This document shows, one piece after another, positions 1 to 41,306 of a stretch of 41,306 nucleotides of DNA. The stretch's first letter is position 1. Each line of letters opens with the position of its first letter. The translations under genes were made by a program, and so were the position numbers. The notes under the pieces were generated by a model. It was not told where the DNA came from. It searched no databases and saw nothing but the letters and a program-made list of their open reading frames with translations. The stretch is from Hyphomonadaceae bacterium (GTDB lineage: Bacteria > Pseudomonadota > Alphaproteobacteria > Caulobacterales > Maricaulaceae): contig JACOMS010000003.1 of assembly GCA_014324115.1 (NCBI GenBank), positions 1-41,306 of the forward strand. The letters run 5' to 3'.

Positions 1-77
1 TTCAAGCCCTGTCGGGCAAGCACCGCGCGGTTCGTCTCACTGGAATAGGCCTTGTCCGCCAGAACACGCACCGCCAA
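1..77 (-). mobile_element. IS5-type transposase fragment, cut by the window edge
   Basis: Read on the minus strand, the first 77 bases encode VLADKAYSSETNRAVLARQG. This matches the well-known DDE-core segment of IS5-superfamily transposases (ADKAYSS followed by an R-x-x-L-x-x-R-G turn). An in-frame stop lies just upstream (near base 82), so the 5' part of the gene is missing here. The gene may continue beyond base 1. It borders the truncated sacsin-like gene and may mark the event that cut that gene. Confidence 0.6.
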
Positions 78-239
78 TCAATCAATGCCCCAACCTTGCG
101 CAGCACATTGTCCGACGCAACCCGCTCCAAAAGCGAACCCATAAAGAAGTCCATGCAAGCCCCCAGTTAAATGCTATCGCTGAAGCCAATCGTACTTCAT
201 TAAACAACAACAAAATACCCCCAACATACGCAATTTCGC

Positions 240-557
240 AACAGTCTCCGATCGAATGTTTGTCCTTTTTAGTGCTATGGGCGATGTCACAGACACCCCG
301 CACGTCAGCATCGCTGAACGGGATTCCGAAATGGGACAGTATGAGCGTGTCGTCTGTTAACTCGAACGAAACTTTGCCCAATCCTTTCCCGGAGGCCCCT
401 CGGTGGCGCAACGCATCTTCGGCATTTTGCAGCAACTCAAAGATAAAATGGGGCCGATCATCATATTGTTCCTCAAACAGAGTCCGCCCGATCCGGGCGA
501 AAGCTTTGCCGTACTTTTTTGATTTTCATTGCGTATCGACTCGTAGTCGGATGCCAT
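240..557 (-). pseudogene. Sacsin-like GHKL ATPase gene, N-terminal remnant with frameshift
   Basis: Two overlapping frames join into one recognisable N-terminus. It starts with MASDYESIRNENQ at 557, shifts frame in a run of six A residues near 520, and continues as YGKAFARIG, FEEQYDDRPHFIFELLQNAE and LILSHFGIPFSDADV. FELLQNAEDA matches the ATP-binding N-box (E-x-x-x-N-x-x-D-A) of sacsin/Hsp90-like ATPases. Similarity stops after STKKDKHSIG near 243, just before the expected glycine-rich G-F-G-I-G-F-K lid motif, so the rest of what is usually a very large protein is lost. One extra A would restore the frame. Such ATPases are often found in defence or accessory islands, but this copy is almost certainly inactive. 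Confidence 0.7.
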
Positions 558-696
558 TGCTACGCCTCGCTATTTTTGATAATCCCGAATTACGCCGCGA
601 GCTCCATAACAGAGCCCCTCGCAAAACTTACAATAGCCGGGGGCCGGTTGTTCCGCATGGCGGTGGCACAGGATAGCACAATATGGGGATGCCTTT

Positions 697-1719
697 TTAC
701 TGCATGATCATATCCGCCAGTTTTTCACCTGATCCCGCACAGAGCGTCCATCCCATATGGCCGTGACCTGCATTAAGCCAGATACCGGAAATATCTGTCG
801 GGCCGATGAGAGGACAACCCGTTTCCGAGACCGGCCTGTCACCACTCCACCTGGAAATCGGTTCAGCCAACCGCCTGACAATATCCGGCGCAATGTTTTC
901 CCAGATATCGCGTAAAACTTCCGGATCATCCTTACCGATTGTACCTGACAGGCGGATTTGATCTTCAAATACTGTCAGGGCCGAATGGCTCGCATCGTGG
1001 ATAATCGGGCGAGCGGGAAGTGGGGTGTCCGGTTTTTCAAAATTCAATGTATGCCCGCGCACGGCCTTGACCGGTATGTCGAGGCCGATTTGACGGCCCA
1101 GATTTATACTCCCCGTTCCCGCAGCCAGTATGATGTGATCGGCTTTTATTTCGGTGTTTTGCATTGAAACGGTCAGGGAGTTTTTATCTATATTGATGTT
1201 TTCGAGTTTATAGAAAAATTCGACGCCCCGGGAATGCAGGTCATGTTCCAGCGCACAGCAGTATCGCCGCGCATCACCGGAAAAATCATTCGGAAACAGC
1301 AGCGCATATCTCCCATATGTAAACGGCTCTCCATTTATGACCTTTGCCTCAACGCCGATATCGCGATATTTCTCAAGCGCCTCTTCGCCCGGATATCGGC
1401 TGTCGAACAACTGCACACAGCCGGTCTGCCGGTCTGCATCCGACAATCCCAAACCCCGCATGCGCGCCTCAATCAGGTGGCGGGACAGATTACCCGTTTC
1501 GACGAGGTCTTTAAGTGTTTCCGCATCAATGTCAGGTCTATGCCAAGGCCGGGCCTGGCTGGGATGAATCATGCCGGAATTGCAGAAGCTGCTTCCCTGG
1601 GCCGGGCCGACGTTCCTGTCCAGAACCGTCAGACGTACACCGCGCCGATTGAGGCTGTCAGCGGTCGACAGACCGATTAACCCGGCCCCGATAATAACAA
1701 TATGCGGCGTGCTCTGCAT
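697..1719 (-). CDS. FAD-dependent amino-acid oxidoreductase, DadA-like
   Basis: This 340-residue protein is a DAO-family flavoenzyme resembling D-amino-acid dehydrogenase small subunits. It has an N-terminal dinucleotide-binding motif GAGLIG (residues 11-16), the substrate-side segment SSFCNSGMI, and a C-terminal FAD-closing region around LNAGHGHMGWTLC. Such enzymes oxidise D-amino acids or related amines to keto acids and pass electrons to the membrane chain. The substrate cannot be told from sequence. I chose the ATG at 1719 because the Rossmann strand begins a few residues later. An ATG at 1749 would add ten residues of low-complexity sequence, and neither start has a convincing ribosome site. 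It is shorter than typical DadA (about 415-430 aa). It stands alone, transcribed toward the window's left edge. Confidence 0.8.
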   Translation of the reverse strand: MQSTPHIVIIGAGLIGLSTADSLNRRGVRLTVLDRNVGPAQGSSFCNSGMIHPSQARPWHRPDIDAETLKDLVETGNLSRHLIEARMRGLGLSDADRQTGCVQLFDSRYPGEEALEKYRDIGVEAKVINGEPFTYGRYALLFPNDFSGDARRYCCALEHDLHSRGVEFFYKLENINIDKNSLTVSMQNTEIKADHIILAAGTGSINLGRQIGLDIPVKAVRGHTLNFEKPDTPLPARPIIHDASHSALTVFEDQIRLSGTIGKDDPEVLRDIWENIAPDIVRRLAEPISRWSGDRPVSETGCPLIGPTDISGIWLNAGHGHMGWTLCAGSGEKLADMIMQ

Positions 1720-1918
1720 CGGCGGGCGACTACAACAGGACAAACGCATTTCCCAGCCGGAGCGTCAAAGAAATACGCATTAAAAATCGTCGCCGCACAT
1801 TGCGCGCCTGCCTCGGGATCCCGCGATTCAAACATTCAAAACAGCGCCCGAACCGAAAGCCAGCCAAAGCCGTCCCCATCCGGCGGTTGACGGTTCTGTT
1901 AAAGGCGAAAGGGATGAA

Positions 1919-2410
1919 TCATTCGGTCGCTTTAACAACTTCGGCGGGGTTTCGTACCGGTGCCTTACGGCGGCTTGTGGATTTCGGTACATCTTTGGCA
2001 GCAGTGTCGGACTCCGTGGTGACGATAACGGGGTCACCCGCATCGGTCTGTACGACTTCAAGTGCGGCCGGAACCGCCTTTTCATCACTCTCCTTGTCCG
2101 GGGGGTTTTTTGTTGAATAATTGGATCTGGGTGGATAGGGTTCCCGCTTCCCGTTTTCCTGATTGAAACCGTCCCGATTCATGTGTTTGGCTTCTTCCAT
2201 TTCATTGACCATACGCAGGTAGTGTTCGGCATGCTGACGGTAATTCTCCGCCCTTACACGACTACCCCCGCTCGCCGCGCCGCGGGCCAATGCCTCATAT
2301 TTGTCAAAAATCTGTTTGGCAGAACCGCGAACCTTGACGTCCGCTCCGTTGCTTTCCATTGAAAAGTTGGCAGTGCTGTTGCTGCTGCCGCGGCTCCGTC
2401 GACGTTTCAT
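1919..2410 (-). CDS. DUF4167 domain protein
   Basis: A 163-residue protein starting MKRRRSRGSSNS, with the DUF4167 core immediately after: a 'SNGADVKVRG' strand, then QIFDKYEALARGA and AENYRQHAEHYLRMV. The rest is long, polar and probably disordered. This family is characteristic of Alphaproteobacteria and usually sits next to prmC, as here. Its function is unknown; the basic N-terminus suggests nucleic-acid binding, but that is inference. The start at 2410 has a GGGA-type ribosome site about ten bases upstream. A longer reading frame from 2545 adds 45 residues outside the family and is unlikely. Confidence 0.85.
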   Translation of the reverse strand: MKRRRSRGSSNSTANFSMESNGADVKVRGSAKQIFDKYEALARGAASGGSRVRAENYRQHAEHYLRMVNEMEEAKHMNRDGFNQENGKREPYPPRSNYSTKNPPDKESDEKAVPAALEVVQTDAGDPVIVTTESDTAAKDVPKSTSRRKAPVRNPAEVVKATE

Positions 2411-2584
2411 GCATGCATTCCCTACATTCTCTGCGTCCCATACCACACCTGACGCATCATCTTGTTTCCCGGGCGAAGTGAGGGGTACCTCCTGTTCAAA
2501 CCACCTCATCCTCCCAACCCTAGCAAAGCCGTTTGCTCGCGCCAAGTCTTTTTTGGCACAGTCCCTGAATAATTATTCGCTCCC

Positions 2585-3487
2585 TCAGGCTGCATAAACA
2601 ATCCGGTCGTGTCCGGACAGATCCTGTCTGATACGAATATCGGTAAAGCCCGTGGCTTCCAGCAACGCACGTACGGATGGACCCTGATCGTATCCGGTTT
2701 CGAAAAGAACTTTTCCGCCAGGCGTCAGATAAGCGTGCATCCGCGAAATAATATCCCGGTAAGCTCCGAGACCATCCGCCTCGCCTCGCAGAGCCAGATC
2801 AGGATCATAATCAACAACTTCCCCGGGCAGGGAGTACATCGCCGCGTCAGAAATATAGGGCGGGTTTGACAGGATGAGATCAAACTGTCCGGTTACATTT
2901 TCAAACCAGCGGCTTTGAAGAAGCTCTATGTGCGCCTCAACCTGATGCGCTGCGGCATTCTGCCGGGCGACGTTGAGTGCAGCCTGCGAAAGATCGACTC
3001 CGACACCGATTGCATTGTCGCATTCCGCCAGGCAGGATACCAGGATCGCACCCGACCCTACACCCAGATCCAGCACTCTTGGTTTGTCCGTTTTTCTCAG
3101 GATATTCACGGCCTGTTCCACGAGCAACTCTGTTTCAGGGCGTGGTGACAAAACATCTTTACTGATGTCAAATCGTCTGCCGTAAAACCAGACATGGCCA
3201 AGTATATTGTCCAGAGGTTCCCCCGAGAGTCGGCGCTCCAGTAAAAAATTTATGTCTTTGGTGTGGGTTTTCGATAAAATTTGATCCCGGCAGCAGATTT
3301 GTTCCGTGCGTTCAAGGCCCGTTACGTGCGTCATGAGCCACACAGCCTCCCGCCCGGCATTCTCTGTCACGCCGCTTTTGCGCAGTGCTTTTCGGACTGT
3401 CCGGTATGTCTGTTCTATGGACAGCAAGGCTTGATTCACCGGTTTTTTGTGCCGGAATTTAACCCGGTAAAGGCAATAAAAGCCCAA
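2585..3487 (-). CDS. prmC: Release-factor glutamine methyltransferase PrmC (HemK)
   Basis: PrmC methylates the glutamine of the GGQ motif in release factors RF1 and RF2, using S-adenosylmethionine. Seen in the sequence: an N-terminal helical domain, LSPRPETE (about residues 113-120), SAM motif I DLGVGSG (140-146), and the catalytic NPPY (208-211) in SNPPYISDAAM. The length of 300 residues fits the family. The gene lies just upstream of DUF4167, as in other Alphaproteobacteria. prfA, the usual partner upstream, is absent; an alpha/beta hydrolase gene ends 36 bp upstream instead. The first residues (MGFYCLYRVKF) are not conserved, so the true start may be a little further in. Confidence 0.95.
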   Translation of the reverse strand: MGFYCLYRVKFRHKKPVNQALLSIEQTYRTVRKALRKSGVTENAGREAVWLMTHVTGLERTEQICCRDQILSKTHTKDINFLLERRLSGEPLDNILGHVWFYGRRFDISKDVLSPRPETELLVEQAVNILRKTDKPRVLDLGVGSGAILVSCLAECDNAIGVGVDLSQAALNVARQNAAAHQVEAHIELLQSRWFENVTGQFDLILSNPPYISDAAMYSLPGEVVDYDPDLALRGEADGLGAYRDIISRMHAYLTPGGKVLFETGYDQGPSVRALLEATGFTDIRIRQDLSGHDRIVYAA

Positions 3488-3523
3488 TGATAATCATGGA
3501 AACCGGAATGGCATTATCTGTTG

Positions 3524-4300
3524 TCATGAGTATAGCCCCTCAATTATATCCGTGACTGTATTTCGCAGGCGCGTCAGATCTTCGGGCCGCGACAGGCTGT
3601 GATCTCCGCCCTTGATCAGGGTCATCGTCACGTCTGTTGAAGTCAAAGCATCGACCACGCGATAGGCATAATCCCACGGCACGATAGTATCGCTCAGGCC
3701 CTGCAATACTCTGACGGGGCCGTTAAAACAAATAGACGCATCCAGCAGTTGATGGGTCCGGCCGTCATTTATCAATTCACGACTATATTCACAGGGGTCG
3801 TCATAATTTGACGGTTCATAATATATGCCGTCTTCCACGACAGCGCGTCGGGCCTCTTCCGGCCAGTTGGCCCATATCAGTTTTTCGGTAAAATCCGGCG
3901 CCGGGTTGATTAATACAAGTCCTTTTACACGTTCCGGCCTGGCCCGTGCGGCCAACAAGGATGACCACCCCCCCATGGACGATCCGACAAGTATGACATC
4001 GCCTTTGACGCATCCGTCAATAATCTGAACAATATCCCGGCTCCAGCGTGAAATCGTGCCGTCACGAAACCGGCCTGTGCTCTGTCCGTGCCCGAAATAA
4101 TCAAAACGGATATAGGCCTGTCCGGTCCTGATCGCCCAGCTGTGCAGGAATAGCGCCTTGTTGCCCTCCATGTCGGATTTCAGGCCGCCGCACCAGATGA
4201 GTGTCGGCGCCTGACCTTCGACCTGTTTGTATGCCAGTTTTTCGCTTTCACTCCCTGCAAAACCGGGTGCGTCCAGGAATTTGATTGCGCGATCCGTCAC
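3524..4300 (-). CDS. Alpha/beta hydrolase (ABHD10-like esterase fold)
   Basis: This 258-residue cytoplasmic hydrolase has a full catalytic set: the nucleophile elbow GSSMGG (Ser near residue 108), an acid in GLSDTIVPWDYA, and a histidine in GGDHSLS near the C-terminus. The early motif WCGGLKSDMEG and the strand FDYFGHGQS supply the oxyanion-side loop. The substrate is unknown; members cleave esters or thioesters. A hydrolase of this type often precedes infC in Alphaproteobacteria, but here it is divergent from a glycosyltransferase. I chose the GTG at 4300 because the reading frame upstream runs antisense through the glycosyltransferase and shows no family similarity. The ribosome site is weak, so the start is tentative. 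It may be co-transcribed with prmC. Confidence 0.8.
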   Translation of the reverse strand: MTDRAIKFLDAPGFAGSESEKLAYKQVEGQAPTLIWCGGLKSDMEGNKALFLHSWAIRTGQAYIRFDYFGHGQSTGRFRDGTISRWSRDIVQIIDGCVKGDVILVGSSMGGWSSLLAARARPERVKGLVLINPAPDFTEKLIWANWPEEARRAVVEDGIYYEPSNYDDPCEYSRELINDGRTHQLLDASICFNGPVRVLQGLSDTIVPWDYAYRVVDALTSTDVTMTLIKGGDHSLSRPEDLTRLRNTVTDIIEGLYS

Positions 4301-4339
4301 GATGTTGGACGTACAGGCAATGTTGCTATGGGTAGCCAG

Positions 4340-5443
4340 ATGAATGTGTTGCAAGTCGTGCCGGAGCTCAACGCCGGTGGCGTCGAGCGCACGACCATCG
4401 AAATCGCCGAAGCTCTGCATATCGCCGGGCACGTCGCACATGTCGCCAGTGCGGGCGGGTGGATGGAGTCTGAACTCATGACCCATGGTACCGTCCTGCA
4501 CAAATTCGCCGCGGGCAGTAAAAACCCGCTTCGTATGGCCTTTGCCACGAGTCGACTGATCGATATCATAAAAAAACACAGCATCAACATTGTCCACGCC
4601 CGTTCCCGTTCTTCGGCTTGGTCGGCTTGGCGCGCGGCCCGCAGGACCGACTGTGCCTTTGTGACCACGTTTCACGGAATTTACAAGGCAAATAACCCAC
4701 TCAAAAGAACCTACAATTCCATCATGACAAAAGGAGAGATAGTCATCGCCAATTCGGAATTTACCAAAGCACATATTATCAGAGCGCACCGCACAAGTCC
4801 GGATATTATCAGAGTCATTCCGCGCGGTGTGGATATGGCACAATATCATCCTGCATCTGTCACAGGGGGTATGATCGCGCGGCAAAGACAGGCCTGGGGG
4901 GTTAGCCCTGTTCAAAAAATTATTCTCCTGCCCGGGCGGCTGACGCGCTGGAAGGGGCAGACGGTAGCCATAAGAGCTCTCGAAAAATTACCTGAAAACT
5001 TTACCCTGATTTGTCTCGGCGATGCCCGGGGACGTAATCAATTTGTCGAGACGCTCCGGCGGCTGGCACGCGAGTTTGGCGTTGATCACCGCGTCAAATT
5101 CCCCGGACACAGCACGGATATGCCGGCAGCCCTGATGAGCGCTGATATTGTCATCTCGACCTCAATCCAACCTGAGGCTTTTGGCCGGGTTATGGCCGAG
5201 GCCCAGGCCATGGGCCGTCCTGTGATTGCCTCAGCCCTTGGCGGCAGTCTTGAGACCGTCAAACCGGGCGAAACAGGCATGCTGGTTCCGCCCGATGACC
5301 CAGACGCTCTTTCAGTGGCCATTCTGGATATATCAGACTGGCGGGATTATGACCCTGTCGCCGCAAGAGCGCATATCATGGGCCGGTTCTCGAAAAAAAG
5401 TCTCCAGGCAGCGACCTTGAGGGTATATCAGGACTTGTTGTAA
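4340..5443 (+). CDS. Glycosyltransferase family 4
   Basis: A 367-residue GT-B-fold retaining glycosyltransferase. The start region VVPELNAGGVERTT is the acceptor-side glycine loop typical of GT4 enzymes. The C-terminal half shows LLPGRLTRWKGQ and the donor-site E-x7-E region in QPEAFGRVMAEAQAMGRP. It probably moves a sugar from a nucleotide donor to a lipid or polysaccharide precursor at the inner face of the membrane, though donor and acceptor cannot be predicted. An ATG at 4328 would add four residues; the ATG at 4340 starts directly on the first beta strand. It sits between the hydrolase and infC, where many relatives have no extra gene. Confidence 0.88.
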   Translation: MNVLQVVPELNAGGVERTTIEIAEALHIAGHVAHVASAGGWMESELMTHGTVLHKFAAGSKNPLRMAFATSRLIDIIKKHSINIVHARSRSSAWSAWRAARRTDCAFVTTFHGIYKANNPLKRTYNSIMTKGEIVIANSEFTKAHIIRAHRTSPDIIRVIPRGVDMAQYHPASVTGGMIARQRQAWGVSPVQKIILLPGRLTRWKGQTVAIRALEKLPENFTLICLGDARGRNQFVETLRRLAREFGVDHRVKFPGHSTDMPAALMSADIVISTSIQPEAFGRVMAEAQAMGRPVIASALGGSLETVKPGETGMLVPPDDPDALSVAILDISDWRDYDPVAARAHIMGRFSKKSLQAATLRVYQDLL

Positions 5444-5478
5444 AATGGGCACACTTCCCTAAAAGTGAGGGTCCATTT
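5443..5478 (+). other. Imperfect hairpin between the glycosyltransferase and infC
   Basis: An outer arm AAATGG (5443-5448) pairs with CCATTT (5473-5478), and an inner arm CACTT (5452-5456) pairs with AAGTG (5463-5467). It begins at the last base of the glycosyltransferase stop codon. No T-run follows, so it is a poor intrinsic terminator. It could be a leader element of infC. A promoter-like TTGACG at 5477-5482 overlaps its 3' arm, but I see no good -10 partner. Confidence 0.3.
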
Positions 5479-5541
5479 GACGCAAAAGCCTTGAAATTTC
5501 ACCTCTTGTCCCACACGTACCCAGTTGTTTTTAGCAGCCGC

Positions 5542-5557
5542 AGGAGATTTCGATATA
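5542..5557 (+). promoter_or_regulatory. infC ribosome site and AUA start codon
   Basis: AGGAG at 5542-5546 is followed after eight bases by ATA at 5555-5557, in frame with IF-3. No ATG, GTG or TTG in this frame lies at suitable spacing; the nearest, a TTG at 5525, lies upstream of the AGGAG. Starting at ATA gives M-A-I-R-P, a normal IF-3 N-terminus. Rare AUU/AUC/AUA starts are a known feature of infC and let IF-3 limit its own synthesis. Confidence 0.75.
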
Positions 5558-6097
5558 GCCATACGACCCCATGCCGCGCCACCGTCTAAAAAAACCAAGG
5601 GTCCCCGCCTAAACAGAGATATTGAAGCGCACACAGTGCTTCTCATCGACTCAAACGGTGAAAAACGCGGAGTCGTCCCTATAGATGAAGCTCTTGATGC
5701 GGCCCGGAGGGTCGACCTTGATTTGGTAGAGGTAGCCCCGAATTCCGACGTGCCTGTCGTGAAAATCCTTGACTACGGGAAGTTGCGCTTCGAACAGCAG
5801 AAGAAAAAAGCCGCCCAGCGTAAAAGTCAGCGCACTCAGGATATCAAGGAAATAAAAATGCGTCCCAATATTGATGACCACGACTATGAAACCAAGACCA
5901 AACACATGACACGTTTTTTTGGGCGTGGTGACAAGGTGAAGGTCACAATCCGTTTTCGGGGTCGCGAAATGGTGCATATGAATCGCGGCGCGGACCTGCT
6001 GAAACGTGTCAAGGAAGATTTTGACGACATTGCCAAGATTGAGTTTGAACCCAGGACCGAAGGTCGCGTTATGACGATGGTGATGGCGCCAAAATGA
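5555..6097 (+). CDS. infC: Translation initiation factor IF-3
   Basis: IF-3 binds the 30S subunit, prevents early joining of 50S and proofreads the start codon and initiator tRNA. The 180-residue protein shows the N-domain start KGPRLNRDI, then VVPIDEALDAARRVDLDLVE, the linker helix YGKLRFEQQKKKAAQ, and the C-domain with IKMRPNIDDHDYETK and the closing VMTMVMAPK. The length is normal. The AUA start at 5555 is supported by spacing to AGGAG and by the family N-terminus. infC is usually followed by rpmI-rplT-pheS-pheT; here pheS follows after a 282-base gap and rpmI-rplT are displaced to 11.1-11.7 kb on the opposite strand. Confidence 0.95.
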   Translation: MAIRPHAAPPSKKTKGPRLNRDIEAHTVLLIDSNGEKRGVVPIDEALDAARRVDLDLVEVAPNSDVPVVKILDYGKLRFEQQKKKAAQRKSQRTQDIKEIKMRPNIDDHDYETKTKHMTRFFGRGDKVKVTIRFRGREMVHMNRGADLLKRVKEDFDDIAKIEFEPRTEGRVMTMVMAPK

Positions 6098-6180
6098 TTC
6101 GGCACGGGGAATTTAACCCCAGAATCGATTAACACGCTGCGGTAGGTGATCCTGCGAGAGGTGTGGAATTCGTGGATCGC

Positions 6181-6240
6181 CCCGGCGGCAGCAAAGCCGA
6201 CAATCCGGGCAAAATTTGCTTTGCTACCGTTCTCGCCGGG
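6181..6240 (+). repeat. Long stem-loop in the infC-pheS gap
   Basis: CCCGGC (6181-6186) pairs with GCCGGG (6235-6240). Inside it GGCAGCAAAGC (6187-6197) pairs with GCTTTGCTACC (6218-6228) with one C-A mismatch. The loop is about 20 bases, and a short unpaired bulge lies on the 3' side. No T-run follows. It lies where rpmI-rplT are normally found, 140 bases before pheS. It could be a leader of pheST, an mRNA-processing site or the scar of the lost genes. The rest of the 6098-6379 gap holds no gene I can support. Confidence 0.55.
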
Positions 6241-6379
6241 AGATTTCCCCAGCCCTTCGGCCTTTTTCAGCGATTATGGGGTTGAGTCCCATGACGAGTC
6301 GGGGCGGGACAGGCTCTGATATGGTTGACCCTTCCCGACTTTCACCTCATGAGGCGCGATCCTTGAGGATGTAGTAAAA

Positions 6380-7489
6380 ATGACCGACATAACTGCTATC
6401 CATGCCAAATATGCCAGGTTGATTGATACCTCCGACAGCCTGTCCAGGCTTGACGATATCCGCGTCTCGGCCCTCGGCAGGAAGGGTGAAATTTCCATGA
6501 TGATGCGGGGATTGGGTGAGATGACCCTGGACGAGAAAAAAGTTATGGGCCCGGCGCTCAATGGGCTGAAAAATGACATCGCCGCACTGATAGAAACGCG
6601 CAAAACCGCACTTGAAAATGAAGCATTGAACAAGGCGCTGGCATCCGAGACCCTCGACATGTCCCTGCCCGTGAATATAGGCATGGGTACGCTCCATCCC
6701 GTACAACAGGTCATGGAAGAAATAACCGTTATTTTCTCTGACACGGGATTTTCTGTTGTCGAAGGCCCGGATATTGAGGATGATTTTCATAATTTCACAG
6801 CACTGAACTTTCCACCGGATCACCCCGCCCGGGACATGCACGATACGTTTTTTATGGTACCTGACGAAACAGAAAGCGGGAAAGACGTGAAGAGACAAAC
6901 CGGGAAACATACAAGCGAACAGAAGGTTCTGCGTACACACACATCACCCGTGCAGATCCGTACAATGATCAATCGAAAACCGCCTATCCGCATCATAGCG
7001 CCGGGTCGCACCTATCGCTGCGACAGTGATCAGACCCACACGCCCATGTTTCATCAGGTCGAAGGGTTGGCGATTGACGGGGACATCCACATGGGACACC
7101 TCAAGGGCTGTCTGATAAATTTTGTTTCGGCCTTTTTTGAAAACGATGTCGATGTACGTTTCCGCCCGCATCACTTTCCCTTCACCGAACCGTCGGCGGA
7201 AATGGATGTACGCTATGAGCGAGTCGGCTCCGAAATTCGCATAGGCCAAGGCGACAAATGGATGGAAATCCTCGGCTGCGGCATGGTGCATCCCGATGTG
7301 CTCCGCGCCTGTAACCTCAACCCGGACGAACACCAGGGTTTCGCCTTCGGTATGGGGGTCGACAGATTAGCCATGCTCAAATACGGCATACCGGATCTGC
7401 GTGATATGTTCGCCGCTGACACACGATGGCTCGCGCATTACGGGTTCAGCCCGTTGTTGCAGGCGAATTTGGCGACCGGGTTGAGTTAG
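6380..7489 (+). CDS. pheS: Phenylalanine-tRNA ligase alpha subunit
   Basis: PheS carries the catalytic site of the alpha2-beta2 enzyme that charges tRNA-Phe. The 369-residue protein has an N-terminal helical arm (about residues 1-90) that grips tRNA. The catalytic domain shows [13 protein letters not shown], the motif-2 region [20 protein letters not shown], and motif 3 in [19 protein letters not shown] near the end. An extra polar segment ([17 protein letters not shown]) before the LRTHTSP motif is slightly longer than usual. The ATG at 6380 has GAGGA about eleven bases upstream. pheT follows after an 82-base gap and is presumably co-transcribed. Confidence 0.97.
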
Positions 7490-7571
7490 TGGCTCATAGC
7501 ACATGAAACGAACATTATGCCGCAAGTATTCACCAGTGTAAAGATTTCGTTGATTTTATAGAGGTACTTTC

Positions 7572-9962
7572 GTGAAATTTTCACTCTCATGGCTGAAGGA
7601 TCATCTGGAGACAAGGGCCACGACTGACCAGGTCGTCGAAGCGATGACGCTGGCCGGGCTTGAAGTAGAAGACGTCGAAGATCCGGTCATGAAACTGGCT
7701 GATTTCACGGTTGCTCACGTCGTCCATACGGAAAAGCATCCGGATGCTGACAAACTGTCCGTCTGCACAGTGGAAACCTCCGAAGGCACAAAACAAATCG
7801 TGTGCGGTGCGCCGAATGCGCGGGCGGGGATCGCCGTCGCCTATGCACCGCCCGGGACTTACATACCCGGGTCGAAATTCAGCCTCGACAAGACCCCCCG
7901 CAAGATACGCGGTATTGAAAGTTATGGCATGATGTGCTCGGCCAAAGAGCTGGAACTCGGTGATGGCCATGATAGCGTTCTCGAACTGGACCCATCTCAA
8001 CACGCAGTAGGTCAGCCCGTCCCGGAGGCTGTGGGTGCAAACGATCCAGTGATCGATTTCGAAGTCACCCCCAATCGCCCTGATTGGCTCGGGGTGAACT
8101 CTATTGCCCGTGACTTGGCCGCTGCGGGATTGGGCACATTGAAAACCCCCGCAATCCAACCTGTCCAGAGCACATTCGAAAATCCGCAAACCGTGCGTAT
8201 CAAAGCAGACGACGCTTGTCCCGCCTTTGTCGGGCGCGTCATCAAGGGCGTGAAAAACGGCCCTTCACCGGACTGGCTACAGACCAGGCTGAAAGCTATC
8301 GGTCTGCGGCCCATTTCGGCACTGGTCGATATCGCCAATTTCATTACCTTTGACCGCGCGCGGCCCCTGCATTTTTATGACCGGGCCAAACTCCGGGGCG
8401 ATATTATTGTGCGCTATGGTCAAAACGAGACCTTTGATGCGCTCGACAATAAAAACTACACGGCCACAGAGCAGGATTGCGTCATTTGTGATGAGAGCGG
8501 TATTCTCGGTCTCGGCGGTATTGTGGGTGGCAGAACAACCAGCTGTGATGAAAACACAACCGAAATTTTGATTGAATGCGCCTATTTTGACCCGAAAACC
8601 ATCCGCCGAAGCGCAGTACGGCTCGGCGTTAATTCAGATGCCAAATACCGGTTTGAGCGCGGTGTGGATACGGGGTTCCTGCCGGAGGGAATAGAACTCG
8701 CAACGCGTGCGGTACTGGATATTTGCGGAGGTGCCGCAAGTCATGTGGTTGTAGCGGGTGACATACCGGCCCCGCCACCATCCCTGGATTTTGATCCCAT
8801 GCTGATTAACCGCCTGACAGGGCTGTCCCTGCCCGGATATCAGGTCGAGAAAATTTTGACTGATCTTGGTTTTAGGGTCACAGCGGGCCATACCTGGACC
8901 ATCGACGTACCGTCGTGGCGGCGCGACGTTACCGAAGGAGTTGACCTGATTGAAGAGATCGTGCGCATCGCGGGTTATCATAACCTTGAGGCTGTCAGTT
9001 TACCAGCTGCCTCCGGGTGCCTAAAACCTACAGCCACGCTGATCCAGAACCGCACTCGTCTCGCGCGCCGGGTTTTGGCCGGGCGCGGTCTGTCCGAAGC
9101 GATCACTTGGTCATTTGTTTTACAGGACCACGCCAAAGTCTTCGACGGTGGGGCGGAAAACATGCGGCTGGATAATCCCATTTCATCTGATCTGGATTGT
9201 ATGCGCCCGTCTGCGTTGATACATCTGCTATTGGCCGGGCAGCGCAATGCAGATCGTGGCTATCCGGGCTCTACTCTGTTTGAGCTCGGTCCGGTTTATC
9301 ACGGCACGGAACCGGATGACCAGGCTCTTGCGTTGGCGGGTATCAGGCGCGTTGAAACAATCCGTGACTGGGCCGGAAATATTCTGCCCGATGCCCTGAC
9401 CACAAAGGCAGACGCACTTGCAGCGCTGTCTGTCATGGGGGCAAATGTGGATAATTTTCAAACCACCAAACCCACAGGCGATTACTGGCACCCGGGACGA
9501 TCCGGGCGACTACAGATGGGTCCTGAAAATATACTGGCCGATTTCGGAGAACTCCATCCCCACGCACTCAAAGCGTTGGGCATTGATGGTCGTGTCGTCG
9601 CTTTTGAAATCTGGCCGGAAAACCTGCCCACATCCGACAGGAAAAGAGCATCAAAGGCCAAAGGTGTCCTGGAACTGTCCGACTTCATGCCTGTGCACAA
9701 GGATTTCGCATTTGTCGTCAAGAAGTCCAAACCGGCAGGCGATATCATAAAAGCCGCTAAAAGTGCGGATAAACAGCTCATTTCCGATGTGACCCTTTTC
9801 GACGTCTACGAGGGGTGGGGCATAAAAGACGGTTACAAATCCCTCGCCATTGACGTGGCCTTGACTCCAAAAGATGCAACCCTGACCGAAAAGGACATTG
9901 ATGCGCTCACGAAAAAAATTATCATGCGGGTCAGGAAAGCCGGAGGCGAGTTGCGGAGTTAA
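7572..9962 (+). CDS. pheT: Phenylalanine-tRNA ligase beta subunit
   Basis: The 796-residue beta subunit binds tRNA and edits misacylated Tyr-tRNA-Phe. Domains in order: an N-terminal MKFSLSWL start, an EMAP-II-like tRNA-binding domain (roughly 40-150, KHPDADKLSVCTV and IRGIESYGMMCS), the B3/B4 editing domain (around 210-370), the B5 domain, the catalytic-like core, and a C-terminal ferredoxin-like anticodon-binding domain (about 700-796, SDFMPVHKDFAFVV to the C-terminal RKAGGELRS). The length is normal. A GAGGT ribosome site precedes the ATG (7560-7564). The methyltransferase gene begins shortly after its stop. Confidence 0.97.
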   Translation: MKFSLSWLKDHLETRATTDQVVEAMTLAGLEVEDVEDPVMKLADFTVAHVVHTEKHPDADKLSVCTVETSEGTKQIVCGAPNARAGIAVAYAPPGTYIPGSKFSLDKTPRKIRGIESYGMMCSAKELELGDGHDSVLELDPSQHAVGQPVPEAVGANDPVIDFEVTPNRPDWLGVNSIARDLAAAGLGTLKTPAIQPVQSTFENPQTVRIKADDACPAFVGRVIKGVKNGPSPDWLQTRLKAIGLRPISALVDIANFITFDRARPLHFYDRAKLRGDIIVRYGQNETFDALDNKNYTATEQDCVICDESGILGLGGIVGGRTTSCDENTTEILIECAYFDPKTIRRSAVRLGVNSDAKYRFERGVDTGFLPEGIELATRAVLDICGGAASHVVVAGDIPAPPPSLDFDPMLINRLTGLSLPGYQVEKILTDLGFRVTAGHTWTIDVPSWRRDVTEGVDLIEEIVRIAGYHNLEAVSLPAASGCLKPTATLIQNRTRLARRVLAGRGLSEAITWSFVLQDHAKVFDGGAENMRLDNPISSDLDCMRPSALIHLLLAGQRNADRGYPGSTLFELGPVYHGTEPDDQALALAGIRRVETIRDWAGNILPDALTTKADALAALSVMGANVDNFQTTKPTGDYWHPGRSGRLQMGPENILADFGELHPHALKALGIDGRVVAFEIWPENLPTSDRKRASKAKGVLELSDFMPVHKDFAFVVKKSKPAGDIIKAAKSADKQLISDVTLFDVYEGWGIKDGYKSLAIDVALTPKDATLTEKDIDALTKKIIMRVRKAGGELRS

Positions 9963-10033
9963 AACGAGAATGGCCAGTGACCATGGGGCTGTGTCGCGTC
10001 AGACTTTGGTATTTTTATGTTTGGATACCTTTG

Positions 10034-10645
10034 ATGTCTTTCTATTCCCGCCATATCCTGCCGCGCTGCCTTGATATGGCGTGCCGGACGAAGCCGATCC
10101 GCAAACAGCGGGAGAAAGTCATTCCACAGGCGCAGGGCCGCGTCGTAGAAATCGGCATGGGGAGCTGCGCCAATCTTCCCTTTTATGACGTGAATACAGT
10201 CAGCGAAGTTATTGGCGTTGAACCCGACCCGTATATATGGAAGCAGGGCGAGGAGAGGCGGCGTAGCTCCCCCATTCCTGTTGAGCAAATCGGCCTGTCC
10301 GGCGAATCCCTACCTTTGGAAAACGACGTGGCGGATACGGTCGTTGTCACGTATTCACTGTGCACCATTCCAGAGCCGGTCAAAACCTTGTGCGAAATGC
10401 GCCGTGTGCTCAAATCCGGCGGACGGATATTATTCTGCGAGCATGGCAGGGCACCGGACAAAAGCGTCGCCAAATGGCAGACCCGGATTGATCCGGTCTG
10501 GAAACATCTCGTGGGCGGTTGCCACCTCGGGCGAGATATTCCCGCGCTTATTCATGAGGCTGGTCTGACCATCTGCAAGATGGATAGCATGTACATCCCG
10601 GGACCGAAAATACTTTCATTTAATTATTGGGGAGTTGCGGCATGA
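10034..10645 (+). CDS. Class I SAM-dependent methyltransferase
   Basis: A 203-residue methyltransferase of the small UbiE-like group starting with FYSRHILPRCLDMAC. SAM motif I reads VVEIGMGSCANLPF. Downstream are IGVEPDP (acidic end of strand 2), GESLPLENDVADTVVVTYSLC (motif post-I) and EMRRVLKSGGRILFCEHG (motif III). The second glycine of the usual GxGSG loop is replaced by cysteine (GMGSC), which may weaken SAM binding. The substrate is unknown. I chose the ATG at 10034 because relatives start at this F-Y-x-R-H-I-L-P-R motif. A GTG at 9977, close after the pheT stop, is an alternative that would add 19 residues. Confidence 0.82.
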   Translation: MSFYSRHILPRCLDMACRTKPIRKQREKVIPQAQGRVVEIGMGSCANLPFYDVNTVSEVIGVEPDPYIWKQGEERRRSSPIPVEQIGLSGESLPLENDVADTVVVTYSLCTIPEPVKTLCEMRRVLKSGGRILFCEHGRAPDKSVAKWQTRIDPVWKHLVGGCHLGRDIPALIHEAGLTICKMDSMYIPGPKILSFNYWGVAA

Positions 10646-11061
10646 AGACTGTTAACCCGGAAAGGACGGACCCAAAAACGGAACCGTTGCCTACGGGCAC
10701 TGGCGCTTCGCAACATCAAAAACACAGGAGACAGACGCAGAAATACGCACAGCCCCAACGGTCTTTGACAAAACCGCTCCATTAAATTAATATGCCAGCA
10801 CGGGAAGGGCGATAACACTACCAGCGAAACCAAGCATACCCACCACGGCCACGTATTCTACACAAAACTCCGATAGCAGTAAACATCTCTATTTTACTCT
10901 CTTCCAATGCTGTTTTTTGTTCTGAATTCATCTAATACCTCCGACTAAATGTCCCACCCCGCCTTTTGATAGTTGTCCCATATCAATTACCTTCTAACCC
11001 ACGCTTCTGACTTATGCGTAGTAGTGGCATTGTGTAAACCTATTTAGTTCTTTAATGCGAT
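10646..11061. other. 416-base gap between the methyltransferase and rplT genes
   Basis: The stretch has no intact gene. Its only coding signal is the small frameshifted minus-strand frame described separately. I see no tRNA, no convincing terminator (no GC hairpin followed by T residues) and no direct repeat. The two flanking genes converge on it. Confidence 0.5.
10787..10931 (-). pseudogene. Small membrane-protein frame broken by a frameshift
   Basis: A minus-strand ATG at 10931 has a perfect GGAGGT ribosome site five bases upstream (10937-10942). It opens a polar segment MNSEQKTALEESKIEMFTAI; that frame ends at a TAG at 10818 after 37 residues. Shifting one frame near residue 23 gives a hydrophobic tail, YVAVVGMLGFAGSVIALPV, ending at a TAA at 10787. 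A polar head plus one membrane helix, about 48 residues, would be a sensible small inner-membrane protein. Either the gene has decayed or one base is wrong in the sequence. I recognise no family. Confidence 0.35.
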
Positions 11062-11439
11062 TTAAGCCGTAACCGTATGCGGATTACTGTGGTGCTTCTT
11101 CGCAGCTTCAACCAGGGTGGCAAACGCTTCCGGCTCGCTTCCGGCCATATCAGCGAGGACTTTCCGGTCGATTTTGACACCGGCTTTTTTCAGACCATCC
11201 ATGAAACGGGCATAGTTCAAACCATGCAGGCGGGTGCCCGCATTGATGCGCTGGATCCACAACGCACGAAATTGACGCTTTTTCAGCTTGCGACCAATAT
11301 AGGCATATTGACCCGACTTTTCGACCGCCTGGTTGGCGATGCGGAAAGTGTTTTTGCGGCGGCCGCGAAAACCTCTGGCTTGTCCAATGACTTTTTTATG
11401 ACGGGCGCGCTTTGTCACACCCCGGGTGACGCGTGGCAT
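11062..11439 (-). CDS. rplT: 50S ribosomal protein L20
   Basis: L20 binds 23S rRNA early in 50S assembly and, in well-studied bacteria, represses its own operon. The sequence starts [17 protein letters not shown], with the basic N-terminal tail, the [16 protein letters not shown] helix and the globular part [12 protein letters not shown] followed by a segment ending in LADMAG. At 125 residues it is a few longer than most because of a C-terminal tail. It follows rpmI by 21 bases on the same strand. The usual position next to infC and pheS is lost. Confidence 0.96.
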
Positions 11440-11460
11440 AATTTACTCCAAATCTGATTG

Positions 11461-11661
11461 TTAGCCGTTCGGCAAAAACTTTTTTTTGACAACCTTGGCA
11501 TCGCAATCCTTGAGGACTGTCATACCACGCAGATTGCGTATCTGTTTACTGGTTCGCTTGATCATGCCATGACGCTTTCCTGCCTGACCGGTTTTGACTT
11601 TGCCGGAAGCCGTCAATTTGAAGCGTTTTTTTGCGCCTGACTTGGTTTTCATTTTGGGCAT
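11461..11661 (-). CDS. rpmI: 50S ribosomal protein L35
   Basis: A 66-residue basic protein starting [20 protein letters not shown] and ending KKKFLPNG, a full-length L35 of the large ribosomal subunit. AAGGAG lies about seven bases before the ATG. It is the first gene of a two-gene operon with rplT. A promoter and a leader hairpin lie upstream. Confidence 0.96.
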
Positions 11662-11729
11662 ATTGGTCTCCTTGGATTGAGTCCCGTGTCAACAGTCAAC
11701 TGGTCCGAGCTACCTTTATGAGCGGCAGA

Positions 11730-11761
11730 GCGTGCCGTGTTGGCCCAAGCGTACGGCATGC
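11730..11761 (-). promoter_or_regulatory. Leader hairpin upstream of rpmI-rplT
   Basis: GCATGCCGT (arm at 11753-11761, minus strand) pairs with ACGGCACGC (11730-11738) with one A-C mismatch. The 14-base loop itself contains TTGGGCCAA, able to form a small inner stem. It lies inside the predicted 5' leader, about 70 bases before the rpmI ATG. Ribosomal protein L20 is known to bind leader RNA of its operon in other bacteria, so this is a candidate site; that role is inference. Confidence 0.45.
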
Positions 11762-11782
11762 CCCGTCTGAAACGGCTGGAGG

Positions 11783-11810
11783 TGTATAGCGGAGATTTTT
11801 GAGATTGCAA
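11783..11810 (-). promoter_or_regulatory. Promoter for rpmI-rplT
   Basis: On the minus strand TTGCAA (11805-11810) and TATACA (11783-11788) are separated by 16 bases, a good match to a housekeeping sigma-70-type promoter. Transcription would start near 11775, leaving a leader of roughly 115 bases before rpmI. It lets the displaced operon be expressed without infC. Confidence 0.6.
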
Positions 11811-11839
11811 GGGCACTTCATCTGCATCGTATCGCTTTT

Positions 11840-12235
11840 GTGTGTTGGTGCACGCACGGATTGCACCGTTCCCCCTGCCGTTTCCGTGGTGCGCCGGTGC
11901 GGTCGGGGTTGTTTAAGGCGGTTCCGGGTGAGGTCAACCGCCAGTTGTGCGCGCATGGGCTGAAAGTGGAGCATGCGCCGGTGGCGGTGGTGGATGCCGC
12001 CGTGATCGGGAGCGCAGCTGCATCGTCCGGATTGAAAGGATAACTGTGGACCCTGATGGGTACCGACTTCAGTCCGGCCGCGAGGCGTACTTTCGGCTAC
12101 AAGGGCTTTTGGCGCAGTGATGGCGGTGCCTGTGCGGTGCCTGTGCCCGCCGCCCGGCCCTTGAACGAGGGCGAAGCGCCCCATCTGCCGCACCTGCTCA
12201 AGGCGGCCAACCGCATTGATCTGGTGGCTGAGTGA
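11840..12235 (+). mobile_element. IS5-family transposase remnant, frameshifted
   Basis: The frame from 11840 carries VNRQLCAHGLKVEHAPVAVV followed by DAAVIGSAA, which matches the DDE-domain entry of IS5-family transposases (N-x-Q-L-x-x-x-G-L then V-D-A-T-V-I-E-S). Reading continues as SGREAYF, then shifts frame near 12092 to FGYKGFWRSDGG and to GEAPHLPHLLKAANRIDLVAE before a stop. The expected second Asp-bearing segment and the C-terminal half are gone. No terminal inverted repeats could be defined. The remaining 12236-12390 sequence shows nothing I can name. It separates rpmI-rplT from yraN. Confidence 0.7.
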
Positions 12236-12390
12236 GGGGGATTCTGTCCAGAATTGTCTGATACCGCAAATGTCAGAGCGGAAAGTGCACGCGTCAGTAC
12301 CAGACACCCGCGCGCCGGGCCCGAAAACGGCGAAAACCCGAAATCCCGGCGAATCCGGATAAATTCGCAACAATCTTTTATTGCGGGAGT

Positions 12391-12747
12391 TTAATCCGGA
12401 CGCCATATGTCCGGGCGATGTATGAGTCCCCAGCGACCTGTCACAAAAATCGCGTCATAACGCACAGCCATATTTCTCAAAGCGGGGGATCTGGTCTGGA
12501 AAATCTGCGCGGCATCGTGTATCCGCCTCCAAGTGCCGGTTTTCAGACTGTCTTCGGCGCTTTGCCGATCCGGGCGATGTTTGACCTCGACAACAACCAG
12601 CGTGTTGCCCTTGGAGGCAGCAATGTCGATCTCGCCCACTCCGGTTTTGATGCGACGGGAGAGTATCCGATAGCCCCTGAGCCGCAAAAACCAGGAAGCC
12701 AGAATTTCAGCACGGCGGCCGGCTTTTTCATGTTTTTGTCGGTTCAT
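12391..12747 (-). CDS. yraN: YraN family protein (UPF0102, nuclease-like fold)
   Basis: The 118-residue protein shows the UPF0102 pattern: an N-terminal helix KAGRRAEILASWFLRLRGY, then GVGEIDIAASKGNTLVVVEV followed by KHR, with the PD-(D/E)XK-like acidic/Lys residues (E..D..E-V-K), and a C-terminal half with VRYDAIFV. The fold belongs to the restriction-endonuclease superfamily; its cellular role is not settled. The ATG at 12745-12747 overlaps the rsmI stop in ATGA, so the two are translationally coupled. The rsmI-yraN pair beside a lipoprotein gene of the LpoA type is a conserved neighbourhood in Proteobacteria. Confidence 0.9.
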   Translation of the reverse strand: MNRQKHEKAGRRAEILASWFLRLRGYRILSRRIKTGVGEIDIAASKGNTLVVVEVKHRPDRQSAEDSLKTGTWRRIHDAAQIFQTRSPALRNMAVRYDAIFVTGRWGLIHRPDIWRPD

Positions 12748-13625
12748 TTCAGATTTTGGGCGCGCACATAAACGTCGCGTTTTTTCCAACCGGATCGTTC
12801 AGCCACATGGCTACTGGCACGCTTTGAGCCCATGTCGGGGAGGTGCTCCCCTAGCGCCGCATCAATTTGCGCATCCGACCATGTCGCGGGTGTGTCAGCG
12901 GGTGCTACGAGCAACACCATCTCTCCGCGTAAAGGATTGGCGTGTATCCTCTCCATGAGATCACCGGGAGATCCATGTAGAAACTCTTCATGGATTTTGG
13001 TCAGCTCGCGAGCGATGACGATGCTGCGCCGACCAAGCATAGTCTCAATAGCGGCCAGCGTCGTCGCCATGCGCGGGCCTGTTTCGAAAAAAATCAATGT
13101 ACCTGTTGCGGTTTGCAAATCCCTTAATGCCGTTTGTCGCGCCGCAGTTTTGAGGGGTAGAAACCCGCAAAATGTAAATTTGTCCGTTGCCAGCCCCGCT
13201 CCCATGAGTGCAGCCAGAAGGCTCGAGGCGCCGGGTACGGGAAAGACCCCAAACCCTGCCTTACGCACTGCCCGGACGAGCTTGAAACCGGGATCGGAGA
13301 TGAGCGGCGTCCCGGCATCGCTAACCAGGGCGATAATTTTGCCCTCCTCCAGCCAGTCCAGAGCTTCGGGAATGCGACCCGCCGCATTATGGTCATGATA
13401 TGAGATCAGGCGCACCTTCATATCATAAGCCCCAAGGAGTTTGCCTGTATGCCGCGTATCTTCGGCCAGGATGGTATCCGCCCCGGCCAACACATCCAAC
13501 GCCCGCAGAGTTATGTCACGCAGATTGCCAATTGGCGTCGCTACGATATAGAGACCCGTCTGCAATTTCGCCTCATCAGGGGATTGCGCGAGTGCGGTTC
13601 GCCTTGTAGGAACAGAGCTGGGCAT
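12744..13625 (-). CDS. rsmI: 16S rRNA 2'-O-ribose C1402 methyltransferase RsmI
   Basis: RsmI methylates the 2'-OH of C1402 in the ribosomal decoding centre. The 293-residue sequence has the signature IVATPIGNLRDITLRALDVL, AEDTRHTGKLL, SDAGTPLISDPGFKLV, PGASSLLAALMGAGLATDKF, and EFLHGSPGDL before the C-terminal part. This is the tetrapyrrole-methylase fold. The length is normal. The N-terminal 20 residues before LQTGLYIVATP are not conserved, but no alternative ATG lies closer. It diverges from the LpoA-like gene with about 15 bases between starts, so the promoters must overlap the coding starts. Confidence 0.96.
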   Translation of the reverse strand: MPSSVPTRRTALAQSPDEAKLQTGLYIVATPIGNLRDITLRALDVLAGADTILAEDTRHTGKLLGAYDMKVRLISYHDHNAAGRIPEALDWLEEGKIIALVSDAGTPLISDPGFKLVRAVRKAGFGVFPVPGASSLLAALMGAGLATDKFTFCGFLPLKTAARQTALRDLQTATGTLIFFETGPRMATTLAAIETMLGRRSIVIARELTKIHEEFLHGSPGDLMERIHANPLRGEMVLLVAPADTPATWSDAQIDAALGEHLPDMGSKRASSHVAERSGWKKRDVYVRAQNLK

Positions 13626-13640
13626 GGCGTGTCGAAAATT

Positions 13641-14987
13641 ATGAATGCACTATCTATGGCGTATTTCTGTAACATATTACAATTAACCGGGACCATAAAA
13701 GCGCTCTCCGTCATGGGGATAGCTGCATTTTTTACAGCCTGCACCACAACGCCGACGCCACAAGAGCCGATACGAGACCCGGCGGTGGGGCGGCCCGTGC
13801 CGCAAACCATGCAACCACAGCAACGCGCCGGGCCGACTCCTGATATCCGGGAACAGAACAGAACAGAAACAGACAAATCGGAGTTGCGCCGTAACGGGCT
13901 GACCCCACCCCATATGACCGGGCGGGACATAAAACGTCTGGCGCTCCTGTTACCGTTTTCGTCAGAAAGATGGCGTGAGGAAGCCGATTCTATGCTGGAT
14001 GCCGCCGAAATGGCCGTGTTCGACCGCGACGAGGCGGACGTTCTGCTAATTGCACTGGATACAGGCGGAACAGAAACCGGCGCTGCCAGGGCCACACGTG
14101 CGGCACTAACGCTTGGCGCTGATGTGATTCTTGGACCCGTTCTCGCCCGGTCTGCTATCGGAGCCAGCCGCGAAGCCCGCGACGACGGCACGCCGGTCAT
14201 CGCTTTTTCCACCGACCAGACTGTCGCCGGAAACGGTACTTACCTATTGTCTTTCCCGCCAGAAGCCGAAGTCGAGCGCATAGTAGAGTTTGCGGCTCGA
14301 ACCGGCGTGCGCAATTTTGCTTTTTTAGGACCGGAAGACACATATGGGCAACGCGTGGAAGAAGCATATAATCGGTCTGTTCAACGGGTCGGTGGACAAG
14401 TGACGCATCGTGAATCTTATGACGGAAGCGATATCTCCGTAATGCAGACGCCAGCGCAGGCCATCGCTGACGCCTATAAACGTCATGTGCGCGATGCGGA
14501 ACCCACAGCACGGGCCGCCTATGAAGCTATTCTGCTGCCCGAGGGCGGGACAGAGCTACGCTCGCTCGCACCGTTATTGCCGTTCTATGATATTGATCCG
14601 GCAGATGTGCAGTTCCTCGGCACGAGCCGGTGGTACCGGGAGGATACCGGGCGCGAACCGGCACTAAATGGCGGGATTTTTGCCGGACCTGATGCTGAGG
14701 CTCGCGATCTTTTCAGGGCAAGATATGATTCGCGTTTTGGGCGGGAAGTCGGATCGCTTGCATCGCTGGCCTATGACGCGGTAAATATTGGAGCCTCTAT
14801 TGCGTCCGAGCCCCGGTCTGATCGTCATGCCCGTGCCCAGGATCCGCAGGGTTTTTTCGGGGTGGACGGTTTTATTCAGTTTGATCGCGACGGAACCGCG
14901 AGACGTGGACTGGCGGTCTACCAGATACGAAACGGAAAGTTTGTCATCATTGATCCGGCTCCGAAATCCGCTGGCGGCCCGTCCTAG
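13641..14987 (+). CDS. Penicillin-binding protein activator, LpoA/LppC family lipoprotein
   Basis: A 448-residue lipoprotein. The N-terminus has a hydrophobic segment ending in FFTAC, a lipobox with the lipid-bearing Cys at about residue 34. A proline-rich linker (about 37-90) and a periplasmic-binding-protein-like domain follow, starting RLALLLPFSSERW and including GADVILGPVLARS, TPVIAFSTDQ and FLGPEDTYGQRVEEAY. Homologues in gammaproteobacteria activate PBP1a from the outer membrane. This protein lacks their large N-terminal TPR domain, as is usual in Alphaproteobacteria. The ATG at 13641 gives a clean signal peptide; an upstream extension runs antisense to rsmI. Its stop overlaps the convergent hemW stop. 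Confidence 0.88.
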   Translation: MNALSMAYFCNILQLTGTIKALSVMGIAAFFTACTTTPTPQEPIRDPAVGRPVPQTMQPQQRAGPTPDIREQNRTETDKSELRRNGLTPPHMTGRDIKRLALLLPFSSERWREEADSMLDAAEMAVFDRDEADVLLIALDTGGTETGAARATRAALTLGADVILGPVLARSAIGASREARDDGTPVIAFSTDQTVAGNGTYLLSFPPEAEVERIVEFAARTGVRNFAFLGPEDTYGQRVEEAYNRSVQRVGGQVTHRESYDGSDISVMQTPAQAIADAYKRHVRDAEPTARAAYEAILLPEGGTELRSLAPLLPFYDIDPADVQFLGTSRWYREDTGREPALNGGIFAGPDAEARDLFRARYDSRFGREVGSLASLAYDAVNIGASIASEPRSDRHARAQDPQGFFGVDGFIQFDRDGTARRGLAVYQIRNGKFVIIDPAPKSAGGPS

Positions 14988-16132
14988 TCGATCAGGAGTT
15001 TTTCTATAATTTTATCAAGCACGCGGCGACCCCCGGTCGTTGCGGATAGTTTGTCACCCGAGATTTCGATAAAGTTACCTTCGGCAAGTTCCTTGAGGAT
15101 GTCCGGGTTTAAGTGTCCTCCAAGTCGTTCAAACCTCTCAACTGATATACCGTCAGATATGCGAAGGCCCATCAGAAGATATTCTGATGCTTGTTCCGTT
15201 CGGCTTAAACGTCTTTTCTCATATATGCCGAATCCGGTTTGTCCGACTCGTGTAATATAGCCCCCGGGTCTTAATTCAGCGACTGTCGTGTAGCGGTGGC
15301 CGTCCCTGGTGATTCGGCCGTGAGCTCCGGGTCCAACTCCAACATAATCCATGCCTGTCCAGCAGGCCATGTTATGCCGCGATTTGTGATCAGGTCTTGC
15401 GAAGTTTGAAACCTCATAATGGTCGTACCCGGCATGCGTTAGATGAGCGACCACATGGTCATAGAAATCGGCGGACATGTCCGGGTCAAGTGCGTGCAGA
15501 CTCCCGCGCTCAAGTGCCCGTCCGAAAGCAGTGCCCGGCTCAATCGTCAATTGATACGTCGAAATGTGGTGAGGTAAATATTCCATAGCCGTACACAGAT
15601 CATTCCGCAATATGTCCGCAGTTTGCCCGCACCACCCAAAAATCAGGTCGATAGACACGGACGGGAAAATATCCATAACCATGGCAAGTGACGATCTGGC
15701 TGTTTTACCATCGTGATCACGTCCCAAAAATTTCAGACCCTCGTTATTGAAGGTTTGTATGCCAAGAGAAAAGCGGTTTAAACCTGTAGATTGGTAGGCT
15801 CTCCACCTGTCCGCATCATTCGGATTGGCTTCAAGGGCGATTTCACACTTGGAAGCCGTTGACCACAAAGATGTGATGCGGTTAATGACCCGGTTCAGGT
15901 CGTCAGCATATAGAAGCGACGGTGTACCCCCGCCGAAATGAATAGACCTTACCTGTCTCGGCCCGATCCAGCTCCGCCAGCCGGACAGATCATCGCACAC
16001 CGCCTTGACGAGGCTTTCATTACGGCGGCCTTTGTAGACATTGAAGTCACAGTAGGGACAAATACGGGAACAATAAGGCCAGTGGACATAGATGGCGAGA
16101 TCTTTGTCGCTATACATTCGGAAACTGGTCAT
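14984..16132 (-). CDS. hemW: Radical SAM heme chaperone HemW
   Basis: HemW-type proteins resemble coproporphyrinogen dehydrogenase but act as heme chaperones for respiratory enzymes. The 382-residue sequence has the radical SAM motif CSRICPYC (Cys 21, 25, 28), [10 protein letters not shown], the [12 protein letters not shown] segment, and the C-terminal HemN domain with [11 protein letters not shown]. It lacks the longer N-terminal part of true HemN. It starts inside the last 23 bases of rdgB; an ATG at 16117 would shorten the overlap. rdgB-hemW is a conserved alphaproteobacterial pair. Confidence 0.94.
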
Positions 16133-16724
16133 TCAGAAATTTAACAAAGGCGTCGGCACGGTGGCTTTTTGCGTGTTTCTCCTTCGGATCAATTTCTGCA
16201 AAAGTTTTATCATCCCCGAGCGCGCAAAAGATCGGATCATAGCCAAAGCCCTTGTCTCCGCGCGGTGGCCAGACAATATGACCCTCGACTCTGCCCTCAT
16301 AGACTTTGGTAGCACCATCCGGCCAAGCGAGGCACAGCGCACAGATAAACCGGGCCGTGTCCGGACCCGGGCTTTCGCCCATCAATCGATTTACATGCCA
16401 CATAGCCATGTTGAAATCCCGACCTCCACCTTCGCTTTTTGGAATTTCCGCCCAATCCGCAGCACAAACACCCGGCGCACCATCAAGCGCATCCACCGCC
16501 AGACCGCTATCATCGGACAAAGCAGGCCATCCAGTTGCTTTGGCTGCTGCCAGAGCCTTGATCCGCGCATTCCCCGAAAAGATCGTTTCAGTCTCGTCCG
16601 GTTTGGGCAAACCCAACTCAGCCACGCTTCTGGTCTCTACACCCAGAGGACTCAAAAGCTCTCCAATCTCGCGCACTTTGCCTTTGTTATGGGACGCAAT
16701 GACAAGTTTGGATAGCCTGTGCAT
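16110..16724 (-). CDS. rdgB: Non-canonical purine NTP pyrophosphatase, RdgB/HAM1 family
   Basis: This enzyme hydrolyses ITP, dITP and XTP to monophosphates, keeping deaminated purines out of DNA and RNA. The 204-residue protein shows [13 protein letters not shown] at the start, [36 protein letters not shown] (the acidic metal site), and GFGYDPIF followed by [20 protein letters not shown]. The tyrosine usual after PGV is cysteine here ([10 protein letters not shown]). The gene overlaps hemW downstream. Upstream, rph normally abuts it; here the DUF2975/XRE pair intervenes. Confidence 0.95.
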
Positions 16725-16835
16725 GGGTAGTTTATAGGCCCGTGTTGTACAAAAATGCAGAGTAAACTACAGGCAAACTGTCGCTTGCTTTCCCTCTCAT
16801 TACTGTTTATCGATAATTCCGAACACGTGGTATGT

Positions 16836-17321
16836 ATGAACGAATTATTTTCCTATACGGCTCCCGTGATCGCACGTGTGTTGAATGTGGCGCTGATCAT
16901 TGTCATGGGGCTTTTGGCACTATTCGCTGTCTTTTTGGTCGCTTTTGGCATTTTCATGTTGTTTGACCCCGACCCGAGCATGGCGACGCGGGTCAGTGAG
17001 GGTCTGAAAAGATCCGGATACAATACGGTGGAAAAAGTAGCCCCGTTTTTTGCAGCAGTATTGGCGTTGGCCTATTTCTATATCGCAAGTGTGGTACGCG
17101 GAATTGTCAAAACCTTGACAAATGGTAATCCGTTTGTCGAAGGTAACATTTCCCGCCTGCGCAAGACTTGGATTATTGTGGCTTTGGCCGAAATTTTCCG
17201 CATCTTCGCAATCAACGATACAACTCTGTCTTCCTGGTTCCTCGTATTCGTCATTGCGACGATGGCCGAGGTGTTCCGCATTGGCCTTGAACTCAAGCGT
17301 GATCAGGAGCTCACTGTTTAA
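16836..17321 (+). CDS. DUF2975 membrane protein
   Basis: A 161-residue protein with four predicted membrane helices: about residues 13-38 (VALIIVMGLLALFAVFLVAF), 68-88 (VAPFFAAVLALAYFYIASVV), 110-127 (IIVALAEIFRIFAI) and 134-150. The motif GNPFVEGNISRLRK before helix three is typical of DUF2975. Members are always paired with a small XRE regulator, as here, but their function is unknown. The ATG at 16836 begins MNELFSYTAP; a frame from 16755 adds 27 residues without family similarity. The stop overlaps the next start in TAATG. Confidence 0.85.
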   Translation: MNELFSYTAPVIARVLNVALIIVMGLLALFAVFLVAFGIFMLFDPDPSMATRVSEGLKRSGYNTVEKVAPFFAAVLALAYFYIASVVRGIVKTLTNGNPFVEGNISRLRKTWIIVALAEIFRIFAINDTTLSSWFLVFVIATMAEVFRIGLELKRDQELTV

Positions 17322-17554
17322 TGCCCATTCGCGTCAACCTGGACCGCGTGCTGCTCGACCGCCGTATGTCTTTGACGGAGATCTCTGATCGAGTCGGTAT
17401 CACGCTCGCCAATCTGTCTATCCTCAAAACCGGAAAAGCTCGCGCCATACGCTTTTCCACACTGGATGCCCTCTGCCGCGAACTGGAGTGTCAGCCGGCC
17501 GATATCCTCAAATACGAACCGGATGAGAAAATCCTGGCGAAGGCAGCAGAATAA
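17321..17554 (+). CDS. XRE-family transcriptional regulator (HTH_26 type)
   Basis: A 77-residue Cro/CI-like DNA-binding protein. The helix-turn-helix is formed by LTEISDRVGITLANLSILKT followed by GKARAIRFSTLDALCRELEC, with the hallmark QPADILKYEPDE tail of the small regulators paired with DUF2975. It lacks an effector domain. It overlaps the DUF2975 gene by one base (TAATG), so the two are coupled, and it ends exactly next to the rph stop on the opposite strand. It probably regulates its own operon. Confidence 0.88.
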   Translation: MPIRVNLDRVLLDRRMSLTEISDRVGITLANLSILKTGKARAIRFSTLDALCRELECQPADILKYEPDEKILAKAAE

Positions 17555-18268
17555 TCAAGCCAGGGCTTTTGCCTGCATTGCACATAATTCGCCAATGCCC
17601 TTCTGTGCGAGACGCATCAGATCAGCCATTTCATCCGCTTTAAAAGGTACATCTTCGGCACTGACTTGGAGCTCAATGATATCACCCGTCTCCGTTAGCA
17701 CGAAATTGGCATCAGTCTGTGCATTGCTGTCTTCGATATATTCGAGATCAAGGCGGCATTCCCTGTCGACAATTCCGCAGGACACAGCCGCTACACGGTC
17801 TGTGACAGGATGGGTTTCCAAGACACCACTTTCCACCAACCCGGAACAGGCCTGATACAGGGCGAGCCAAGCGCCGGTAATGGACGCCGTGCGCGTGCCA
17901 CCATCCGCCTGCAGGACATCGCAGTCCACCACAATCTGACGCTCGCCCAGCTTTTCCAGATCAATGGCGGTGCGCAAGCTGCGCCCGATCAGGCGCTGGA
18001 TTTCCACCGTACGTCCGCCTTGTTTGCCGCGGGCAGCCTCACGCCCCGTCCGGCTATGCGTTGAGCGGGGCAGCATGCCATATTCCGCCGTAACCCATCC
18101 CTGCCCTTGTCCACGCAGCCACGGTGGCAATCCTTCATCAACACTGGCCGTACACAGCACATGGGTATGACCGAACCGGATCAGACATGATCCTTCGGCA
18201 TGGCGCGATACGCCCAACTCCATCTTCACGGGACGGAGTTCATGGGCTTGGCGGTCATTCGGTCTCAT
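17555..18268 (-). CDS. rph: Ribonuclease PH
   Basis: RNase PH is a phosphorolytic 3'-to-5' exonuclease that trims tRNA precursors. The 237-residue protein starts [14 protein letters not shown], with the active-site segments [46 protein letters not shown] and the acidic [12 protein letters not shown] near the end. The length is normal. I prefer the ATG at 18268 over the one at 18286 because the family begins MRPN. It is convergent with the XRE gene with no spacing. Upstream lies what is left of hrcA, its usual divergent neighbour. Confidence 0.96.
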
Positions 18269-18329
18269 AGTGCGTTTATAACCCAATCGAACACACTTGG
18301 AAGCAGGTCTTTTTTCACCAGATAATTCG

Positions 18330-18461
18330 ATGATGAGAAAGTCGGTTACAGTTACTTTATCCGATCTGGATGGTCAAGCATATTTGATTTTTCGCGATAT
18401 CGTCAACACATATCCCGAAACCGGCTTGATGGGGCACAACTTGAGGGCTTGGTTCACATAA
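18330..18461 (+). pseudogene. hrcA: hrcA heat-shock repressor, N-terminal remnant
   Basis: The 43-codon frame contains [20 protein letters not shown] and then ETGLMG, which aligns with the HrcA N-terminus pattern L-D-x-R-x-x-x-I-F-R-x-I-V-E-x-Y-x-x-T-G-x-x-V-G. Similarity ends after about 26 residues, before the S-R-T-L motif, and a stop follows at 18459. The rest of hrcA, and grpE that often follows it, are not seen. The position next to rph in divergent orientation is the standard alphaproteobacterial place for hrcA, which supports the call. A decayed transposase begins within about 20 bases. The remnant cannot encode a working repressor. Confidence 0.6.
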
Positions 18462-18468
18462 CATCCCG

Positions 18469-18748
18469 GCCAAAGGGGTCTGGACCGATACCGCCTGCAG
18501 ATCAAACAAAAACGAAGCCTGGCTGTCTCGCCATGGGCTTGTCAGCCGTATCCATTGCAAAAAACCAAGGGGGCAAAAAACCAAAGGGGCAGCCCATGCC
18601 GACCCATATCAAGCGTGCCAATAGCGCAAGATCAAAAGTCAGGGCTCTTGTCGAACATCCATTCGCCGATCAGAAACGCCGCATGGGTCTGAGGATCAGG
18701 ACCATGGGTCTGGCCCGCGCCATAATCAAAATCGGGATGGGACAGTAT
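18469..18748 (+). mobile_element. IS5-family transposase remnant, C-terminal part
   Basis: From 18478 the frame reads VWTDTACRSNKNEAWLSRHG and LVSRIHCKKP, then shifts to KPKGQPMPTHIKRANSARSK and VRALVEHPFADQKRRMGLRI with RTMGLARAIIKIGM. This is the C-terminal DDE region of IS5-family transposases, including the catalytic Glu in VEHPFA. The frameshift coincides with a near-perfect 16-17 base tandem duplication (18557-18572 and 18573-18589). The usual C-terminal tail after KIGM is replaced by the end of a different IS. Confidence 0.75.
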
Positions 18749-18777
18749 ATACTGGATTTAATGAGTCCTGATTCTAG
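18749..18777 (+). repeat. IS terminus plus CTAG target, left end of the island
   Basis: Bases 18749-18771 (containing ACTGGATTTAATGAGTCCTG) are identical, in inverted orientation, to 41216-41238 at the right edge of the window. There the sequence is the end of an IS5-type element including the transposase stop. The end is followed by CTAG (18774-18777), a Y-T-A-R type target used by some IS5-group elements. Confidence 0.75.
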
Positions 18778-21700
18778 TGTAACCAGGGATTTAAATTAGC
18801 CGCAATAAAATGATTGGAAATAAAGTTTTTCATAAACTCATATACGTCAAATCTGGGTGTTTTTTGCCGATTCAATGCGAGCTCCAAGGCATGTCTCAAT
18901 TCCGCCAGCTTGAAATACCCACACTGCGCTGTGGCATCCGGCGTCATAAAACCGGCGTCATAAAACCGGTTATCTGCGGGCATTATTCCGTCACATTCAG
19001 GGTACTCTGCCATGAAATTTTCGCATCGTCCGCTTATCAGGCCCAACATCAGATTGTTCACAGATGAACACAAATCCAGAGAAAACGCACTCAAATTCAA
19101 AATGGCGACATTTTTGCCATTTACGTCGAGACTATCATTGCTCAAGAATGATGCAAAATCCGATGACGGCCCTGAAAGTACGGAAATATTTTCGGCTTTG
19201 TCGCCTTTCAGGTCCTTATAATTTTCTCCGACGATAAATTTCATGCCGAGAACACCGTATAACTCAAGAAAATCCTGGATAAGTTCGGCCCTATCGGAGA
19301 AACACAGGATCGTATGAGAGGAGGATAGATCCCGATCCTCAAAACTTGCATTGCAAACATGACTACTATCCGGTAAGTCGCCAAACTTGGTTTTTGTGGT
19401 GTCTAACTTGGAGAGAAAAGATGAAAGCCTGATGATATATTCCTCTTTGTCATACACGGCATATTCGCGAAAAAGATAATTCGGCAGTGCTCCCGCCATG
19501 TCCAGTAATTCCCTGTAACTTTTTTTTTCGAGTGTTTCACATAGTCGCTCTCGCTTTTTTGCAGAGGATTGTGATGTCTTCAGGCATGCCCGGACATCAT
19601 CCACATAAGTCTCGAAAGACAGGAGCCTGGTTAGCTCTTCTCTTTTCTGTTTTGCCAGGGATTTCGGATTTTCGATAATGTTAACAAGGGCCCGTGCAGC
19701 TTCTTCCACATCGCCATAACCAACAGCATATATGACTCCTTCGTAATCTTGAATGATGGGCCCAAATCCTGTTGCATCTCTAAATACCAAGGCGGGGGTT
19801 TCACTCTCAATCGCGTCCAAAACGACGTTGGGATAGGGGTCCAGACGCGAAGACAGAAAAAATACATCCGCACATGTGAAGAAAATATCCATTGAATCTT
19901 GATGGGGAACAAAAAACACGAAATCCCCGATTGTATGTACCCTAAGGAAGTAATCAAGATAGAGTGCATGCTCGGGATCTTTCTTGACGTCGAATTTTCC
20001 GCCGACCCATATGAATCGCCAATCATATGCATCGCTCTGATCAATCACTTTCCTGGCTGTTTGAACGAAGAGATCCAGCCCTTTGCGGGTATTGATCTGC
20101 CCAGCCCCCAGAACAACTTTTACTTTGTCTGAGTCAACGCCGAACATTTTGTTAAACGCATCACGCGACATGACATCATGCTTGGGACCGGACTTGTTAA
20201 AACCCTGCGGCCGAATGGTTGATATGCCTTGAGGAATATCCGAGGCAGGATGAAACTCTCTGAGTTCCTGCCGGAAAGAGTCTCGAACAATGGCCGCTGG
20301 AAAAATTGCATGATCAGAGAGTATCAACGCACGGGAAGAATGTCCGTGCGGTAACACATAAAACGCGAATTCGTGAAACAGTGATAACACACTCATTTTG
20401 TTGGCCAAAAACCGCGGAATTGTTGGGTAACATACGATTGAATTTACCAGTGCAGTATCAGCATTGAATTCATCCTTCAGGCTTTTGAGGGCTTCCCGGA
20501 AAGTGTCGACATCGGACCAGCCAACAAGATACCTTACAGAAACCTCACGAAAAGCATCATCAAGGATACCTGATTTTCCTGTCCAAATGACCACGTTGCA
20601 GGTGTTGGACAAAAACTTCGCCAAATTCACCGCCACAACAGGAGCACCCGTGCGGCTCGACTCATGGGTGACTAATATGACGGTTTTCTTTGATTTGACA
20701 TATTTTATCTGCCCATCAAGTACCTCAATATCCCCAAGGCCGAGCGAGAGGCGGCCTTCGTCCCGGCCAAAATTTTCGAAGTGCAACGCCGGTTCGCGGA
20801 CGTTGTCTATCAGATCCGGGTAAGTCTCAATATAGAACCTGAAATCAAATTGAGTATTTGGTGGAATGCCGAGGTTCTGTCCGTAGAGTAAATAATGTTC
20901 ATGGGGGTTTTCAAGCTTTTCACCTTTGAAAAAAGAGCGATAGTAGGCTTCATCCAGGATCCCTAAATCCTTCAGTTGCAATACAGCATCATTTAATTGA
21001 TCGGCAGTCTCATAGATCCCCATGATTCTTTTGCGGTGAATAAAGGCTCTGTGAGAAAAATAATCGTTAAACAGGGATTTATAGGCTCGCTCAATCTCGC
21101 CCGAAGAGCCTGTGATTTCGTCAGACTGCTTGACGATTTCATGCTTGAGCACCTGTTTTAAATCGGATTTTGTATAAAACTTCGACTTTCTATGAGGCGA
21201 ATACCGCCTGATAATCAAATATTCGAAACCCGCAGTCGCCAGATTGGGATATCTTGAAAATCCATACCCTGCCGATTTGAAATCATCCCACGCTTCGGAT
21301 GAGGGTATGGAATAATAATCCGCATAAAAATCAGGATTGAAGTAGAGGCTTTGAGCCTCGTCCAGAAAACTAAATGAACCGGAAACTTCACTGGACAGAA
21401 AAGTATTTAACCCTATCCCCGCCACTTTACGGGATGTGATCGAACGGAAGCGTTCAATCCCCCCGACATTGACGAAGTGCTCTTCCGGTAGAAGAGCAAA
21501 ATCCACCAAAGCTAAATATTTTTTTTTATAATCGCTCAGATTGAAGGCATACCTCGCCCCCTTGTCGTAGACGAAAGTCCTCTGAAAACCTTTAAAAACA
21601 GCCGTAATTCTTTCTTGTGTTTCTGAATAGGCGTCCGGGTTGGGTGAAGCACCGTAGCGACACCCCAAATAACAAAAATGGAAAAACGGATTCTGGTCGG

Positions 21701-21911
21701 CCCCGATATTATACTTTTTTGCATACCACTTCGGGTCAAACCAGTGATTGGGACGCAATTGTTTCTGCCACCCTTTATCACAATAATGTTGCCAAACATT
21801 GCGGGAATTCAAAACGACGCCGAGATTAGCGCCTTTAGCATACGCGACAGCGTCAAACTCCAAAAATGGGGTCAGGGAAAGCCCGTAGCAGCCCCTTTCA
21901 AAATGCTGCAT
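18774..21911 (-). CDS. Large GT4-type glycosyltransferase with N-terminal repeats
   Basis: A 1045-residue protein. Residues 1 to about 400 carry degenerate units of the form F-D-x-x-x-Y ... H-Y/F-x-x-x-G-x-x-x-G-x-x-P, for example WFDPKWYAKKYNIGADQNPF followed by FHFCYLGCRYG. A GT-B glycosyltransferase follows: the acceptor-side start VILVTHESSRTGAPVVAVNL (about 410), and the donor domain with GAGQINTRKGLDLFVQTARK, FFLSSRLDPYPNVVLDAIE and a final helix near 760. The last 250 residues match nothing I know. It likely adds sugars to a surface polysaccharide. The first methionine falls inside a repeat unit, and the frame upstream is open except for one TAA. The stop codon TAG lies inside the CTAG at the IS junction. 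Confidence 0.78.
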   Translation of the reverse strand: MQHFERGCYGLSLTPFLEFDAVAYAKGANLGVVLNSRNVWQHYCDKGWQKQLRPNHWFDPKWYAKKYNIGADQNPFFHFCYLGCRYGASPNPDAYSETQERITAVFKGFQRTFVYDKGARYAFNLSDYKKKYLALVDFALLPEEHFVNVGGIERFRSITSRKVAGIGLNTFLSSEVSGSFSFLDEAQSLYFNPDFYADYYSIPSSEAWDDFKSAGYGFSRYPNLATAGFEYLIIRRYSPHRKSKFYTKSDLKQVLKHEIVKQSDEITGSSGEIERAYKSLFNDYFSHRAFIHRKRIMGIYETADQLNDAVLQLKDLGILDEAYYRSFFKGEKLENPHEHYLLYGQNLGIPPNTQFDFRFYIETYPDLIDNVREPALHFENFGRDEGRLSLGLGDIEVLDGQIKYVKSKKTVILVTHESSRTGAPVVAVNLAKFLSNTCNVVIWTGKSGILDDAFREVSVRYLVGWSDVDTFREALKSLKDEFNADTALVNSIVCYPTIPRFLANKMSVLSLFHEFAFYVLPHGHSSRALILSDHAIFPAAIVRDSFRQELREFHPASDIPQGISTIRPQGFNKSGPKHDVMSRDAFNKMFGVDSDKVKVVLGAGQINTRKGLDLFVQTARKVIDQSDAYDWRFIWVGGKFDVKKDPEHALYLDYFLRVHTIGDFVFFVPHQDSMDIFFTCADVFFLSSRLDPYPNVVLDAIESETPALVFRDATGFGPIIQDYEGVIYAVGYGDVEEAARALVNIIENPKSLAKQKREELTRLLSFETYVDDVRACLKTSQSSAKKRERLCETLEKKSYRELLDMAGALPNYLFREYAVYDKEEYIIRLSSFLSKLDTTKTKFGDLPDSSHVCNASFEDRDLSSSHTILCFSDRAELIQDFLELYGVLGMKFIVGENYKDLKGDKAENISVLSGPSSDFASFLSNDSLDVNGKNVAILNLSAFSLDLCSSVNNLMLGLISGRCENFMAEYPECDGIMPADNRFYDAGFMTPDATAQCGYFKLAELRHALELALNRQKTPRFDVYEFMKNFISNHFIAANLNPWLH

Positions 21912-22739
21912 TTACAGACCGACCTTGTATCTTGTGCGGCCTTCTGCCATACCGAACTCCAAATAGTGAGAAAGTGGCTCAATCTCCCCTTTCCATATAT
22001 CTAGGTTCATAAAGAGGTATTTGTGGCTGTCAAAAAGCCGACAGGCGTTCACTTTTTGTTTCCAACCATAGAGCAGGTAGTGATCTATCCAGTCCACATA
22101 TAAACCGTGATATGATTCGGATATCTGGTTCACATAATATAGCGTGTCAAAATAGGGTTCAATTAATCCGTATTTTGACGTAGACTTATCGGTCCATTCC
22201 GTGCTGGGAGCCCGACCTTCAGTCTTGCCGTTTTGCACGTAATGAAGAAAGGGAAACAGACCATCAACCATTAAGTCTTCATTATTAAAAATATAGAAGG
22301 TCGGGCAAAAGTCCGCACGCGGCCACCATCCGCGCATGTAACCGAAAGCGGCGTAATCCAAGGTGGGGTCATCTTTGATCGTGATCGCATGTCCGTACTT
22401 TTCAACATAAAAATCGGGATCAAAACCCTCTTTTATCTCCTCGGCGACCCCCAAAACATATGGATCCTCAACAAACATGGTTCTTAACCCCTTTTTACGT
22501 CCAACCCTCAGATAATGGAGAAAGGGGTTCGTCTGGCTGGGATAAATGCGGGGATTGCTTAGAAGGTAGTAATCTGTCGAAAACCACCCGGACGGGTCAA
22601 GACGCCGCAGCCATCCTTTCTGGCAGTAATGCATCGCCGCGTCAAAACCCCTACCGACTTCAAAATCCAGTTGCCCAAGGTAATGGGTAGCGTCAAAGTG
22701 GTTTCTGACTAAATTCAGATCTCTATTCTTTATGAACAC
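21912..22739 (-). CDS. Repeat-rich protein, probable N-terminal part of the next glycosyltransferase
   Basis: The 275-residue product consists almost wholly of the same F-D-x-x-x-Y/H-Y-x-x-x-G repeats, for example HFDATHYLGQL, FDPDFYVEKYG, YFDTLYYVNQI and LSHYLEFGMAEGRTRY. It has no catalytic domain. Its TAA stop is followed directly, in the same frame, by the ATG of the glycosyltransferase at 21911. One nonsense codon therefore separates it from a 1320-residue repeat-plus-transferase protein. The start is GTG at 22739. Whether it is an independent coupled protein or the broken front of one gene cannot be told here. Confidence 0.6.
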   Translation of the reverse strand: MFIKNRDLNLVRNHFDATHYLGQLDFEVGRGFDAAMHYCQKGWLRRLDPSGWFSTDYYLLSNPRIYPSQTNPFLHYLRVGRKKGLRTMFVEDPYVLGVAEEIKEGFDPDFYVEKYGHAITIKDDPTLDYAAFGYMRGWWPRADFCPTFYIFNNEDLMVDGLFPFLHYVQNGKTEGRAPSTEWTDKSTSKYGLIEPYFDTLYYVNQISESYHGLYVDWIDHYLLYGWKQKVNACRLFDSHKYLFMNLDIWKGEIEPLSHYLEFGMAEGRTRYKVGL

Positions 22740-22748
22740 GTTTTCATG

Positions 22749-23192
22749 TCAGGACACTAGGAATTTAGTTTTGTCCTGGCAATCAAGACTCAAACCCCGG
22801 CTTGCCAAATGATCTCCAATAGATGTTGCAAGCCCGACATACTCGACATAGCTTTTCTCCCAACTGCTCTCTTGATCTTTGCTGTCCGTTAAATACTGAC
22901 CCTCATCATGATACCAAAGTATGTGGGCCATTTCCAAGAATTTTTCCTCATCGCTCACCACGTCTTCTGCCATCAGTAGCATCTCACCCTTTATGATCGG
23001 AACATGGACGTATTCAACCTTTACGGAAAAGTCAACACTTCTGCAAAAATTTAATTTTTTGAGCCTCCCTCCAGAAACGATTTCCAGCGGACAGCGTTCC
23101 GGCCAAACTGCGGCCCCGGCATGAGATATGCCTGACTGCTCAGCCGTTTCTGCGTTGCGTATAATGTCAGAACCTTTCCCAAGCTGTGACAC
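22749..23192 (-). CDS. Hypothetical protein
   Basis: A 147-residue frame that I do not recognise. It has no signal peptide or membrane segment. The middle (SVDFSVKVEYVHVPIIKGEM) looks like alternating beta strands, and the C-terminal third is acidic and helical (DEEKFLEMAHILWYHDEGQY). It sits ten bases before the repeat protein and 49 bases after the DUF4127 gene, on the same strand, so it is probably co-transcribed and may be an accessory of the glycosyltransferase. The start is uncertain. Confidence 0.45.
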   Translation of the reverse strand: MSQLGKGSDIIRNAETAEQSGISHAGAAVWPERCPLEIVSGGRLKKLNFCRSVDFSVKVEYVHVPIIKGEMLLMAEDVVSDEEKFLEMAHILWYHDEGQYLTDSKDQESSWEKSYVEYVGLATSIGDHLASRGLSLDCQDKTKFLVS

Positions 23193-23241
23193 TTATCGTT
23201 AGATATCTCAAGAGATTTACGCTCACATGCGGCGGTCGGCA

Positions 23242-24720
23242 CTATGGAAAACTGATATCGCTGCTGAATCCGGCTTCGAATGTTCGCGCCCAAGGAAAAA
23301 CAACTTCCCTTAATCGAATGAAGCTTAAAGACTTCCCGGTGAGCCACTGTTGAGCCGCCTGCTCCAGCTCGATTCTGTCGGTTTCACGCGGTGGAGACAA
23401 ACCGATTTTATCCCGGATCACTTGCCGGTATTTTGCCTGATAGAATGCGTCGTCCAATAAACGAAACGCCAGTAACTGGAGCTGCGGTATTTGAAAATCG
23501 CTCACAGACCGAATTTGAATCTGGGCTGCCAAGGTTCCCAAACTGTTACTTGCGGTGTTCCAGGCGCCGTACCCGGCAATTTTTCGGGGTTCGAATTGGT
23601 CCAGCATGAGGTCGAAAAATTTCGGGTCACCCCCGTTCGCATAAGCAAGGTCCGCAAAGGCAATGGGGGTGCCTTCGCTTTCCCGGCGCCGAAGTCCGGT
23701 TATCCACTCTTTCCGTAGTTGATAACGGGATTGGAGCGGGATTTGAAGCGCCCAGTCACCCTGCCTTTGTCGAGCTGTATGAATGGCGAGAATGACATCA
23801 GCCTGGTCAACTGATTGGGCGACTTGTGCACCGGCAGCCAGAAGTTGATTCCGGGCCGCAACTCCGATGGGTTGATTCTCATAACGCGGGACGAGGGATT
23901 TGGCATCTTCGGGAAAATGCCAACTCAGATAAACTTTCCTGGATGCACGGTCTTCCAGTTTTGAAATCAGGTGCGACAGCAGCGTCCACGCAACTTCATC
24001 TGCCCCGGAATAGACCAGAATTTTTTCGGCAAGCCCATGCTTCTTAATCAGGGCTTTTAATCGGCGCGTTTCACTAATGTTGAACCCATATTGCGCATTG
24101 TCATCCTGGGGCAGTATGAGGCGATCAAATATCCCGTCAACAACGCCATTGATAATGGTCTTCGCAATTTCAAAGTTGCGATATCTTGTCTGCAAATAAT
24201 CCGTCCGGATTGTTTCTGGAATTTTGTTTTGGGCGTCTCTGGAACGTCGATTGTCCAATTCGTCACCATGAACCTTGTATTTATCGGCGTAAAAAGACCA
24301 TTCCCAAATCCGTTCGCCGTACTTATCCCAATATTCTTTTTCCTCTTCGTTGATATTACTGTTTGAGATGCGCATTGTGGTAAGAGAGCCGTAGATGGGC
24401 TTTTTTGGAAATTCGGACTTTATCTCGCGCGAGCAGGCAAGGCGATCTGATAGTGACTGCATATCTTCACCTGATATCCGGCTTGCAATAAGACCCCCGT
24501 ACATAAGGGTGTCCAGGGAAAGTACGAAGCCGTCCACGTTTGGCGCATTCCCGAGCACCCATTCCCTGAGTGCATCGCGATCGGCAATTTCACGAATGAA
24601 GCCAAGGAACTTAACAGGCGGAAGGATGACATCCCAACCGGCCAGTGCGCCAAGATATTTTAATTGTGAACAAACAACCGGCCTCGCATCGACTGGAAGC
24701 ACAAGTACCTTCTTATGCAT
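23242..24720 (-). CDS. DUF4127 family protein
   Basis: A 492-residue cytoplasmic protein starting MHKKVLVLPVDARPVVCSQL, the DUF4127 signature (L-P-x-D-x-R-P-V). Further conserved parts are LSLDTLMYGGLIASR, LPQDDNAQYGFN, VYSGADEVAWTLLSHL and FADLAYANGGDP followed later by YGAWNTASNSLGT. The biochemical function is not established; the family recurs in carbohydrate-utilisation clusters, and conserved Asp/Asn and His residues suggest an enzyme. Here it lies behind the ABC ATPase and the mannosidase. I chose the ATG at 24720; the frame upstream overlaps the ATPase end and is not conserved. Confidence 0.85.
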   Translation of the reverse strand: MHKKVLVLPVDARPVVCSQLKYLGALAGWDVILPPVKFLGFIREIADRDALREWVLGNAPNVDGFVLSLDTLMYGGLIASRISGEDMQSLSDRLACSREIKSEFPKKPIYGSLTTMRISNSNINEEEKEYWDKYGERIWEWSFYADKYKVHGDELDNRRSRDAQNKIPETIRTDYLQTRYRNFEIAKTIINGVVDGIFDRLILPQDDNAQYGFNISETRRLKALIKKHGLAEKILVYSGADEVAWTLLSHLISKLEDRASRKVYLSWHFPEDAKSLVPRYENQPIGVAARNQLLAAGAQVAQSVDQADVILAIHTARQRQGDWALQIPLQSRYQLRKEWITGLRRRESEGTPIAFADLAYANGGDPKFFDLMLDQFEPRKIAGYGAWNTASNSLGTLAAQIQIRSVSDFQIPQLQLLAFRLLDDAFYQAKYRQVIRDKIGLSPPRETDRIELEQAAQQWLTGKSLSFIRLREVVFPWARTFEAGFSSDISFP

Positions 24721-24763
24721 GCAGTCTACCCCGGATCTACAATCGTTTTGGGTGCAGAAATTT

Positions 24764-33331: not shown

Positions 33332-34567
33332 CTATTGCAGGGTGTCCATGAATAATTCTTGGCGCTGTCGCGGTGTTTCGTCTGCCAGATTCCACAAACT
33401 TTCGTAGAAAAAGAATGATACACCACTGAATCCCGTGTCCCGAGCCATAAGAATCTGCTGCCTGAGCAGACTGGACGGTACATGCCGGTCTCTGAGTCCA
33501 CTGAGTATACCAACGACCACAGGAATAGACTGGCGCGCGGAAAGTACATCTGCGGCTAATAACTCCCCGGCGAAAGATGCCATGTCATCACGGTAGACTT
33601 GCAACACCAGCTCGTCAATCAAATGCCGCCGATGCCAGGTGCTCCAGTCAAGCAGGTAGCAGTTTTTGGAAAAAGTCTGGGGGTTGGGGGAAACGGAAAT
33701 GATTAAATCCGGACGGACTGCACGTAAGGCCGCGACCAGTTTTTCGATAAAACGGCTTATGCCGTCCGCGCGCCAATCGGTCCAGCGCTGCCAGTCAGCG
33801 TCATCATGAACGCAGTTTTGCAATGGATCAAGGTTCGGCGCCGGGGGCGGGTGCTGTCCGGGATGCTCCCGACGATAAAGCCCCAGCGTATAAGAGTCAT
33901 AACCGAATTGGTAGTGGTAACCGAAATGATCGTCAAGTTGTATTCCGTCCACGTCGTAAGTGCCCGCAAGCTCGGTCAAAAGTTCAATCAGCATGGTCTG
34001 CACTTCCGGATGCAGCGGATTGAGCCAAACCACGGTATTTTCGCCGCCTGACTTCCAGGTGGCCGAACCGTTCGCGCGACGGGTCAGCCATTCGGGATTT
34101 TCACGCACCAAGCGCGAATCGGCGGGCATCATCAAGCCGTATTCGAACCAAGGAATGACCCGCATGCCGTGCTGTCGGCCATGATTAACAATTTCCTTAA
34201 GTGGATCCCGATCCGCCAGACCGGGATGGAGCATCTGCGAACTTCCCGTCCAGCGCTGCGCTACCGGGCTGGGGTGCAGTGTATAACCTCTGTTCCAGAC
34301 GACTGGATAAAGCGTATTGAACCCATGTTCCGACAGGGCGGCAGTCGCCTCTTCCAGCTGCTGCCGGTCAAACAGTACATCACTGTCAACATTGGTAAGC
34401 CAGACACCCCGCGCGAATGACTTCGCCCCTTGACTTTCCGCATCCCCACCGGCGGCAGGCGCGGCGAGAGCAATGGACGCAAGCAACAACGCCAGCCCGA
34501 ACACCAACACCGACCGGCGTTGAGGGTGAGCCGGGCCCGGGGACCTACCTACTCGCCATGGGCGCAT
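33332..34567 (-). CDS. Secreted glycoside hydrolase-like protein, GHL10 (DUF187)
   Basis: A 411-residue protein with an N-terminal signal peptide (RRSVLVFGLALLLASIALAA then an A-P-A-A site), so it is exported. The TIM-barrel domain has ARGVWLTNVDSD, GFNTLYPVVWNRGYTLHPSP, RVIPWFEYGLM, WLNPLHPEVQTMLIELLTEL and VDGIQLDDHFGYH, the DUF187 hallmark with the acidic LDDHF. E. coli DigH of this family cleaves denuded peptidoglycan strands; an N-acetylhexosamine glycan as target here is inference. No ribosome site is evident before 34567, so the start is uncertain. It lies between the TonB receptor and nanE. Confidence 0.85.
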   Translation of the reverse strand: MRPWRVGRSPGPAHPQRRSVLVFGLALLLASIALAAPAAGGDAESQGAKSFARGVWLTNVDSDVLFDRQQLEEATAALSEHGFNTLYPVVWNRGYTLHPSPVAQRWTGSSQMLHPGLADRDPLKEIVNHGRQHGMRVIPWFEYGLMMPADSRLVRENPEWLTRRANGSATWKSGGENTVVWLNPLHPEVQTMLIELLTELAGTYDVDGIQLDDHFGYHYQFGYDSYTLGLYRREHPGQHPPPAPNLDPLQNCVHDDADWQRWTDWRADGISRFIEKLVAALRAVRPDLIISVSPNPQTFSKNCYLLDWSTWHRRHLIDELVLQVYRDDMASFAGELLAADVLSARQSIPVVVGILSGLRDRHVPSSLLRQQILMARDTGFSGVSFFFYESLWNLADETPRQRQELFMDTLQ

Positions 34568-34614
34568 AACACATGTTTTTCAGAAAATCCGTTAGCCAAA
34601 CTCAAAATCCGACT

Positions 34615-37401
34615 CTAGAAGTTCAGATTGACTCCGACCAGAAAGCGGCGATCGTTGTCATAGATTTTCGAGGCCCGATCCGGATCAAGATGGAACTGAT
34701 CCGTGTTTTCGTCTGTCAGATTCAGCGCATCGAAAGTAACTTCTGCGAAGTCCGTAACATCGAAACTGGCCGAGACGTCAAGCTGACCGTAATCATCGGT
34801 CCAGATCTCCGCCCCGAAATACGCCACCTCGTTGAGATATTCGGAGCGGTAATTATAGCTCACGCGGGCATCAAACCGGTCATTTTCATAATAACCGGTC
34901 AGGTTCAGAATGTGATCGGAAGCGCCCACGACAATACCCGAGCCCGCCACATTGACCGGGTCGCGTTCCTGGGAGGTGTCGGCATCGGTGTATGTGTAAT
35001 TGACCACAACGCCGAACTGATCGGCGATGGGTTGCTGATACAGAAATTCAACCCCCTGGATGGTCGCATCCTGACCGTTCTGCGGGGTCGTGAATGTTAT
35101 GTCAACGGTTTGGTTGCTTTGACTGTTGGGATCTATGCGCGTCTCCATCGACGTGGATGGAACCAGATTACCGGCTACATCCTTGTAGAAAAGAGTGGCT
35201 GCCAGCAGGGCGTCATCGGCAAAATAGTACTCAAAAGAGATGTCAAACTGATTGGCCGTGATCGGATCAAGTGCCGGGTTCCCGCGGGTGCCTGCCCTGG
35301 TGTTGACGAAGAAATTTTCACGAAGCGCCAGCGACTGCGGGTCCGGCCGCGACATGACCCGGGCGGCGGCAAAACGAAGCTTAACATCATCCGTCAGGTC
35401 GTAAGACATATTCAGGTTGGGTAAAATTTCGGTGTAGGAACTCTTTACGGTGGTGAGCTCTGCCGAACACGTATCCGGCGTGCACCCAAACGCCGTGGCC
35501 AAGAGGCTGGCGTTCGGTGTCATCAGGGCGGCGGCCCCGTTAGCATCGCCCGAAATAACATACCCGGTTGAAGACACATCGGTGCTGACAACCCGCACCC
35601 CGACATCACCAGAGACGGATCCCGTCTCAAAATCACCCCTGATATAGGCGGCAAACGTCTCTTCCTGAACCGACCATGTATCATTCAAATTGGGGATTGT
35701 GATAACATCCGTCGTGGGATTACCGACCGCGCGAGCCGTGGCCGAGTCAATAAGGATATAGTCTGCGCCGCGCTCATTGGCGGAAAAGTCGGCGACGGTT
35801 TGTGCCATATCGGGATCATTGGCAAAATAGGCTCCATTACCCCCGAAGTTCAACCAACGGTCTGCCGTTGGGAGGAGGTTATCAGGATCAGCCCATGCAC
35901 CCTCCAGGCTAATGTGGTCGTCATCAGCGAACCAGTGATAACCGGTCGTGCTGGCCTGACGGGAGGTTTCCCGATCCCGGTACAGCCCGCCGATAGTAAC
36001 GGTATCAAGGGCGCCAAACCGCGTATCCCATGCGAGATCAAATCCAACATAATCCTCTTCTTCGAAGTTTACGGTTGACGTGGCATTTGCAAATTCGAAG
36101 GGTCTTGCGACGAATTGCTCGTCCGTTTCTTCCTGACCACCTGCTGTGAGGAGCCTGAAGTTGAGATCCTGATCAAACGTCATGCTGTCGATAATCGCTT
36201 GGGATGCGGCATTTTCGGTCGTGAAGCCCCAGTAGCGTTGATCCGGGGCACCACCTTCGGATTCGGTGCGACCCGCACGGCCGGTCAACTCGAAACCGTT
36301 ACCCCTGTAGACAGCTTCCAAATCATAGGATTGGGCTTCAATACCTGAAATCCGGTCAAATGTCTGCAGGCGGCCACCAGCGCCGCCGGGGGCCATCAAA
36401 GTGGCCGCAACCACACCTTCCTCAAGACCGGAGCCCGCGGTCACAACAGATGCCAGGTCAACCACCGCACCATCAGCGCCGATGGTCGCGAGATTGTTGT
36501 TGTTGGTGCTGTTCGCGTCCAGAGTCGTATCAAGTACGTTCAATGTGGCTTCAAACTGGTTACCGGCAGCCCATTGAAGCGATCCAAAGAAGGTTTCACG
36601 CACACGTTCCTGACGGAAATCAACCTCACCGATCAGGCGGGGGAGCCAGAAGTTCGTATTGTTGTTATTGGCCCGGGGCGGATCAGCGGGCGCCACAAAC
36701 CCGATCACCTCGCGACCGAAGCGGTTTACATCCCTTTCCTGGCGGGTGTAGGAAAACAGCGCCCCGAAGGTTTCGGCCCCGTTCTTCCACGAAACGAGCC
36801 CGGACACCTGGGGATCAAATTCCTCGGAATTTTCCGAATACTGACCCTCGGCCTGAATGGAGAGTGTCAAGGGGTCCAGGTCAAGCGGTTTGCGCGTGTT
36901 AAGCACGACCGTACCGCCGAGGGACCCTTCCTGAATGTTGGCCTGCGGCGACTTGTAGACTTCGAGAGAATCCACAAGACTGGAAGGCAGGATCAGGAAA
37001 TTGAACCCGCGCGACGGCAGATCCAGAGTAAACCAGTCCGTAGAGGCCACGGTCACGCCGTTAAGGAGTGTCCTGTTCTGATTGGTCTGGGTGCCGCGGA
37101 TGGAAACCTTCTCCCCTTCCCCAAAATCCCGGGTCACTGTCACACCTGAAACACGCGACAGGGACTCTGCAACATTCTGATCGGGAAATTTGCCGATATC
37201 TTCCGCGTTAATGGCGTCAAGAATAGCCGACGCATTCCGCTTGGTGGTTAAAGCCTCACTCAGCGCGCCCCTGACACCTGTGACCACAATTGTATCCCGG
37301 TCATCTTCGGCACCGGCATTATCCTGCGCCCACGCACCGCTCGCGAGAGTCAACATCGCAAGGGACGCTCCCATTTTCAATTTACAAAATTTACTCATCA
37401 T
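34615..37401 (-). CDS. TonB-dependent outer-membrane receptor
   Basis: A 928-residue receptor. It has a signal peptide (LAMLTLASGAWAQ), a TonB-box-like DTIVVTG, the plug domain with AEDIGKFPDQNVAESLSRVS, and RGTQTNQNRTLLNGVTV, then a beta barrel ending in FLVGVNLNF with the terminal Phe needed for assembly. The plug resembles the carbohydrate-receptor group common in Caulobacter and Xanthomonas. It would import the oligosaccharide across the outer membrane. It heads the long minus-strand gene row and has its own regulatory region with a TTGACA -35 box. A GGGAAGG ribosome site precedes the ATG. Confidence 0.95.
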   Translation of the reverse strand: MMSKFCKLKMGASLAMLTLASGAWAQDNAGAEDDRDTIVVTGVRGALSEALTTKRNASAILDAINAEDIGKFPDQNVAESLSRVSGVTVTRDFGEGEKVSIRGTQTNQNRTLLNGVTVASTDWFTLDLPSRGFNFLILPSSLVDSLEVYKSPQANIQEGSLGGTVVLNTRKPLDLDPLTLSIQAEGQYSENSEEFDPQVSGLVSWKNGAETFGALFSYTRQERDVNRFGREVIGFVAPADPPRANNNNTNFWLPRLIGEVDFRQERVRETFFGSLQWAAGNQFEATLNVLDTTLDANSTNNNNLATIGADGAVVDLASVVTAGSGLEEGVVAATLMAPGGAGGRLQTFDRISGIEAQSYDLEAVYRGNGFELTGRAGRTESEGGAPDQRYWGFTTENAASQAIIDSMTFDQDLNFRLLTAGGQEETDEQFVARPFEFANATSTVNFEEEDYVGFDLAWDTRFGALDTVTIGGLYRDRETSRQASTTGYHWFADDDHISLEGAWADPDNLLPTADRWLNFGGNGAYFANDPDMAQTVADFSANERGADYILIDSATARAVGNPTTDVITIPNLNDTWSVQEETFAAYIRGDFETGSVSGDVGVRVVSTDVSSTGYVISGDANGAAALMTPNASLLATAFGCTPDTCSAELTTVKSSYTEILPNLNMSYDLTDDVKLRFAAARVMSRPDPQSLALRENFFVNTRAGTRGNPALDPITANQFDISFEYYFADDALLAATLFYKDVAGNLVPSTSMETRIDPNSQSNQTVDITFTTPQNGQDATIQGVEFLYQQPIADQFGVVVNYTYTDADTSQERDPVNVAGSGIVVGASDHILNLTGYYENDRFDARVSYNYRSEYLNEVAYFGAEIWTDDYGQLDVSASFDVTDFAEVTFDALNLTDENTDQFHLDPDRASKIYDNDRRFLVGVNLNF

Positions 37402-37466
37402 TCTGAAGTGCCTTCCCTAACGCTTGGCGTACGGTTCCATATCAGCCCGGCACTGACCGCTAACGG

Positions 37467-37520
37467 GGCCAGTACCAGATAACACCAGTTTGGTGCTGAC
37501 ATGGATACCGGTTAGTACCA
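37467..37520 (-). promoter_or_regulatory. Operator-like repeats at the TonB-receptor promoter
   Basis: On the minus strand TGGTACTAACC (37510-37520) and TGGTACTGGCC (37467-37477) are near-direct repeats 43 bases apart. Between them CACCA-GTT-TGGTG (37483-37495) is a perfect inverted repeat. The first copy lies in the -10 area of the promoter. A third copy of the core, TGGTATTG, lies at 37741-37748 near the gntR side. GntR/HutC-type regulators of amino-sugar genes bind similar TGGT-containing palindromes, so these are candidate operators; binding is inferred. Confidence 0.4.
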
Positions 37521-37531
37521 TGAAATGCTTT

Positions 37532-37537
37532 TGTCAA
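37532..37537 (-). promoter_or_regulatory. -35 box of the TonB-receptor promoter
   Basis: TTGACA on the minus strand, a perfect sigma-70-type -35 box, followed by a poor -10 (TAACCG after 17 bases). A weak -10 covered by an operator-like repeat fits a repressible promoter. The rest of the 37402-37813 gap holds a weak promoter-like TTGAAA (37746-37751) toward gntR and no gene. Confidence 0.45.
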
Positions 37538-37813
37538 ATTTTTATCACTGCGTTCGCAAAAATTCAGAAAACCGTGACATAAATGCACCAGTTATGCCGT
37601 CAATCTTCCTTCCAAATGCCGGGCCGGGTAGCGAGACCCTGATAAAAATCGAATTTTCTTTTGGAGTCTATCGTCAGTCTTGCCGTCCGGAGTCTGTTGA
37701 CGCAGTGCCGGAACAATGACAGAGGCCCGTTTCAGTTATTTGGTATTGAAATTCTTTGTAATTGGTTTTTAATGCCGGGAGCCGGAAGGAAAGTATGAGT
37801 TGCGCTGGAATCC

Positions 37814-38554
37814 ATGTTGACCATTGACTCAATTAGCGACGTTTTCTCGAAAAACCGCGACACCAAGCCCAAATACAAGCGCCTCTTTGATACTATTCAC
37901 CAATGTGTTGAGCAGGAAGTCGTCGGTCTCGGCGACCCCATCCCGAGCGAACGCAGGCTGGCCGAAAAACTCGGCATTTCCCGCGTCACCGTCAGAAAGG
38001 CACTTTCCGAGCTTATTGAAGGCGGGGTCCTGGACAGGAAACACGGTGCGGGGACTTTTGTCGCCAAACGCATTGAAAAATCTGTATCCAGTGTATCGTC
38101 CTTTTCGGAAGATATGGCAAAGCACAGCCTGACCCCGAGCTCCAGAACAATCGAAGTGAAGCCTCTGGAACCCGATGCTCATCTGGATTTGATTTTTGGA
38201 CTCCGGACGGGGCAAAAGGTGATTCAGATCCAGCGTGTGCGGTTCGCGAACGCCCTGGCCATTGCTTACGAGGTGGTCATCGTTCCGGAAAATGTTCTGC
38301 CTGATTCAGATCATATCGGTCCGTCTCTTTACAAGGATATGGAGCGGGTCGGGTGCAGGCCCACGAGCGCCGTACAGAGAATAAAGGCCCTGAGTGCCAA
38401 CAAGGTTCAATCGGATATGCTTGATGTAGCCCCGGGAGCCGCCATTCTGCACATAGAGCGTCACGGGGTCATCGGGAGTGGACGGGTTGTTGAATATACA
38501 AACTCCTACTACCGGGCGGATTCTTATGAATTCGTGACCAAAAGCACCTTGTGA
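37814..38554 (+). CDS. GntR-family regulator with UTRA domain (HutC/NagR-like)
   Basis: A 246-residue regulator. The winged helix-turn-helix spans about residues 20-82 (YKRLFDTIHQCVEQ, PSERRLAEKLGISRVTVRKA, LDRKHGAGTFV). A UTRA ligand domain follows (about 95-240) with IQRVRFANALAIAYEVVIVP and AAILHIERHGVI. NagR/YvoA of this group senses GlcNAc-6-P or GlcN-6-P, so a phosphosugar from the NanE step is a plausible signal. It is divergent from the TonB receptor, so it likely controls that promoter and perhaps itself. The start at 37814 has no clear ribosome site. Confidence 0.9.
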   Translation: MLTIDSISDVFSKNRDTKPKYKRLFDTIHQCVEQEVVGLGDPIPSERRLAEKLGISRVTVRKALSELIEGGVLDRKHGAGTFVAKRIEKSVSSVSSFSEDMAKHSLTPSSRTIEVKPLEPDAHLDLIFGLRTGQKVIQIQRVRFANALAIAYEVVIVPENVLPDSDHIGPSLYKDMERVGCRPTSAVQRIKALSANKVQSDMLDVAPGAAILHIERHGVIGSGRVVEYTNSYYRADSYEFVTKSTL

Positions 38555-38652
38555 CAGGGTCTTTCCGGAATGGTTTTCGGGATTTTGCAATCGCCTGAGT
38601 GACCGGATCAGCGGGTTGGGTTTCACTGGTTTTTGGAAACGGAACGCGGTCA

Positions 38653-40584
38653 ATGGAAATGTCGGCCAGAGATATACGTTGTGACGTCCTTGTGGTCGGC
38701 GGTTCAACATCGGCTTTGTTCGCGGCCTTGCATGCAGCACGCGAGGGCGCATTGACCTGCCTGACCGAACCTACAGACTGGGCGGGAGGCCAGTTGACTG
38801 CGGGAGGTGTGCCGGCAATTGATTTTGCCTGGCGATCCGATGTTCAGGGTGTTGATACAAAAAAAGCGCACAGACTGAGGGTCAACAATCATTATGAGTT
38901 TTATGACTGGCTCCAGTCTTTGGGTAATCCCGGAAACTGCAGCGTATCCAGACACTGTTTCCTGCCGGTTGCACTTCTTGACGGGGCCATCTCTGACGCC
39001 CTGGAGGGGGAACCGAATCTTTCTGTACTGAACAATACCGTGCCCGTCGCCGTCAGGACCCGCGAGCGCGGACACAGGCGCGAGATTACCGGGGTCACTG
39101 TTCTGAGGCGTTTTCCCAAACCCGGCGGGGAATTTCCGGGTTACGAACGCCCGTTCAGCGAAGCCGTTTCAGACTGGTACTCACGTTACCCCTCCGCGTA
39201 TTTTCATAAACAGCAGGTCTGCATCCGCGCACGCGAAGGCAAGGTTTTAACTGTTGTCGAAGCCAGTGAATTCGGTGACGTGCTGGCGCTCTCAAACGCC
39301 CGGTATCTGGTGGGAGAAGACGCGTATGAGGGCGCAACAGAGCGCGAGTACTGTGCAAGCGGACAAAGTTTTACGTCCACATTCAATCTTTCGATTGCGG
39401 AAGCACCCGTTCACACCGGCAACATCGGGTGGACAGGTGAGCTGACCGACCGGGAACACACCTTTGATCTCGGCACATACGGCTGGGCGGGGGTTTGGAC
39501 CTATCGGAGACTGAACGGGGAGGGTGATCCGGCCCCCGGGCAGACCTCGGTCATGAACTGGAAGCAGGGCGCGATTAACAACGGCAACGACTATGCGGAT
39601 GCCCACCTGTTCCTTTCATATGAAGCGGCACGGAACACCGTCGAAAATGACGCATGGTGCGGCGGAATAAATGTCAATGCCCTGCGCGCCTCGGAAAGAC
39701 TGTCCCGTGACTTTTGCCGGTGGTACATAAGTCAGGCACCGGAAGAGTTTAAGGGAGCAATCTCGGTCGATAACCGGTCTGTGCGAACCGGACACGGTTT
39801 TTACAAATTTCCTTACCTGCGCGAGTCCCGCCGGAGTATCGGATACAACGGATTTCTGTTATGCGCGTGGGATTTGAGCTTTTATCCGGGACCGACCGGA
39901 TATCCTTTTTGCGACCGGGTCGGCACAACCGTTTATGACTACGACATCCATGCCTTGAACAGGTGCGGGTTAAAAACGGAAGAGGCTGCCGTTTACTGGG
40001 CAGAACACCCGAAGCCGTTTTTCATACCCCTAAGGTCACTTTCCAATGATACGGTTTCAAATCTGGTTGTGGCCGGAAAGTGCATGGCGCAAAGTTTCAG
40101 GGCAAATGCCGCTACCCGACTGCAACCGGGAGAAGTGGTCTCCGGAACAGCCGCCGGCGTTGTTGCGGCCTATTGCTTTTCGGAACACGTGGATGTACAT
40201 CAGGTTATAGACCGGGGGCGTTTTCAGGACATTCAATCCCGGGTTGCCCGGTATCAACCTCTGGAGTGGACCATCGACGGGGAAAGATATCCGCAAAGCG
40301 ACTCACGTTCCGGTCAGGAAAACTTCCATAAACAACGGATTCCGGACGCGAACTGGTCGGATTCACTCGCTGCCTATTTTGATCGCGAATTCGTCTATTT
40401 TTCCGCCTCCTGCCCTGATTTGGCACGCGTTTTACCACGCCAGGGGGCACAGCCCGGGCTTTTGAAATTTGAGGACATAAAAGTAGACGAACATCGTTTT
40501 CTCAAATTTCCAAAAATGCTTGGATTGAGAATCATCAAATTGAGACGGGGCGATGTGTTGCCATCCGGGTTTGGCGGGGGTTGA
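38653..40584 (+). CDS. FAD-dependent oxidoreductase (FAD_oxidored family)
   Basis: A 643-residue flavoenzyme of the large FAD_oxidored family. The N-terminus DVLVVGGSTSALFAALHAAR replaces the usual GxGxxG with GGSTSA, and EPTDWAGGQLTAGGVPAIDF follows. The C-terminal part NLVVAGKCMAQSFRANAATR with PGEVVSGTAAGVVAAY closes the flavin site. No signal peptide is visible, so it is cytoplasmic. Its substrate is unknown; relatives are frequent in glycan-utilisation clusters, where sugar oxidation is suspected. The ATG at 38653 starts directly before the Rossmann strand; a GTG at 38599 would add 18 residues. It is 98 bases behind gntR on the same strand. Confidence 0.82.
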   Translation: MEMSARDIRCDVLVVGGSTSALFAALHAAREGALTCLTEPTDWAGGQLTAGGVPAIDFAWRSDVQGVDTKKAHRLRVNNHYEFYDWLQSLGNPGNCSVSRHCFLPVALLDGAISDALEGEPNLSVLNNTVPVAVRTRERGHRREITGVTVLRRFPKPGGEFPGYERPFSEAVSDWYSRYPSAYFHKQQVCIRAREGKVLTVVEASEFGDVLALSNARYLVGEDAYEGATEREYCASGQSFTSTFNLSIAEAPVHTGNIGWTGELTDREHTFDLGTYGWAGVWTYRRLNGEGDPAPGQTSVMNWKQGAINNGNDYADAHLFLSYEAARNTVENDAWCGGINVNALRASERLSRDFCRWYISQAPEEFKGAISVDNRSVRTGHGFYKFPYLRESRRSIGYNGFLLCAWDLSFYPGPTGYPFCDRVGTTVYDYDIHALNRCGLKTEEAAVYWAEHPKPFFIPLRSLSNDTVSNLVVAGKCMAQSFRANAATRLQPGEVVSGTAAGVVAAYCFSEHVDVHQVIDRGRFQDIQSRVARYQPLEWTIDGERYPQSDSRSGQENFHKQRIPDANWSDSLAAYFDREFVYFSASCPDLARVLPRQGAQPGLLKFEDIKVDEHRFLKFPKMLGLRIIKLRRGDVLPSGFGGG

Positions 40585-40630
40585 GGCGGAAGTCATGCGT
40601 GAAAGGCAGGGCTTTGTCAAACGGATGTCT

Positions 40631-41098
40631 CTACGTGTTTTGCTGCTTCAGAAGCGTGCCGAGAAACCCCGGTGACCCGTCAGGGACAGGGCTGGCTCCC
40701 ACAGTGTGCTCATAGTACCCGGTTGGACCGACAGCCCCGATCACTGCATAGGCATAGCCCAGTGCACGCATGTCCCGTAACGCGCGAAACAGCAGGGCGG
40801 TGCCAACACCCCGGCCGCGCCATTGCCCGGAAACACCCATTGGGCCAAATACGCCTTTGGCCGCAGCATCAAAGCAGGCAAACCCGACGATCTGTCCATT
40901 CTTGATAGCAACGTATGCAGAGACCGGTGACAATCCGGCTGCATATTCGAACTCGGAGGCCCAGCCGGGCCCGAATTCCGCATCTACCCAGGATGCCGCT
41001 GTTTGTCGTTCCGCCGAAAACGCGGCGCGCACAAGCGCCTGCTCATTCGAGGCAGGGGCTTCGGGGAGCTTAAACAGGGGAACGAGTAAATCGTGCAT
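40631..41098 (-). CDS. GNAT-family N-acetyltransferase
   Basis: A 155-residue acetyltransferase. The acetyl-CoA site is in GPMGVSGQWRGRGVGTALLF (R/Q-x-x-G-x-G/A), preceded by SAYVAIKNGQIVGFACFDAA and followed by LRDMRALGYAYAVIG and YYEHTVGA. The acceptor is unknown; acetylation of an amino sugar would suit the island, but this is inference. I chose the ATG at 41098 because GGAGGG lies eight bases upstream; the ATG at 41104 is only two bases from it. It converges on the FAD gene. Confidence 0.85.
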   Translation of the reverse strand: MHDLLVPLFKLPEAPASNEQALVRAAFSAERQTAASWVDAEFGPGWASEFEYAAGLSPVSAYVAIKNGQIVGFACFDAAAKGVFGPMGVSGQWRGRGVGTALLFRALRDMRALGYAYAVIGAVGPTGYYEHTVGASPVPDGSPGFLGTLLKQQNT

Positions 41099-41209
41099 TT
41101 TCATGACCCTCCGTGTTTTTGGCGGCAAAGGGCGAGACACCACAAACCGCAAGGCATACCGCTAGGCGCAAACGGGAGCTAGCATATCGGAGCGTGACTG
41201 GGCAAGATT

Positions 41210-41238
41210 CTAGGGTCAGGACTCATTAAATCCAGTAT
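41210..41238 (-). repeat. IS terminus plus CTAG target, right end of the island
   Basis: CTAG (41210-41213) is followed by the IS end. Bases 41216-41238 are the exact inverted match of 18749-18771. The transposase stop (41226-41228) lies inside this terminal sequence. Confidence 0.75.
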
Positions 41239-41306
41239 GTGACGATGGCCGCGATGAGGACAGCAGAGAAAAAAGTGTGCGCGCATCTGTCATAACGGAT
41301 TGCGAC
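41226..41306 (-). mobile_element. IS5-type transposase, C-terminus, cut by the window edge
   Basis: The minus-strand frame reads VAIRYDRCAHTFFSAVLIAA and ends IVTYWI. This is the C-terminal tail of IS5/IS427-like transposases (R-Y-D-x-C-A-H-T-F-x-S-A). The body of the element lies beyond base 41306. The IS is probably intact, because its terminus and the target motif are clean. Confidence 0.8.

Follow-up and report, generated by a model that had tools for sequence, protein, structure and literature searches.

An IS5-like element very probably destroyed the repressor gene hrcA in this genome (G000 in our comparisons), after which the CIRCE operator before groESL decayed and groESL was most likely left to be driven by RpoH; two further lineages of the family have, independently, lost hrcA and CIRCE as well. 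The locus lies on contig C3, which is the whole 41,306-nt stretch of DNA that was analysed (the window) and belongs to a MAG of 2.32 Mb in 125 contigs, 90.2% complete (Table 1).

Table 1. Window coordinates of the features at the hrcA locus and of the second IS end
Feature	Positions	Strand	Evidence
rph (ribonuclease PH)	17555..18286	-	72-77% to same-genus Rph
hrcA remnant, first 32 codons, decaying	18330..18426	+	tblastn to relatives, shuffle test, column frequencies in 51 relatives
Internal piece of multicopy IS5-like element, including C-terminal end of transposase frame	18427..18740	+	88-90% to other genome copies; NF033581 E 1.8e-7
IS terminal repeat ending in CTAG (TTAATGAGTCCTGATTCTAG), island border	18749..18779	+	66 genome matches
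Second copy of same IS end, contig edge	41210..41303	-	94.7% to L140 161-254; exact terminal repeat

Divergent from rph, at the position occupied by hrcA in relatives, lies a frame of 43 aa that opens with an ATG at 18330 (a second ATG follows at 18333) and ends with a TAA stop at 18459-18461. The rph gene itself has its nearest named counterpart (68%) in a MAG that carries the label Hellea balneolensis; next come those of other alphaproteobacteria, e.g. Hyphobacterium. Pfam and NCBIfam profile scans of the 43-aa frame gave no match, because the HrcA piece is too short for these libraries, and synteny and tblastn were used instead. Searching the rph-upstream DNA of 118 related loci with the 43 residues as query, we detected N-terminal portions of HrcA in the matching position and on the same strand, at about 50-68% identity over 23-28 residues, the best match being to L039 (68% over 25 aa, E 3.6e-6) and further ones to L027, L017, L053, L043 and others. 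Against four HrcA N-termini the frame reached BLOSUM62 scores of 68-87, in each case above all 2000 shuffles (maximum 39). The initial annotation had placed a truncated hrcA of about 26 residues here, a reading to be abandoned if the frame turned out to be unrelated to HrcA; tblastn and the shuffle test establish the homology, and the surviving portion is slightly longer than claimed, at 32 codons.

The remnant is itself decaying. Within the aligned block, position 7 is Q where 51/51 relatives have R, position 9 is Y where 50/51 have R, and position 20 is P where 48/51 have L and all have a hydrophobic residue; these changes at invariant sites look like the product of relaxed selection. A PF01628 profile search of the whole assembly, in which a Caulobacter control was positive, returned 0 candidates for another hrcA, in agreement with the absence of a second copy that the initial annotation had considered. 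With no PF01628 domain genome-wide, a frame that stops at 43 aa and conserved N-terminal residues lost, the locus does not have the properties of a functional HrcA; it has those of an hrcA pseudogene, with interrupted HrcA homology at the syntenic place. At the sequence level, then, the loss of hrcA is confirmed as an HrcA start at the syntenic place that is followed by an IS piece, and the MAG's missing tenth could at most conceivably hold an hrcA paralogue.

That hrcA runs into a decayed transposase, as had been proposed, is borne out by the sequence from 18427 onwards. The repeat at 18427-18740 has 44 matched pieces of all sizes in the genome, several of the long ones 88-90% identical, and the 57 C-terminal residues of its transposase piece match NF033581 (IS5 family) with an E-value of 1.8e-7, far under the curated cut-off, and IS1182 weakly, with no full copy delimited. 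Other long copies begin to match at the same base as the 18427 piece; at this boundary they read GCCGGCTGCCA followed by TGATGGGGCACAG, and the hrcA side here reads GAAACCGGCT followed by TGATGGGGCACAA. Since the other copies continue leftward past the boundary, the join lies inside the IS. It carries a short CCGGCT microhomology, and probably represents a deletion join rather than a clean IS end.

The IS end that follows, TTAATGAGTCCTGA through CTAG, has 66 matches genome-wide (up to 2 mismatches) vs 0 for a reversed control. These ends occur throughout the genome, and many of them lie close to a contig edge. A 1045-aa glycosyltransferase-like frame on the minus strand (18774-21911) has as its stop codon the TAG within the CTAG of this IS end, so that the end of the gene may have been supplied or trimmed by the IS. 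Elsewhere in the window, another decayed repeat piece (12226-12364; 89% to L140 258-398) adjoins a YraN-like frame at 12391-12789.

Most of the relatives that we examined have grpE behind hrcA. Here grpE is intact and now stands behind ahcY on another contig (C16:33175-33672). The search for an orphan remainder that the initial annotation had suggested located grpE in this way, and detected no 3' part of hrcA either in the ahcY-grpE stretch or in the whole genome. The ahcY-grpE interval contains CTAGGGTCAGGACCCGTTAAGTTAATGGGTCCTGACCCTAG, which is made up of a pair of ends of this IS set back to back; the palindrome spans 41 bp, with the two ends flanked by CTAG (L132 4974-5014, equivalent to G000:C16:32973-33013). 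With an IS piece at hrcA and IS ends beside grpE, one IS has left its marks on each side of the former hrcA-grpE junction, and we infer that this IS caused the rearrangement.

CIRCE has the consensus TTAGCACTC-N9-GAGTGCTAA and stands shortly before groES. In the same-genus genomes G033, G034, G037 and G039 it occurs with 0-1 mismatches, 33-44 nt before groES, and shortly behind a promoter of the form CTTGACG...CCCTAAATG. The CIRCE search proposed earlier found no site within 3 mismatches in the whole genome of G000 and a single decayed one, before groES, where the best 27-mer has 7 mismatches. This ghost operator has the form TTCAGCAGGC-N20-GAATGCTAA, with damaged arms that are 12 bp too far apart; TTCAGCAGGC stands 8 nt behind the promoter and GAATGCTAA 33 nt before the ATG, both as in G033. 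The arms were read by hand and placed from the promoter and the start codon, G000 having been misplaced when the regions upstream of groES were aligned with MAFFT. At the same place as in the relatives, G000 groES has a sigma-32-type promoter recognised by eye (CTTGATT...CCCTATATG), and rpoH is present (357.5 bits vs a cut-off of 323.1). Because both this promoter and rpoH have been kept, groESL is most likely driven by RpoH, and the RpoH-only control envisaged by the initial annotation is well supported, at sequence level, by the combination of rpoH, sigma-32-type promoter and decayed CIRCE.

Among near-complete genomes of the family, hrcA was found in 91 of 95, the four without it being G000, G020, G021 and G087 (1.7-2.3 Mb). 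A CIRCE site within 3 mismatches was detected in 83/91 of the genomes with hrcA vs 0/4 of those without (Fisher p 1.6e-4, phylogeny not corrected). Two of the 8 hrcA-plus genomes that fall outside this threshold (G010, G012) have a site at 4 mismatches, and the assemblies of two more (G032, G048) lack groES. More generally, groES (PF00166) was not found in G032, G035 and G048, all of which have hrcA and an estimated completeness of 96-100%; these absences are probably assembly breaks at groESL, since a contig of G034 ends inside groES. Five further genomes without hrcA (G028, G038, G039, G101, G131) were not counted as losses because their completeness is 67-82% and three of them (G039, G101, G131) carry a CIRCE-like site.

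In G015, G020 and G021, grpE is the immediate divergent neighbour of rph and hrcA is gone without trace, and in G087 the rph contig ends too early to show what replaced it. The loci of the former three, which form the hrcA-less g7 species (L136, L137 and L135, respectively), are AT-rich, at ~38% GC vs 52% in the window; their genomes measure 1.8-2.0 Mb, they sit on long branches in the Rph tree, and a mutM-like gene follows grpE. In that tree the losers G000, G015/G020/G021 and G087 occupy three separate places, and the family has therefore undergone at least three losses. In our sample of the order, 246/248 near-complete genomes have hrcA; the only other one in that sample without it is G284, of 2.2 Mb.

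A stable stem-loop persists where CIRCE stood in 4/5 of the hrcA-less genomes, with a changed operator sequence. Hairpins of 9-10 bp occupy this place in G021 (z -2.4), G015 (z -3.2) and G020 (z -4.2), the ghost operator of G000 also folds (z -3.0), and in G087 no comparable hairpin was detected at the former CIRCE place. Upstream of groES in G015, G020 and G021 (L179, L175, L176) all ten pairs are kept and every change is one-sided. This covariation is not significant alone, as the null model keeps the pairs 17% of the time, so the hairpin is a lead rather than a result. That the 5' hairpin of the groESL mRNA formed by CIRCE acts independently of HrcA, in the stability or the translation of the message, is conceivable and, on balance, rather doubtful.

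The remnant, the scar and the changed synteny can be read directly from the assembly, and for their cause and order we propose the following. The IS5-like element would have multiplied in the genome, and its copies, with recombination between them, would have deleted hrcA down to its first 32 codons and carried grpE to its place behind ahcY. Without HrcA, the CIRCE before groESL would have lost its function and decayed, leaving the ghost operator that is observed at the right place. Transcription of groESL would now most likely be driven by RpoH, plus whatever housekeeping-sigma share the promoter allows. By extrapolation from Caulobacter, groESL is likely derepressed, with a higher basal level under RpoH-only control, and would lack both HrcA-GroE feedback and cell-cycle modulation.

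Other readings fit parts of these data. Assemblies can be mis-joined at IS repeats, several of the 125 contigs of this MAG end inside copies of the same IS, and the organism might thus have an intact hrcA from which the contig was falsely joined, or binned, at such a repeat. A false join does not explain why the remnant has decayed at invariant sites, however, and the CIRCE site has decayed too on a separate contig (C60), the remainder of hrcA is on no contig, and the 18427 piece differs by ~10% from the long IS pieces with the same left boundary, which argues against a collapsed repeat; we consider such an artefact very unlikely. The reading that the frame of 43 residues encodes some unrelated short protein merely resembling HrcA could appeal to the silence of Pfam and NCBIfam, and is rendered practically negligible by the frame's position, its similarity to many syntenic HrcA starts and the shuffle test.

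A takeover of groESL control by an unrelated repressor or an RNA element, rather than by RpoH alone, deserves somewhat more weight and still appears unlikely. The stable hairpins of changed sequence at the CIRCE place in G000 and in G015/G020/G021 would suit it, but their sequences differ between lineages, the pairing kept in G015/G020/G021 is within reach of a few transitions (0.17 under the null), and no candidate regulator was identified.

Under the preferred reading, in which the IS removed hrcA and CIRCE decayed thereafter, a regulator that almost all near-complete genomes of the order retain, and whose loss there is rare, has been lost repeatedly in one family. These losses, each accompanied by that of CIRCE, amount to a natural knock-out set. 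They point to the HrcA layer being dispensable in the presence of an RpoH system, and the hrcA-less genomes let one ask what role a CIRCE stem-loop has without its repressor.

IS proliferation accompanies gene decay in genomes under reduction, and the present genome resembles such cases in its many decayed copies of one IS, its rearranged operons and its small size. That a repressor is lost in connection with an IS and its operator then decays is an event of a kind already known. In Caulobacter crescentus, hrcA and grpE form an operon, and groESL is transcribed from a sigma-73/sigma-32 promoter that HrcA represses through CIRCE as long as conditions are optimal (PMC8119881). Relatives of G000 share with Caulobacter both the hrcA-then-grpE order and the layout of promoter, CIRCE and groES, whereas G000 has a 32-codon remnant of hrcA, a displaced grpE and a ghost of CIRCE; removing HrcA from Caulobacter-type control leaves the sigma-32 layer. 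Degenerate CIRCE sites and a groESL without CIRCE have also been described in the reduced genome of the mollicute Spiroplasma melliferum, HrcA being reported there as the most conserved regulator of Mollicutes (PMC5138195). The decaying CIRCE and the CIRCE-less groESL are common to both systems, but here it is hrcA itself that has gone and the RpoH system that remains.
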